64,000 nt of DNA from assembly GCA_946558695.1 (NCBI GenBank), contig CAMNTQ010000001.1:1-64000 (forward strand), in the 5' to 3' direction. The notes below the pieces were generated by a model. It saw nothing but the letters and a program-made list of their open reading frames with translations. It did not search any database and was not told the origin of the DNA. How positions within the stretch are numbered: position 1 is the first letter of the stretch; each line of letters begins with the position of its first letter. Positions 1 to 64,000 of the stretch are shown here, one piece after another. This DNA is from an uncultured Lachnospiraceae bacterium (GTDB lineage: Bacteria > Bacillota > Clostridia > Lachnospirales > Lachnospiraceae). Position numbers and translations under genes: made by a program.

Positions 1-270
<270 letters not shown>

Positions 271-308
271 GCCTTTTTAGACAAAACCTCCTGACAAAAT
301 TCTGACAT

Positions 309-338
309 AAAAGCAGGCCGACGACGACCTGCTTTTTT
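309..338 (-). terminator. Rho-independent terminator of the NlpC/P60 gene
   Basis: Inverted repeat AAAAGCAGG...CCTGCTTTTTT just downstream of the minus-strand stop at 376; U-rich on both sides. Confidence 0.7.
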
Positions 339-375
339 AATCCATATTAACAACAAACAACCATAATCATCTTAC

Positions 376-1959
376 CTACCAGTATCTCCTTACAGCCAGT
401 ACGGTACGATAATTCGCTGGTGATGAAATCTTGATACCGCCTCTTGGATACGGTGCACTGTTAGATGCATGCACAATCTTATTATTTCCTATATAAATAG
501 CTACATGACCGCTGTAACAAATAACATCTCCCGGCTTTCTGTCCGCATAGCTTACAGATTTACCGCTTCGCCGGATCGCACCTGACGTCCGAGGTGTAGA
601 AATACCGAATTTCCTATGTATCTGCTGAACAAATCCCGAGCAATCAATACCATTAGTCAGGCTGCTTCCGCCGTATACATACTTATTCCCGATATAGTTA
701 CATCCCATATCCGCGATCTGCTGCCCTAACGAAGCATTACTCGGCTTTGAATCTGCATCATCCTGCTTATCATTGCTGTCCTGTTTATCTTCATCCTTCT
801 GCTTATTACCGCTATCTTGTTTATTTTCATCATTCTGTTTTGTGTCGTTGCTTTGCTTATCTCCGTCGTCCTGTCTGTCATCATTCTGTTCCTGATCATG
901 CTTTTCATCATCATTATCACTGCTTGATGATTCCGTTGGTTTCGATTCAGAAGCGTCTCCTTCACCATTGGAAGTATCTGATGAATCTGAGACAGACTGA
1001 TCATTAGACTGCTCGTTATCTTCTGCCTGCGCTCGGCGCTCAGCTTCTGCCGCTTCCTGTTCCTCTCTTGCAGCCGCTTCCGCAGCCTCTGCTGCTGCCT
1101 GCTCTCTTGCGGCCGCTTCCGCAGCCTCTGCCGCCCGTTGTTCTTCCTCAATACGTCTCAGCTCTGCTGCCGCTGCTTCCTTCGCCTGCACAAGCTGGCT
1201 ATCAAAGTCTTTAATCTGACTCCTCATCTGTGTTAACGTAGTCTCAAGATTCTCTTTTTGCACAACCATCTCTTCAGACAAAGCCTGCATCTCTGCCTGA
1301 CCTTCTTCCAGATTATCTTTCAACTCCGCAACTTCGTTCTTAGTTTCTACATACTTATCAAGCATCTTGCGGTCATAATCATGTACTTTCTGTATGTACT
1401 CAGCCTTGCTCACTAGTTCCGAATAAGACTTAACGTCAACAAGCGTAGATAATAGCCCCTCGTCTCCCTCTTCATACATATATTTAATACGGAGCTTCAT
1501 ATCCTCATACTGTTGCTTCTCCTTTGCCTCCGCGTCCTTAAGGTCAATCTCCGCTTCACCGATTCTCTTTTCCTGTGTCTCCATATCCTTCTGTAATGCA
1601 TCATAATCCACAAGAAGTCCAACCAGCTCATTATTAACACTATTTGCCTGCGCTTCTGCTTCGCTCTTTTGCTGTTCAAGCGCTTCTACCTGTGCCTCTG
1701 CCTGCGCTTCTGCCTCACTCTTTTTCTGTTCGTACGCCTCTGACTGCGTCCCTGTTTCCGCTTCTGAGGCCGTCTGTGTTTCAGAGGCTGTCTGCGTCTC
1801 TGCTCCCGTCTGTGTTTCTGCTTCTGCCTGACTTTTCTTTTGTTCAAGCGATTCTACATCGTCTTGAGGTGTAGCCAGAACAGGCGTTACAACTAAAGAA
1901 CTCATCACGACCGTTGTGATGAGCGTCTGTAATAAACGTCTTTTCATATCCTCACCCAT
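376..1959 (-). CDS. NlpC/P60 family peptidoglycan hydrolase with N-terminal coiled coil and long low-complexity linker
   Basis: Signal-like N-terminus, coiled-coil region, D/N/K/Q-rich linker, C-terminal YVYGGSSLTNGIDCSGFVQQ...GHVAIYIGNNKIVHAS. Confidence 0.9.
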   Translation of the reverse strand: MGEDMKRRLLQTLITTVVMSSLVVTPVLATPQDDVESLEQKKSQAEAETQTGAETQTASETQTASEAETGTQSEAYEQKKSEAEAQAEAQVEALEQQKSEAEAQANSVNNELVGLLVDYDALQKDMETQEKRIGEAEIDLKDAEAKEKQQYEDMKLRIKYMYEEGDEGLLSTLVDVKSYSELVSKAEYIQKVHDYDRKMLDKYVETKNEVAELKDNLEEGQAEMQALSEEMVVQKENLETTLTQMRSQIKDFDSQLVQAKEAAAAELRRIEEEQRAAEAAEAAAREQAAAEAAEAAAREEQEAAEAERRAQAEDNEQSNDQSVSDSSDTSNGEGDASESKPTESSSSDNDDEKHDQEQNDDRQDDGDKQSNDTKQNDENKQDSGNKQKDEDKQDSNDKQDDADSKPSNASLGQQIADMGCNYIGNKYVYGGSSLTNGIDCSGFVQQIHRKFGISTPRTSGAIRRSGKSVSYADRKPGDVICYSGHVAIYIGNNKIVHASNSAPYPRGGIKISSPANYRTVLAVRRYW

Positions 1960-2097
1960 CCTATTAATTATACTGTTATCTTGTTATACGCCCCCGCATA
2001 CTCAAAGTTAGGATACTACATTTTTTTACCTTTTTCAATGTTTTTACCCGAATTTCCAAAAAATTCAAAAACAGGCAACAGTTTTGCAATATAAATA

Positions 2098-2121
2098 ATG
2101 GGCGGTAAAACTACCGCCCCA
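2098..2121 (-). terminator. Candidate terminator hairpin
   Basis: GGGGCGGTAGTTTTACCGCCC on the minus strand followed by ATTATTT, downstream of the 2177-3406 CDS. Confidence 0.6.
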
Positions 2122-2176
2122 ACTGCTGTTACGCAGCCAAAATCCACGTTCTTAAATCCTGTATATTATATAAAAC

Positions 2177-3406
2177 CTACCAATATCTTCTATACCATGC
2201 GGCACCGCCACGCACGCTGGAAACACTGGAAATTTTTACAACATCACCTGTTCGGGGCGCATGTATCATCTTGCCGCCGCCAATATAGATACCAACATGC
2301 CCTGCATAACACACAACATCGCCCGCCTGAGGACTTGAAACGCTCTTACCTCCGCTTCCTTGGGAACCTGAAGAGTGTGAAAGACTGATACCCGCCGCTC
2401 GATGACAGTACATTACTAGACCGGAACAGTCAAACCCTGACGGACTGGAACCCGAATATACATACGGCACGCCAAGCTGTCCATAAGCTGCACTGACAAT
2501 AGCACTTGCTGCTGCAGCGCCGCCGCCGCTTGACGAACTATCATCATCACTGCTCCCCTTATTATCATTTGAATCAGTCTTACTGCTTCCTTTATTATCA
2601 TTCGAATCAGTCTTACTACTATCTGATGCCTTATCATTATCGGCAGTTCCGCCATCCGTAGTTCCGCTGTCTGCAGAACTGTCATTATCGTTACCGCTGT
2701 CATCCGTCTTACTGCTGACAGAACCGTTATCTTGAGCCGCTTTTTCTGCCGCTTTACGCTCCTCTGCTTCACGGCGCGCTCTTTCTTCCTCCTCAGCCTT
2801 ACGTGCGGCTTCTGCGACGGCCTCCTGAAGTTGTACATCCAAGTCAGCAACTTCTGCACGCTTTGAGACGATCATTTCATTCAAATCGTCTTCCTGTGCT
2901 TCATACTCTGTCTGCAAGCCCTCCATATCCTTTTTTTCTTTTTCAAGCTTTGTCTTAAGGTTGGAAACCTTTTCCTTTGTCTCAATATATTCGTTCAGCT
3001 TTTCTCTGTCATATGCATGAACCTTCTGAACATATTCCGCCTTATTCATCAGATCAGAAAAATCTTTCGCATTTACAAGTGCTTCCAGCGCACTGGCATC
3101 TCCCTGCTCATACATATATCTAATCCGAAGCTTCATATCTTCATACTGCTGTTTCTCCACTTTTTTTGCATCACCAAGCTCAACCGTCACCGTATCAATC
3201 TCTTGACCGGTCTTAATTAGATTCCTCTCAAGCTTGTCTATATTCCCCACGATCTTTGTCAGTTCAGCCTTCAAAGAGTTTACTTCTCCCTGTGCAGACT
3301 CTTTACTTTTCTTCAACTGATCTACCGTAGGGGCTGCCGAAACAGGCATAACAACTAACGACCCTGCCATTACAGCGGTCAATACCCTTGTCCCAAATCT
3401 TTTCAT
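2177..3406 (-). CDS. NlpC/P60 family peptidoglycan hydrolase (paralog of the previous gene)
   Basis: Same architecture: signal peptide, coiled coil containing QQYEDMKLRIRYMYEQGD, linker, SGSSPSGFDCSGLVMYC...GHVGIYIGGGKMIHAP. Confidence 0.9.
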   Translation of the reverse strand: MKRFGTRVLTAVMAGSLVVMPVSAAPTVDQLKKSKESAQGEVNSLKAELTKIVGNIDKLERNLIKTGQEIDTVTVELGDAKKVEKQQYEDMKLRIRYMYEQGDASALEALVNAKDFSDLMNKAEYVQKVHAYDREKLNEYIETKEKVSNLKTKLEKEKKDMEGLQTEYEAQEDDLNEMIVSKRAEVADLDVQLQEAVAEAARKAEEEERARREAEERKAAEKAAQDNGSVSSKTDDSGNDNDSSADSGTTDGGTADNDKASDSSKTDSNDNKGSSKTDSNDNKGSSDDDSSSSGGGAAAASAIVSAAYGQLGVPYVYSGSSPSGFDCSGLVMYCHRAAGISLSHSSGSQGSGGKSVSSPQAGDVVCYAGHVGIYIGGGKMIHAPRTGDVVKISSVSSVRGGAAWYRRYW

Positions 3407-3519
3407 TATAAAATCATCCTCAAAATATGTATTCTATGGACGTAAAACACCCATATTTAGTATGATTATACCCCCTTCGCTTTGTTTTTGCAATATTTTT
3501 ATTAGAGATTTTGCAGGTT

Positions 3520-3843
3520 TTAAACTTTCATCATTTTTTCAAACCGAAACATCCCGCCGCCCTCTTCATCCTCTTTTGAAAACACTCTTGCGTTTCCTAC
3601 CGAAGATGATATTATTATATTCAATTTTATTTTTGTCCCATCTTCTGATATAGAATAGCTTGTTAATACTACATCCGTTCTTTTCTTTAATCCCCCGGCA
3701 AAAAACAATATCATAATAATGACTATAAATAATATCATTAATGCTGCTATTATTTTTTCATTTTCCCCTTTCCGCTCATCGCCTGCATTTGTTTTACTTT
3801 TTCTTGTTCCTTCCTCGAAAAGTTTTAACGGTTCCCAAAGCAT
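3520..3843 (-). CDS. Small membrane protein of unknown function
   Basis: One hydrophobic segment (IIAALMILFIVIIMILFFAGG) followed by a short extracytoplasmic domain. Confidence 0.5.
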   Translation of the reverse strand: MLWEPLKLFEEGTRKSKTNAGDERKGENEKIIAALMILFIVIIMILFFAGGLKKRTDVVLTSYSISEDGTKIKLNIIISSSVGNARVFSKEDEEGGGMFRFEKMMKV

Positions 3844-4038
3844 TTCTTAAAGAATCCGAATCCTGCACACATTTTTATAAGGAACAATTTTCCTCTCTGC
3901 ACATCGCTTTCTTGTAAAAACACGTCAAAAGAATCATACGTCCTGTCTTCATAGTCCTTCATACTTCCATTCCCAATCCTATTAACAGAATAACAAATTC
4001 TACGATTCCAGCAAATACATTTCCATCGCTATACAGAT

Positions 4039-5427
4039 CTATTTTTCAATCCCAATCTGCGACGGGTTATCCAGAAGTTTTCCTTTGCAGTCGAATCTGG
4101 AACCATGGCACGGACATTCCCATGCAGACTCATCAGGATTCCAAGAAAGTTTACAGCCAAGATGCGGACACCGTATGGAAACCTCCAAGACATCTCCATG
4201 CTTTACACGATAGTCCGTTCGTTTTATTGAAGTTATCTGTTTTGCAAAATTTGCCGCCGTAATGCCTGTATTTACCGCAAACTCTTTCATTGCCAGACCG
4301 GATATCTGACGCTGCGGTGAAAATACATCTGCTTCCGGCGCCTCTTTTCCCTCGCACATCTCAGACAGAATCTTTGCGCTTACCATAGCAGAAGTCATTC
4401 CCCACTTCCCAAATCCTGTCGCAACATACCAATCCTTCGCCCTCTTATCAAAAACTCCGATAAAAGGAAGATGATCCAATGTAATGCAGTCCTGCGCAGA
4501 CCATCTGGCAACTTCTTTTGCACCCGGAAACAAATCTTTTGCCTTATCTTCGATCATCCTGTACTTTCCGCCTTCCTTATTGTTTCCTGTGCGATGGCTT
4601 CCGCCGCCAAGCAGTAAAAGATTACCTTCTGTGCGAAAGGAATAACCGTCCTGATCAATACCAAGATAACACCCCGCCGGACACAGAGCATTTTCAAAAG
4701 CCACAACATAGCTGCGCTCCTGATGCATCCTTGCAAAATAATATCCCGGCAGATTTATAAATGGAAAATGGCAGGCAAAGATTACCTTTCCCGCCGTAAC
4801 TGTCCCATTCTTTGTAACAACACTGTTATTTCCCATGCTATGCCGCTCCACTTTCTCCACAGGAGTCTCCTCATAAATTTCCAGTCCTTTTGCAATTTCC
4901 TTCAAAAACTTTAATGGATGAAATCTTGCCTGATTCTGAAACTCTAATATGCCTTTTACTTCAAAAGGAAGTTCACACTCTGTCTGAAATCTTGCTGAAA
5001 TCCCCAGTCTCTGCGCAGCTTCCGCCTCTCTTTTCAAAACCTCTGTTTCTACACAAGAGTAAAGATTCGCAGAGCATTTTATAAAATCACATTCTATCTT
5101 TCTTTCCTTTACGATACGCTCATATTCGCCGATTGCCCATTCATTCATCAGCGCGTAATGTCTTGCCATCTCTTCCCCATAAATTCTGATCAGACGGTCA
5201 TAGATCAGATTATGCTGAGAAGTTATTTTCGCGGTGGTTCCCTTCGTCTGTCCGCCGCAGATGCGGTCCGCCTCCAAAATCACTGTACGAATCCCCTTTT
5301 CTTTCAAAAAATATGCCGTCAAAAGTCCTGTGATTCCCGCGCCGATCACCGCAGCATCCGCCTTCATATCTTTATGAAGCGGACTTCTCTTTTGAAAGGA
5401 TACTTCTTTTAACCATACAGATTCCAT
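4039..5427 (-). CDS. FAD-dependent oxidoreductase with C-terminal Rieske [2Fe-2S] domain
   Basis: ADAAVIGAGITGLLTAYFL dinucleotide-binding motif; C-terminal CPHLGCKLSWNPDESAWECPCHGSRFD Rieske ligands. Confidence 0.9.
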   Translation of the reverse strand: MESVWLKEVSFQKRSPLHKDMKADAAVIGAGITGLLTAYFLKEKGIRTVILEADRICGGQTKGTTAKITSQHNLIYDRLIRIYGEEMARHYALMNEWAIGEYERIVKERKIECDFIKCSANLYSCVETEVLKREAEAAQRLGISARFQTECELPFEVKGILEFQNQARFHPLKFLKEIAKGLEIYEETPVEKVERHSMGNNSVVTKNGTVTAGKVIFACHFPFINLPGYYFARMHQERSYVVAFENALCPAGCYLGIDQDGYSFRTEGNLLLLGGGSHRTGNNKEGGKYRMIEDKAKDLFPGAKEVARWSAQDCITLDHLPFIGVFDKRAKDWYVATGFGKWGMTSAMVSAKILSEMCEGKEAPEADVFSPQRQISGLAMKEFAVNTGITAANFAKQITSIKRTDYRVKHGDVLEVSIRCPHLGCKLSWNPDESAWECPCHGSRFDCKGKLLDNPSQIGIEK

Positions 5428-5594
5428 CTTAATATTTCTCCTCGTTTTCCATCAATGTTTTCTATAAATAAAGTTCCCCTATTACCAAAAAGTATACAGA
5501 CCATTACAGCCTGTATACTTTATGATTTGATAAAAGCACTCATTTACTTTAGCCTGTTAAAAGCTTTGTCTCTGAAAACAAGGCTGATCACCGC

Positions 5595-7103
5595 TTACTG
5601 TATATCCAGATTCGTATACCCCATCAGACTGACATCTACCTCTCTTGCCGCTTCGCGCCCTTCCCTGATCGCCCATACGACAAGCGACTGTCCCCGGTGC
5701 ATATCTCCCGCGGCGAATACATTCCTGACATTTGTACGATACTCTCCTTCCGGCGTTGCCACGTTGGTCCGTGCGTTCACCGACACGCCGAAAGCTTCTG
5801 TTACATACTCTTCGCTTCCAAGGAATCCTGCCGCAATTAAAACGAGATCAACCTCCACCGTATACTCGCTTCCGGCTATCTCCGCCATTGTCATGCGTCC
5901 GGTCTTCTCATCCTTTTTCGGTTCAAGCTTCACAAGTATCGCCTTGCAGACATGATTATTCTTATCCTTGTGAAATTCCTTTACCGTCGTCTGATACACT
6001 CTCGGATCGGCCCCGAACACAGCCGCCGCCTCTTCCTGGCCGTAATCAGTCTTGCATACTCTCGGCCACTCCGGCCACGGATTCATTTCCGTTCTCTCAT
6101 CCGGCGCTTTCGGCATCATCTCAAGCTGAAGCACGGATTTCGCACCGTGCCGCATGGAAGTACCCACGCAATCATTTCCCGTATCTCCGCCGCCAATGAC
6201 CATCACTTTTTTTCCTTTTGCGGAAATATAAGCGCCGTCCTTCAATTTCATATCATTCGCCCATAGAGCCTTTGTAGTAGATTTCAAGAAATCCACCGCG
6301 AAGTAAATACCCTTCGCATCTCTCCCCACGGCATTGATATCCCTTGGCTTCGACGCGCCGCAGCATAAAATCACCCGGTCGAACTCCTTTATAATAGAAG
6401 AAACCTTTTTCTCCTTCCCCACGTTGCAGTTTGTCTCAAAGGTAATTCCTTCTTCCTCCATAATCTTGATCTTACGGTCAATGATCTGCTTTTCCAGCTT
6501 CATATTGGGGATTCCGTAACGCAGAAGGCCGCCCGCCTTATCTTCCCGCTCGAATACAGTCACGCTGTGTCCTCTCCGATTCAGAAGATCTGCCGCCGCA
6601 AGACCGCTCGGTCCCGAACCAATGACTGCGACCTTCTTCCCGGTACGCACCTTCACCGGCTTCGCGGCAGCATACCCCTTCTCATAAGCATTTTCAATAA
6701 TCCCATACTCATTGGCCTTGGTAGATACCGCATCCCCGTTCAGTCCGCAGGTACAGGCCGCCTCGCAGAGAGCCGGGCACACCCTTGACGTGAATTCCGG
6801 GAAATTATTGGTCTTTTTAAGCCTAAGATATGCTTCCTCCCAGTTTCCATGATAGATCAAGTCATTCCACTCCGGCACAAGATTGTGCAAGGGACATCCG
6901 CTTGCCATACCCATGATCATCTGCCCTGACTGACAGAACGGCACGCCGCAGGACATGCACCGGGCGCCCTGACGCTCCTGCTCTTCTTTGGAGAGAGGCG
7001 TGTGAAATTCCTGAAAGTGTCTGATTCTTGACTTCGGCGCCTCCGCACGTTTATCCTGCCTTTCATAATCTATAAATCCTGTCGGTTTTCCCATCTCACT
7101 CAC
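5595..7103 (-). CDS. gltD: Glutamate synthase small subunit
   Basis: Cys-rich N-terminus CMSCGVPFCQSG...CPLHNLVPEWNDLIY, GSGPSGLAAADLL; adjacent to gltB. Confidence 0.95.
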   Translation of the reverse strand: MSEMGKPTGFIDYERQDKRAEAPKSRIRHFQEFHTPLSKEEQERQGARCMSCGVPFCQSGQMIMGMASGCPLHNLVPEWNDLIYHGNWEEAYLRLKKTNNFPEFTSRVCPALCEAACTCGLNGDAVSTKANEYGIIENAYEKGYAAAKPVKVRTGKKVAVIGSGPSGLAAADLLNRRGHSVTVFEREDKAGGLLRYGIPNMKLEKQIIDRKIKIMEEEGITFETNCNVGKEKKVSSIIKEFDRVILCCGASKPRDINAVGRDAKGIYFAVDFLKSTTKALWANDMKLKDGAYISAKGKKVMVIGGGDTGNDCVGTSMRHGAKSVLQLEMMPKAPDERTEMNPWPEWPRVCKTDYGQEEAAAVFGADPRVYQTTVKEFHKDKNNHVCKAILVKLEPKKDEKTGRMTMAEIAGSEYTVEVDLVLIAAGFLGSEEYVTEAFGVSVNARTNVATPEGEYRTNVRNVFAAGDMHRGQSLVVWAIREGREAAREVDVSLMGYTNLDIQ

Positions 7104-7106
7104 CCC

Positions 7107-10100
7107 CTAAAGCTTTCCTTCTTTAATCTCATAAAATGCTTCGATCTTGGCCTGCTCACTGCTCATTCCCTGCTCCTCCATCTGAAGGATTCTTGTCATC
7201 ATCTTCTCGTAATCAACCGGAATGATCTTCTTAAATTTTGGCAGATAATCGGTAAAACGTTCTAAAATCTTCTTTCCGACTTCTGAATTGGTATAAGCTG
7301 CGTGCTCCTCAATCATACCTTTCAGTTCATTGACATCATACTTAGAAGTCACTTTCTGAATCAGCACCATCTGTTTGTTCACATTCTGGTAAAGGCTGCT
7401 GTCCATATCCAGCACGTAGGCGACTCCTCCACTCATTCCTGCCGCAAAGTTCTTCCCGGTTTTGCCGAGTATCGCCACGCGCCCGCCTGTCATATATTCA
7501 CATCCATGATCGCCCACGCCTTCTACTACCGCGGCCGCACCGGAATTTCGAACTGCAAACCGCTCGCCCGCGACGCCGTTGATGAACGCCTTACCGCTGG
7601 TGGCGCCGTAGAGCGCTACATTTCCGATGATAATATTCTCATCATGTTTGTACTTTACGCCTCTCGGCGGATAGACGATCAGTTTCCCGCCGGACAATCC
7701 CTTGCCGAAGTAATCGTTGCTGTCTCCTACAAGCTCAAGCGTCAAGCCTTTTGGAATAAACGCGCCGAAAGACTGCCCGCCTGCGCCCTTGCATTTTACC
7801 ACGTAACTGTCATCCTCAAGCCCTTTTGGATACCTCTTTGTAATCTCAGAACCGAAAATCGTGCCGAATGTCCGGTTGATATTGCTTACATCTACTTCGA
7901 TACTTCTCTTCTGCTTCTTATCCAGCGCCGGGAGAAGCTTCTTAACAAGAACTTTCTCATCCAGCGTTTTCTCAAGCTCAAAATCAAACACCTTTTTCGG
8001 ATTAAATATCATCGGCGTCTTCGTCCCCTCATATGGATTGTACAAAATCTGGGACAAGTCCAGAGCCGCCGCGCGTTCAGAAAGAGGCGCATCCTTCACT
8101 TTCAGAAGGTCTGTCCTTCCCACCAGTTCATCGATCGTCCGCACGCCAAGATCCGCCATATATTCTCTTAAATTCTCTGCGATAAACCGCATAAAGTTCA
8201 CTACATACTCCGGCTTTCCTGTAAATCTCCTGCGGAGCTTCGGATTCTGAGTAGCCACGCCCACCGGACAGGTATCCAGATTGCACACACGCATCATCAC
8301 ACAGCCCATTGTAACAAGAGGCGCCGTCGCAAAGCCGAATTCTTCAGCCCCCAGAATAGCGGCAATCGCCACATCGCGCCCACTCATAAGCTTACCGTCC
8401 GTCTCAATCCTTACCTGTTCTCTCAGGCCATTCTGAATCAGCGTCTGGTGGGTCTCCGCAAGCCCAAGCTCCCACGGAAGACCTGCGTTATGGATGGAGC
8501 TCTTCGGCGCGGCGCCTGTCCCCCCGTCATATCCGGAGATCAGGATCAACCCGGCGCCTGCCTTTGCCACGCCTGCGGCCACGGTTCCTACGCCTGCTTC
8601 CGATACCAGCTTTACGGAAATCCTTGCATTTTTATTGGCATTCTTACAATCGTAGATCAGCTGCGCCAAATCCTCTATCGAATAAATATCATGATGGGGC
8701 GGCGGTGAGATCAGGCTCACTCCCGGCGTGGAATGCCTCGTCTTCGCGATCCACGGATACACTTTTCCGCCCGGAAGATGCCCGCCTTCCCCGGGCTTTG
8801 CTCCCTGTGCCATCTTAATCTGGATCTCTTTGGCGCTCACAAGGTATCTTGACGTCACGCCGAAACGTCCCGACGCAACCTGCTTAATCGCTGAACAGCG
8901 GTTGCTGTCCAGCCGGTCAATCTCTTCCCCGCCTTCCCCGCTGTTGGATTTCCCATGCAGTTGATTCATTGCAATTGCCAGCGTCTCATGAGCCTCTTTG
9001 GAGATAGAACCATAGGACATAGCGCCCGTCTTAAACCTTGTCACGATAGAATCTACGCTTTCAACCTCCTCAATCGGCACTCCTTTCTTCGGATAATTGA
9101 AATCAAGCTGACCTCTCAGGTTAATATGTGCCCCTTCTTCATTCACCATCTTTGTATACTGCTTGAACAGTTCATAGTCGCCCCGCCTTGTCGCCTGCTG
9201 GAGCATATGAATCGTCTGCGGGTTATATAGGTGCCTCTCTCCGCCGCTCTTCGACTTATGCTGCCCCACGCTGTTAAGAGAAAGGTCAACCTCCAGTCCC
9301 AGTGGATCAAAAGCCTCAGAATGTCTCGCCACATAGTCCTCGGCGATTTCCTCAATTCCGATTCCGCCCACACAGCTTACCGTATCGGTAAAATATTTTT
9401 GTATAAATGCTTCCTTAAGCCCAATCGCCTCGAATATCTTCGCTCCCTGATAGGACTGGATCGTAGAAATCCCCATCTTAGAGGCAATCTTTACGATTCC
9501 GCCAAGAACCGCACGGTTATAATCATCAACCGCAGCATAAAAATCCTTGTGAAGCATATTGGTGTCGATCAGCTGCCGGATCGTCTCATGAGCAAGATAC
9601 GGATTCACCGCACAGGCGCCATAGCCCAAAAGCGTTGCAAAGTGATGTACCTCTCTCGGCTCTCCGGTTTCCAGAATGATTGCGACAGAGGTTCTCTTCT
9701 TCGTGCGTACAAGATGCTGCTGCAGTCCCGACAGCGCCAACAATGACGGCATCGCAACATGATATTCATCTACGCCCCTGTCAGAAAGAATAAGAATATT
9801 CGCGCCGCCCCTTATCGCACGGTCAACCTCAACAAACAGATAATCAATCGCCTTCTCAAGACCTGAATTTTTATAATAAACGATTGGAATCTCTGCCACT
9901 TGGAATCCTTCCGCTTTCATATTCTTAATCTTCAGCAGATCCGTATTCGTAAGAATCGGGTTGTCCACTTTCAGCATCTTACAGTTTTCAGCCCTTTCTT
10001 CCAGAAGATTCCCATCTTCACCGATATAGACTGTAGTAGAAGTAACAATCTCCTCACGGATCGCATCAATCGGAGGATTCGTAACCTGTGCAAATAACTG

Positions 10101-11651
10101 TTTGAAATAGCCGAACAGGTTCTGATGCTCGCCGGAAAGGACCGCCAGAGGCGCATCAATGCCCATAGCCGCCGTTCCTTCATTTCCATTTAACGCCATG
10201 TTTAATATGGAAGATTTCACCTCTTCATAAGAATAGCCAAATGCTTTCTGCAGCCTCTTACATTCCTCCTCTGAATAGGACGGAACTCTTTTATTGGGGA
10301 TTTTTAAGTTCTTTAACTCTAACAGGTTGCTGTCCAGCCATTCGCCGTAAGGCTGACGATTCGCGTAGATTTCCTTCAGCTCCTCATCATCCATGACTTT
10401 TCCCTTAACAGTATTCACAAGCAGCATTTTCCCCGGATGAAGCCGTTCCTTCACTACAATCTTTGACGGGTCGATATCCAGTACCCCCACCTCGGACGAA
10501 AGAATCAAGGTATCATCATCCGTGATATAATATCTGGAAGGACGAAGTCCATTTCTGTCAAGTACCGCTCCCATGCAGTCTCCGTCGCTGAACAGTATGG
10601 AGGCAGGTCCGTCCCACGGCTCCATCATCGTCGCATAATATTGATAAAAATCTTTCTTCTTCTGCGACAGATTCTTTGTATTCGCCCACGGCTCCGGAAT
10701 CGCGATCATCACCGCCAGCGGAAGATCCATACCGCTCATAACCATAAATTCAATGGCATTGTCAAGCATTGCCGAGTCAGAACCCGAGATATTGATCGCA
10801 GGAAGAACTTTATGAAGCTCACCCTTCAGATATTTAGACTCCATATTCTCTTCTCTCGCCTGCATCTTATCTGCATTACCGCGGATCGTATTGATTTCTC
10901 CATTGTGTACGATAAACCGATTCGGATGTGCTCTCTCCCAGCTTGGGTTCGTGTTGGTACTGAACCGGGAATGAACAAGCGCAATGGCAGAATCGTAATC
11001 CGTACTCTGCAGATCCTCAAAGAAAGAGCGAAGCTGCCCTACTAAAAACATCCCCTTATAAGCAATCGTCCGGCTTGAGAGGGACGCCACATAGGTATCG
11101 TCGCTGCTCTGTTCAAAGATACGGCGCACCACATACAATCTCCGGTCAAAATCAATTCCTTTCTCTATTCTGTCCGGCCTCTCAATAAATCCCTGCATAA
11201 TACAGGGCATACACTCCACTGCACGGCTTCCGAGTACTTCTGCTTTAACCGGGACCTCCCTCCAGCCGAGGAACTTCATTCCTTCCTTCTTTACAATGAC
11301 TTCAAAAATCTTCTTCGCCTGATTTCTCTTAAGCTCATCCTGCGGGAAGAAAAACATACCCACGCCGTAATCTCTCTCCGAACCTAAAAAGATGCCGAGA
11401 GGTTTACAGACCTTAGAGAAGAATCTGTGAGAAATCTGTAATAAAATTCCAACACCGTCTCCGGTCTCACCTTCGGCATCTTTGCCAGCTCTGTGTTCTA
11501 AATTTTCAACAATCTTCAAGGCATTCGCCACTGTATCATGGGTTCTCTTACCCTTGACATTCACAATCGCGCCGATTCCGCAATTGTCATGCTCTAATTC
11601 CGGACGATAAAGTCCACAGCGGCGCCTCATCTCGCGCTCACTCATATCCAA
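7107..11651 (-). CDS. gltB: Glutamate synthase large subunit
   Basis: 1514 aa; [18 protein letters not shown] glutaminase domain, [50 protein letters not shown] synthase core, GXGXG C-terminal domain. Confidence 0.97.
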   Translation of the reverse strand: [1514 protein letters not shown]

Positions 11652-11811
11652 AATCCTTTCTGTTCCTGATTCAATGATACTGCGGATTACTCCGTATTTT
11701 CTCTATCATTATCTTTCCGAAATTACTATACTACTTTTTTACTCATTTGTAAACAACTACTTTTCTTAAAATTATCAGATAATTTGATTATTTTATATTT
11801 TTAACAAAAAA

Positions 11812-11845
11812 ATCTGACAGCTTACATAGCCGCCAGATTCTCGTT
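11812..11845 (-). terminator. Terminator downstream of the CPBP protease gene
   Basis: Minus strand AATCTGGCGGC...GCTGTCAGATTTTTTT. Confidence 0.6.
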
Positions 11846-12811
11846 CTACTCTTTCTTTTCTGTTTCATCTGGTTTCTCTTCAATTCTCTGAATCAGTATA
11901 TACATAGTTGAAGCCGTACTGGCACATATGACAGTGATAATACCCATTCGAAACGGCTTCTCTGCCATCCACTCCATAGCCTTCATCTCTGTCAGCAAAA
12001 CCGACAGAATATTGGACGCTATATGGGCACACACCGGAGCTCTCACCGACCCGTATTTCTCATACAGATAACAGAAGGTAAAGCCAAGCGTAAATCCGTA
12101 TAACATTTGCACCATGTTTGCATGTAAAAATCCAAACACCACGGATGAATAGAGCGCCGCCGCCAAAAAAGAATTCCCCTGCCGCAGCCTTCGAAACATC
12201 AATCCGCGAAAGACCAGTTCCTCACAAATCGGAATCAAAATCCCAAGACACAGTATCTGCAAAGGAAAAGAAGCCGCATACAGAGCATTCATTGTATCCT
12301 CGTATCCCTCGCTTGCCGACATAAGCCCGCTGATTTCAATCAGATTGTTAAGTCCTAATGTCATAGCCGCCGTCATAATAAAAATGGCGCTATACTTCCA
12401 GAGAGCCGCCTTCTTGTTGGGCACAAATCCTGCACTCTTCTCTCGGATCGTGTCTTTGTGGAACATGACCATCAGAACCGGGATTGTCAAAAACGCAGTA
12501 ATCCCCTCAAGAGGCGTTGTATATTTCAGCATTTCCTCCGCCGCCTCTGTTGCCAACTCTGCTGATTTAGACATATCCAGCATATTCTGGTAGATAACAT
12601 CCCACACTTGCGACATACTTTGCACCGCATTTATATCCACGCCGCTTTTTTTCAGAATCGTAAAGCTTTCAAAAAGCATCATCGCCAGCATGGACACTCC
12701 CATACCGATCCCCCACTTGACAAGCACGGGTCCCCAGATGCGAAGGAATCGGTTCTCCGGCTTTTTCACAGGACCGGAGTTCATCGTATAATGATATTGC
12801 TGTTGTTCCAT
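11846..12811 (-). CDS. CPBP family intramembrane metalloprotease
   Basis: Multiple hydrophobic segments with PICEELVFRGLMFRRL and FGFLHANMVQ motifs. Confidence 0.88.
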   Translation of the reverse strand: MEQQQYHYTMNSGPVKKPENRFLRIWGPVLVKWGIGMGVSMLAMMLFESFTILKKSGVDINAVQSMSQVWDVIYQNMLDMSKSAELATEAAEEMLKYTTPLEGITAFLTIPVLMVMFHKDTIREKSAGFVPNKKAALWKYSAIFIMTAAMTLGLNNLIEISGLMSASEGYEDTMNALYAASFPLQILCLGILIPICEELVFRGLMFRRLRQGNSFLAAALYSSVVFGFLHANMVQMLYGFTLGFTFCYLYEKYGSVRAPVCAHIASNILSVLLTEMKAMEWMAEKPFRMGIITVICASTASTMYILIQRIEEKPDETEKKE

Positions 12812-12824
12812 AGTACTTCTCACA

Positions 12825-13316
12825 TTATAATCTCACTGGGATAACATCGACATCCAGTCCCCAGAGAAACTTATCCAAATCCTTGTAAGACAAAAATACA
12901 GTCGCCGTATTTTCAAGAGGATGGATTCCCAGACTCTTGCACTTGCTCAAACTTTTGTCAATAAAAAATTCTACCGCATGGTCCGTATCATTCATAAGGC
13001 CGAAAGGTGTGACGCTGCCCTGTTTCAGCCCCAAATATTTTTCCAGCCGCTCCTCAGATGCAAAACTCAAATTACCGGCTCCAAGTTTTTTGCTGAGAGA
13101 CTTCAGATCTATCTTCGTATTCTCATCCGCCGTCACAAGGAAATGTCTCTTACCCTTAGAGTCGCGCAGGAAAAGATTCTTGCACAGCGTTCCCTTCTTC
13201 GTAAGTCCAAGCCTGTCCATGTCCTCCATCGTATATACCGGCTCATGCTCGACTACCTCATATTTTATCTTCATCTTGTCCAAAGCTTCATATACTTTCT
13301 TTTTTGCATCTTCCAT
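12825..13316 (-). CDS. YbaK/ProX-type aminoacyl-tRNA deacylase (prolyl-tRNA editing family)
   Basis: EVVEHEPVYTMEDMDRLGLTKKGTLCKNLFLRDSKGKRHFLVT...LGLKQGSVTPFGLMND. Confidence 0.88.
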   Translation of the reverse strand: MEDAKKKVYEALDKMKIKYEVVEHEPVYTMEDMDRLGLTKKGTLCKNLFLRDSKGKRHFLVTADENTKIDLKSLSKKLGAGNLSFASEERLEKYLGLKQGSVTPFGLMNDTDHAVEFFIDKSLSKCKSLGIHPLENTATVFLSYKDLDKFLWGLDVDVIPVRL

Positions 13317-13382
13317 AACACAAATCTCCTTCCAAAAGAACTTTTTCTATTATATTTCATGGCATAGGAAAAGTAAAGAGAT

Positions 13383-14339
13383 TTACAGCAATTCCTCCAC
13401 CGCCGCATTATACTTTTCCAGCCGTTCTGCCTTGCGGATCTTCTTCAGCGCCTTTTCATGTCCCGCAAATGACTTGCCCAGATAACACCAGATTTCCTTC
13501 ATCTTGAACAAGACATTCTTATCCCCCATGCCAAGCGCGCGATAATCCTCATAAAGCTGATCATGAAACCGCCTGAGCTTTTCGATATCCAAAAATCCTT
13601 CTCCGCCTTCCTCACTCTTCCTCTCTCTCCGCCTGATCTGCCCTAAAAGGTCAGGATTCTCAAGAATCCCCCTTCCCAACATAAATGTATGAACATCTGG
13701 AAAGCTGCGCTCAATCTCTTCATACTTTTCTGCACTGAAAATGTCCCCGTTATAGCATACCCGGCTTTTACTATTCTCTGCGCCGTAGGCAAACATCTCT
13801 AAGTTCGGCATATTCTTGTAAAAATCCTTCTGCACCCTCGGATGAATGATAAGTTCCTCAAGAGGATACTGATTATAGATCTCCAGAATACGAAAAAATT
13901 CTTCCGGCTCATCCCTTCCAAGACGTGTTTTTACAGAAAGTTTCACATCTGTATGACTGATTTCTTCAAACACCTCATTAAGAAAGCGATTAAGTTCCTC
14001 TGGAAACGCAAGAAAGCCAGAGCCTCTCCCCTTCGTTACAACCGTTTTCGACGGACAGCCCATGTTCAGATTCATCTCTTTGTACCCATATACCTGAAGC
14101 TTTCCGATCGTTTTCAAACACTCATCGGCATGATTGCTCATAATCTGCGGAACTAAATACAGCCCTTCATTATTCTCCGGCAGAAGTTCTCTTTTCTCTT
14201 TCGCACTAAAACCCTTTTTACTGTGAGGCACTAAAAAAGGCGTAAAATATTTGTCCATAGGATAAAAATACCTGTGGTACGCATTACGGAATATGTAAGT
14301 TGTAATCCCCTCTAACGGCGCGAGATAATACCTCTTCAT
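13383..14339 (-). CDS. tRNA-dihydrouridine synthase family protein
   Basis: MKRYYLAPLEGITTYIFRNAYH; MNLNMGCPSKTVVTKGRGSGFL; VKTRLG; GRGILENPDL. Confidence 0.92.
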   Translation of the reverse strand: MKRYYLAPLEGITTYIFRNAYHRYFYPMDKYFTPFLVPHSKKGFSAKEKRELLPENNEGLYLVPQIMSNHADECLKTIGKLQVYGYKEMNLNMGCPSKTVVTKGRGSGFLAFPEELNRFLNEVFEEISHTDVKLSVKTRLGRDEPEEFFRILEIYNQYPLEELIIHPRVQKDFYKNMPNLEMFAYGAENSKSRVCYNGDIFSAEKYEEIERSFPDVHTFMLGRGILENPDLLGQIRRRERKSEEGGEGFLDIEKLRRFHDQLYEDYRALGMGDKNVLFKMKEIWCYLGKSFAGHEKALKKIRKAERLEKYNAAVEELL

Positions 14340-14483
14340 ACCTGTGCTTCTCCTCTGCTGCATAAGCTTGCACCATCAACCTTTACAGCCGTCATGCAGG
14401 CTATCCATCTATAATACATCATTGATAAAAAGCAAACGGCATCAGCTCATTTGCCAATGCCGCCAATGATATTCTATATTTAA

Positions 14484-15281
14484 TTACGCAACTGCAAAGA
14501 ATGGCTTATACTGTTCATTCCCTGTCTGCTCCATCTGCTTCTGCTGCGTATCCGCCGCCGTCACAGTTGTGGTTGTACCGCCGGATACATATACCTTACC
14601 GCACTCCGGACAGATGTCTGTGTGAATGCTCACATTCTGACTTACAACCTTACGGTCTTCTCTCTCCGCCTTTGCCTGCTCTCTTACGACATGCTCCATC
14701 TCATGCCCCTTTACAGCTGAAGCCGCCTGCTCCGGCGCTATATGGGAGGCTGTCTTAAAAGATACCCCCGGATCATCGGAACCGTCCTGATACTTTCGCT
14801 GTTCACAAGTCTGGCATTCGCCCTCCTTAGCAGCCTTCATAACACCTTCTATTCCAGACTCGCTTCCTACCTGTCCGGCTGCAACCTGCTGCCCTTGGGC
14901 TTCTGGCTTTACACCTTGTAATACAGCCCGCTCTCCCTGCACAGCCTGTTCCCCTTCCTGTGCCGGATCATACTGCTGCATGCGCATGCGGACCGCCATC
15001 TCAACCGGATCAGCTCCCTTACGCATAAATGGAAGCATACGTCCGATTCCGCTGGTAGTCTCATTCGACACGGCCGGAACCGGATCGACTGGTTCTACCG
15101 GCACTCCCGGATTTGCTGCACGGGTTACTGCGACAACACTGCCTGTTCTGCCTGTTGCCTGTACCTGCCCAGTCTTTCCCGCCGCCTCTGCCTGACCAGT
15201 CTGCGCAACTGCATTATGCGCTGCATTTCTATATTGATAATTGTTATAATAAATGCCTGTTGCATAAATGCCGCCTATCAA
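14484..15281 (-). CDS. Hypothetical protein with HEMEH metalloprotease-like motif and CPEC knuckle
   Basis: Ala/Gly/Gln-rich N-terminus, then CQTC...KGHEMEHVVREQAKAEREDRKVVSQNVSIHTDICPECGKVYVSGGTTTTV; resembles putative metalloproteases of the CJM1_0395/SprA-related type (recalled). Confidence 0.65.
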   Translation of the reverse strand: MIGGIYATGIYYNNYQYRNAAHNAVAQTGQAEAAGKTGQVQATGRTGSVVAVTRAANPGVPVEPVDPVPAVSNETTSGIGRMLPFMRKGADPVEMAVRMRMQQYDPAQEGEQAVQGERAVLQGVKPEAQGQQVAAGQVGSESGIEGVMKAAKEGECQTCEQRKYQDGSDDPGVSFKTASHIAPEQAASAVKGHEMEHVVREQAKAEREDRKVVSQNVSIHTDICPECGKVYVSGGTTTTVTAADTQQKQMEQTGNEQYKPFFAVA

Positions 15282-15385
15282 TCACATCACCTCCGCGAAG
15301 TCTTTCCTTATAAGTTATCGCTCATATTTCTTTTATTATAATATTGACACGCAGAAAAATCAACGAAAAGATTTCAGTATCATCT

Positions 15386-15694
15386 TTATTTTAACATCTC
15401 TAATATCTCTTCCTTAGACTTTGCGCCGCTTTCGCGCCTTACAAGTTCTCCATCCTTGAACACCATCAGCGTAGGAATCGACAATACCTTATACTTTCTT
15501 GCAAGCTCCGGTTCCGCGTCCACATCTACCTTACAGATCTTAGCGTCCGTAACCTCCCCTGCTATCTCCTCAATCACCGGACCGATCATCTGGCATGGTC
15601 CGCACCACGTAGCCCAGAAATCTACCAGAACCGGCATTTTAGAACCCAGCACTTCCTCATTAAAATTGTCCTTTGTCAAATGTAATACGCTCAT
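15386..15694 (-). CDS. trxA: Thioredoxin
   Basis: VDFWATWCGPCQMIGPVIEEIA active site and YKVLSIPTLMVFKDGE. Confidence 0.95.
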   Translation of the reverse strand: MSVLHLTKDNFNEEVLGSKMPVLVDFWATWCGPCQMIGPVIEEIAGEVTDAKICKVDVDAEPELARKYKVLSIPTLMVFKDGELVRRESGAKSKEEILEMLK

Positions 15695-15828
15695 ATCCAT
15701 CTTCCTTTCACTCTGTAAATACCAGGGCGAAATACTCTTTCCCCTGTCAACTGATACCGAACTTAGTATATCCCATTTTGTAAAAATTAACAATCACCTA
15801 TTAGTCAACAATTTTCTTTTTTCTCATC

Positions 15829-16308
15829 CTAAAAATGATCCATAGTCTCTCCATCCAAAGCCGCAGAAACTAATTTATCATGTCCGTCATATACAAGCTT
15901 CAGCGAAAAGAAGGTTTCTCTCTCCCGCAGCAGACGCAAAAATATCTTATCTCCCTCCCAGATATTAAGGCTCTCAATCTTATCAATATCCACCCATTCA
16001 AGCTTTCCTTCATCGCACGCAGCCTGTTCTCCCGCGAAACCATCCGCTGTAAATAAAGACATATATTCTGTCACGCCATTTCCCGAGACAAAGGTTACGA
16101 TTCCCCGATACTGATAAGAAGTGAGGGTATATCCTGTCTCCTCCCTTACTTCCCGCAAAAGACATTCCTCCGGACTCTCATCCGCCTCAAAGTGGCCTCC
16201 CACTCCGATCCATTTATCCTTATTCACATCCTTCTCCTTCACTGTCCGGTGAAGCATAAGATATTTTCCGTCTCTTTCTATATAACATAGTGTACTCAAT
16301 CCCTGCAT
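15829..16308 (-). CDS. NUDIX hydrolase (8-oxo-dGTP diphosphatase-like)
   Basis: GVGGHFEADESPEECLLREVREETGY Nudix box. Confidence 0.92.
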   Translation of the reverse strand: MQGLSTLCYIERDGKYLMLHRTVKEKDVNKDKWIGVGGHFEADESPEECLLREVREETGYTLTSYQYRGIVTFVSGNGVTEYMSLFTADGFAGEQAACDEGKLEWVDIDKIESLNIWEGDKIFLRLLRERETFFSLKLVYDGHDKLVSAALDGETMDHF

Positions 16309-16450
16309 AACAATCCTCTCCTTTTATTGTTTACTATGTTTTAGGCGATTTTCTCTGCTCTGATTCCGGCCAAAATATATGAAACACGCTGGACGGCTCG
16401 TCTATAATCCGATATAATAACCATCATACCGAAATTACAGGAGAATTTCA

Positions 16451-17338
16451 ATGAACCGGACAATTATTTATCACATAACAAAAGAGGAGGCTGGTCTTAG
16501 AGTGGAACAGTTTTTAAAGAGACGCGGCTACTCCTCCCAAAATATTACCCTGATCAAACGCATGCCAAAAAGTATTCTGGTAAACGGAGCCCACTATTAT
16601 ATGCGCGACACCGTGTCTGACGGGGATTGTCTGTGTGTACAGATTCAAGAAATAACATGCTCCGAAAAGATACCCCCTTCTGAAATTCCTCTTGACATTG
16701 TATACGAAGACGAAGATATGATCGTTATCAATAAATCCGCCGGCATGCCCATACACCCTTCCATGAACAACTATACCTATTCCCTCGCAAACGGTCTTGC
16801 ATGGTACTACCGCAAGCAGGGAAAACCTTTTATCTTCCGCTGCTGCAACCGCTTAGACCGGGACACCTCCGGCCTTACAGTTGTCGCCAAACATCTCGTC
16901 AGCGGCAGCGTCCTATCTGCCATGACCCGCCGCCATCAGATGCAGCGGGAATATCTGGCAATTTCAAAGGGAAAGGTATCGCCGGAATCCGGGACGATCA
17001 CTGCCCCTCTCGCGAGAAAACCCGGCACAATCATCGAGCGGACGATTGACTTCGAACATGGCGAACATGCAGTTACACACTATCATCTTTTAAAATATGA
17101 GAACGGCCACAGTCTGGTATCTCTGTGCCTTGAGACAGGGCGCACCCATCAGATACGCATTCACATGAAGTATCTCGGTTATCCGCTGATCGGTGATTAC
17201 CTCTACAATCCTGACATGACATATATAGGCAGGCAGGCGCTCCATTCGCACAGACTTTCTTTCTCTCATCCCATTACGGGAAAATACATGGAATTTTGTG
17301 CACCGCTCCCTGATGATATGAACTCTGTCTTATGTTAA
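16451..17338 (+). CDS. RluA family pseudouridine synthase
   Basis: S4-like N-terminus; CCNRLDRDTSGLTVVAK catalytic motif; ETGRTHQIRIHMKYLGYPLIGDYLY. Confidence 0.95.
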   Translation: MNRTIIYHITKEEAGLRVEQFLKRRGYSSQNITLIKRMPKSILVNGAHYYMRDTVSDGDCLCVQIQEITCSEKIPPSEIPLDIVYEDEDMIVINKSAGMPIHPSMNNYTYSLANGLAWYYRKQGKPFIFRCCNRLDRDTSGLTVVAKHLVSGSVLSAMTRRHQMQREYLAISKGKVSPESGTITAPLARKPGTIIERTIDFEHGEHAVTHYHLLKYENGHSLVSLCLETGRTHQIRIHMKYLGYPLIGDYLYNPDMTYIGRQALHSHRLSFSHPITGKYMEFCAPLPDDMNSVLC

Positions 17339-17410
17339 ACAGATCAAATGATAACTTATCTGATCACGCATTAGAAATCTATATTACATAATTTAAAATC
17401 AGCATTAAGA

Positions 17411-17434
17411 CAGCACATCCTTTTCGATGTGCTG
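17411..17434. terminator. Bidirectional terminator between convergent rluA-like and glgX-like genes
   Basis: CAGCACATC-N6-GATGTGCTG between the convergent ORFs. Confidence 0.75.
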
Positions 17435-17481
17435 CCTACCTTTATCATAATTTTTAAATATTTATATTCACTTCTATGATA

Positions 17482-19569
17482 TCACTTCACTACCGTCAGT
17501 ACAGCAACGGAACGCGGTCCCATCTTAAACTGATTCCCTTCTGGCGACACCCTTTGTCCTGCTCCCGGTATATGATCCGGCAGGTACCATCCTGACGTAT
17601 CCGCCTCAAACTTCCACTTTAACTGCAACGGCAGCTCCGGCAGGAAACAAGCCTGCTCTTCCCAAAACGTATTGATTGCAAGACAGACGATATCATCTCC
17701 CGAATCATCCTGATTCCGCCCCGCATAGATTACGCACAGAACTTTCGTCCTGTCATCCGGACCGGAAACCTGCATCTCTGGCAGTCCCAAAGAACATCCG
17801 CCGGAATATTTGCGCACTACGTCATGTTCTTTCCGCAGCTTGATCATATGCTTCGTATAATCAAAATGCGCTCTGTTCCTCTCAAGAAAATCCCAATTGA
17901 GCCATGACACTTCATTATCCTGGCAGTAGGCATTATTATTGCCGTACTGGGTATTCAAAAATTCATCGCCCGCAAGGAACATTGGTGTCCCGCGGCTCAT
18001 AAGAAGAACCGTTACCGCATTTTTGGCCAGTCTCCGACGAAGGGAAAGGATTCCTGCATCATCTGTCTCTCCCTCAAAACCGCAATTCCAGCTCCGGTTG
18101 TCATCACTTCCGTCTACATTATACCAACCATTGGCTTCATTATGTTTTCTGCTGTAGGAATACATATCCCACAACGTGAAACCATCATGGCAATTCAAGA
18201 AATTGACGGATGCGTTATTCCCCCTGATACGCGGATCGTATAAATCTCTGGAGCCTGTGATTCTCTGGGCGGCAACAGAAGCCATGCCAAAATCACCCTT
18301 CAGGTAGTCGCGCATATCGTCCCTGTACTTCCCGTTCCATTCTGTCCAGCGGCTCCATGCCGGAAAACTTCCTACCTGATAAAGTCCGCCTGCATCCCAC
18401 GCCTCTGCGATCAGTTTCACATTTCCAAGGAGCGGATCGAAGGCAAGGCTCTGTAAAAGCGGCGGATTATTCATAGGCGTGCCATCCTGATTGCGTCCGA
18501 GAATACTTGCAAGATCAAACCGGAACCCGTCCACATGGTAAAATGTGGTCCAGTAGCGCAGGCATTCCAATATCATCTGCCGCACTACGGGATGATTACA
18601 GTTCAATGTATTGCCGCAGCCGCTGAAATTATAGTAATACCCGTCCGGCGTCAGCATATAATACACATTATTATCGAATCCCTTGAAGGAAAAACTCGGT
18701 CCCCTGTCGTCTCCCTCCGCCGTGTGGTTAAATACCACATCAAGGAAACACTCAATTCCATTCTCATGCAGTGTCTTGATAAGATTTTTCAGTTCATTTC
18801 CTTCTCTATTATATTCCACACTTCCGGCATAACTGGTATTAGGAGCAAAAAAGCTTACCGTATTGTAGCCCCAATAATCTAAAAGCTGCTTTCCGTCTAC
18901 CTCCCGGCAGTCCTTCATCTCATCAAACTCAAATACCGGCATTAATTCAACTGCATTGACGCCTAACTCTTTTAAATACGGTATCTTTTCCATAATGCCG
19001 GAAAATGTTCCCGGATAGGAAACACCGGAAGACTCATGCTTTGTATAGCCTCGCACATGCATCTCGTAGATCACCAGATCCTCCATCGGAATCAGCGGAT
19101 TAGTCTCCATTCTCCAATCAAAATTGTCCTGTACGACTCTGGCCTTGTAAAAACTGCCGCTTTTATTCTTTGTTCCCCACACACTCTGTCCGGTAACTGC
19201 CTTCGCATAGATATCCAGCAAAATATTATTTTTATTAAACAAAAGTCCTTTAGATGGTTCATACGGACCGTCCAGCCGGTACGCATATTCAAAATCTGTG
19301 ATGTGAAGACCGAATACGATCATAGAATAAACATTCCCTACCCGGTAGTGATCCGGAAATTTAAGTATTGCATACGGCTCATCCTCCATCCGCCGAAACA
19401 AGAGTAACTCGCAGGAAGTAGCTCCCAGCGAATGTATCGTAAAATTCACTCCTACCGGAATCGCAACCGCTCCATTTAGTTCGTACAATCCCGGTCTAAC
19501 CTCAAATCCTGCTATTTCGTCCATAGGGACCATATGGACAGCATTCATGTTATAATCTTGTTTCTGCAT
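17482..19569 (-). CDS. glgX: Glycogen debranching enzyme (GH13, GlgX/isoamylase-like)
   Basis: DVVFNHTAEG, DGFRFDLASILGR, LIAEAWDAGGLYQVG, FLNCHDGFTLWDMYSY, MFLAGDEFLNTQYGNNNAYCQDNEVSWLNW. Confidence 0.92.
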   Translation of the reverse strand: MQKQDYNMNAVHMVPMDEIAGFEVRPGLYELNGAVAIPVGVNFTIHSLGATSCELLLFRRMEDEPYAILKFPDHYRVGNVYSMIVFGLHITDFEYAYRLDGPYEPSKGLLFNKNNILLDIYAKAVTGQSVWGTKNKSGSFYKARVVQDNFDWRMETNPLIPMEDLVIYEMHVRGYTKHESSGVSYPGTFSGIMEKIPYLKELGVNAVELMPVFEFDEMKDCREVDGKQLLDYWGYNTVSFFAPNTSYAGSVEYNREGNELKNLIKTLHENGIECFLDVVFNHTAEGDDRGPSFSFKGFDNNVYYMLTPDGYYYNFSGCGNTLNCNHPVVRQMILECLRYWTTFYHVDGFRFDLASILGRNQDGTPMNNPPLLQSLAFDPLLGNVKLIAEAWDAGGLYQVGSFPAWSRWTEWNGKYRDDMRDYLKGDFGMASVAAQRITGSRDLYDPRIRGNNASVNFLNCHDGFTLWDMYSYSRKHNEANGWYNVDGSDDNRSWNCGFEGETDDAGILSLRRRLAKNAVTVLLMSRGTPMFLAGDEFLNTQYGNNNAYCQDNEVSWLNWDFLERNRAHFDYTKHMIKLRKEHDVVRKYSGGCSLGLPEMQVSGPDDRTKVLCVIYAGRNQDDSGDDIVCLAINTFWEEQACFLPELPLQLKWKFEADTSGWYLPDHIPGAGQRVSPEGNQFKMGPRSVAVLTVVK

Positions 19570-19602
19570 AATATCGCCTTCCTTCTGTTCTTCTATTCCT
19601 TT

Positions 19603-22338
19603 TTAATCTAATACCATACTCAGAGTTTCAAATAATTTTTCAATATCAATCGGTTTTGCTATATGACCGTTCATACCGCTCTTCAAGGCATCCCGCCTGT
19701 CTTCTTCAAAAGCATTGGCTGTCATGGCGAAAATCGGTATGGAAGACAGTTTCTCATCATCCAGCCCGCGGATAAGCCTTGCCGCACTGTATCCGTCCAT
19801 CACCGGCATCTGGACATCCATAAGCACAAGCTGATAATAATTCGGACCCGCTGCCTTTAACATGTCAACGGCAATCTGCCCGTTCCCCGCAATTTCCACC
19901 AAAAATCCCGCATCCTCCAAAATCGCAGCAGCGATTTCCTGATTCAGTTCGTTATCCTCCACAAGAAGAATCCGTCCCGCACGGAAATCTTTCTTTTCTC
20001 TAAAATCCTTTTCCTTCGGCTCTGCTCCTTCGTCATTCACCCGGAACATAAAGGATACGATGAATTCCGTACCTACTCCCTCCTCGCTTCTCACTTCAAT
20101 CGTTCCGTTCATCATATCCACAATGTTCTTCGTGATTGCCATTCCAAGCCCTGTTCCTTGAATCCCGCTGATGGTAGTATTCTTTTCCCTCTCGAACGGC
20201 TCAAAGATATGGGAGACAAATTCTTTACTCATGCCGATCCCCGTATCCTTGATGTGGAATTCATAACTGACATGGCCTGCCGGCGCTCCGATTTCTTCGA
20301 TGATCCTCATGCTGATACTGCCGCCTGCATCCGTATATTTGACGGAATTACTCAAAATGTTAAGAAGAACCTGATTAAGCCGCAGTTTATCACAGATAAT
20401 TTCCTCATGGATAATACCCGACGTCTCAATATACAGTTCCAGCCGCTTTGCATGAACATCCGCCTGAACGATATTGCGGAGTCCCTGCAGCATATCCGGC
20501 AGGCAGCACGGTTTCTCCTCCAAGTGCATCTTCCCGCTCTCGATCCGGCTCATATCAAGAACATTGTTGATCAGATTCAAAAGATGCTCTCCCGAAGTCA
20601 TGATCTTTCCTAAATATTCCTTCACTTGCTCTGTGTTGCCGATGTGCGAAATGGCAAGCGTTGTAAATCCGACGATGGCATTCATCGGCGTACGGATATC
20701 GTGCGACATATTAGAAAGAAATACACTTTTTGCCTTATTTGCCTCGTTTGCCTGCAAAAGTGCATCCTCTAACAGCTCCTTTTTCTTCATCTCATTGCGG
20801 ATCTCTTCATCCACGCTGCGGAATCCCAGAACAATACCATGCCCTTCTTTCCATTGTCCTGCACGCACTGCACGCATTTGAAAATACGTCACCTCACCGT
20901 TCTTCACTACCCGGTAATTAACATAATACTGTCTCTTCTCTGTCAGTTCAGCCCGAAGCTTTTCTCCGGAAGACGCTCTGCGCATCATCTCCCGATCTTC
21001 CTCATGGACGTACTTTTGTATGTAAAGCCCCATATTCTCTTCCAGCGATATCTCTCCGCCAAAAACAGAATCAAAGATATGATAATTCTCATCCGATAAC
21101 CGAAGAGACATCCCGGCTCCCGTATCCAGTTCAAAAAAACAGACAAGATTGTACTCGATACTCAATGCATGGATCAACTCCATATGATGCCGTTCATTCT
21201 TCTTCTGCTCCAGCTTCTGCACCGTGCAATCCATGAGGAAACGCTGATAGACGAGTTCTCCGTTCTGCCTGATAAGCTTCACATTGCCCATGATATGCAG
21301 AACATCCCCGTTTTTATGACGCACGCGGTACTCCACACTGATATTGTTTCCCTCGTTCTTAAGCTCCTTGATTTTATTTCTTAAAACCGGCTTGTCTTCA
21401 TCCACAACAGATTCCGCCACCATATCAAATCCGTCTGCCAGAAGCTCTTCCTGCGACTCGTACCCCAAGATTTTAAGAGCGGCCCGATTGATACTGATGA
21501 TACGGCTTCCGTCCATCGTATGACACATAACACCGCAGTCCATCGTCGTAAAAATCGTTTCCAGCGTATAGTTCTTATCAATGATCTCCCGCTCATAGGC
21601 CCGCTCCTGCGTCACGTCGATCGCAACGCCAACCGTTCCCATCACATCTCCATTAAGATCATAAAGCGGAGACTTGTATGTAGTGAGCAGCTTCGTACCG
21701 TCCCCGCTCTTAACGATTTCCTCAGATATGCACGTTTCCTTCCGCCGCATAACCTCATGCTCAGATTCTATACAGGCAGGATCATCATGCTCTACATCCC
21801 ATATGTATGCATGACCGCGTCCTTCCACCTGTTTTTTCGTCTTGTTGACCGTCCTGCAGAAGCTATCATTCACCTTCTCATGGATCCCGTTCTTATCCTT
21901 GTACCAGATGAGATTCGGAACATGATTGATGGTCGCCTCAAGATACTGGCTGGTCTGCCAGAAATCCTTACTCATCTTCTGATTTTCCTGCCACCGTATA
22001 AACCGAAACCGCATCTCCTCATCCGACATTGGAAGCGTCCATATATCCTTGATTTCTGTCAATTCCTCTGAAACGCCGCTTATCTGCTCCCTGTCCGCAA
22101 GAAGAATCAGTTCCGCTTCCTTTCTCTTTCCCGAAAGGAGTGTACACACTGCTTTCTTACCGTCTGTCCCTTGCAAATTAGCCAGGATCACATCTGACAT
22201 AGCCGCAGACTCCTCTGACGGCTTGCTTTCTTCCATAAATTCATGAGTAAAATGATCAAGCGGAGGCAATTCCTTTATAATTTCAAATAATTTGCAATGA
22301 TGTCCTGTCAAATAAAACCGAATATGGCAATGATACAT
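19603..22338 (-). CDS. Hybrid sensor histidine kinase with PAS domains and C-terminal receiver; no transmembrane segment evident
   Basis: SNMSHDIRTPMNAIVGFT H-box, GTGLGMAITKNIV G-box, RILLVEDNELNQEI...LVLMDVQMPVMDGY receiver. Confidence 0.92.
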   Translation of the reverse strand: MYHCHIRFYLTGHHCKLFEIIKELPPLDHFTHEFMEESKPSEESAAMSDVILANLQGTDGKKAVCTLLSGKRKEAELILLADREQISGVSEELTEIKDIWTLPMSDEEMRFRFIRWQENQKMSKDFWQTSQYLEATINHVPNLIWYKDKNGIHEKVNDSFCRTVNKTKKQVEGRGHAYIWDVEHDDPACIESEHEVMRRKETCISEEIVKSGDGTKLLTTYKSPLYDLNGDVMGTVGVAIDVTQERAYEREIIDKNYTLETIFTTMDCGVMCHTMDGSRIISINRAALKILGYESQEELLADGFDMVAESVVDEDKPVLRNKIKELKNEGNNISVEYRVRHKNGDVLHIMGNVKLIRQNGELVYQRFLMDCTVQKLEQKKNERHHMELIHALSIEYNLVCFFELDTGAGMSLRLSDENYHIFDSVFGGEISLEENMGLYIQKYVHEEDREMMRRASSGEKLRAELTEKRQYYVNYRVVKNGEVTYFQMRAVRAGQWKEGHGIVLGFRSVDEEIRNEMKKKELLEDALLQANEANKAKSVFLSNMSHDIRTPMNAIVGFTTLAISHIGNTEQVKEYLGKIMTSGEHLLNLINNVLDMSRIESGKMHLEEKPCCLPDMLQGLRNIVQADVHAKRLELYIETSGIIHEEIICDKLRLNQVLLNILSNSVKYTDAGGSISMRIIEEIGAPAGHVSYEFHIKDTGIGMSKEFVSHIFEPFEREKNTTISGIQGTGLGMAITKNIVDMMNGTIEVRSEEGVGTEFIVSFMFRVNDEGAEPKEKDFREKKDFRAGRILLVEDNELNQEIAAAILEDAGFLVEIAGNGQIAVDMLKAAGPNYYQLVLMDVQMPVMDGYSAARLIRGLDDEKLSSIPIFAMTANAFEEDRRDALKSGMNGHIAKPIDIEKLFETLSMVLD

Positions 22339-22451
22339 CTCATCTTTCCTCCCTGCATTTTGCTATACTATTATTTTAACAAGCGAAAGAACCTGTGTCA
22401 ATCTTTTGAAGCCCCATGATTACCAGAAGATTACATACAAAAACTTAAAAG

Positions 22452-22469
22452 GATGGCAGCCGCCATCCC
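22452..22469 (-). terminator. Hairpin downstream of the SOD gene
   Basis: GGATGGcagccgCCATCC between stop 22470 and an A/T-rich stretch. Confidence 0.55.
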
Positions 22470-22946
22470 TTATCTCGCACTCCATTCTTCTATTCTCCCG
22501 CACGCTGTCTTCTCCCCGGAATCTCCGGAGGGCTGGGTGTGAAAATCGTCTGGTTTTGAATGAATGACTACCGTTTTTCCAATTACATCTTCTGGATAAA
22601 ACCGATCAGTATAGACCATCATCCATGCCGTACCATGATTCCCAAGCAGCGGCGGCAGATCTCCCGCATGTTCCGGGTGGGGCTTTCCCCCCGGATTGTA
22701 ATGCAGGCCCGCATCGGCAAACGGATCATCTGCATTTCCCGTACAAGAACTTCCTTCATGAATGTGGAATCCCAAAAAACGATCCCCAAGTTCTCTCGGA
22801 ATTCCCTGTATCTTAGCAACAACAATCGTTCCTCCGTATGTATCGTAAAAATCCACCCTGCCGCGGATCGTCTTATACTTTTCGCTGCCCGTTATCTTTG
22901 CGGTAGCTGCCGGTTTCTCATTGCCGCACGTAAACATCTTGATCAC
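22470..22946 (-). CDS. Cu/Zn superoxide dismutase family protein, apparently cytoplasmic
   Basis: FLGFHIHEGSSCTGN...AGLHYNPGGKPHPEHAGDLPPLLGNHGTAWM...KTVVIHSKPDDFHTQPSGDSGEKTACGRIE. Confidence 0.9.
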   Translation of the reverse strand: MIKMFTCGNEKPAATAKITGSEKYKTIRGRVDFYDTYGGTIVVAKIQGIPRELGDRFLGFHIHEGSSCTGNADDPFADAGLHYNPGGKPHPEHAGDLPPLLGNHGTAWMMVYTDRFYPEDVIGKTVVIHSKPDDFHTQPSGDSGEKTACGRIEEWSAR

Positions 22947-23077
22947 ACTCCTTCAGATTCAGTTTATGAAAAATCAGAAGAAATGTGAGAATCTCAATGG
23001 AATTGATTTCAGAGCCAAAAGCCACTTCCTGATACAATGTCCATTACAACCTCCTGCCGGAACACCTCCGTATCGTT

Positions 23078-23323
23078 CTACACATCATATGCCGCCAGAT
23101 AGTAGCGCCTGTTCCCGCCATATCTTTTGTTCTTAAATGTAAAGCTCATGCGGAACATCCGGTTCTGCACGTCTTCGTCTCTATTATCCGCCACATAGAC
23201 ATTTTCATTGGATATCGTCACAACACAGAATATTGCAAATTCTAGTTCATTTGCATCCTTAATCTTTCTTTCACAATCCGAATCCTGCACCTCCCCTTTA
23301 ATTTTGTCGGACATCCCAACCAT
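23078..23323 (-). CDS. Small hypothetical protein
   Basis: 82-aa ORF with plausible start, same orientation as and adjacent to the DUF5714-like gene. Confidence 0.45.
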   Translation of the reverse strand: MVGMSDKIKGEVQDSDCERKIKDANELEFAIFCVVTISNENVYVADNRDEDVQNRMFRMSFTFKNKRYGGNRRYYLAAYDV

Positions 23324-23340
23324 TTCCAATCCCCTCTGCT

Positions 23341-24129
23341 TTACACACTCTCATAATACGGACATTTTCTCCTAATACACTCCCGATTCTCCCCCGAGAA
23401 CCCACACCGTATCTCCTCCGGCACTTCCATCCGAACCCCAAGATTCTCCTCTGTGAACTTCACCGCCGCCACAGCCGCCGTAAAAGAATTCCGCTTGCAG
23501 CACCTCGGCCCGCCAAGCTCTCCGATGGCCTTCAGAGCCTCGGCAGTCATCTGGTTCGAAAGCCCCCATGACTTCCCCGTAAGAGGCGTTGCCTTCGTGA
23601 CAATGCTCATAAACATGCCCGCACTCACTGCAGCGCCGCAGCATCCCCACAGCCCGCAGGAGCCGCCCGGGTATTCGCTCCCCCGCGACCTTATCTCCTC
23701 CAGCGCAGTTTCAAACACTTCCCGCTCTGAATACAGGACATTCTTATCCCCTGCCAATGCCTTATCTTCTGCTGCCTTATCTCTCGCTTCCTTGCCCGCA
23801 GCAAATCCCCCGCAATTATAATACGCCGTAATAAGCGCCGCCCCCACCATCACATGATGCTCCGGCCCATGCATATAGATATAAGGCTCCTCCATCAATC
23901 CCTGCATAATTTCCACAGGATTTTTCGAGGCACTGTTTTTACACCCCTCAAGGATCACTTCAATCCCCTTCGCCCCGTGGCACTCATCGCACACATAATG
24001 CCCGTCCTCGCACCCGGCATAGCTCTCAAACTGCCGATGGCACGTCACGCACTCCATCTGTCTTGCCTTCTCATAATATACAATGGGCTTGCCGCACACC
24101 AGGCAAGCCCCCTCTCCTCTCTTCCTCAT
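23341..24129 (-). CDS. DUF5714-like protein with N-terminal zinc-ribbon-like cysteines
   Basis: ACLVCGKPIVYYEKARQMECVTCHRQFESYAGCEDGHYVCDECH...GCCGAAVSAGMFMSI...GGPRCCKRNSFTAA. Confidence 0.7.
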   Translation of the reverse strand: MRKRGEGACLVCGKPIVYYEKARQMECVTCHRQFESYAGCEDGHYVCDECHGAKGIEVILEGCKNSASKNPVEIMQGLMEEPYIYMHGPEHHVMVGAALITAYYNCGGFAAGKEARDKAAEDKALAGDKNVLYSEREVFETALEEIRSRGSEYPGGSCGLWGCCGAAVSAGMFMSIVTKATPLTGKSWGLSNQMTAEALKAIGELGGPRCCKRNSFTAAVAAVKFTEENLGVRMEVPEEIRCGFSGENRECIRRKCPYYESV

Positions 24130-24139
24130 ACCATATCTC

Positions 24140-24757
24140 CTATCGTATAAAATGCGTTGACACCCGCTCTTCCTTCTCTGGAAGTCCGTACTTTTCCTTC
24201 CCAAGCGCGATGCTCTTCATGAGAAATGCCATATTACCCGCCAGCACACGCATGGTCTGCAAGCCTTCCCCGTCTTTTGCCGCCTCTCCCGGCGTCCTGC
24301 CGTGAATGCTGTTCCAATACTGGCTTGACGCCACCGGCATACCGGAAATCGTAAAATACTTATTCAGCTCGTCAAAAGTAGCCGACAGCCCGCCTCTCCT
24401 TGCCGCAACAACGCTCGCTCCAACCTTCATCGTCTTGTCAAAGCCCGTGCTGTAAAACAGACGGTCAAGAAAAGCGATCAGCGTAGCATTTGCCGATGCA
24501 TAATACACCGGACTTCCGACCACAAGCCCGTCACACTCTGCGAACTTAGGCGCAGCCTCATTCACCGCATCGTCAAACACACATTTTCCATTCTTCGCAC
24601 AGGAGCCGCAGGCGATACATCCCCTGACCGCCTTATTTCCAATCTGGAGAATCTCCGTCTCAATGCCTTCCTCGTTAAAAATCTTCTCCATCTCCCGCAA
24701 AGCAACATATGTATTCCCCTCTGCACGGGGACTTCCGTTAATCATTAAAACCTTCAT
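24140..24757 (-). CDS. Flavodoxin-fold NAD(P)H-dependent FMN reductase family protein
   Basis: MKVLMINGSPRAEGNTYVALREMEKIF...CIACGSCAKNGKCVFDD...VVGSPVYYASANATLIAFLDRLF. Confidence 0.9.
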   Translation of the reverse strand: MKVLMINGSPRAEGNTYVALREMEKIFNEEGIETEILQIGNKAVRGCIACGSCAKNGKCVFDDAVNEAAPKFAECDGLVVGSPVYYASANATLIAFLDRLFYSTGFDKTMKVGASVVAARRGGLSATFDELNKYFTISGMPVASSQYWNSIHGRTPGEAAKDGEGLQTMRVLAGNMAFLMKSIALGKEKYGLPEKEERVSTHFIR

Positions 24758-24852
24758 TCTAAGCACCTCCTATGCAGGTAATTCTACCACACCAAGACCG
24801 CTTTCTCAATAGATGCCTTGTCAATCTTCCAGAAAAGAAAAACCGGCACCTC

Positions 24853-25620
24853 TTACTTCCGTGCCGATTTCTCCTTCGCCAAAAGCGCCGCCCCAAGCGC
24901 CCCTGCATATCTCCCGTCTGCTGTCGGTTCCACCGTCGTTCCCACCTTCGCAGACAATATCTTCGTAAAATACTCACTGTGGCTTAATCCTCCTGTCAGA
25001 ATCACCTTCTCCGACAAGTTCTTCCTCTGGCTTAACTGCGCCACCTTCGCCGCCACCGAATCTACCACGCCAGCCGCGATATCCTCCCTGTTTTTCCCTT
25101 CTCCGATATAATTGATGACCTCGGACTCCGCAAATACGGTACACAGCGAGCTGATGGGCAGTACCGTTCCGGCCGCCGCCATGTCAAAAAGCTCCTGAAG
25201 CGTCACTCCCAGGCGGTTCGCCATGATCTCCAGAAACTTTCCGGTTCCCGCCGAACACTTGTCATTCATAAGGAAATCCTGCACCATACCTTCGGATACT
25301 AAGATCACCTTCGTATCCTGACCGCCCACGTCGATGATCGTGCACTCATCCCCGGCCATCTCCCTGCCGCCTCTGGCATGGCAGGTAATCTCTGTGATGA
25401 CATAATCCGCAAAATCAACGGCAATCCTGCCGTACCCGGTGGCCGCGACCTTTGTCTCATCGTTGCCCACATCCACTCCGTCCGCAAGGAGCTTTTCCCG
25501 GATAAGCGTCGTCGTCTCCTTGCTGCTCCAACCCGTCGGAAGTACAAACTTCATCTCCTTTTCCCCGATTACCGCCACCTTTGACGCTGTTGAACCTATA
25601 TCAATCCCTACATAATTCAT
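24853..25620 (-). CDS. Acyl-CoA dehydratase activase (BadF/BadG/HgdC/YjiL family ATPase)
   Basis: MNYVGIDIGSTASKVAVIG; CHARGGREM; DVGGQDTKVI; NDKCSAGTGKFLEIMANRL. Confidence 0.93.
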   Translation of the reverse strand: MNYVGIDIGSTASKVAVIGEKEMKFVLPTGWSSKETTTLIREKLLADGVDVGNDETKVAATGYGRIAVDFADYVITEITCHARGGREMAGDECTIIDVGGQDTKVILVSEGMVQDFLMNDKCSAGTGKFLEIMANRLGVTLQELFDMAAAGTVLPISSLCTVFAESEVINYIGEGKNREDIAAGVVDSVAAKVAQLSQRKNLSEKVILTGGLSHSEYFTKILSAKVGTTVEPTADGRYAGALGAALLAKEKSARK

Positions 25621-25798
25621 CTTCCCACATTCCTTTCGCCTTTTCCAGTAATATTCGGACATTCTCCGCATGATTTCCAATCATATCCTGCTCTTCTTTA
25701 TTTCTGGCATTTCCTCTCTGGTCTGTTTCAATCTGATAAGAGTTTCCCCCGTCATAAAGAAAAATCCCAACCGCTGCGATCAAAACTTTCTTTTTCAT
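25601..25798 (-). CDS. Small hypothetical protein overlapping the activase start
   Basis: MKKKVLIAAVGIFLYDGGNS...; 3' end overlaps the activase ATG by about 20 nt (possible translational coupling). Confidence 0.4.
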   Translation of the reverse strand: MKKKVLIAAVGIFLYDGGNSYQIETDQRGNARNKEEQDMIGNHAENVRILLEKAKGMWEDELCRD

Positions 25799-25891
25799 AT
25801 TACCCTCCCACCGCATTCCTAATCTGATTATAAATATAATCTTCTAATCTAAAAAAGGGCAACAAAAAAACATAATATTTTCTAAATAACA

Positions 25892-26152
25892 TCAACAATA
25901 CCTGTCCCTGTGGGGATTCAGGTCTTTCTCTACCGCGGCAATCTTAAGGATCTCGATTCCCTGCTCCAAAACGCACTCTTTAATGACATCAATATCCTCC
26001 TCATTTATCATAAGAGAAATCCCGCAGCATTTGCTCGCACTTCTGGGGGTTGGGGCAATCACTGCCCAAACCCCCAGTTTTTTTAACTCTTTATATAGAC
26101 GCATTCCATTATCATGGTTAGGAAACAACACATAATGCTGAATCTTTCGCAT
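25892..26152 (-). CDS. DUF3343-like protein
   Basis: HYVLFPNHDNGMRLYKELKKLGVWAVIAPTPRSASKCCGISLMI. Confidence 0.85.
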   Translation of the reverse strand: MRKIQHYVLFPNHDNGMRLYKELKKLGVWAVIAPTPRSASKCCGISLMINEEDIDVIKECVLEQGIEILKIAAVEKDLNPHRDRYC

Positions 26153-26171
26153 AACAAAATCCTCTCTCTAC

Positions 26172-27446
26172 TTAGTTATTCAGCATCTCCACAAATGCGC
26201 TGACTCTTGTACGAAGCTGCTGCGCATCGCTGTCCGTATAATCTGTCTCGATCCCAAGTACCGGAATCCCTGCTTCTTTCATGGCACGTTCTACAAAATA
26301 TCCCTCTGTATCATAAAGGCCGCAGAACTTAAGATTCACATCAATGATACCGTCAACCTTGTATTCCTTTGCCAGACGAAGAATATCATCAATTCTTGCA
26401 TGGTTCGGTGTAAAGCACGCGCAGTTGATGCCCATATATCGCTCTGCGATGGCTGTGATCTGATCTTCCACCGTCTCCTTGCTCTCATCCACATAATTTT
26501 CAAAATAGCGGGTTCCTGTACACATCTCTTCACAAACAACAACCGCGCCGCTGGTCTCTACAATATTATGCAGCTTCCAGTTCGGAATTGCAAGAGGTGT
26601 TCCTGTCAGCATAATACGCTTTGTACCTGCCGGAACTACGCTTACCCCATCCTTAATCCTTTGTTCCAGCTCATCACAGAGCTTATTGGTCATCTGGGTA
26701 AATCTTGCCGGATCGTCATAGAACGCAATCTGTGAGATAACAAGTGCGTCTGTACCGCTGATCGGCAGCGTCTCATTCTTGCGGCAGTCATAAAGTCTTG
26801 ATAATGCCTTTCTCTTAGCATTGATCAGTTTGATGCTCTCTGACAGCTTTTGAGCTGTTACAGTATTGCCAGTAAATTCTTCTACTTTCTCTTTCAGCGC
26901 CTCGATCTCTTCTGCCCATGCCTTTACATCCTTCGCGCGCTTCATCTGCGGAAGATCCATTACGTGAACCGGAACATCCTCTGAAAGAATCTCCCATGCT
27001 TTCTTCTTGCCATCACAGGTTGTTTCTCCGATGTACATATCTGCGATCCGAAAGAACGGACAAGTACGGTCAAGCCTTGCACCCACGGAAGCCTTGATTA
27101 ATGGACATGTATTCGTCGGCAGAACTTTCTCGCCGCCCGGAACCCAGAACTGAGAACCTCCGCAAAGTCCCGTCGCAATTGCATCAGCCGCGAAGATAAC
27201 CTCATCCGGAACGTAGACGCAGAATGTTCCGAATACCTTCCCGCCCTTCTTCTGATGCTCAATCAGCTCTGCCGGCCGGATACCATGAATATCCGCTACG
27301 ACCATGTTATAATAATCCATTCCCTCCGGTCTGTTCTCCTGTGACAAAAAAACATCTCCAAACGCCTGCGGGAGCACCTCGCACAACTGGTCATGAAGCT
27401 CCAGATTCATCCCCAATTCTTCCCACATTTTGTGATTGTCAGCCAT
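26172..27446 (-). CDS. 2-hydroxyacyl-CoA dehydratase family protein, double-cubane cluster protein/YjiM-like
   Basis: FGTFCVYVPDEVIFAADAIATGLCGGSQ...LPTNTCPLIKASVGARLDRTCPFFRIADMYIGETTCDGKKKAWEIL; next to the cognate activase. Confidence 0.88.
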   Translation of the reverse strand: MADNHKMWEELGMNLELHDQLCEVLPQAFGDVFLSQENRPEGMDYYNMVVADIHGIRPAELIEHQKKGGKVFGTFCVYVPDEVIFAADAIATGLCGGSQFWVPGGEKVLPTNTCPLIKASVGARLDRTCPFFRIADMYIGETTCDGKKKAWEILSEDVPVHVMDLPQMKRAKDVKAWAEEIEALKEKVEEFTGNTVTAQKLSESIKLINAKRKALSRLYDCRKNETLPISGTDALVISQIAFYDDPARFTQMTNKLCDELEQRIKDGVSVVPAGTKRIMLTGTPLAIPNWKLHNIVETSGAVVVCEEMCTGTRYFENYVDESKETVEDQITAIAERYMGINCACFTPNHARIDDILRLAKEYKVDGIIDVNLKFCGLYDTEGYFVERAMKEAGIPVLGIETDYTDSDAQQLRTRVSAFVEMLNN

Positions 27447-27465
27447 ACCAATTTTTCCTCCTTAA

Positions 27466-27508
27466 GTAAAACATTTTTTGTGTAAAACATCTATACTCAG
27501 TGTAACAT
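27466..27508 (-). promoter_or_regulatory. Three GTAAAACAT/GTAACAT direct repeats upstream of the DCCP-like gene
   Basis: On + strand: GTAAAACAT (27466), GTAAAACAT (27482), GTAACAT (27502), just upstream of the RBS. Confidence 0.35.
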
Positions 27509-27587
27509 CTTTACGGCTTACAATCTATGGATTCCTTACATTTACTAATTGATAATTATTATACAACAAGCTATTTATAGATATTAT

Positions 27588-28745
27588 CTATGTATTTTTT
27601 ACTATCCTCTCAATACCTTCCACACAGCAGTCAATCTCTTCCGTTGTATTTCCCATACCAAAAGCGAATCTCACCGTTCCCTGCGGAAATGTATGAAGCG
27701 ACTGATGGGCAACCGGCGCACAGTGAAGTCCTACTCTTGTCATGATCCCATACTCCTGCTCCAGTTCAAATGCCGCCACCGCGTTATCCATAGTCTGAAA
27801 ATCCAGCGACACTACCGCCACACGGTCTTCGATATCTTTTCTCCCTACAATACGTACTTCCGGGATCTCTTTTACTTTTTCAAGAAAATATTTCGTAAGC
27901 CCCATCTTCTTTTCATGGATAACGTCCATTCCTGTCTTTTCCAGAAAATCAAGAGCGGCATTCAGGCCAATGATCCCCGGAAGATTCATCGTTCCGCTTT
28001 CATACTTATCCGGAAGGCTCTCCGGCTGCAAAAGCGAATCTGACTGGCTTCCTGTTCCGCCCGCAATATATGCCTCCATCTGCTCACTAAGCCTCTCGGA
28101 AATAAGAAATCCCCCGATTCCCTGAGGACCCAAAAGTCCCTTATGCCCTGTAAATGCAAGAAAGTCAATGCCGCACTCTTTCATATCCACTTCAATAGTC
28201 CCGGCGCTCTGGGCCGTATCCACTGCAAAAAACAGCCCCCTCTTCCGGCAGATTTCTCCAATCTCCCAAATCGGTACAACTGTTCCGCACACGTTGGAAG
28301 CGTGAGTTACAATGACCGCCTTCGTATCCTGCTTTATTAGTTCATCAAATCTCGCCGCCTCGAGATTTCCCTCTTCGTCTACCGGAACGATATCATAAGA
28401 AACCCCGCGGCTGTTCATCTGCTCTAGCGGACGCATAACCGCATTATGCTCCAGTCCGCTCACGAGCACGTGGTCTCCCGGCTTTAAAAAGCCTTTGATA
28501 AAATAATTCAATGAATAAGTAATACCGGGAGTAAATATCATATATCTTGAATCCTTTCCGCCAAACAGCCTCGCAAGCTGTTCTCTCGTATCCAGCACGA
28601 TGCTCTCCACTTCGTAAGCCCCGGAATAGTTTCCACGGTTGATGTTGAACGCGCCATTCTCCAAAAGCTCCGCCATCGCTCCTGCCACTCCCGGCGCCTT
28701 CGGCCATGAAGTACTGCCGTTGTCAAAGTAAATTGTCCGATTCAT
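27588..28745 (-). CDS. Class-V aminotransferase-fold / cysteine desulfurase family protein
   Basis: MNRTIYFDNGSTSWPKAPGV...VTHASNVCGTVVP...AVDTAQSAGTIEVDM...LAFTGHKGLLGPQGIGG. Confidence 0.9.
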   Translation of the reverse strand: MNRTIYFDNGSTSWPKAPGVAGAMAELLENGAFNINRGNYSGAYEVESIVLDTREQLARLFGGKDSRYMIFTPGITYSLNYFIKGFLKPGDHVLVSGLEHNAVMRPLEQMNSRGVSYDIVPVDEEGNLEAARFDELIKQDTKAVIVTHASNVCGTVVPIWEIGEICRKRGLFFAVDTAQSAGTIEVDMKECGIDFLAFTGHKGLLGPQGIGGFLISERLSEQMEAYIAGGTGSQSDSLLQPESLPDKYESGTMNLPGIIGLNAALDFLEKTGMDVIHEKKMGLTKYFLEKVKEIPEVRIVGRKDIEDRVAVVSLDFQTMDNAVAAFELEQEYGIMTRVGLHCAPVAHQSLHTFPQGTVRFAFGMGNTTEEIDCCVEGIERIVKNT

Positions 28746-28819
28746 TACATTGCCCCTTTCTTTTGACATACCATTTTTATTTTGATAGAATCTTTTGATT
28801 TCCATCAGCCTCACTCAAT

Positions 28820-29800
28820 CTATAATATACAAACCGCTATACTGCATTTTACAGCCATAAATAAAATCATCCCCAAAAATGCCGTTCCATACAATAACCG
28901 ATGGGAAGCTTTGATATCCTCTGCCCCAATCTCGCGGATACTATCACCGATCGCCGGCTTCTCATATAATTTCCCAAAATACCACGCATCTCCCGCCAAC
29001 TGCACGCCAAGAGCTCCCGCCATCACAGCCTCCGTCTGTGCCGCATTGGGACTTTTGTGGTTAAAGCGGTCTCTCCTATAGACCCTGACCGCCCCCCGCC
29101 AGTCTAGCCCACAGAAAAATGCCGCCGCGATCATCAAAAGCGCCGCAATACGCGCCGGGATCAGATTCACCAGATCATCCAGTCTTGCCGCCGCCGTTCC
29201 AAAAAACATATATTTCTCATTCTTATATCCTACCATAGAATCCATCGTATTGACAGCCTTATATGCAAATCCCAGGACTGCGCCGCCCACAGCCATATAA
29301 AACATAGGAGCGATCACACCATCCGAAGTATTCTCCGCCACTGTCTCCACTGCAGCTTTTATCACTCCTTCTTCCGTAAGATTCTCTGTATCACGCCCCA
29401 CGATCATAGACACCGCCGCTCTACCTTCCATAATCCCTTGTTTCTTGAGCGCAGCATACACACGTATGCTCTCGGTCTTTAATGATTTTACGGCCAGAAT
29501 CTGATAGCACATAAAACTCTCCGTCAAAAGTCCCAGAAAAAAATTCCACTGGTACGCAAAAAAAAGGATCCCAAAAGGCAGCAGCGTACTGACTGATACT
29601 ATTATGACAACAAGCAGACAGCCGCCCCACCTCTCTGCACGCTTTGAATCAGGCAGACAGCCTCTTATAATTCTTTCCGTCCAAATGATCAAGCGTCCTA
29701 TCATCCGTACCGGATGGTAAAGCCATACCGGATCTCCCAGTATCAAGTCGAGAATAAATCCTGCCCCAAGGGGCAAAGTCATCTGCCAGAATAAGTTCAT
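28820..29800 (-). CDS. cbiB: Adenosylcobinamide-phosphate synthase
   Basis: GFILDLILGDPVWLYHPVRMIGRLI; AAVETVAENTSDGVIAPMFYMAVGGAVLGFAYKAVNTMDSMVGYKNEKY; HKSPNAAQTEAVMAGALGVQL. Confidence 0.93.
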   Translation of the reverse strand: MNLFWQMTLPLGAGFILDLILGDPVWLYHPVRMIGRLIIWTERIIRGCLPDSKRAERWGGCLLVVIIVSVSTLLPFGILFFAYQWNFFLGLLTESFMCYQILAVKSLKTESIRVYAALKKQGIMEGRAAVSMIVGRDTENLTEEGVIKAAVETVAENTSDGVIAPMFYMAVGGAVLGFAYKAVNTMDSMVGYKNEKYMFFGTAAARLDDLVNLIPARIAALLMIAAAFFCGLDWRGAVRVYRRDRFNHKSPNAAQTEAVMAGALGVQLAGDAWYFGKLYEKPAIGDSIREIGAEDIKASHRLLYGTAFLGMILFMAVKCSIAVCIL

Positions 29801-30374
29801 AACCCTCTCCGTTTCCTATCTGAAAATCATAATACTTTCCCGATGGAACAGCATATTTTTCCATAATACTCATGATTGTCCCGCCATGGACTACAAATGC
29901 CACAGAAAAGATATCCCCTTTTTTTCCATCATCTGTCATCTTTTCATCACATCCGCACATCCGAAGAGCCTTCTCAAACCCCGCAAGGCATCTTTTTGAA
30001 AAGTCTTCTTTGCTCTCTCCTCCCGGAAATCCCATGATGCCGCCGCTTTTAAGCCACTGCTGGTACACTTTCAAATCTTTTAATTCCTCAAAGCTCTTAT
30101 TCTCGAATCTTCCGAAGTCACATTCCGAAAGCTCACCAATCACTGTCAGCTCCCGTCCCGGATAGAGAATCCGCGCCGTCTGTACACATCGTTTCATAGG
30201 ACTTGTAAAAATCCTGTCAGCGTCAGGATACACACCATTTGTAAGGCGCTCTTTAAGGAGCAGCTCCCCTTCCTGACAAAGAGGCTCATCCGTCTTGCCA
30301 ATGTAACGTTTGTTTAAATTCCCTTCTGTCAGAGAATGTCTGATCAAATATATCTTCATAGTATCTCTTTCCAT
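29649..30374 (-). CDS. cobC: Histidine phosphatase family protein (alpha-ribazole phosphatase-like)
   Basis: MKIYLIRHSLTEGNLNKRYIGKTDEPL...VVHGGTIMSIMEKY; in cobalamin operon. Confidence 0.8.
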   Translation of the reverse strand: MERDTMKIYLIRHSLTEGNLNKRYIGKTDEPLCQEGELLLKERLTNGVYPDADRIFTSPMKRCVQTARILYPGRELTVIGELSECDFGRFENKSFEELKDLKVYQQWLKSGGIMGFPGGESKEDFSKRCLAGFEKALRMCGCDEKMTDDGKKGDIFSVAFVVHGGTIMSIMEKYAVPSGKYYDFQIGNGEGYELILADDFAPWGRIYSRLDTGRSGMALPSGTDDRTLDHLDGKNYKRLSA

Positions 30375-30390
30375 GATTCTGCCCCTGAAA

Positions 30391-30846
30391 TCACTTGATC
30401 CTTGTCCCGATCCCGCAGATGACCCGATGCACCTCTTCTGCCCTTGCCGCAAGTTTTGTACAGATTCTCCCAGTTGTTTCTCTATACTCCCTTTGAAAAG
30501 CGTCCGCCGGCACGATTCCATATCCGATTTCATTTGTTACTATCACAATATCCGGATTCTTAACATACAGTCTTTCAGGAAATCCGTCTAAATCTGCCCC
30601 TTCTCTCATCCTTCCGGCAATATATTCATGAAAACCATAAATCCCTTCACATTTAAATATCTCTTGTTCTTTACATTCTTTTCCGTCAATCCACTCGATA
30701 TCAGGATACATCTCTTTTGCATATTCACGCTTTCCCTGATGCGCGCCGCCGATTACCATGATCATATTTGTCCCATCCCGTCTTACTTTATATTCGCTAT
30801 CAGTATATCCGCGCCCACGGCAGCAGCAGCCATAAATATTTCGCAC
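30391..30846 (-). CDS. Short CobU-like protein (adenosylcobinamide kinase/guanylyltransferase paralog)
   Basis: VIGGAHQGKREYAKE P-loop variant; VIVTNEIGYGIVPADAFQREYRETTGRICTKLAARAEEVHRVICGIG. True start may be the internal MIMVIGG. Confidence 0.75.
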   Translation of the reverse strand: MRNIYGCCCRGRGYTDSEYKVRRDGTNMIMVIGGAHQGKREYAKEMYPDIEWIDGKECKEQEIFKCEGIYGFHEYIAGRMREGADLDGFPERLYVKNPDIVIVTNEIGYGIVPADAFQREYRETTGRICTKLAARAEEVHRVICGIGTRIK

Positions 30847-31577
30847 ATTTGCAGAAAATAGCCTGCCAGATCTCCGGTGATCCCTCCAAAATTTTTAAGT
30901 GACATTTTATAATAATAGAAAAATACCATACCTGCCGCCGCAATTGCCGCAATCCCCGCTTCCCTGCCCGCAGCCGCAATTGCCGCGCACAAAACTATGA
31001 GATAGCCGCTCAGTATGACTCTTACCTTTTTCTTAGCAGCATTTTCCGCAAATGTTGCCGCAAGACCGTCCCTCTTCGACTGTGGAAATGTAACAACAGA
31101 CAGTCCGCTTAAAGTTCTGGACAAAAGAAATCCGATCGCTGCCGCCTTAACACTTCTTTCAGTCAGAGAGGCATAGATCCCCACATAGCACAAAAAATAC
31201 ATGGCGCAGGAAAGGATCGCAAATGCGCCTGCATGAGGATCCTTCAATATCTCAAGACGCCGTTCCCTTGACTGATAAGAGTGCAGGGCATCCTGCGTAT
31301 CCATAAAACCATCCATATGGATCCCCCCTGTGATCAATACAGGTACCATAACCATAAGTACAGTAAACGTGATGTCAGAAACGCCTATTCCCTGATTCGC
31401 GCTCCACCCTTTTAAAAGGAATATTCCATAAGTAATCATCCCGATCAATCCACCGATCCACGGGAAATAAATCATTGCATACGATAGATTTTCTCTGTTC
31501 CACTCACTTTTCGGCATAGGCAGCTTGCTATACATTGAAAATGCAATTTTAAAACCGTTCCACATCTTTCTCATCAT
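30783..31577 (-). CDS. cobS: Adenosylcobinamide-GDP ribazoletransferase (cobalamin synthase)
   Basis: YSKLPMPKSEWNRENLSYAMIYFPWIGGLIG; GGIHMDGFMDTQDALHSYQSRERRLEILKDPHAGAFAIL. Confidence 0.93.
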   Translation of the reverse strand: MMRKMWNGFKIAFSMYSKLPMPKSEWNRENLSYAMIYFPWIGGLIGMITYGIFLLKGWSANQGIGVSDITFTVLMVMVPVLITGGIHMDGFMDTQDALHSYQSRERRLEILKDPHAGAFAILSCAMYFLCYVGIYASLTERSVKAAAIGFLLSRTLSGLSVVTFPQSKRDGLAATFAENAAKKKVRVILSGYLIVLCAAIAAAGREAGIAAIAAAGMVFFYYYKMSLKNFGGITGDLAGYFLQMCEIFMAAAAVGADILIANIK

Positions 31578-32122
31578 CCTTTTACCGGCACAGGTATCCC
31601 GTACACAACCTCCGTCACTTTGTCCGCCATACAGGCAAGCTCCTGATTTACTTCTCCAATGAGATATATATATTCCAGTATCTCTTCGCTGTAATCTTTG
31701 TCTTCCGAACTCACCTCATTTGTCACGATCACCAGATTTTCCGTTTGTTTTAAGATATGGTCTATCCCCTTCAGGATCTTTTTTGCTGTCTTATGCCTGT
31801 TCTTTAGCGTGCCATCTTCCCCATACAGTTCATTTGCCCCAAGATTAGACATGCATTCTAACAGAATACCGCTGTTTTTTGGAAGCCTGATCCTATCTAA
31901 CTCTTTATAACATTCCACCGTAACAAACCCTTTGCTGGCACGAAGTTTCCGATGCCGCTCTATTTTCATAAGTGCCTCTTTCCCATAAGGCTTCATCGTC
32001 GCAAGATAGACACAAGGATCTTTCTCTTCCTGATTTCTGGTCTGTCCGGAAATATAAAGCATCCGCTCTTCTGCATAGGAAGACTTCCCGCTGCCGCTGC
32101 CCCCGGTTATTAGATGAAGCAT
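31574..32122 (-). CDS. cobU: Adenosylcobinamide kinase/guanylyltransferase-like protein with canonical P-loop
   Basis: MLHLITGGSGSGKSSYAEERML; ERHRKLRASKGFVTVE; VIVTNEVSS. Confidence 0.85.
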   Translation of the reverse strand: MLHLITGGSGSGKSSYAEERMLYISGQTRNQEEKDPCVYLATMKPYGKEALMKIERHRKLRASKGFVTVECYKELDRIRLPKNSGILLECMSNLGANELYGEDGTLKNRHKTAKKILKGIDHILKQTENLVIVTNEVSSEDKDYSEEILEYIYLIGEVNQELACMADKVTEVVYGIPVPVKG

Positions 32123-32124
32123 CC

Positions 32125-33198
32125 CTACTCCCCCAGTTCCTTATAATCTTCAATCTGATTGTCTGAAAATGTACTCATTCTTTTGTACACCTCCACCGCC
32201 ATATCAAGCACAGGCATAAATGCCACCGCTCCTGTTCCTTCTCCAAGACACATATCACAGGCAAGAGGAGCCTCAAGCCCTATCTCTTTTAAAATCATAT
32301 GCATTCCCGGCTCTTTAGACACATGGGATGCAAGCATATATTCCTTCGCAAAGCCGCATATCCTCACTGCTGTAAGCGCAGCCGCAGCCGAGATAAGACC
32401 GTCGATCACCACTGGTATATGATAGATGGCACCGCCTAAAAATACTCCCGCAAGTCCCGCCAGATCAAATCCGCCTACTTTGGAAAGTACATCAAGTGCA
32501 TCTGTCTTATCAGGCTTATGAAGAACAATTGCTTTTGCGATCACTTCTTTTTTATGCTTCAGTCCGTCATAAGAAAGCCCTGCGCCCCTTCCAGTCACAT
32601 GCTCAACCGGTTTTTCAAGAAGAACCGCCGCCACTGCGCTGCTGGTGGTCGTATTGCCGATTCCCATCTCACCGGTCGCTAAAATCCCATATCCGGCTTC
32701 CTTTTTTTCCGCAGCTATCTCAATCCCTGTCAGAATCCCGCGTATGGCCTCCTCCCTCGTCATCGCCGGTTCTTTCGCCATATTCCTGGTCCCATACCCA
32801 ATCTTATGAACAGGAACTTTTGTATCACGGACCATTCCAATATCGACCGGATACAGATCAACACCCGCCTTCTCACACATGATCGCCGCACTGCTGTTAC
32901 AGGTCAGAAAATTTTCTGCTACGATCGCTGTTACCTCCTGTCCGGTCTGGGTCACACCTTCAAAAACCACCCCATTATCCGCGCACATGACGATCAACGC
33001 TTTCTTCGCGATCTGAATATCTGCCCTCCGCGAAATCCCCGCTATCCTCACCACAGCAGTTTCAAGCTTCCCAAGACTGTGAAGCGGCTTTGCTATGGAA
33101 TCCCACCTTTTCTGGGCCTGTACCATGGCACTTTCACTTACAGGCTCAATCCTGCGGATCAATGCCTCCAATCGTGCCTCCTGTTCATACTGGTTCAT
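32125..33198 (-). CDS. cobT: Nicotinate-nucleotide-dimethylbenzimidazole phosphoribosyltransferase
   Basis: KPLHSLGKLETAVVRIAGI; MCADNGVVFEGVTQTGQEVT; GEMGIGNTTTSSAVAAVLL; GRGAGLSYDGLKHKKEVI. Confidence 0.95.
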   Translation of the reverse strand: MNQYEQEARLEALIRRIEPVSESAMVQAQKRWDSIAKPLHSLGKLETAVVRIAGISRRADIQIAKKALIVMCADNGVVFEGVTQTGQEVTAIVAENFLTCNSSAAIMCEKAGVDLYPVDIGMVRDTKVPVHKIGYGTRNMAKEPAMTREEAIRGILTGIEIAAEKKEAGYGILATGEMGIGNTTTSSAVAAVLLEKPVEHVTGRGAGLSYDGLKHKKEVIAKAIVLHKPDKTDALDVLSKVGGFDLAGLAGVFLGGAIYHIPVVIDGLISAAAALTAVRICGFAKEYMLASHVSKEPGMHMILKEIGLEAPLACDMCLGEGTGAVAFMPVLDMAVEVYKRMSTFSDNQIEDYKELGE

Positions 33199-34623
33199 CT
33201 ATCTGCCCCTTCCTTTCCCCTGCTTCTTCCTTTGGTAATCGCCGCACACCTCTATAAATGCCTCCGCCACCTTTGGACTTCCTGCATAATGGATATGCGG
33301 AAATCCTGCCAGTATCGTATCGGTACTGATCATACATCTAAACGTCCTGTCTGACATGGGCTTTCGGGCCTCAAAACTTTCTCCGCACTGCTTTGAATCA
33401 TAATAATGGAACTCATGGGCAAAAATATCCCCTACATCTTTCCCAAACACTTTTCCTTTGCAAAGCCGCACATATCCAAACCGCTTAAGCGCCGGAGTAT
33501 GAAAGCTTTCCCCGGCCAAAGCACCGCACATGGGATATATATCCCCTCTCTCATTCCGGATACTTTCCGTAAGATACATAAACCCTCCGCACTCAGCGAT
33601 ACATGGCATTCCCTCCAGGATCTTCTGTCTGATCTGATCCCTCATGCTCTTATTCTCACTCAGTTTCTCTGCGTAAAGTTCCGGATATCCGCCATATAAG
33701 ACCACCCCGTCAAGTTCATCAAAAAAATCCGTATCATGGAGCGGTGAAAAAGGAACGATCTGTGCTCCCATCTCTTCTAATGTGTCCAGATTATCCTGAT
33801 AGATAAAACTGAATGCCTCATCTGACGCCACTCCGACCCGGACACATTGCCGAATTGAGTCTTTCCCGGTTTTTCCAATACCTTTCTGCCGGAATGGAAG
33901 CGCTGTTTCTGCCAGCTTAATCAGCCCGTCAATATCTAACGATTTCTCTAATATATCTCCAAGTTCCTCAAGCCTTTTCTCGATCTCCCTTGTCTCTTTC
34001 GGCATCTTCAGCCCCAGATAACGGCTTTCAAGCAATCCTCCCTTAATCTCCGGAACATATCCATATACACGCACAGAAGTCTCTTCTTCAATCATTCCCT
34101 TAAGTCTCTCATACAGTACAGGAGATACTCTGTTTAGGATAACTCCCTGAATATGACTGTTTTTTGATCTTTTATCCTGGTAATTAAGAAATCCCTGAAT
34201 AGAAGGGACCATTGACACGCTTGCCCCTTTACCGTCCACCACCAGAACAGACGGCGTATCTGTCGCGACAGCTACATCATAAGTACTTGCTTCATGGGTG
34301 ATCCCTCCAAGGCCGTCATAATATCCCATAACCCCTTCGATAACCGATAACTGTCCTCCTGATATCTGTTTTTCTGGCATACTGTGACGGATCAGGATTT
34401 CCTGCACCATCTTTCTCCCACAGAGAAATGTATCTAAATTATAGCTTGGAATTCCCAGCACTTCTCTGTGAAACATAGGATCAATATAATCCGGTCCGCA
34501 TTTATACGCAGTAATCTTAAGTCCTCTCCGCTTCAACACTTGAAGGATCCCGCAAGTGATCACTGTCTTACCCGCCCCGCTCTTTTCTGCCGTAATCAAG
34601 ACTCTCGGAATATTTATTTTCAC
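33199..34623 (-). CDS. cbiA: Cobyrinate a,c-diamide synthase
   Basis: RVLITAEKSGAGKTVITCGILQVLKRRGLKITAYKCGPDYIDPMFHREVLG; C-terminal GATase-like YGGYPELYAEKLSEN...PCIAECGGFMYL. Confidence 0.95.
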   Translation of the reverse strand: MKINIPRVLITAEKSGAGKTVITCGILQVLKRRGLKITAYKCGPDYIDPMFHREVLGIPSYNLDTFLCGRKMVQEILIRHSMPEKQISGGQLSVIEGVMGYYDGLGGITHEASTYDVAVATDTPSVLVVDGKGASVSMVPSIQGFLNYQDKRSKNSHIQGVILNRVSPVLYERLKGMIEEETSVRVYGYVPEIKGGLLESRYLGLKMPKETREIEKRLEELGDILEKSLDIDGLIKLAETALPFRQKGIGKTGKDSIRQCVRVGVASDEAFSFIYQDNLDTLEEMGAQIVPFSPLHDTDFFDELDGVVLYGGYPELYAEKLSENKSMRDQIRQKILEGMPCIAECGGFMYLTESIRNERGDIYPMCGALAGESFHTPALKRFGYVRLCKGKVFGKDVGDIFAHEFHYYDSKQCGESFEARKPMSDRTFRCMISTDTILAGFPHIHYAGSPKVAEAFIEVCGDYQRKKQGKGRGR

Positions 34624-34645
34624 TCTGTCTTCACATCCTCTGCTG

Positions 34646-36691
34646 CTATTTTTTACATACCATTTGAAAGCTTATGATAAATATAGGATTCTGCCCCATC
34701 ATCAAATGATGACTGCCTATATTTTTCGCCCTTGCTGATGATAACTGCACAGTCTCTTCCTCCTCTATCCTGACTCTCACATCTTGTTTCATTTCATTAA
34801 GACACTGCGTTGCCTCAGATAAAGTCTCGAGAGTGACTGTATTTATGACAACCTTTATTTTCGCGCAGCTGTCTGCTGCTTTCCAAAGAACTTCCTTAAG
34901 TTTATAAAGAATCTCCCTAAGCCTGCCCCCGCTGCCGCCTATGAATACACTGTCAGGCATTGGAAGTCCTTCTAATGCCTCTGGCGCTTCCCCCTGTATG
35001 ATCACCAGATTATCCGTCTTAAACATTCTTTTGTTTTTAAGGGTCAGCGCTACTGCCTCTTCCTTTGTCTCTATGGCAAAGACTTCTCCCTTTGCCGCAT
35101 ACACTGCCGCTTCTACAGCCACAGAACCAGTTCCTGCCCCTATATCATAGACAATGGAATCTCTCTTAAGACAAAGCTTTAAAAGACTGACACTGCGCAC
35201 TTCTTCTTTCGTCATAGGGACCTTTCCCCTGACAAATGCTTTATCTGGCAGCCCGCTTATCCCACATCTTCCTCCCTCCGGGTTATAAATATATAAAACT
35301 GCCAGATCCGTACCATTATAATCACACAATTTTCTTGCCTCAAGCCATGTGATCTTCTCATCATCGTAAGAAAGTGATTCTCCCACGCAGACTGTAAGAT
35401 CACCATAACCGTACTCTGCCAGATCCGTGCCGAGCTTCCTGATACCTTCTGCATCTCCCATAAGCACAATCGTCTTTTTATGATCCCGGACTGCAGATAT
35501 CACATATCCTTTTTTGCCATGCACACTGACAAGTTGTGCATCCTCCCATGTAATATGAAGCTTTGCGCAAAAATACGCAGCGGAAGAAATCCCAGGGACA
35601 ATTTCTATATCTAATCCGGATCTTAGCTCTTCATCTGCCTGAAATGCCGACAGCAGTCTTTTTGCCCCGCTGTAAAAACCTGTATCCCCTGAGAATACAA
35701 CCGCGATCCTTTTATATTCCGGATGTTTCTTAATATGATCTACAATATTTGCCGCCTGGTATTCAAAAAATGCATCCTGCCCGTCAAAAGCCGCGGCCAT
35801 GACGACCCGCCTGGCCCCAATGATAATCTCCGCTTCTTTACAGATCTGCATCGCTTTCATCGTGAAATAATCCTGATCACCTGTCCCAATTCCGATCAAT
35901 GCTATCTTCCTCTGCACCCAATGAGGCTTTGCCGTCAGCCCAATTTCTTCCCGCAAAAAAGCGTACATCTCCTCTAATGTATAACCTTCCTCTTTCTCTG
36001 GCCTTCCAATCACAACAAGTTTAGCGCCTGCCCGCCTTGCCGCCTCGTACTTCTCAGGAAAACCTCCTGCCTTGCCGGACTCTTTTGTGACAAACCAGTC
36101 AATCTCATACTCTTTTAATACTGCTGTATTCATTTCCACAGAAAAAGGCCCCTGCATGCAGATCAGATGACGTCCCCTGATACCAAGCTGTTCACATTTT
36201 TCTACAACCCCTGCCACTGACAGGACTCTTGTATAAAGCCGCTCCTTATAGTCCTTTAATTTCGTATATGCCGTAAGTTCCTTACTTCCTGTAACAGCCA
36301 GTATATTTCCTTTAGTGCCGCTTAAAAACGCGACAGCTTCCTCAATGTCCGCCGCATAAATACACCCGTCCGCCCTGCAGCTTTCCCTGATCAGACGATA
36401 ATACCTGCTTTTACATACCCTGCACGCTTCCTGTATATTACGCGTCGCCTCATAGGCATAAGGGTGTGTGGCATCCACTACATGATCCGGACAAAATTCC
36501 TGTATCAGACTCTCCATCTGTACCACATCCATCCTATTATGGGAAACCGTAACGGTCCCGCCCTCCGGCAAAAGGCTCCTGCCGTACTCCGTCGCAACGC
36601 AAATATGGACACGCACAGCATGTCCTTTTAAATATTCCGAAAGCTTGCGCCCTTCTGTTGTACCAGCAAATATAAGAACTCTGCCTTCCAT
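34646..36691 (-). CDS. Three-domain fusion: precorrin-6A reductase (CobK/CbiJ) + CbiE + CbiT
   Basis: RVLIFAGTTEGRKLSEYL...DATHPYAYEATRNI (CobK); KIALIGIGTGDQDYFTMKAMQICKEAEIIIGARR...VFSGDTGFYSGAKRL (CbiE); GKVPMTKEEVRSVSLLKLCLKRDSIVYDIGAGTGSVAVEAA (CbiT). Confidence 0.92.
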   Translation of the reverse strand: MEGRVLIFAGTTEGRKLSEYLKGHAVRVHICVATEYGRSLLPEGGTVTVSHNRMDVVQMESLIQEFCPDHVVDATHPYAYEATRNIQEACRVCKSRYYRLIRESCRADGCIYAADIEEAVAFLSGTKGNILAVTGSKELTAYTKLKDYKERLYTRVLSVAGVVEKCEQLGIRGRHLICMQGPFSVEMNTAVLKEYEIDWFVTKESGKAGGFPEKYEAARRAGAKLVVIGRPEKEEGYTLEEMYAFLREEIGLTAKPHWVQRKIALIGIGTGDQDYFTMKAMQICKEAEIIIGARRVVMAAAFDGQDAFFEYQAANIVDHIKKHPEYKRIAVVFSGDTGFYSGAKRLLSAFQADEELRSGLDIEIVPGISSAAYFCAKLHITWEDAQLVSVHGKKGYVISAVRDHKKTIVLMGDAEGIRKLGTDLAEYGYGDLTVCVGESLSYDDEKITWLEARKLCDYNGTDLAVLYIYNPEGGRCGISGLPDKAFVRGKVPMTKEEVRSVSLLKLCLKRDSIVYDIGAGTGSVAVEAAVYAAKGEVFAIETKEEAVALTLKNKRMFKTDNLVIIQGEAPEALEGLPMPDSVFIGGSGGRLREILYKLKEVLWKAADSCAKIKVVINTVTLETLSEATQCLNEMKQDVRVRIEEEETVQLSSARAKNIGSHHLMMGQNPIFIISFQMVCKK

Positions 36692-36809
36692 CGGTACTTC
36701 TCCTTCTATCTCAACACTTTTCATACTTTTTTAATGTCCAGCCTTATCATAACACAATGCCCTGAGAATTTCCATTCCTTCAACACCGTATTCAAAGACC
36801 AAAAAAACA

Positions 36810-36831
36810 GGACCACCCACCGGATGGTCCG
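36810..36831 (-). terminator. Terminator downstream of the amidohydrolase gene
   Basis: GGACCATCCGGTGGGTGGTCC hairpin on the minus strand followed by TGTTTTTTT. Confidence 0.75.
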
Positions 36832-36841
36832 TCCTATGTTT

Positions 36842-38035
36842 CTATACACTATAGATTCTCTTCGCATTCTTGCGGAATATGTTTTCTGCTGCTTCTTTTC
36901 CTTCTGAGAGTGTCATAAACCCATCTTCAATCATCTCTGACAATGCCTTTGCCACTGCGTAACGTCCTGCCAGATATGCCCCATAGCTTTCAATCACTGT
37001 CCATGAATCACATCCCCATGTGATCGCATCCGCCTTTCCTGTCTCCAATAACTGTTTTAGAAAATAAACCGCTGTACTTGTAGAAATGCTAGGCAGCCAG
37101 CAAATATCAGCATACACATTTGAATAATTATGGATCAATGCCAAAGCATCATCTGTCCACGGAAAACTTCCATGAAACAGCACAAATCTGGTTTCAGGAT
37201 TTTTGCTGATCACTTCTCTGAGCAGCATCGCATTACTTCCTTCCAGTTTTCCAAGTCCGGTATGATTCTGAAACGGAATATCATATTTTGCCGCAATCTT
37301 GCAGATATGGAAATAGATATAATCCTGAAACGCGACAATATCCTCTTGTTCTGCATTCTCGTTATGATATCCTTTTTCTGCCTCTTCATATGACCGTTCC
37401 AGAAAATGGATAGAACGGTCATACGGAAGCGAAGACTTTAAAGCAACACATCCTTGTGCCATTTTTTCTTTGATGGTCTCTTCTATCCTATCCAGATACT
37501 GTTGAAAGTCCATATCCTTTGGCCATCCGTATACCTGGAACGGATTATTGCCGTTATCATCGACTGTATCCGTCCTGTATCCGAACAGAAACTGATTGAT
37601 CCGGTAAGTAGGAGTATATAACTCAGCATTTCCAAGATCTGTCCCCGGTTCCCAATAACCATCCAGAACGATCTTATCATAGTGACATACTTTGCGCAGA
37701 AAATCGTCATCTGACGCCATAGAATCAGAAAATTCTCTCAGGCTTTTCTCAAACCAGAAGTATGTCTCCTCATTCAGCCTTTGATCTGTACCCAAAAGTT
37801 TCTGCAGACTTTTCTCAATCCAGAAAAAATAGGAATTATGTCTCAGTCCTCTTACAAACTCTGCCGCTGCTTCCCTCGTTCCATCCCATGTACGATGACA
37901 CCATCCCAGATAAGAATTCTCAACTAATTCTTTCAGTCCGTTTGGGAATCCTGATTTTTCAGGCAGCTTATGACAATGTGTATTTACAATGGCAATTGTA
38001 TCTATGTAATCTGTTAGTTCTTGAAATACTGACAT
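36842..38035 (-). CDS. Amidohydrolase family (TIM-barrel metal-dependent hydrolase)
   Basis: IDTIAIVNTHCHKLP N-terminal metal motif; IPFQNHTGLGKLEG; FVLFHGSFPWTDD; WGCDSWTVIESYG. Confidence 0.85.
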   Translation of the reverse strand: MSVFQELTDYIDTIAIVNTHCHKLPEKSGFPNGLKELVENSYLGWCHRTWDGTREAAAEFVRGLRHNSYFFWIEKSLQKLLGTDQRLNEETYFWFEKSLREFSDSMASDDDFLRKVCHYDKIVLDGYWEPGTDLGNAELYTPTYRINQFLFGYRTDTVDDNGNNPFQVYGWPKDMDFQQYLDRIEETIKEKMAQGCVALKSSLPYDRSIHFLERSYEEAEKGYHNENAEQEDIVAFQDYIYFHICKIAAKYDIPFQNHTGLGKLEGSNAMLLREVISKNPETRFVLFHGSFPWTDDALALIHNYSNVYADICWLPSISTSTAVYFLKQLLETGKADAITWGCDSWTVIESYGAYLAGRYAVAKALSEMIEDGFMTLSEGKEAAENIFRKNAKRIYSV

Positions 38036-38055
38036 ATGATCCCTCCTGTATCTAT

Positions 38056-39030
38056 TTACAAATCTTTTCTGCGCACAAACTGTACCGCATGATTGAGTGC
38101 TTCAAATGTTTTTCCGTATGTCCAGTTAATAAAACCATGTACCATACCTTTCATGATATGATACTCTACTTTAACACCGGCATCTTCAAGCTTTGCCGCA
38201 TACATAAGTCCCTGATCCAGCAATGGGTCACACTCTGCCGATATAAAACATGCCGGCGGCAGTTTTGACAGATTTTCCGCAAGAAGGGGCGAGGCATGCG
38301 GGTCCTTCTTCTCCTCTTCGCTGTTAAAATACAGAGCCATTGGATCTTCCATGCAGTTATACTCAAGAAAATATCCTTTACCATAACGCTTCTCAGAATC
38401 CGTCATCTCTTCTTCTATGTTTGTCACCAACGGATAATATAATATCTGCCGGCTGATCGCGGGACCTTTCCTGTCCCTTGCCATCATAGATACTGAAGCC
38501 GCGAAATTTCCGCCGGAACTGTCCCCGCATACACTGATATCCGCAGGATCACCCCCATAGCCTTTTATATTCTCTTCTGTCCATACAAGTGTGCTGTATG
38601 CCTCTTCTAGTCCTTTCGGGAATTTATATTCCGGCGCAAGATGATAATCCGGCGCTACAACTATCATGTCCCCGTAATATGAAAGATACCGATGGACATA
38701 CTCATATACCTCAATACTGTTCATAGAAAACGCGCCGCCATGATAGAATATGACTACCGGATACGTCTTTCTTTTACCGGGAATATAAACTCTGACACGA
38801 AACTCTCTGTCTTCACACCGGCACAGAGTATCCTCTGTTTGTACTGTCATGACATCCCGGTAGCAAGCACACTTTTGATAAGCCGCCGTCATCGCTGCTA
38901 TTGATTCGTAATCGCTTTGGATTCTCCATTCTTTCCGATGCTCCATATCCATGATCTGGGGATCCATAATATTCACTTCCGGCGCCGCTTCTCCATATTC
39001 AGGCTGTAAAAATTTTCTATAAATCTCCAT
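38056..39030 (-). CDS. Alpha/beta hydrolase of the hormone-sensitive-lipase type
   Basis: VVIFYHGGAFSMNS (HGG oxyanion motif); VCGDSSGGNFAASVSMMARD (GDSSGG); C-terminal GMVHGFINW. Confidence 0.92.
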   Translation of the reverse strand: MEIYRKFLQPEYGEAAPEVNIMDPQIMDMEHRKEWRIQSDYESIAAMTAAYQKCACYRDVMTVQTEDTLCRCEDREFRVRVYIPGKRKTYPVVIFYHGGAFSMNSIEVYEYVHRYLSYYGDMIVVAPDYHLAPEYKFPKGLEEAYSTLVWTEENIKGYGGDPADISVCGDSSGGNFAASVSMMARDRKGPAISRQILYYPLVTNIEEEMTDSEKRYGKGYFLEYNCMEDPMALYFNSEEEKKDPHASPLLAENLSKLPPACFISAECDPLLDQGLMYAAKLEDAGVKVEYHIMKGMVHGFINWTYGKTFEALNHAVQFVRRKDL

Positions 39031-39031
39031 A

Positions 39032-40000
39032 CTAAACCGCCTTCCTTACTTTTTTCTTCCCGGCAAGCTGTTTTTGAATTCCGTCTAAGCATACTGCCCC
39101 AAGGAAAATACATCCTCTGATGATCAGCTGGTAATATTCACTGATATTTAAAATCGTCATTCCATTAGTCAGTACACCGATGATCAGTACTCCGCATACT
39201 GCTGTAGAAATGCGCCCTTCACCGCCGGTCAGACTGACTCCGCCGATAACCGCCGCTGTCAGACAGTCCATTTCCATATTCTTTCCTGCTGTAGGCTGAC
39301 CGGAACTAATCCTTGCAAGCATAATGATTCCTGCAAGTCCGGATAAAAATCCCCCGATGGCGTAAGTCGCGACTTTTAATTTTCCCGTATTGATCCCGGA
39401 TAGTCTTGCCGCTTCTTCATTACTTCCGACAGCATAAAAATGTCTCCCTATATAAGTGCGGTTTAAAATAACTGCTGCAATAGCAATTACTATAATAAAT
39501 AAAATCACCGGCAGAGGAATGCTTCCTACATAGCCCTGTCCTACCACCTTTGCTCCATCCGGCAGATTGGATACCGGCATTCCTCCGCATATCAGATACG
39601 CCGCCCCCTGCAATATGATCTGCAGCGCCAGTGTTCCGATCATCGGAAAAATATTCGTTTTAACAATAATGATACCTGTGACCAGACCGATCAGTGTTGC
39701 CACAAGCAGTCCTGTAAGATATGCCGGAATCAGCCCCAGCTGCGCCTGTGTCAGCAGAACAGCCACTAATACAGACTGAAGGGAAATAACCGAACCAAGA
39801 GACAGATCAATTCCGCCCGCTATCATAACAAATAACAGTCCGATCGTCGCAATTCCCATAATAGAAGACTGGCGGACTACAGTAAACAAATTAGACATTG
39901 TTAAAAAAGACTCTGGCTGCAGCACGCCAAATAATATAATCAAAAATAATAATATTACTAATACAAAATACTGTTTTATAAAATTTTTCAATTTATCCAT
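39032..40000 (-). CDS. Ribose/sugar-type ABC transporter permease (RbsC-like)
   Basis: MIAGGIDLSLGSVISLQSVLVAVLLT...YAVGSNEEAARLSGINTGKLKVATYAIGGFLSGLAGIIMLARISSGQP. Confidence 0.95.
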   Translation of the reverse strand: MDKLKNFIKQYFVLVILLFLIILFGVLQPESFLTMSNLFTVVRQSSIMGIATIGLLFVMIAGGIDLSLGSVISLQSVLVAVLLTQAQLGLIPAYLTGLLVATLIGLVTGIIIVKTNIFPMIGTLALQIILQGAAYLICGGMPVSNLPDGAKVVGQGYVGSIPLPVILFIIVIAIAAVILNRTYIGRHFYAVGSNEEAARLSGINTGKLKVATYAIGGFLSGLAGIIMLARISSGQPTAGKNMEMDCLTAAVIGGVSLTGGEGRISTAVCGVLIIGVLTNGMTILNISEYYQLIIRGCIFLGAVCLDGIQKQLAGKKKVRKAV

Positions 40001-40012
40001 TTTACGCTCCTC

Positions 40013-41497
40013 CTAAGTCGTAATGTTCGATGCATACTTAAGAATCTTATCCTGTGAAAAATCTTCTTTTTGAAGTTCTCCTACAATATTGCCTTCTGCC
40101 ATCACCAGCATACGGTCAGACATCCCCATAATCTCTTCCATCTCTGAAGATATCATGATGATTCCCAGTCCTTCTTCCGTCAGTTTATTGATCAGCTCAT
40201 AGATTTCCTGCTTTGCTCCCACGTCAATCCCTCGTGTAGGCTCATCGAGGATCAATATCTTTGATTTACTCGCCAGCCATTTAGCAACTGCCACTTTCTG
40301 CTGATTTCCGCCGGAGAGATTCCCTACTAACTGATTGATCGTCGGAGTCTTGATCCGTAATGCGTCTTTATACTCATTGACACATTCATTTTCCTTTTTT
40401 GCATCAATAAATATAAATCGGGACAATCTTCTTAAGATCGGAAGAGTAATGTTCCACCGGATTGACATCTTCAGCAATACTCCCTGATTCTTCCTATCCT
40501 CAGAAACATAGGCAATTCCTTTTTCTATAGCATCTTTAGGAGAATGGATCGAAACTTTTTCTCCCTTTACATAGACTTCTCCAGAGTATTTCTTATCCGC
40601 GCCAATGATCAGTCTTGCAATCTCTGTCCTTCCGGCCCCCACCAGACCGGCTATTCCTACGATCTCCCCCTCTCTTACATAAAAGGACGTCTCCGCATTG
40701 GAAGGTCCGGCGATGTTTTTTATCTCTAATAGCTTCTCCCCATATTTGGGAGTTCTTGGAGGATATGTTTCGGTCAGCTCACGCCCCACCATATCAAAGA
40801 TCAACTGATTCCTTGTAGTATCCTGTATGTCCGTTGTCTTTATTACCTGACCGTCACGCATAACCGTTACCCTGTCGCACAATTCAAATATCTCATCCAT
40901 CCGGTGGGATATATAAATAACAGATACACCCTTTTCTTTCAGATTTTTTACTAATTTAAAAAGAATCTCTACTTCATTATCTGTAAGCGGAGCCGTCGGC
41001 TCATCCATGATCAATAACTTTACGTTTTTAGCCAGTGCTTTTGATATCTCTACCAACTGCATGTAAGCAACTGTCAGATCCCTGATCTTTGTCCCCGGAT
41101 CAATATCTGCGTTCAGCGACTCCAAAACTTCCATTGTTTTATTCGTCAGCTTCTTCTTATCTATAAATAAACCTTCGTTTACTTTATTTCCCATATAGAT
41201 ATTTTCTTCTACCGACAATGAAGGAGCAAGATTGAACTCCTGATATATCGCTTCTATCCCTATCTGTCCTGACAAGATCGGATTCAATTCTGTGTAGCTT
41301 TTTCCCTGGTATATGATACTTCCCTCGTCAGGCTTTATCGCGCCTGTAATGATCTTTATCAGTGTTGATTTTCCTGCACCGTTTTCACCTACTAATGCAT
41401 GGACCTCTCCTTCTTTTACCGAAAAAGAGATGTTATCTAATGCTACTACGCCCGGATATCTTTTCGTAACATTTTTTATTTCTAATATATTATCCAT
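40013..41497 (-). CDS. Sugar ABC transporter ATP-binding protein (RbsA/MglA-like, two NBDs, intact motifs)
   Basis: LVGENGAGKSTLIKIITG; LLIMDEPTAPLT; NLSGGNQQKVAVAKWL; ILILDEPTRGIDVGAK. Confidence 0.95.
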   Translation of the reverse strand: MDNILEIKNVTKRYPGVVALDNISFSVKEGEVHALVGENGAGKSTLIKIITGAIKPDEGSIIYQGKSYTELNPILSGQIGIEAIYQEFNLAPSLSVEENIYMGNKVNEGLFIDKKKLTNKTMEVLESLNADIDPGTKIRDLTVAYMQLVEISKALAKNVKLLIMDEPTAPLTDNEVEILFKLVKNLKEKGVSVIYISHRMDEIFELCDRVTVMRDGQVIKTTDIQDTTRNQLIFDMVGRELTETYPPRTPKYGEKLLEIKNIAGPSNAETSFYVREGEIVGIAGLVGAGRTEIARLIIGADKKYSGEVYVKGEKVSIHSPKDAIEKGIAYVSEDRKNQGVLLKMSIRWNITLPILRRLSRFIFIDAKKENECVNEYKDALRIKTPTINQLVGNLSGGNQQKVAVAKWLASKSKILILDEPTRGIDVGAKQEIYELINKLTEEGLGIIMISSEMEEIMGMSDRMLVMAEGNIVGELQKEDFSQDKILKYASNITT

Positions 41498-41584
41498 ATG
41501 TAAGTCTTCACCTCACCCATAATCCATTGCTTCCAAAAAATTAATGGTATAGCATACAATCTATACCATTAATCTGTGTCCTCT

Positions 41585-42580
41585 CTATTCCTGACTTGCA
41601 ATATATTCCTCAACATTGTCTGGGGTTATCGGATCAAGCGGGAACAAGACTTCTCTTTCATCCAACTTTCCATTTTCTGTCAATTCAATTGCCATATCAA
41701 TAAAATAGTCCGAATGGAGCAGCATATTGGTAGTAACTGTTGCTTTAAACACGCCATTTTCTTTCAATGCTGCCAAAGCGTCATCAACTGCATCTCCTCC
41801 AAACATTCCTAATTTATCGCCTTTGATACCTGCAGATTTGAAAGACTCATAAACTCCTAATACTCCGGCATCATTGATTCCGACAACTACATTCAGATCA
41901 GGATTAGACTGCACCCATGCATCTCCGACATCCACACCCTCCGGAGTATATCCGGCTTTTGCTGTTACTACAACCTCAGCGCTTGGCGCAAGTTCCTTTA
42001 ACGCATCTAAAATGCCTTCTTCCCTTGTTACCAGAAACGGATAATCCGGATAATTACACACGCCTACTTTAGCTTTTTCAGACTCTTTAAAATTCTCGTT
42101 GATCCATTCTGCCGCGTTTTTCCCGATCGCGTATCCATACTCATGATTGTCAATTCCGATAAATCCGGATGTACCTTCGATGTCTGAATCATATGAGATA
42201 AATTTAACACCTGCACTCTCTGCATTTGCCGCTGCATCTTTGAGAGCATCCGCATCCGTAACATGACAGATGATAGCTGTACATCCTGCCTCTACAAAGT
42301 TCTCGATACCAGTGATCTTATCACTGATCTCCGGACATTCCTTTACAGTGAGAGTTACACCTTTCTTCTCTGCATCTGCCTGCATATTCTGTACCAGATG
42401 AGCGAAAAACGCGTCTGACATATCACTGACAACAAAACCAATCTTTACCTTCTTTGAATCATCCTTTGATTCTGTTGTCTCAGAAGATTCCCCTCCCCCG
42501 GAACTGCCGCATCCGGCCAATGACCAGACCATCATCAAAACCATAACTAATGCTGCTGCTTTTTTCCACACTGTTTTCAT
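41585..42580 (-). CDS. Sugar ABC transporter substrate-binding lipoprotein
   Basis: Lipobox WSLAGCGSSGGGESS; periplasmic-binding-protein type-1 fold segments KVKIGFVVSDMSDAFFAHLVQNMQ...INDAGVLGVYESF. Confidence 0.93.
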   Translation of the reverse strand: MKTVWKKAAALVMVLMMVWSLAGCGSSGGGESSETTESKDDSKKVKIGFVVSDMSDAFFAHLVQNMQADAEKKGVTLTVKECPEISDKITGIENFVEAGCTAIICHVTDADALKDAAANAESAGVKFISYDSDIEGTSGFIGIDNHEYGYAIGKNAAEWINENFKESEKAKVGVCNYPDYPFLVTREEGILDALKELAPSAEVVVTAKAGYTPEGVDVGDAWVQSNPDLNVVVGINDAGVLGVYESFKSAGIKGDKLGMFGGDAVDDALAALKENGVFKATVTTNMLLHSDYFIDMAIELTENGKLDEREVLFPLDPITPDNVEEYIASQE

Positions 42581-42670
42581 TTCTTCTTCCTCCTTTAGGT
42601 TATTGATGACCATATTATAACCACTATGAACATACACAACAATGCGGGAGATTTTGGAATATGTGTATTT

Positions 42671-44134
42671 TTATTGGAAATACTCAGAAAACTTCTTCCT
42701 GTCAACTTCTCTGACGATCCGGTTATGCTCTATCACTATCATCCGGTCACAGAAAGGCATCAGATGAGAAATGTCCGCGCTGCCAAGCACTATGCACGTT
42801 CCTTTCCTCTTAAACTCCAGCAGCAGGATCTCAAGCTGCCGTCTTGATACGGCATCCAGCCTTAAAAATGGTTGGAAACAAAACAGGATTTTGGGATTTG
42901 CAAGCTGCCATCTATGGTATATGATCTGCATCGCATCCCTTCTGCTCACACTTCCCATTTCCTGATTGATCCGTGTATTTTCACAGATTTCCATCCCGAT
43001 CTTATCAAGGTATTTCTTGACTCTTCCATTGATAAAACACCCGAACATGGTTGTCTTTTTATAGATTGCCATCTCCATATTCTCACGCACAGAAAGATCA
43101 GGAAAAATAAGCGACTGATATTGCTCTCCATCTACAACACCGATATGGTTCTTTACTAATTTATATTCCGAATCTGCCTTATATACCGAGCCGTCAATAA
43201 TCAGATTCCCCTTGTAATATCTGCGTCCAAGCAGCAGCCTTCTTAACTCTCTGCTGAATTTGTCCTGAAAATCATATATTCCGAGTATCTCTCCTTTCCT
43301 GCAGTCAAAAGACAGATCGTCAAAATATTCGTTTTGTATATGATCTGCCCGGAAAATGACTTTACCTGCTGCCGCGCAATGTCCCTCTTCTGACTCCTGA
43401 GATTTCTTCTGTCCTGCAAGACATTCTAAAAGCTTCTGTTTATCATACTCTTTCTTATAGAACATCATGCCATTTCTGCCCTGACGGATTATCATAATTT
43501 TATCTGATATCTCAGTAATAGAATCCGGATAACTGTTAATCCATAATATGGATACTCCTTCTTCTTTGAACCGCTCTAATATACCTATGATCTGATCGAT
43601 CCTGTCAAACGAACAATCCTCCAGTATATCATCAACTACGATCAATCTGGCGCGTTTTACATACGCACGCATCAGACGTAGAACATAACACTCATACCTG
43701 CTGAGCTTTATTGCCTTTTTTTCCGGCGCGATTTCAATGCCAAATGACTCGAACAATCTTTTAGCCTGCTGGATCATTTTCTTTTTTGATACACTTAACT
43801 GAAAATAATTGATCTTTTCAATGATATATAAATTTTCAGCCACACTCAGATTCGGTATGATCAGCTCCTGATTGCCGATAAAAAATATTCCATTCAACTT
43901 CTCAACCGGCAGTATCTTCCCCTTTTCATAATATTTGCCTGTAAACCATATTTTCCCCTCATCAATGCTCTCATCGCCAAATAAAACCGAATATATTTCC
44001 GCTTTCCCACTGCCTTCAAGCCCGATCAGATTTATGATCTCTCCGCTTAAGATTTCCATAAAAAAATGGTCTAACACTCTGCTTCGCGCTTTTTCTTTTG
44101 TAATATCTTTCATTAATAAAACATCATTTTTCAT
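42671..44134 (-). CDS. Degenerate RbsA-like tandem ABC-ATPase (probably non-catalytic)
   Basis: Aligns along its length with the RbsA-like gene at 40013-41497 but has GLEGSGKA, LSRYE, VVDD and no H-loop in NBD1, and no P-loop plus FCFQPF for Walker B in NBD2. ORF intact. Confidence 0.85.
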   Translation of the reverse strand: MKNDVLLMKDITKEKARSRVLDHFFMEILSGEIINLIGLEGSGKAEIYSVLFGDESIDEGKIWFTGKYYEKGKILPVEKLNGIFFIGNQELIIPNLSVAENLYIIEKINYFQLSVSKKKMIQQAKRLFESFGIEIAPEKKAIKLSRYECYVLRLMRAYVKRARLIVVDDILEDCSFDRIDQIIGILERFKEEGVSILWINSYPDSITEISDKIMIIRQGRNGMMFYKKEYDKQKLLECLAGQKKSQESEEGHCAAAGKVIFRADHIQNEYFDDLSFDCRKGEILGIYDFQDKFSRELRRLLLGRRYYKGNLIIDGSVYKADSEYKLVKNHIGVVDGEQYQSLIFPDLSVRENMEMAIYKKTTMFGCFINGRVKKYLDKIGMEICENTRINQEMGSVSRRDAMQIIYHRWQLANPKILFCFQPFLRLDAVSRRQLEILLLEFKRKGTCIVLGSADISHLMPFCDRMIVIEHNRIVREVDRKKFSEYFQ

Positions 44135-44136
44135 CG

Positions 44137-45159
44137 TTAATTCATGTATTCCTCAATCTGATATATGAGCGGCATAGATATATGCACCTGCGTGCCGACT
44201 CCCAGCTCACTGACAACCACCATATACGCCTTTTCTTCCCAATAAAGCTTTAATCTTTTTCTTATATTCTTTACCGCGACTCCATTGTGGCGCTTTGTGT
44301 TTTCTCTGGACAGATTATCCTCATTTCTGTCATCCAGATCACAGTTGAGCTCATCCACCTTTTCCTGTGTCATCCCCATTCCGTCATCCGCGACATTAAT
44401 CTTAAGACTTGATTTTGTTGCCGTAATATGTATTGTAATCTTTCCCGCCCCCATCTTCATCTCCAGTCCATGGTAAATAGCATTTTCAATGACTGGCTGC
44501 AGGATCAGCTTAGGGATATAACAATTACTCACCAGACTTTCTTCAATATCATGATATATGATCTCACAGGATATCTTATCTCCAAATCTGGTCTTTTGTA
44601 TATTAAAATAGTTCATTCCATTCTTCAATTCATCCTTCAGATATACAAATGTTTCTTTTCGGCTGATATTGTACCTGAAATAGTTCGCAAGGGATAACGT
44701 CATCCCCGCAATTTTCTCCTCTCCATTCAGTAATGCCTCCCCACGTATTACTTCCAGCGTATTATATAAAAAATGGGGATTTATCTGATCCTGAAGATTA
44801 TTGATCTCAGCATTCTTCTCAAGAATTTCGGCATTTTTCTCTTTAAGGGCTATAGAATCCAGAGATGAAATAATGCTTACGATCTCTTGTATCATATCAT
44901 CATCTTTCATCTGTCCATGATTCAGTTCTTTGATCTGCCACGTAAGTCTGAGATTCGGCAGATAAATATCTCTGTAAAACCAAAAAAAATATATAATGCC
45001 TATTACAAGCTCTGACAAAATCATTAAAATATCCAGTAATGTGTGCTTTGGAGTGCAAATGACCAGAATAATATTTCCGGTCATTAACAGCAGCCACACA
45101 ACCATGCCTGTTATCATGAATTTTTTCATATTTTTTGACGAATATTTTCTTCTTTGCAT
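44137..45159 (-). CDS. LytS/YesM-type sensor histidine kinase with minimal extracellular loop
   Basis: Two TM segments separated by about 7 residues (TPKHTLL); INPHFLYNTLEVIRGEAL H-box; LILQPVIENAIYHGL N-box; VADDGMGM. Confidence 0.92.
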   Translation of the reverse strand: MQRRKYSSKNMKKFMITGMVVWLLLMTGNIILVICTPKHTLLDILMILSELVIGIIYFFWFYRDIYLPNLRLTWQIKELNHGQMKDDDMIQEIVSIISSLDSIALKEKNAEILEKNAEINNLQDQINPHFLYNTLEVIRGEALLNGEEKIAGMTLSLANYFRYNISRKETFVYLKDELKNGMNYFNIQKTRFGDKISCEIIYHDIEESLVSNCYIPKLILQPVIENAIYHGLEMKMGAGKITIHITATKSSLKINVADDGMGMTQEKVDELNCDLDDRNEDNLSRENTKRHNGVAVKNIRKRLKLYWEEKAYMVVVSELGVGTQVHISMPLIYQIEEYMN

Positions 45160-45171
45160 ATTTTCCCTTCT

Positions 45172-46782
45172 TTATGAATATAGCTTTCTATATTCAGACG
45201 GTTTAAGGCCTACCTGCTTTGCAAACTGTTTGCTGAAATATCTTGCATCCTGATACCCAGAGCGATAAGCAATCTCACTGACGCTCAAACCCGTCTCCAC
45301 TAAGAGGCGGCTCGCCTGTTTTACCCTGCATTGTATCAAGTATTCCGAATAAGTCATACCTGTCTCTTTCTTAAATACAGAACTTAAATAAGACGCATTC
45401 ATCTCCACCAATTCCGCTAACTGGTTAAGACTGATTTCCTGCATATAATTGCTCTCGATGTATTCTTTTACTATCCGGATCGGTTTGATGTCTTTCTGCT
45501 TCTTTTCTTCATCCAGATATTCAAGGATCTCTTTTATCAGATCTTCTGTCACTGAAAGAAGCTGTCTCTCCCGTTTCGTATTATCAACTCTGACATTCCA
45601 TTTTTTAAAACTATTTTCATAGTCAAGGTTATCTAAATGCTGTTTACAGTAGTCTGCCAGCAGGTCCACATAAATGATCAGAACATCAAAAAACAGGATC
45701 GGCGAATAATTTTCATATGAAAACTTGATCCTCCTCAGTGTCGATGCCACACATTCCTGCGCTCCTTTTATATCTCCGGAAACTATTTTGGAAATGTAGC
45801 CCTGCTTGTTCTTTTCTGTTACAACCGCTTCGATATTGTACGAATCAAAATGATAATTCTCTAAATATATAATCCCTGTATCTGCGATCTGTATCCTATA
45901 TTTGATCGCATCCACAGCAGTCTTAAGACAGAGACTGGACTCAGAAAAATTATTCATCTTCTGTCCCACTCCTATAACCACAGAAAACCCTTCAAACCGG
46001 TCCACATACTTTTTGATATTCTCATACAATTCCTCTATCTTTTTCTTAACAAGATTCTCCTGCTCTATCTTATAGTTAAATAAAGTAATGATTCCGGAAT
46101 TCATATCTGTAGTGATATGCTCTTTACATACCTTTCCCAAAATACCGGTATATTTTTCCAGTTCTTTTACTATCGAACCAATGCTCTCTCCCTCTTCCCC
46201 GCCAGTATCTATCTTAACAAACGCAGCCTGAAAAACACCTTCTTCGAATCTTGTACTGTATTCTCTGTTTATGCTGTCTCTGTCAACGCCTTCTTCCTTT
46301 TTATCCTGTCCCCAGATCATAGAAGTCAAAAACTTTTTTTTCATCTTATCCTTCGTCGCTTTAATCTCCAACCTCAGGTTGTTTTCGTAAGTATCATGCG
46401 CTCTTTTATCCAATATCGCTTCCCTGATCTCCTGCGCGATCTCTAATAATTTATCCTCCTCTATGGGTTTTAGAAGATAATACTTAACGCCATATTTCAT
46501 GGCGTTCTGGGCATACTCAAACTGCCTGAAACCACTGATCATAACAAATTCAGCTTCAATCTGCGCCTCTTTCGTCTTTTTTATCAGCTCAATGCCATCA
46601 TAACCCGGCATACGAATATCGGATATAATAACATCAGGCTGTTCTTTTTTGATCATTTCAAATGCATCTACTCCCGTATATGCCATCCCGATGATTTCAA
46701 ATCCTAACTTCTTCCAGTCCAATAACCGGGCAATCAAAAAACAAATTGTTTTTTCATCATCTGCTATCAATAGTTTCAACAT
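45172..46782 (-). CDS. YesN/AraC-type response regulator
   Basis: MLKLLIADDEKTICFLIARLLDW...DVIISDIRMPGYDGIELI; C-terminal AraC HTH LNQLAELVEMNASYLSSVFKKETGMTYSEYLIQCRVKQASRLL. Confidence 0.93.
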   Translation of the reverse strand: MLKLLIADDEKTICFLIARLLDWKKLGFEIIGMAYTGVDAFEMIKKEQPDVIISDIRMPGYDGIELIKKTKEAQIEAEFVMISGFRQFEYAQNAMKYGVKYYLLKPIEEDKLLEIAQEIREAILDKRAHDTYENNLRLEIKATKDKMKKKFLTSMIWGQDKKEEGVDRDSINREYSTRFEEGVFQAAFVKIDTGGEEGESIGSIVKELEKYTGILGKVCKEHITTDMNSGIITLFNYKIEQENLVKKKIEELYENIKKYVDRFEGFSVVIGVGQKMNNFSESSLCLKTAVDAIKYRIQIADTGIIYLENYHFDSYNIEAVVTEKNKQGYISKIVSGDIKGAQECVASTLRRIKFSYENYSPILFFDVLIIYVDLLADYCKQHLDNLDYENSFKKWNVRVDNTKRERQLLSVTEDLIKEILEYLDEEKKQKDIKPIRIVKEYIESNYMQEISLNQLAELVEMNASYLSSVFKKETGMTYSEYLIQCRVKQASRLLVETGLSVSEIAYRSGYQDARYFSKQFAKQVGLKPSEYRKLYS

Positions 46783-46873
46783 GCTGTACCTCCATTTCCC
46801 TGCCATATCAACCGGCAGGCAAGACAAACGATCCTCCTGCAAAATCCTCATTTTTCATGTAAATTACACATAA

Positions 46874-46896
46874 AAAAGCTAGAGATACCTAGCTTT
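46874..46896. terminator. Hairpin upstream of the YesN/YesM operon
   Basis: AAAGCTAG-N6-CTAGCTTT in the 46.87-47.1 kb intergenic region; a GGCTGC-GCCG-GCAGCC hairpin follows at about 46913-46930. Confidence 0.45.
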
Positions 46897-47060
46897 CATC
46901 CAATGTCCGTCGGCTGCGCCGGCAGCCATCAGCTCTCTGTTTTTCATTTTCAATCATAACATACATCTTTCAGACAAGCAAATAATATTCTCTTTCGAAA
47001 AATCACGTCTCATGAAGATAAAAGTCCAAAACACAGCAGCCGCGCCCCTGTACAGTAAAT

Positions 47061-47087
47061 AAAGCCGGAAGATCTCTCCCCGGCTTC
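47061..47087 (-). terminator. Terminator of the disrupted SBP gene
   Basis: AAGCCGGGGAGAGATCTTCCGGCTT on the minus strand, downstream of stop 47132. Confidence 0.7.
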
Positions 47088-47131
47088 ATTTATATATTTT
47101 AAAATAATAACACCTAACGTTTTGCTCAGGC

Positions 47132-47699
47132 CTATTCCTTTGCAGTTTGCGCAAATTCCACATTTACAAGATCTTCATAAGGCGCTCTCTTTGCAAGTTC
47201 TCCTGCCTCTTCTAAAATATCCTGGAGAAGTTCAAAGCTCTCTTTTTCAAACACCAGGTTATCCTTCCATGTATCCTGCTCATAGTAACGGTTCACAATT
47301 GTTGTGATCGTATCAAGGTCCGTCTCTTTAAATTGCGGCTCTATAGCTGCGGCAATTTCTTCCGGCTTATGAGACTGTACATAATCCATACCCTTTTGCA
47401 GCGCATTGGTGAATCCCTGAACTACCTCCGGGTTGTCTTTGATATAGCTTTGTTTTGCCGAAAAGGCGGTATAAGGAACATATCCGCTGTCTGTTCCAAG
47501 AGATGCCACTACATAACCTTCCTTCTCCTTTTCAAGTGCAGTTGCAGATGGTTCAAACTCTACGCTAAAATCCCCCTGTCCTCCGGAAAATGCCGCTGCT
47601 GTCGCGCCAAAATCAATACTTTGATCAATTTTTACATCCTTCTGCGGGTCAATGTTATTTTGTTTCAGGATATACTCAAATACCATTTCCGGCATACCG
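47132..47699 (-). pseudogene. C-terminal half of an SsuA/nitrate/taurine-type ABC substrate-binding protein, cut by a serine-recombinase element
   Basis: From the attL core: GGMPEMVFEYILKQNNIDPQKDVKIDQSIDFGATAAAFSGGQGDFSVEFEPSATALEKE...; its N-terminal continuation is at 50880-51131. Confidence 0.9.
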
Positions 47700-49613
47700 C
47701 CTGCCTGCCTCATTATCATGTAAATCTGGTTCATAACCCACCTTAGAAAATACACACTTCTGAAAGTCTGCAATCAGTTCCTTGATCTCCTCTTTTGTTT
47801 TGATGATCAAATAAGGTCTAAGCGGATCCTCCGCCGGTTCTGCCAGTCCCTTTTCTATCATCAGGCGAATATATGGCAGGACTGCTTTCTTCGACTTCAA
47901 ATATCCTGCTTCCGTAAGTTTCGCCGACAAATACCTTGCAGAGATAAAGCCGCGGTTATCTTCGTATATTAACTTCATAACTTTCAGGATGATCTCATTC
48001 TCACTCCGATTTAATGCCTCTGCGGGACTATATTGTATAAATGCGGTAATACCGTATTTTAACCCGATTTCGGGCAGGCCACTTTCATCGACCTCGATTT
48101 TCTCAATAAGAATTTCTATATCTTTTCTGTTCAACGTTCCGTTTTTTATGATCTCATCAATAACCTCAAGAGCAGTTGTCAGCTTTTTCTTTACGTTTGC
48201 CGTTTCAGATACGGACTCGGAAAGCTCCTGTAGTTGCTGTTCTAACGAATGAATACGCGCCAAAATATCATTCTGCAAAGAATCATATCCCTCCGCGATC
48301 AATTCTTGATTTCCCCCATGAAAAGCCAAGTCCTTGATTTTTTGAGCAAACAAAGATCTTAACTGCCTTTTCTGACCTTCGATCATTTCCCTGACTGCTG
48401 CCCTCTCCTCTTCTGCAGATTTTTTTTCTATCCCGAAATCTTTCAGATCATAGGCAGCAATCATCTCACACAAAGAATCACGGCAAAGACGGATATAATT
48501 TATCATATCTTTCATCAAATCGTTCTCTTCAATCAGATGTGCTTTCCGGCAATATCTTTTACCCTTTGTATTATAAGTACTGCAAATATAATATTTTCGT
48601 TCTCTGCCGGACGTTTTACGGACAATAGGCGTAAGACGGCTTCCGCAATCTTTGCAGAACAGACATGTTCCAAAGGGATTGGCAGTTTTTGTTCCCATCC
48701 ACGGTCTGTGGCTCCCACGGTAATTTGTTTTTACGCGTTTTGTCTTCATATCCTGCACCAGTTCAAAAGTCATTTTATCAATAACAGGCTCGTGATGATT
48801 CTCAAAAATATATTGTTCTTTTTTCGGAACCCGTTTGTCTTTTCCATGCACCGCGGCTCTTGCGCGTTTATGGAGACGATAAGTCCCAATATAAAAATCA
48901 TTGTCCAATATACTCTTTACCATACTGTCAGACCATTCCAAAACCACCCTCCTTTTACTTATCCTGCCTTCAGAAAGTTCTCGCTCATGACGGGCAGCAG
49001 ACGGTGTAGGAATAAAATGTTCTGTCAGGTACGCAGCTATTTTTCTATATCCCAAACCTTGCATATAGAGTTCATAGATCTGTTTTATCTGTTCTGCTTC
49101 ATTTGGTACGATTTCAATAATCTCTTTATTCTTTTCATTTCTCTTATACCCAAATGGTACATGTGTCAGAAGTGTTCCCTCTTTTTGGCGCGCTCCCAGA
49201 ACACGCCGGATTTTCTTACTGGTATCTTTCACATATTTTTCATTATACCACGTTTTAATTCCTATCACATCATCATCCGGCGAGCAGGAATCATAATTAT
49301 CATCAATCACTATCAGGCGTTTCCTGCGTTCTTTAAATTCATCCAACAGCAGTAATACTTTTGCGTTGTGACGTCCAAGTCTGGAAAAATCCTTGACAAA
49401 TACCAAATCAATATCTTTCTCCAGATCATCCATCAGCCTATTAAATCCGGGCCGGTCAAATTTATAGCCGGACACCCCGTCGTCTTCATACCAGCGGTCT
49501 ACGACTAAATTCTGCGAAGCAGCATACTGGCTGATGATCAATTTTTGGTTTTCAATAGAAATATAACTGCGTTTATCATCATCTTTTGACAGCCTTACAT
49601 ATCCTGCGTTCAT
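47676..49613 (-). CDS. Large serine recombinase (resolvase + recombinase + zinc-ribbon domains)
   Basis: NAGYVRLSKDDDKRSYISIENQKLIISQYA; FVKDFSRLGRHNAKVLLLLDEF; CLFCKDCGSRLTPIV...YYICSTYNTKGKRYCRKAH; the last 7 codons are derived from the host side of attL. Confidence 0.96.
   Translation of the reverse strand: MNAGYVRLSKDDDKRSYISIENQKLIISQYAASQNLVVDRWYEDDGVSGYKFDRPGFNRLMDDLEKDIDLVFVKDFSRLGRHNAKVLLLLDEFKERRKRLIVIDDNYDSCSPDDDVIGIKTWYNEKYVKDTSKKIRRVLGARQKEGTLLTHVPFGYKRNEKNKEIIEIVPNEAEQIKQIYELYMQGLGYRKIAAYLTEHFIPTPSAARHERELSEGRISKRRVVLEWSDSMVKSILDNDFYIGTYRLHKRARAAVHGKDKRVPKKEQYIFENHHEPVIDKMTFELVQDMKTKRVKTNYRGSHRPWMGTKTANPFGTCLFCKDCGSRLTPIVRKTSGRERKYYICSTYNTKGKRYCRKAHLIEENDLMKDMINYIRLCRDSLCEMIAAYDLKDFGIEKKSAEEERAAVREMIEGQKRQLRSLFAQKIKDLAFHGGNQELIAEGYDSLQNDILARIHSLEQQLQELSESVSETANVKKKLTTALEVIDEIIKNGTLNRKDIEILIEKIEVDESGLPEIGLKYGITAFIQYSPAEALNRSENEIILKVMKLIYEDNRGFISARYLSAKLTEAGYLKSKKAVLPYIRLMIEKGLAEPAEDPLRPYLIIKTKEEIKELIADFQKCVFSKVGYEPDLHDNEAGRRYAGNGI
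47691..47727 (-). other. attL: host half plus one attP arm (ATGTAAATCT at 47718-47727, core at 47700-47701)
   Basis: Comparison with 50852-50890; arm-to-core spacing exactly 16 nt. Confidence 0.85.
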
Positions 49614-49676
49614 ATATATTCTCCTTTATATGATTTACATCATTAGTACAATATAAATATGAACCGTATCTTATAT

Positions 49677-49862
49677 TCAAATATAAAAATCACTCTTATA
49701 ATTATTTTTGATAAGTGCTTTCAGACCATCTTGTATATTCTTTTTCCCGTCCCGATAAATTACAACCCGGAAACCCAAACCGGTATATTTCTTTTTCTCC
49801 TGTAATAAAGCATCTTCATTCTGAAAATCTGATCTCCAGAGATAATATGCAGGTTTTGTCAA
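49677..49862 (-). CDS. 61-aa protein upstream of the serine recombinase; candidate accessory/directionality factor
   Basis: MTKPAYYLWRSDFQNEDALLQEKKKYTGLGFRVVIYRDGKKNIQDGLKALIKNNYKSDFYI; same strand, 63 bp upstream of the recombinase start. Confidence 0.6.
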   Translation of the reverse strand: MTKPAYYLWRSDFQNEDALLQEKKKYTGLGFRVVIYRDGKKNIQDGLKALIKNNYKSDFYI

Positions 49863-49910
49863 TGTTTCGCTTCCTTTCAGAGTTACCTTATAAGTAATCT
49901 ATGAAGAGCT

Positions 49911-50687
49911 TTAACAATCTTGCCTGTCCGTCCGGTACTTTTTAAGAGATTCCAAAAGTGCCTGTCTTGCTTTTTTTACCTCTTCCTTGTCAGTTCTTAT
50001 AATGCTGTACTCACTAAAACATGAAAGTCCCATGTTGATGTCCGGTTTCCGGTATACCATCCCGCTGTCTATCATCTGCTTTCCAGACATATGAAAACTC
50101 AACACATGTGTCCTCTCCACCATCTGCCTGATAACCCCAGCGTTCACCCCGCTGCCTGCCATAACCTCAATCTGATCCCCTGCCTTGGAAACCAACCGCT
50201 CAAGGACCCTTATGCCCTCTGTGCATACTGCTGCCTGCCCCGAGGTAAGAATCGTATCAATCCCCAGCCCAACCGCCTCTTCCAAAGCCTCATAAGGATC
50301 TCTGCATACATCAAACGCCCTGTGCATTGTAAGTTTCATGGGTCCTGCACATTCTCTGAGCGCCCTCATCTGTTCCATATCCATACTCCCATCTGCTTTC
50401 AGACATCCCACAGCTATTCCGTCGGCTCCTAACTCGCCAAACATTAAAATATCTTCTTTCATCATCTGAAATTCTGCATCCGTGTACAAAAAATCTCCAA
50501 ATCTCGGACGTATCAATACCCTTAACTCTATCTCACATATATCTCGGATCTGCTTAAACTGACTAACACCGGGAGTTGTCCCGCCAATGATAAGATTCGA
50601 ACAGACCTCAAGACGGTCTGCTCCTCCTGCCTGCGCATTCAGGGCAGATTCTACAGAATCAACACATACTTCTAAGTTTGGTTTCAT
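49911..50687 (-). CDS. cutC: CutC family TIM-barrel protein (copper homeostasis annotation)
   Basis: LEVCVDSVESALNAQAGGADRLEVCSNLIIGGTTPG; RVLIRPRFGDFLYTDAEFQMMKEDI; LTMHRAFDVCRDPYEALEEAVGLGIDTILTSGQ; EVMAGSGVNAG. Confidence 0.93.
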   Translation of the reverse strand: MKPNLEVCVDSVESALNAQAGGADRLEVCSNLIIGGTTPGVSQFKQIRDICEIELRVLIRPRFGDFLYTDAEFQMMKEDILMFGELGADGIAVGCLKADGSMDMEQMRALRECAGPMKLTMHRAFDVCRDPYEALEEAVGLGIDTILTSGQAAVCTEGIRVLERLVSKAGDQIEVMAGSGVNAGVIRQMVERTHVLSFHMSGKQMIDSGMVYRKPDINMGLSCFSEYSIIRTDKEEVKKARQALLESLKKYRTDRQDC

Positions 50688-50763
50688 ATCCAGCCTCTTT
50701 TCCTATTTCTCATATAGTAATGGTATCTCAATCAAATCATAAGATATTTGTCCAATTTACTTA

Positions 50764-50769
50764 ATTATA
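50764..50769 (-). promoter_or_regulatory. Possible -10 box (TATAAT) for the element's cutC gene
   Basis: TATAAT on the minus strand about 75 bp upstream of the cutC ATG, inside the element; the -35 (TTCATT, 17-nt spacer) is weak. Confidence 0.35.
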
Positions 50770-50851
50770 ACAGAGCAAAAAATAAAAATGAAGCACCACT
50801 TTCTCACTGCCCATGCTATCGACCCAGCCGCATAATATAATCATCGTTTCA

Positions 50852-50890
50852 AGATTTACATAGTACGCTGGTGAACACCCTTTCTTCCTC
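50852..50890 (-). other. attR: attP arm (AGATTTACAT at 50852-50861) plus core (50878-50879) and host SBP sequence
   Basis: Comparison with attL; symmetric 16-nt spacing. Confidence 0.85.
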
Positions 50891-51131
50891 CAAGTACATC
50901 CTTACCTTTTAAATCTTCCCATTTGAAGTCCGGCATCTCCTTACGTGCTACAAGAAAATTCCCGGCACGCTGAGTAAGCTGGGCAAAGTTAACAACATAA
51001 TCGTTAGCGCCTTCATTGTAAGTATAAATAGAAGCCTCTGAACCCATAAACCCGATATCAGCACTGCCGGAAATAACGGCTGTCATTGTCTTATCAGCCC
51101 CGAATGGAATGCTAAAATTAATACAAGACAA
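50880..51131 (-). pseudogene. Middle fragment of the same ABC substrate-binding protein, bounded by attR and by the prophage end
   Basis: FGADKTMTAVISGSADIGFMGSEASIYTYNEGANDYVVNFAQLTQRAGNFLVARKEMPDFKWEDLKGKDVLGGRKG joins to GMPEMVFEY at 47.7 kb. N-terminal part is missing; homology limit toward 51131 is uncertain. Confidence 0.85.
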
Positions 51132-51143
51132 TTTTATGTACGC

Positions 51144-52583
51144 TTATACTTTCTTAAGCTTCCCAGTCTTCGCCAGCTTCACAAGCTTCAGATTCTGGGT
51201 TTTGCTTCCCTTGTAGTTCCTGATTCCATTCTTAGACGCTACCGGCTTCCGCTTCATGTAAGTGTCTCTGAACTTCGCCGGTACACCAATGGCTTTAAAA
51301 ACCTCATCTATCCTTTCTGATTTCCCGGTATACTTTTTGTAGCAGCCCGCGGATCCGGATGAAGAACTTCCCGCAGATGTTCCGGATGTCTGGCCGTTTC
51401 CTGCCGATGTCTGGCTGCCGGCCGATGTACTGCTTCCGGATACGTCATACTTTGTCAGGCTATACTTCTTAATAAGGTTGCAGATTTTCTCAATATAATC
51501 CGGAGAAGTTGCATATCCGCCATCCTTGATGACAGTGATCGCCTTCTTATAGCTTGTCTCACCCTTGATTCCCTCATACCGTTTCTTCTTGCCGTTCATG
51601 GCGCCGAGCAGGTATGCGCTGTGATCTGCGATAGACTTTGCAATATCAGGATACTTCCGGAATTCTGCCGTGACTGTAACATACTTTCCGTTCACGTGCT
51701 CCTTTGTGGGTTTCTTATATACAGACTTTCCGTCCCAAGCGGAATCCGGCCAGTTATTCCCGGAAAGATTCCTCTTCATCCCGAAACAGTTATTTGCTGC
51801 CTGTGCAAGCTCTGATCGGCCGTAATCGGATTCCAAAATAAACTGCGCCAATGATACGGACGCGAGAACCCCCGTCTTTTTCTGGTCCGCCGTGAAGAGC
51901 GGGCCGACCTTCTTAATGATATCCGCCACATTCATATTCTTTAGATCAGACGCTTTCAATGCTTTGCTGATAACGACTCCTGTACCAACATTTGTTCCAG
52001 TGTCATCCCCTGCACTTAAGGACAGCTTGCTCCAAAACTCACTTTTCCACTTCTCATCCCTTTCATCCGTCCCGCACCAGTAAGCAGGGCAGCTCTTTCC
52101 ATTTACATCAAAATGCCGGATTACATTTTCAGCAGGGACACCGTACTTCTTCATCAGGTCTTTTGTAAGCTCCAGCGCAATCCCGATCGCGGCCTCAGTA
52201 GGATAGATTTTCTTGTCCTTCCTGTCATCACACAGCTCAATACTGATGCTGTTGCTGTTCGTGCACTTTCCGTAGAACTTCCCGCCTCCCGTTGTCTTGC
52301 AGTTGCTGTATTTACTGCCGCCAACCGAATACGCGGTATAATCGTCCGGGACAGACTGGGTAACGCTGTCTGAATCTACAAAGTAATGCGCTGATGCCTT
52401 AACGATGTTATTGTGAAAATAATTTCCATTTCCCTCATCCGTATCTCCGTCATTCGCCGTATAGTGGATGACGATATATTTCACCGCAGAAATCTTCCGG
52501 CTTGCGCCGTAGTTCTTTCTATTGGCAAGCTTCTTTTTCAATTTGTATGCCATAACTGCTCCTTTCTTCGTGCGACGTCGCAC
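51144..52583 (-). CDS. Phage endolysin: N-acetylmuramoyl-L-alanine amidase plus glucosaminidase-type domain
   Basis: KYIVIHYTANDGDTDEGNGNYFHNN...HYFVDSDSVTQSVPD; VSLAQFILESDYGRSELAQAANNCFGMKRNLSG; Ser/Gly-rich linker. Confidence 0.9.
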   Translation of the reverse strand: MRRRTKKGAVMAYKLKKKLANRKNYGASRKISAVKYIVIHYTANDGDTDEGNGNYFHNNIVKASAHYFVDSDSVTQSVPDDYTAYSVGGSKYSNCKTTGGGKFYGKCTNSNSISIELCDDRKDKKIYPTEAAIGIALELTKDLMKKYGVPAENVIRHFDVNGKSCPAYWCGTDERDEKWKSEFWSKLSLSAGDDTGTNVGTGVVISKALKASDLKNMNVADIIKKVGPLFTADQKKTGVLASVSLAQFILESDYGRSELAQAANNCFGMKRNLSGNNWPDSAWDGKSVYKKPTKEHVNGKYVTVTAEFRKYPDIAKSIADHSAYLLGAMNGKKKRYEGIKGETSYKKAITVIKDGGYATSPDYIEKICNLIKKYSLTKYDVSGSSTSAGSQTSAGNGQTSGTSAGSSSSGSAGCYKKYTGKSERIDEVFKAIGVPAKFRDTYMKRKPVASKNGIRNYKGSKTQNLKLVKLAKTGKLKKV

Positions 52584-52609
52584 AAAAAGAGGACGCTGTC
52601 ATGCGTCCC

Positions 52610-52903
52610 CTACTCTGCCTTGTTCAACTGTTTAATGATCTGATTTACATATGTACTTAGTCCGGCCACCAGAATACCCTGCGTGACCGCGGCAAATACT
52701 CCTGCAAACGCTGCCTGTGCATCTTCAAACTGGTGAACGGAAGCCACCCACAGACCGCAGATAAATATGCCAATCACACCTAAAATAAGCGGAATGTACT
52801 TATCTTTCAGAAATGCCGCCTGCTTAAACCACATTCCCAAAAAGTACAATACGATCGCTACGATCATCAGCTCCGGTTTTACATAATTTACAATCTGTTC
52901 CAT
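52610..52903 (-). CDS. Phage holin family protein
   Basis: Small multi-TM protein (IVAIVLYFLGMWFKQ; YIPLILGVIGIFICGLW; FAAVTQGILVAGLSTYV) adjacent to the endolysin. Confidence 0.8.
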   Translation of the reverse strand: MEQIVNYVKPELMIVAIVLYFLGMWFKQAAFLKDKYIPLILGVIGIFICGLWVASVHQFEDAQAAFAGVFAAVTQGILVAGLSTYVNQIIKQLNKAE

Positions 52904-52904
52904 C

Positions 52905-53114
52905 TTATTCTTCCTTCCTTTCTAAATCTTCTATTCTGTGATTTGCCACTTTTATTTTTTCTTCTAATAAATATGTTCGTTCAATCACAGAATTGTGTTT
53001 TTCCACCTTTTTTTCTAACTGCTCTATCCTGTACTTGATCAACTGGGTACCGCCGAAACTTCCCGCCAGCGTCCCGATCAGAGACAGGATAGCAACTAAT
53101 ACCGTATCCGGCAT
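52905..53114 (-). CDS. Small phage membrane/coiled-coil protein (XhlA-like, lysis-associated)
   Basis: N-terminal TM followed by coiled coil, next to holin. Confidence 0.55.
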   Translation of the reverse strand: MPDTVLVAILSLIGTLAGSFGGTQLIKYRIEQLEKKVEKHNSVIERTYLLEEKIKVANHRIEDLERKEE

Positions 53115-53203
53115 ACCATTACCTCCTTCCTGTTATTTTTTTCATAAAAATAAGACCTCTACGGTCTTGCTCTGATCTCCTGCATATATTCTCCTTTTAT
53201 GAG

Positions 53204-55627
53204 CTATGCCTTAACATACAAAACCTGCCAATTAATTGTCCATGTTACAGCTTTTGTATAAGTGTTCCTCCCATACATATAGGCTACATTGCTTTTAACA
53301 GAAACTTCACGAACATTGACAAATGTCGATGCCGTTCCAGATGTTGCAAACCCTACAATTCCTATCGCTGTATATCCTGATTTTGCCACATTCTTTGTTG
53401 CTGTGAATGCCGAAGATGCGGCAGCGTTCACAGATGATGATGTTGTTTCGACATAAATCAAATTTGACTTGCCTGAGAGTGTATTGCTGATAGATGTGTC
53501 TGTTCTCTTAAGCTTTTCTATCTCCTCTCCTACGTGTATCCCATATTTTTCCAAAAAAATATCTCCTGGCTCTGTATCTCCCGAGTCATCCGTTCCTACT
53601 ATGACATCTCCGTAAACAGTTGCGCCCCCTTCTATTGTCAGGCCGGGCCTCAAAGAATTCCCGCTGTTGATATTGGTTTGTTTTTCAACTCCGGCAACCA
53701 GCGATAAATATCTTGTCCCCATGGCGGTTCCTACTGTTTTCACCTGAACCAGCTTCACAGGGATCTTATTTGTTTTATCCCCATCAAAATAAAAATTGAT
53801 GCCTGTATTCACATAGATTTCACTTGCTATTACACTCCCTTCAAAGTTACCGGTCGCTCCGATCAGTTTCGCTCCAGTGATCGTTCCTGTAGCCGTGATG
53901 TTCTGTGCAAACAAATCATTCACATCAATTTTCTCCGCTGTGACTGCATGAGCTTCCAGCTTATCTGTTGTGACGGCTCCTGACGCGATTTTATCCGTTG
54001 TGATCGCCCTTGCAGCTACCTCCTCTGCCGTTATTGTCTCTGCCGCTATCTGGTTTGCTGTGATACTTCTTGCCACGATGTCAGTACCGTTCAGATATTT
54101 CTGATACACTTCATCCGCAAGCTCTGCTGCTGACAACCCGCTGCTCTCCACATTTAACTGGTATACAATGGAATCCTTGCCTGTCACAAGCAGTCTGTCT
54201 ACTGACAAGGTGCCCGCTGTGATCACATCGGCATTTATCCTGACTCCATTTAGCATGCCTGTAATAAATCCATCTACGATCGTGACATTCGTTAATATCC
54301 CTATATCGGCAAATAGCTTTCCTACATTTTCCACAGACACATTGGAAAAATCAATTTTGGCATACCCAAGCTCAGCTACTTTCGATTCCAAGTTTATCGT
54401 ATTGATATAATCTGATTGTATTCTGTTGACTTTTGCTGATACCGCTAATATATCGTCTATCGAAGCATAATTTGCTTCAAGATATTCTACAGTGATTTCC
54501 ACAGAAGTGATATGATCCACCCGGATTCTTAAAGCTTCCAATTCCTCAATACTGGCGCTTTTCGCTATCAATACGCCAATCTTTGCAACCGAAGCTTCCA
54601 ACCGTTCTTGGAACTGCGCCATCGGTCCCTTATAATCAATTTCTGACTCTGTTTCTGAATATCCAACACAGGAAAATGCCGCCGACACACCGCCATCATA
54701 CTGGAATTCCAGCGTCATTAACGGTACGTTATATGCATTTCCTTTTGTATCGTATACCTCTACTATATCCCACGGATCCAGCCTGATATCCCCGATCGGC
54801 ATATTAACGCTTGACACCGTATAGGTAAAACCGCCGATGCGTCCATATACTTCATCAAGTTCACTCTGCGTCATAAATGGATTTGATATGGATATCCCCT
54901 GTGTCCCTGCTCCTATCATTATGGATACCGCATTACCTTCTTCGTTCTGGCCTGTCGCACAGAGAATGTGGCCCAGAATAAATGAGTTCTCATCATGAGA
55001 AAAACCATTTGTATTATTTGGAGTTATTTTGTACCCTTCTATTTCTGTCCACCAATGGAATTGTATAATCCCTTTTCTGCTGACATTCGCAAATTTCCCA
55101 TACATCTGGGCGATATACATCAATACCTCCCGGCAGGTGTACCCTTCTGGTTTATTCATTGGCAGCACCGCCAGACCTGTCGTATCAATCGGGACCCCTG
55201 TCTGCGCAGAAATATCTTCCAATACTGTAATTGTATTAACAACAGATAAAGCGCATGTATATATGCCCGAAAGCTTCATCATGCGGTCATAGCCGGTAAA
55301 CTTCGTTTTCCCATTATCAGCAGCCGGTTTCTCCGGGGTAAAATAACCTACTGGGATGTACTCAAAACTTTCCTCCATCAACAGGCCCATCTCCAGCTTC
55401 CATTCCTTTCCGGCCAGCTTTATTTCCGGCTCCGCCATCTCTACTTCAATCCGCTGCGAGATCGTACTGCCGATTGTAATCGTGTCCCCGTTGTTGGAGC
55501 CTCCGTAAATGCCAATAGAATGGAACCCGGAATCAATGACCTCATTCCCGCTTGTGAGCCTTGCATGAAACGTTCTTCCGCTTTCTGTTATCCTTTCGTT
55601 GAATAAGTCTGATGACTGCAAGTACAT
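53204..55627 (-). CDS. Phage tail/minor structural protein (receptor-binding or tail-tip candidate)
   Basis: 807 aa downstream of tape measure; ITANQIAAETITAEEVAARAITTDKIASGAVTTDKLEAHAVTAEKI repeats typical of tail fibres. Confidence 0.75.
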   Translation of the reverse strand: MYLQSSDLFNERITESGRTFHARLTSGNEVIDSGFHSIGIYGGSNNGDTITIGSTISQRIEVEMAEPEIKLAGKEWKLEMGLLMEESFEYIPVGYFTPEKPAADNGKTKFTGYDRMMKLSGIYTCALSVVNTITVLEDISAQTGVPIDTTGLAVLPMNKPEGYTCREVLMYIAQMYGKFANVSRKGIIQFHWWTEIEGYKITPNNTNGFSHDENSFILGHILCATGQNEEGNAVSIMIGAGTQGISISNPFMTQSELDEVYGRIGGFTYTVSSVNMPIGDIRLDPWDIVEVYDTKGNAYNVPLMTLEFQYDGGVSAAFSCVGYSETESEIDYKGPMAQFQERLEASVAKIGVLIAKSASIEELEALRIRVDHITSVEITVEYLEANYASIDDILAVSAKVNRIQSDYINTINLESKVAELGYAKIDFSNVSVENVGKLFADIGILTNVTIVDGFITGMLNGVRINADVITAGTLSVDRLLVTGKDSIVYQLNVESSGLSAAELADEVYQKYLNGTDIVARSITANQIAAETITAEEVAARAITTDKIASGAVTTDKLEAHAVTAEKIDVNDLFAQNITATGTITGAKLIGATGNFEGSVIASEIYVNTGINFYFDGDKTNKIPVKLVQVKTVGTAMGTRYLSLVAGVEKQTNINSGNSLRPGLTIEGGATVYGDVIVGTDDSGDTEPGDIFLEKYGIHVGEEIEKLKRTDTSISNTLSGKSNLIYVETTSSSVNAAASSAFTATKNVAKSGYTAIGIVGFATSGTASTFVNVREVSVKSNVAYMYGRNTYTKAVTWTINWQVLYVKA

Positions 55628-55646
55628 TCCGCTTCAGTCCTTTCCT

Positions 55647-56000
55647 CTATCCGATCATGAAGTCGATCGCTTCCAGTTCTCCGACAGTCAATTTGTCAAA
55701 TTGAGCGTGCTCACATCTTTCTAATATTTTAAAATCGACCTTCTGTATATCGCAATTAATTTCCGTGCCCAGAAGTTCCGTTACTTCCTTTAAGAAATTA
55801 TTTTGTTGCTCTTCTGGATTTTCCCCCTTTTTCAACTCATACTTTTCTTCTACTTCAGTAAGCTGCTCATTGTATGCGTTTGCATAAGGCTGTAATTTTT
55901 CATAGTTCAATTTTAGTGCAAATGCCAGCTTCACCGGAAGCTTTTTATCTTTTAACTTATCCTTCGCATTAAAATAGTTTACAATATTTCTGTTTGTCAT
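55647..56000 (-). CDS. Phage hypothetical protein (DUF1617-like)
   Basis: Position in tail module; helical MTNRNIVNYFNAKDKLKDKKLPVKLAFALKLNYEKL. Confidence 0.55.
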   Translation of the reverse strand: MTNRNIVNYFNAKDKLKDKKLPVKLAFALKLNYEKLQPYANAYNEQLTEVEEKYELKKGENPEEQQNNFLKEVTELLGTEINCDIQKVDFKILERCEHAQFDKLTVGELEAIDFMIG

Positions 56001-56011
56001 CTCTGACCTCC

Positions 56012-56365
56012 TTATTTCTGAATCAGGTCAACACCCGTTCCCACATAGTCCGGCAAACCTTGTGCATAAGAATAGACAGGATATGTCGGAGCTCCGGCAT
56101 ATACCTTTTTTGTCGTTTCTTTATTATTGTTCGCTGGATCAAGATACGTGCACTGAAAGAAAGCTTTTGATAAATGCTTATCTATCTTTGTTGTCTCCGC
56201 TGCACTCAATGACGGCCATTGAATTTTAATCGTCACTTTAATAGCAACAAGATCCCCTTCCATATCTCCCGAATCTACTCGCCCGGTATTTTTAGACCAT
56301 ATTTTCTCCTTATTCACTTCCAGCTTCTGAGGTTCCGGCATTGTTTCTCCATCAAACTTAAGCAT
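56012..56365 (-). CDS. Phage tail-module protein (DUF6711-like)
   Basis: MLKFDGETMPEPQKLEVNKEKIWSKNTGRVDSGDMEGDLVAIKVTIKIQWP; directly downstream of tape measure. Confidence 0.6.
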   Translation of the reverse strand: MLKFDGETMPEPQKLEVNKEKIWSKNTGRVDSGDMEGDLVAIKVTIKIQWPSLSAAETTKIDKHLSKAFFQCTYLDPANNNKETTKKVYAGAPTYPVYSYAQGLPDYVGTGVDLIQK

Positions 56366-56411
56366 TTCTTTGCTCCTTCCATTTTTGAAAAGAGACACCT
56401 TTCGATGCCTC

Positions 56412-59400
56412 TTAAACAAATACAGGATTAACACCTGTTGTCTTGGTCTGATTTTTAATATACTCTACAAAATACTCTGTGATCTGCTTATCGCCGATAT
56501 AGATATTGATAGGCTGGCTGCCATTTCCGCCGCCTCTTGCAAGAGCAGCGATTATCGCATTATATACTGCTGGATATACTGCTGAAGCAATACCTGCAGT
56601 AATTTGATTATTATTTGCTACTGTGGTGCGGCCTCCCATAGTTCCGATCATCTCGGGTCCAGCTTCATTTGCAATAAACATCTGGCCTTTTTGCGGGAAT
56701 CCGCCTTTTGCATAGAATTTGAATTTTGGAACTGGAACTGTAAGTCCGAGTTTACTCGCTTTTCCCCATGTTACTTTTATTTTAGGAAGTTTAAAACTTA
56801 TTTTAAGCGCTTTCGCAATACCGAGCCACCCTTTTACAGTTTTCCAGCCTTTCTTTGCAAGCGATACTTTTGCTGTTACAGCAGTTCCTACATATCCACT
56901 TATGCTTTTCCAGTTCTTTTTTGCAAGCGATATTTTTGCCGTTACAGCGGTTCCCACATACTCACTTATGCTTTTCCAGTTCTTTTTTGCAAGCGACACT
57001 GCTGTCGTTACAGCGGTTCCTACATACTCACTTATGCTTTTCCAGTTCTTTTTTGCAAGCGACACTGCTGTCGTTACAGCGGTTCCTACATACTCACTTA
57101 TGCTTTTCCAGTTCTTTTTTGCAAGCGACACTGCCGCTTCTACAGCATTCCCTACAAACTTTGTTAATGTTTCCCATCCTTTCTTTACCAAGGACACAGT
57201 GACTTCTATCAAAGTATCTTTAATCTTTAGTGCCGCATTAAAGAGTTTTCCCGCTGTATCCGCAACGTCTGACCACTTCATCTTGGCTATTCCGTCACAA
57301 ACGGCTCTAAACAGTCCATCCGCCAGATCCATAACAGCAACTAACGCATTGGCTATCAGAATGCCTACATCCGCTAATATTCCCAGCCAGTCAATGCTTG
57401 TAAGGAATTTTCCGATCTGCTGCCCGAGCTGTTTCCATTCAACCCCTTCCAAAGCCGTATTCAGGGAATCCAGTACCCCTTTTATGCCATCAGATACCGT
57501 CTTTCCGGCCTTTGACCAGTCAATTGTTCTGACCGCCTCGTTAATCGACTGATAGATCGCTGTGCCAAGTCCTGACCAATCGAAAGTTGTAACACCGACA
57601 TACCCGCCATCAATAATCGTATTGACTGCCTGTCCGAAAGAACTGCCAACCATCCCCCAATTGGTCGTCTGGATTATCGCATTAAAAGATTCCGTAATAC
57701 CGCCGACTATGTTTTTAACAGTCGTTTGTATCAGCGTCCAATCCAGATTCCCGAGAGCACCGTTAATCCCGTCACCAACGGCTTTTCCCAGACTGTCCCA
57801 ATGGAAATTAACCGCAAACGTATTCGCCGCCCCAAAGGCCGTATTTAGCCCCTCCGACATAGTCCATCCTACAAGTTCCCAATCGACTGTCTCAATGAAC
57901 CCGTTTAGAAAGGTGGCAATACTCTTTGCAATCTTATTGCAGGTTGCTTGTATTTTCTCCCATGGAATGTTTTCCAGCGCTGCATTGAGCTTTTCTCCAA
58001 GCATTGCGCCTATTTCGGTAAAATCAGCTTTCGCCCATGCATCTTTGATCATCTGGGCAAGATTCGTCATTCCATTGGAAACGGTCTCTGTATAGAACAG
58101 ATCTCCTGCGCTTCCTGATCCGCCAGCTCCGCCGCCCCCTGATCCGCCGCCTCCTGATCCATTTCCGGAAGAGGCATCCTGATCATTCAGTGCGTTGATC
58201 TGATCGAATCCCATGAGCGTTTTTTTATACTTCTCCGCCGCGCTTGTCGCATCTTTTGTAGCTCCCGCCGCATTACCCGCGCCGGCTGCTACGTTGTTCA
58301 TACCAGAGGCATAATCCGCAGTCCCTTTGTATGCTTTGATGTAAGTAGACTGCCCTGTAATAGCTGCGAAAAACTGTCCTACCGCATTGATTGCACCCAC
58401 CAGATAACTGATGAATGTATCAAGGATCGGTGTAACAACATTCAGGATTGGCGCAAACGCTGCTGCCAGACTGTTCTTAAGCTGTGTAAGCCCATTCATG
58501 AGGCTGGATATATTCGCATTAGCCCTTGAACTGTACTGTGCCAGATTGCCAAATCCTTCCTTCATGGCGGTAAACGCAGCCATGACAGCCATTGAACCGA
58601 TCATGAACTTCACCATATTGGCAAGTCCGCCAAGCTTTTGTCCGAATCCGGATGCATGTCTTCCGGTTGATCTTAAATTTTGCCCGAACCGGGATATCGC
58701 CCCGATTCCATTCTTCATTTTCTGAATGAGTGAGCCGAATACACCGCTGGCTTTTTGTATTACAGGTCTTACCGTAGAAAGTACTGCTTTCATTCCCTTG
58801 AAAGCACGGGAGCCAATATAAGCTGATTCTGTTGCGGCCCGCCCAATCAGCGGGATGCTCTGAATCGTGTCCGTGATCTTTGCTTTGATTTCTGCTGCTG
58901 CCGATGAAGCGTAAGCCTTTGCGCCGTTCATCTGTTGCTTGATTACAGAGCCTCCCATCTGCAGGTAACTTCCATTTGACAGGCCTTTTGTGGCATAGCT
59001 CACGTCATTCCCAGACAATTGCATTCTTGCTTTCTGATCCTGATATTGTGTAAGTTTTACTCTAGCTTCATCAATCTGTCTCTGAATATTCTGCCACTCT
59101 GCCGAATACACTTTATCACTTCCATCGGCCAGCATGCTTCGTTCCTCGTCTAAAAAAGCCGCAAGTGTATTTTGAGCCTCCTCAATCTGACTTCTAAGCT
59201 CCCGGTACGTACCTTCCGATTTGCTAATGCCTAATGAATCCCACTCTTTCTGCTTTGACACAAGTTCGTCCAATGAAGCTTTGCTTTCTTTAATGCACTC
59301 CTGAAGCTCAAGATAATCCTGAGAAACCTGAGAAGCCTTTGCCGGGTTCATATTGTTCTGTACAGTCTGCAGCTCCTCCAATTCGCTTTTTGCACTCTCA

Positions 59401-59687
59401 ACTCTCTCCGAGAGTTCCATGTACTGGTCTGTAGGTATCAGTATGCCGGCTTCTAGCATTGGCTGCTTTGCCATATCCCGGATCTGCGACATCATACCTC
59501 TTACTTTGGCCATCTGATTTTCTGCATCTTTAGACAGGGAACTTTTCATTCTGACGGAATCCATGTCTTTTTGCATACCTGCGGTACTCTGTCTGATTAT
59601 GGTTTTCGCTTTATTCATTTCTTTTTTCAGCGGTTCCATTGTTGCGTCAATAATGACACGCAAGGTTTCTAAATCCAACTCATTCAC
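56412..59687 (-). CDS. Phage tail tape measure protein
   Basis: 1091 aa; long N-terminal coiled coil, central hydrophobic segments, C-terminal repeats, Gly-rich hinge. Confidence 0.92.
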   Translation of the reverse strand: MNELDLETLRVIIDATMEPLKKEMNKAKTIIRQSTAGMQKDMDSVRMKSSLSKDAENQMAKVRGMMSQIRDMAKQPMLEAGILIPTDQYMELSERVESAKSELEELQTVQNNMNPAKASQVSQDYLELQECIKESKASLDELVSKQKEWDSLGISKSEGTYRELRSQIEEAQNTLAAFLDEERSMLADGSDKVYSAEWQNIQRQIDEARVKLTQYQDQKARMQLSGNDVSYATKGLSNGSYLQMGGSVIKQQMNGAKAYASSAAAEIKAKITDTIQSIPLIGRAATESAYIGSRAFKGMKAVLSTVRPVIQKASGVFGSLIQKMKNGIGAISRFGQNLRSTGRHASGFGQKLGGLANMVKFMIGSMAVMAAFTAMKEGFGNLAQYSSRANANISSLMNGLTQLKNSLAAAFAPILNVVTPILDTFISYLVGAINAVGQFFAAITGQSTYIKAYKGTADYASGMNNVAAGAGNAAGATKDATSAAEKYKKTLMGFDQINALNDQDASSGNGSGGGGSGGGGAGGSGSAGDLFYTETVSNGMTNLAQMIKDAWAKADFTEIGAMLGEKLNAALENIPWEKIQATCNKIAKSIATFLNGFIETVDWELVGWTMSEGLNTAFGAANTFAVNFHWDSLGKAVGDGINGALGNLDWTLIQTTVKNIVGGITESFNAIIQTTNWGMVGSSFGQAVNTIIDGGYVGVTTFDWSGLGTAIYQSINEAVRTIDWSKAGKTVSDGIKGVLDSLNTALEGVEWKQLGQQIGKFLTSIDWLGILADVGILIANALVAVMDLADGLFRAVCDGIAKMKWSDVADTAGKLFNAALKIKDTLIEVTVSLVKKGWETLTKFVGNAVEAAVSLAKKNWKSISEYVGTAVTTAVSLAKKNWKSISEYVGTAVTTAVSLAKKNWKSISEYVGTAVTAKISLAKKNWKSISGYVGTAVTAKVSLAKKGWKTVKGWLGIAKALKISFKLPKIKVTWGKASKLGLTVPVPKFKFYAKGGFPQKGQMFIANEAGPEMIGTMGGRTTVANNNQITAGIASAVYPAVYNAIIAALARGGGNGSQPINIYIGDKQITEYFVEYIKNQTKTTGVNPVFV
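56802..57197 (-). repeat. Six tandem 66-bp (22-aa) repeats within the tape measure gene
   Basis: 396 bp = 6 x 66; consensus VSLAKKNWKSISEYVGTAVTTA with central copies nearly identical in DNA. Confidence 0.93.
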
Positions 59688-59713
59688 CTCCTTCCCCGTT
59701 AAAAAGAGGCCAT

Positions 59714-60088
59714 CTATTGTTCGGTAGATGCCCTCTGATGATTTTTATATTCATAATATTGTCTTCTTCGTTCCTTGAACTCTTCAAATTCCTGCTTTTG
59801 CTTGCTTTCCTCAAATATTTGCTGTTCTTCGGAAAAAATATCCGGAAACTTATCCCACGGATAAGGAACCGGAATATTTTTATCAAGCTTAGCTGCCATG
59901 TGTTCGGAAAACCATTCTGCCAACTGATACATTTCAAGTAGCTTTTCTTTTGTTCTCACTGCCTGAACGCGCTTATAACTATCCAGCATATCCACAATCT
60001 CAGCAAGCGAACTATTCCAGAAGACTGTAATGCTGATTCCTGCATCAATTGCATTTGGATATAAAGCATTTATCAGGTCTGAAACCAT
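59714..60088 (-). CDS. Phage tail assembly protein (Gp15-like position)
   Basis: Upstream of tape measure; stop/start overlap TAATG with the preceding ORF. Confidence 0.6.
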   Translation of the reverse strand: MVSDLINALYPNAIDAGISITVFWNSSLAEIVDMLDSYKRVQAVRTKEKLLEMYQLAEWFSEHMAAKLDKNIPVPYPWDKFPDIFSEEQQIFEESKQKQEFEEFKERRRQYYEYKNHQRASTEQ

Positions 60089-60555
60089 TAAATCGTTACT
60101 TCGTCCAGACTCTTCATCTTGTCCAGCAATTCCTCGGTCTGATTCTCCGTAAAAAAACCCGACACCGCCATCGTCGGCATGATGACATCCGCCAAAAGCT
60201 TCACTTGGCTCCCGCCTGCTGCCAGATATCTGTCATAAATACTCTCTACAGTCTTATACTTTGTTCCATGATGCCACGGGGACATAGCCGCCTGAATGAT
60301 CGTGAGCATGATACTTAATCTCGGTATTCCGTCAATGGATACGATATTCAGCAAATTACAGCGGTATTTATCTTCCAGCTTTGTAATCATCTGTGTTGTA
60401 AGTTTTAAACGGTACTCTTCATCTCCTACCGCCCAATAGTGGAACTGCTTTCTCGTTTTCTTCCGTCCCTCTTCGAAGTCAGTCACGCATCCATCCTGTT
60501 CTGTATTCTCACTCTGTTTTTCTGAGAATCCTAATTCTTCATCTAATCCTGCCAT
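60088..60555 (-). CDS. Phage tail assembly chaperone-like protein
   Basis: EEYRLKLTTQMITKLEDKYRCNLLNIVS; located between major tail protein and tape measure. Confidence 0.65.
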   Translation of the reverse strand: MAGLDEELGFSEKQSENTEQDGCVTDFEEGRKKTRKQFHYWAVGDEEYRLKLTTQMITKLEDKYRCNLLNIVSIDGIPRLSIMLTIIQAAMSPWHHGTKYKTVESIYDRYLAAGGSQVKLLADVIMPTMAVSGFFTENQTEELLDKMKSLDEVTI

Positions 60556-60576
60556 GATCCTTTCCCTCCTTCACAA

Positions 60577-60987
60577 TTACGATGGATCCTCATAAGAGAA
60601 ATCGCTCTGTACTGCCATTGTTACTTCTGTCTCAATCACCCCGTTCACTCCGCCTCCGGTACGCTTTACGGAAACCTGCGCGTCATAGGTAGTAACAGAG
60701 CCGTCTGACAAGGTTTCCTTGAATTCGAGCACTTTGTTTTCCGCCGCTGCCGTGCGGAGTACCCGGTGTACTGCTGTCGTGGAATCATTCTTATACTTAA
60801 ACTTATATTTCATGTCTCCGACATCTCCGATTCCATTTTCATACTGTTTGTTTTTATCGTTCAGACCCGTATTCTCTACCTTCTCAGCCTCAACTCCCAG
60901 ATCTGGTATTTCTTTTAAGCCTACCAGTTCAATCCATGCTTCCGAACCTTTTTCACGGTATTCTAATTTTGCTCCATTCGCCAGCAT
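60577..60987 (-). CDS. Phage major tail protein
   Basis: MLANGAKLEYREKGSEAWIELVGLKEIPDLGVEAEKVENTGLND..., size and position. Confidence 0.8.
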   Translation of the reverse strand: MLANGAKLEYREKGSEAWIELVGLKEIPDLGVEAEKVENTGLNDKNKQYENGIGDVGDMKYKFKYKNDSTTAVHRVLRTAAAENKVLEFKETLSDGSVTTYDAQVSVKRTGGGVNGVIETEVTMAVQSDFSYEDPS

Positions 60988-60999
60988 ATGCTTCCTCCT

Positions 61000-61371
61000 T
61001 TATTTATTCCAAAATACCTGTTTTGTATCATTGTCGATAATCCCCTCATAACGCATGATTTTGTGCCTGAATCCACTCGCGGAAGGGTTGTCCATGCATT
61101 GCGTACGCACAAGCCCTAAATTTGATATCACATCATCCACTGTTACAGCCGTAGGTGAAGTGCTCTTTTCATCCCATATGTCAATACGGTACCTGATCTG
61201 CGACTTGTCCTCCTTCACTTGTTTTCCCGAAAATGTATGCTCAAGCACTTTGTTTTCCTCTTCGATATACTGTATCGCCGGCAGTTTCACAAAGTCTTCC
61301 GGATACTGGTCAGATACATTGTCAAATTGCCGGCTCAGCGCTGTAAAGATTTCATCTTTTACATTGATCAT
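61000..61371 (-). CDS. Phage tail terminator/completion-like protein
   Basis: Position between HK97-gp10-like and major tail genes; RYRIDIWDEKSTSPT. Confidence 0.6.
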   Translation of the reverse strand: MINVKDEIFTALSRQFDNVSDQYPEDFVKLPAIQYIEEENKVLEHTFSGKQVKEDKSQIRYRIDIWDEKSTSPTAVTVDDVISNLGLVRTQCMDNPSASGFRHKIMRYEGIIDNDTKQVFWNK

Positions 61372-61373
61372 TT

Positions 61374-61895
61374 TTAAAGCCTCCTTAACTCTTCTTTTAT
61401 TCTTTTTGAAATAATCTCAATCACCTCTTTTTCATTGTTCTTCAAGGCAGGGTATAGAAACGGATCTGCGGCCTGACCATTTATCTGATAAAAGATCCCA
61501 TCCTCCGTCTCCATCGAAAACCAGTGGTAGCGTTCTGCATCCGCCCGATTTACCTGACTTTCATGTACCCACCATGGCTCCTGTACATATACCGGGGCGG
61601 CATTCGGGGAGATATTCGCATGGTTTGCTTCACCTTTTGGTCCGGTTCCAAACTCCTGATATATGCCCTGAGGAACGTTTGTATACACTTCCCCGTGTAC
61701 CTCATGCCCTTTTGTGTGAACATCCGTCAAAATCTTTTCTCTTAGTTCACCGGAATTTACATGGGCTTTTAATTTAGCAGCACTTTGTACATAGCTGCAC
61801 GCTTCTTTCACCGCCCTTTCAGTCAGACGCATGTCCACAGCCGTATCCAATTGTCTGCAAATCTGTTCGACTCCGCTTATCTGAAAAGCAATCAC
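61374..61895 (-). CDS. HK97 gp10-like phage protein
   Basis: VQSAAKLKAHVNSGELREKILT...VYTNVPQGIYQEFGTGPKG. Confidence 0.75.
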   Translation of the reverse strand: MIAFQISGVEQICRQLDTAVDMRLTERAVKEACSYVQSAAKLKAHVNSGELREKILTDVHTKGHEVHGEVYTNVPQGIYQEFGTGPKGEANHANISPNAAPVYVQEPWWVHESQVNRADAERYHWFSMETEDGIFYQINGQAADPFLYPALKNNEKEVIEIISKRIKEELRRL

Positions 61896-62260
61896 AGTTT
61901 TTTCACCTCCAGCATAAGGTTCTTATAGGTTTTTATCGAAATGATATAGTAGTCTGGTTTTTCCTCTTCATAAAGCCGGATTCCGTCGTTTTCCTTCAGC
62001 AGTACGTCGCCGATCCGATATACTTCTGTACCCAGTCCCTCATCATAGGTGACTGTATACTTTCCTTCCAGCTTTATATTCTGGATGCGGTTGATCTCAT
62101 TGCCATATTGAGCAATCTGCAGCTTACTGGCTGCGGGCCATACAATCGCATATAATCCCTTTCCTGTTCCATAGCTCTTATTCGGCCCGCCTTCATTATC
62201 CTTACCCACTTTTAACGGGTGATGGTATATTTGTATCCTCCTGTTTCTTTTCAAACGCAT
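61892..62260 (-). CDS. Phage head closure/head-tail joining-like protein
   Basis: Position; MRLKRNRRIQIYHHPLKVGKDNEGGPNKSYG. Confidence 0.6.
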   Translation of the reverse strand: MRLKRNRRIQIYHHPLKVGKDNEGGPNKSYGTGKGLYAIVWPAASKLQIAQYGNEINRIQNIKLEGKYTVTYDEGLGTEVYRIGDVLLKENDGIRLYEEEKPDYYIISIKTYKNLMLEVKKL

Positions 62261-62561
62261 GTCCGCCACACCTCGCAATCCTTGCACTTCTGATCTGCCG
62301 CTGAACGGATTCCGGAAGGTCGTCAAATGTATAACTTCCGCCGCCCTCCGTCCTCCCTTTTTCTCCTTCCGTACCAAGCCGGTTATAATCTATTAATGCG
62401 ATCCTTCGAGGAAGGCCGGCAAGTTTTTCAGGTATGTATGTACGGTTTGTTTCCAGCAGTACAAAAGATTTTGCATCTTCCAACAGCGAAGTCAGCAAAT
62501 CTGCATCGGTTTCCTCTGTACGCTGCTTCAACCATATGATGTCATCCATCTTATTTTGCAT
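62202..62561 (-). CDS. Phage head-tail connector-like protein
   Basis: MDDIIWLKQRTEETDADLLTSLLEDAKSFVLLETNRTYIPEKLAGLPRRIALIDYNRLGTEG. Confidence 0.75.
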   Translation of the reverse strand: MQNKMDDIIWLKQRTEETDADLLTSLLEDAKSFVLLETNRTYIPEKLAGLPRRIALIDYNRLGTEGEKGRTEGGGSYTFDDLPESVQRQIRSARIARCGGHAFEKKQEDTNIPSPVKSG

Positions 62562-62793
62562 CCTTTTCACCTGTTTTGCTCTGAGCATTTTCTTTTGAAC
62601 CCACATTCAGCGTATCCAGAACCACTTTCCACCCTTCCTTAACTAACTTATCCTTTGTTTCCTTGTCAAAAGTGTTCTTCGTCTGTTTTCCTTTCTTTAA
62701 TGCCCACATTTCTTTAAATCCCTCCTTCTTAAGCTTCTCTGCCGATTCTTTTGATTCTGTACTGCGCTCTACATTGTTTCTCTTTAACCGCAT
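62551..62793 (-). CDS. Small phage hypothetical protein
   Basis: 80-aa Lys-rich ORF tightly packed between capsid and connector genes. Confidence 0.55.
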   Translation of the reverse strand: MRLKRNNVERSTESKESAEKLKKEGFKEMWALKKGKQTKNTFDKETKDKLVKEGWKVVLDTLNVGSKENAQSKTGEKDAK

Positions 62794-62810
62794 CTTTCTT
62801 CCTCCTGTCC

Positions 62811-63755
62811 TTATTCACCTTTTGGTTCGGCATCCTTGATACTTACATAAAGAGAATCTTTTTTGTTATCAGAAATCCAAATATCATGGAACCTGCGGTA
62901 ATCCATAGACCACGCATTTGCTTTCTGATAATTATCAGGTGTAAAGATTCTCATCTTGTCCTGTTTGGTTATGGCGATTGGAGTAATCCTCGGCATAATC
63001 ATGAAATTAATGTCCAAGGCAGTCGAGCCTTTGGCATATCCTCCTTCCTTCTGGCCTTCTGTTTTTCCATCGTAAATCGCAATCGCAGTATACATGCGAT
63101 TCGCCGGTGTCGAGATAATCGGCACTTCATCTACAGACGGGACATTTGTCTGGATTCCGCCTTTAGAGAAGGTAATGCTCCTGATCTTCTCCGCCAGTTC
63201 GAGTTCCAATTCCATGATAAATTCGTCAGTAGCATGTGCTACCAACGGACCATTATATCCAATCTCTCTGACGGCCTTGATTCCTTCTTTTAATTTTCTT
63301 AATGAAGAGGTTCCCGTCGCTCCCGGTGTATATCCGTAATTGACCATTCCGGCTTTTTTCGCCTCCATCGCCGTTGTTGCAATATTAGAGATTCTATATG
63401 CATCAATTTCAGGAAGCACGAAATTACGCTGAAATTCTGCCATCACAGAAGACGCTGTTACTACAAAATCAGTCTCGTCTACATCCATAGCATCAAGCTG
63501 GAACTTTCTGCCCCTGTCCTGTGTCATCTTTCTTGTCTCATACTCGAATGTTACGGCTCCCTGAACGTATCCTTCGTCTCTGTCATATTCTCCCATGCCC
63601 TGCACTGACATTTTAGGTATCTTTACTTCCGCGCCGCCGTTATATTTTACTTTTCCGGCATTTGCGTCCATCCATCCGGTTACAGACTCCCTTACTGCGA
63701 TCTGGTCTAACTGTTTCTGAAATATTGTTGCTGCTGCCAATGTGTTAATAGCCAT
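62811..63755 (-). CDS. Phage major capsid protein
   Basis: 314 aa; KVKYNGGAEVKIPKMSVQGMGEYDRDEGYVQGAVTFEYETRKMTQDRGRKFQLDAMDVDE. Confidence 0.88.
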   Translation of the reverse strand: MAINTLAAATIFQKQLDQIAVRESVTGWMDANAGKVKYNGGAEVKIPKMSVQGMGEYDRDEGYVQGAVTFEYETRKMTQDRGRKFQLDAMDVDETDFVVTASSVMAEFQRNFVLPEIDAYRISNIATTAMEAKKAGMVNYGYTPGATGTSSLRKLKEGIKAVREIGYNGPLVAHATDEFIMELELELAEKIRSITFSKGGIQTNVPSVDEVPIISTPANRMYTAIAIYDGKTEGQKEGGYAKGSTALDINFMIMPRITPIAITKQDKMRIFTPDNYQKANAWSMDYRRFHDIWISDNKKDSLYVSIKDAEPKGE

Positions 63756-63775
63756 ATTCTATCCCTTCCTTTCTT

Positions 63776-64000
63776 TTAAAACGGAGCGCTCATTGCCTTC
63801 GCAATCTGCTCCTCCAAAGCTTTTTCTTCATTCCCTGAAGCTCTTTTGGGCGGCTCCCCGCCTTTTAAACGTTCCTCAACCGCTTTTTCAACCGCACTCT
63901 GGAAAGCCTTCTCAATCGCTGATATCGACTTATTGCATGAGTCCGCATCTGTGTAATTAAGAACCTCTGCCAATTCAAGCGGAATGTTCTTTTCTGTCAG
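63776..64000 (-). CDS. Phage scaffolding-like protein (DUF4355-type), C-terminal part; runs off the right edge
   Basis: Frame stays open to the edge: LTEKNIPLELAEVLNYTDADSCNKSISAIEKAFQSAVEKAVEERLKG; the ORF-track start at 63973 is a TTG inside a longer frame. Confidence 0.75.
   Translation of the reverse strand: MTEKNIPLELAEVLNYTDADSCNKSISAIEKAFQSAVEKAVEERLKGGEPPKRASGNEEKALEEQIAKAMSAPF

Follow-up and report, generated by a model that had tools for sequence, protein, structure and literature searches.

A catalytically degenerate RbsA-type protein as the likely third component of a two-component system with a sensorless YesM-type kinase

Introduction

Many YesM-type histidine kinases in Clostridia lack a sensor domain, and the source of their input is unknown. 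The operon analysed here raises the question of what an RbsA-type protein without a catalytic site does directly behind the gene of such a kinase, and whether it may supply the missing input. The operon lies in a stretch of 64,000 nucleotides from an uncultured Lachnospiraceae bacterium (assembly GCA_946558695.1, contig CAMNTQ010000001.1, positions 1 to 64,000), the whole of which is called the window below. An initial annotation of the window had described an intact 487-aa ORF between a kinase and an SBP gene as a dead relative of RbsA (pseudo-RbsA in the following), and had proposed a regulatory pseudo-ATPase, possibly serving as an adaptor between transporter and kinase.

Results and Discussion

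Organisation of the operon

The length, the intact frame and the position between the kinase and SBP genes were all confirmed, and the gene was located on the minus strand. It starts 2 nt past the stop of the kinase gene, with the SBP gene downstream, and belongs to a same-strand block in the order regulator, kinase, pseudo-RbsA, SBP, RbsA, RbsC, esterase-like hydrolase and amidohydrolase (Table 1). The alpha/beta-hydrolase gene is also present in an orthologous operon (L086). Hydropathy analysis of the window kinase indicated two adjacent TM helices and no sensor domain; its catalytic histidine is His129, and H129, N226 and D258 are invariant across the kinase family.

Table 1. Features of the operon and of the pseudo-RbsA gene in window coordinates
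Feature	Position	Strand	Evidence or remark
Amidohydrolase-like enzyme, operon end	36842..38035	minus	PF04909; terminator-like site 36830-36810
Alpha/beta-hydrolase, esterase-like, last part of operon	38056..39030	minus	PF07859
RbsC-type permease	39032..40000	minus	PF02653
Intact RbsA-type ATPase, comparator	40013..41497	minus	Pfam and motifs
Lipoprotein-like sugar-binding protein, Peripla_BP_4	41585..42580	minus	Pfam; start inferred at MKTVWKK, ORF 41585-42637
Pseudo-RbsA, 487 aa, intact ORF	42671..44134	minus	Family profile 528 bits; AF2 model mean pLDDT 82, two ABC NBD folds
Former NBD2 Walker B, FCFQPF, residues 418-423	42866..42883	minus	DE in 0/80 relatives
Former NBD2 signature, VSRRD for LSGGN, residues 396-400	42935..42949	minus	LSGG in 0/80 relatives
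NBD2 post-Q-loop segment, residues 344-356, near-invariant Asn352	43067..43105	minus	Asn in 77/78 relatives
Former NBD2 P-loop, GIYDFQDKFSRE, residues 285-296	43247..43282	minus	Alignment to RbsA
NBD1 Walker B relic, LIVVDDI, residues 164-170, catalytic Glu replaced	43625..43645	minus	Alignment to RbsA
NBD1 signature relic, LSRYE, residues 144-148	43691..43705	minus	Alignment to RbsA
NBD1 post-Q-loop segment, residues 91-104	43823..43864	minus	Most conserved stretch of the family, 1.53x mean information, 78 relatives
NBD1 Walker A relic, GLEGSGKAE, residues 38-46	43997..44023	minus	Alignment to RbsA GENGAGKST
Short YesM-type histidine kinase, 340 aa	44137..45159	minus	PF06580 and HATPase_c (Pfam)
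YesN-type response regulator with AraC output domain, 559 aa	45172..46851	minus	Pfam

Loss of the only catalytic site of RbsA

Pseudo-RbsA can be aligned along its entire length to the operon's own RbsA (25% identity across 489 columns, E=3e-48) and fulfils the RbsA-type criterion of two fused ABC NBDs spanning the full protein, with a Pfam ABC_tran match in the N-terminal half only. Its top NCBIfam matches were sugar ABC ATPases at about a quarter of the cut-off, the best score reaching 170.5 bits against 689, and no dedicated NCBIfam family appeared among the matches of 23 of its relatives. An AlphaFold2 model calculated with the family alignment showed ABC NBDs in both halves, with a pTM of 0.53 that leaves the relative orientation of the two NBDs unsure. 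The best Foldseek matches of this model were the tandem importer ATPases OppD/DppD (TM up to 0.73), and a PDB sequence search returned only generic ABC proteins.

One of the two ATP sites of RbsA-type ATPases is already degenerate, the second Walker A lacking its lysine and the first signature being poor (PMC11466899), and the RbsA of the window shows the same degenerate site (GAGRTE, LTVAY). Because the lysine of the NBD2 P-loop and a good NBD1 signature are already missing in RbsA, its single active site consists of the Walker A/B motifs of NBD1 and the LSGGN of NBD2. With this refinement, the motif losses claimed in the initial annotation all held, namely GLEGSGKA, VVDD, INSYPD and LSRYE in NBD1 and GIYDFQDKFSRE, FCFQPF and VSRRD in NBD2. 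The catalytic Glu of NBD1, the H-loop His, the P-loop of NBD2 and its entire signature are gone, and motif inspection revealed no competent ATP site made up of NBD1 Walker A/B and NBD2 LSGGN. Its sequence thus shows that neither half of RbsA's single catalytic site survives in the window protein, from which the loss of ATPase activity is inferred.

A conserved family under purifying selection

The initial annotation had suggested searching for a motif-degenerate family linked to YesM/YesN pairs and determining dN/dS, and had named frameshifted orthologs as a refutation. The family was found, its linkage proved nearly invariant, and the relatives that were examined showed no frameshifts. A search of 150 genomes of the window's family yielded eight further proteins with the same motif losses, which seeded the profiles for wider searches. 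With the first profile (A1), members and RbsA seemed to be set apart by a gap at 426 versus 370 bits; this was wrong, and a wider profile (A2) replaced it, since loci at 340–370 bits proved to be members. Because the genome samples were subsets, the resulting counts are lower bounds: at least about 27 genomes in a family sample of 396, 12 more in the same class but in different families, and five beyond that class. Relatives thus occur in dozens of genomes of Lachnospiraceae, other Clostridia and other classes of Bacillota, with both gut and environmental bacteria among the carriers. We obtained 73 named loci from species genomes, whose hosts include Robinsoniella peoriensis, Kineothrix alysoides, Anaerocolumna, Blautia schinkii, Ruminiclostridium cellobioparum, Tepidanaerobacter, Caproiciproducens, Natronincola, Bacillus sp. 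HNG and an Erysipelotrichaceae MAG.

A motif census of 80 relatives found neither an LSGG nor the DE of the NBD2 Walker B in any of them; the DE of NBD1 remained in three, and the P-loop of NBD2 was lost in all but one. The Walker A lysine was present in 42/80 and a lysine followed by S/T in 18/80. Because the same losses recur in 80 relatives, while the RbsA proteins of the same operons kept the core motif residues in 31/31 cases, the motif loss goes beyond chance. New conserved motifs have appeared at the old positions, D-x-x-N-x4-[DE] at the former NBD2 P-loop and C-x-Q-P-F at the NBD2 Walker B, together with an N-terminal E-x-x-R (E in 76/78, R in 71/78 relatives). The peak of conservation has moved from the catalytic motifs to the post-Q-loop segments LTVADNIFV and MSYLDNLCF. 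In ABC importers, the post-Q-loop region borders the groove for the coupling helix of the permease. The dN/dS value was 0.027 against the copy in another genome of the same genus (G151) and 0.04–0.18 in other close pairs, with similar values for kinase and regulator, which shows purifying selection.

Reciprocal linkage to short sensorless kinases

The order regulator-kinase-pseudo-RbsA was present in nearly all of 42 loci; the only exceptions were an orphan gene (L129), a locus whose kinase ORF is split (L079) and one that lies at a contig edge (L088). A kinase gene lay directly upstream in 53/54 pseudo-RbsA loci versus 1/76 RbsA loci, although these counts are partly redundant, the same locus having been fetched twice in places. 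Among the named loci the kinase was directly upstream in 65/73; the remainder comprised contig edges, ORF-calling problems, the orphan, the split kinase and three permuted Ruminiclostridium-type loci, in which all three genes are still together.

All 40 kinases analysed by hydropathy showed two adjacent TM helices without a domain between them. The linked kinases have no sensor domain, since their TM helices are confined to the N-terminal ~95 residues and the catalytic His follows at positions 127–160. A juxtamembrane Pro motif considered as a docking helix was rejected, being HAMP-like and occurring in this form in only 24/75 kinases. A profile that separates the short kinases from conventional YesM kinases gave matches in about 34 of the 200 genomes sampled from the window's family, with several copies in some of them.

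The linkage also holds in the reverse direction. A two-NBD ORF lay directly downstream in 34 of 39 further short-kinase loci, or 35 after ORF correction of one locus (L193). Of the other four, one has an NBD1-only pseudo-RbsA located upstream of its regulator (L209), one is a fusion (L210), and in two the kinase has no partner (L212, L213). In contrast, none of 20 conventional YesM kinases of 577–626 aa had an ABC ORF directly downstream, even though many of these long kinases sit in operons of the order regulator, kinase, SBP and RbsA. Because the long kinases gave 0/20 and the short ones are mostly paired, pseudo-RbsA accompanies kinases that lack a sensor domain. The two controls, RbsA loci and conventional YesM kinases, rule out chance operon order, and adjacency or fusion of a short sensorless kinase and a pseudo-RbsA, which we propose as the criterion of a three-component family, is met.

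A natural fusion of kinase and NBD1

In one genome (G182, locus L210), a single protein of 616 aa consists of a short kinase and a degenerate NBD1, with TM segments at 31–91, the kinase core extending to 368 and NBD1 at 400–614. This NBD1 matched the pseudo-RbsA profile with 92 bits (E=2e-30) and the RbsA profile with 33 bits. The genome of a second species carries the same fusion (L317, 87% identical), and at the matching locus of a related species (L318) the kinase (360 aa) and pseudo-RbsA are unfused products of overlapping genes, the NBD1 of the latter sharing 36% identity with the fused domain across 146 aa. The fusion of otherwise separate neighbours is strong evidence of direct functional contact, with NBD1 as the contacting half. 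A contact between pseudo-RbsA and the kinase is therefore an inference, albeit a well-supported one, for which there are no bench data.

Evolutionary origin

A tree computed from 70 kinase-linked proteins and 33 RbsA proteins showed one split between the two groups (SH-aLRT 99). Pseudo-RbsA was not sister to the RbsA of the same operon, which rules out a recent duplicate of the neighbouring rbsA. Mirror-tree partial correlations of pseudo-RbsA distances over 27 loci were 0.63 with the kinase (jackknife 0.59–0.68), 0.24 with RbsC and −0.12 with RbsA. Both the split and the mirror-tree values are possibly affected by fast evolution and long branches. Two proteins fell near the RbsA side of the tree: one, beside a short kinase, retains almost the full set of ATPase motifs, including GENGAGKST, LDEP, LSGGNQQ and GSGKST (L146), and the other is partly degenerate and adjoins a kinase that retains an extracellular domain of ~200 residues (L201). 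They look like intermediates, which fits a course in which an active ATPase was recruited first and catalysis and the kinase sensor were lost later.

Proposed mechanism

We consider it likely that pseudo-RbsA is a dedicated third component of the two-component system, a pseudo-ATPase whose docking to the sensorless kinase provides the latter with its input, although no biochemical or genetic data are available. In this model, a tandem RbsA-type ABC ATPase would have been recruited into a system with a sensorless YesM-type kinase and a YesN-type regulator. It would attach to the kinase from the cytoplasm, mainly via NBD1, and would take the place of the missing sensor domain, its conformation setting the balance of kinase and phosphatase activities; the regulator would then set expression of the sugar-uptake operon. 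The operon context suggests that pseudo-RbsA reports the state of the sugar importer. More tentatively, the signal may lie in the state of the adjacent RbsC permease and SBP, a complex that could serve as docking partner for the importer-type coupling-helix groove still present in pseudo-RbsA; a contact with the permease is untested. Permease, SBP and a cytosolic ligand all remain candidates for what is sensed.

Of the role proposed in the initial annotation, the regulatory pseudo-ATPase and the kinase partner are strongly supported by the degenerate family, purifying selection, gene order, distance tracking and fusion, with the ATPase loss resting on sequence inference. The transporter end of the adaptor is no more than plausible: most loci carry RbsA, RbsC and SBP genes, and contact with a transporter has not been shown. 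The orphan pseudo-RbsA without a kinase and the two short kinases without an ABC partner speak against the adaptor model.

Alternative explanations

In a bolder version of the model, pseudo-RbsA would cap the RbsC permease-SBP complex in place of RbsA, forming a non-transporting transmembrane sugar receptor that signals to the sensorless kinase, and the fusions would show the adaptor becoming part of the kinase. We lean slightly against this version.

It is possible, though less likely than the main model, that pseudo-RbsA instead acts as a sensor of ATP/ADP or of a cytosolic sugar derivative, binding its ligand without hydrolysing it and informing the kinase independently of a permease. This is supported by the P-loop remnants of some members and by the absence of a permease gene near some loci. 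However, the P-loop lysine is missing in about half of the family and the NBD2 P-loop in nearly all of it, and nucleotide binding therefore cannot be general.

A role as a structural transporter subunit, i.e., a non-catalytic NBD pairing with RbsA or RbsC and tuning transport, with kinase adjacency as mere operon order, appears unlikely. In its favour are the RbsA-RbsC-SBP genes at most loci, the retained importer-like tandem NBD fold and the weak partial correlation with RbsC. Against it, a complete two-NBD RbsA is already present, linkage follows the kinase, the fusion partner is the kinase, and distances track the kinase and not RbsA. In addition, two loci have an SBP but no RbsA or RbsC nearby (L036, L037), and at another the transporter is on the other strand (L041).

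An active ATPase with a non-standard site is very improbable: the kinase-linked L146 protein shows, by its motifs, that ATPase-competent occupants of this gene slot exist, but the window protein lacks the catalytic Glu, LSGGN, NBD2 P-loop and H-loop, and no relative in the census has an LSGG. Finally, a decaying pseudogene of a duplicated rbsA, for which the low similarity to RbsA and the loss of all catalytic motifs could be cited, is practically excluded by open frames in full-length relatives, dN/dS values of 0.03–0.18, the new family-wide motifs and the position in the tree.

Comparison with known systems

Pseudo-RbsA resembles the RbsA/MglA/XylG/AraG ATPases in its two fused NBDs, full-length homology and gene location near an RbsC-type permease and an SBP, but it lacks the catalytic site, follows the kinase rather than the permease, and scores 170 bits against NCBIfam equivalog cut-offs of 586 or more in this group. 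With XylFII-LytS-YesN and CuaD-CuaS-CuaR (PMC10384115) it shares a YesM/LytS-type kinase, a YesN-type regulator, a third component and a sugar ABC operon in Firmicutes. In those systems the third part is an extracellular SBP which binds an extracellular kinase domain of ~270 residues (PMC10384115), whereas the kinase beside pseudo-RbsA lacks a domain of this kind and its additional component is a pseudo-ATPase of the cytosol. Because the kinase lacks an extracellular domain, the SBP is unlikely to act via either of these routes (PMC10384115).

BceAB-BceS flux sensing (PMC6978683) likewise involves a sensorless two-TM kinase receiving its signal from an ABC protein, and its criterion of a short sensorless kinase beside an ABC gene is met by the pseudo-RbsA loci. 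However, BceAB is an active exporter-type transporter, kinase family and partner differ, and at pseudo-RbsA loci a dedicated dead ATPase coexists with an active one. A BceAB-type permease with a large extracellular domain was not present at pseudo-RbsA loci, the neighbours being RbsC-type importer genes. In PstB-PhoU-PhoR (PMC6978683, PMC5775613), the state of an importer is passed to the kinase via an extra cytosolic protein; PhoU does not have an ABC fold, whereas the proposed relay is a relative of the transporter ATPase itself. By analogy, BceAB-BceS and PstB-PhoU-PhoR may be regarded as functional analogues of the proposed mechanism.

No description of the pairing of a pseudo-RbsA with a sensorless kinase was found in the literature searched, most subscription journals being outside the scope. 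The pseudo-RbsA family offers sensorless YesM-type kinases a dedicated, genetically linked partner, and the natural fusions point to the contact surface between the two. If the model holds, the ABC pseudo-ATPases of this family would form a large and apparently undescribed class that acts in signalling instead of transport, as well as a new variant of transporter-coupled signalling, and many genes nameable as sugar ABC ATPases by similarity would be misnamed.

Unusual loci and mobility of the operon

The orphan pseudo-RbsA (L129/L257, 611 bits) is flanked by an isoleucyl-tRNA-synthetase-like ORF on one side and peptidase-like ORFs on the other, with no kinase nearby. In Lachnoclostridium sp. 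UBA5725 (L079/L284), the kinase ORF is in pieces, by sequencing error or decay, and regulator and pseudo-RbsA are intact. The permuted loci of Ruminiclostridium cellobioparum and a relative (L288, L290, L287) have the order pseudo-RbsA, a chemoreceptor-like ORF of ~680–750 aa, regulator, kinase and RbsA. Both partnerless short YesM-type kinases (G173) belong to RbsC-regulator-kinase operons without a two-NBD protein, and that of L212 has an N-terminal start without an obvious TM segment. The window's own genome contains two more, very divergent loci of the order regulator, kinase, pseudo-RbsA, RbsA, RbsC and SBP (L128 and L187, on contigs C20 and C42).

The eight-gene block of the window (36829–47103) is 98.7% identical over 10,275 bp to that of G151 (L074), where it occupies a different chromosomal site. 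Homology stops at both ends of the block, and no terminal repeats were seen. None of the other four genomes of the genus gave a match at the same threshold. The identity of the blocks at different sites suggests horizontal transfer as a unit. Beyond the block, at 47132–49613, a large serine recombinase ORF (47676–49613) overlaps a truncated SBP-like ORF (47132–47773), which was possibly interrupted by an integrative element. Prophage-like genes, including amidase/lysin-like and tail-like ORFs, are located near the recombinase at 51144–55627.
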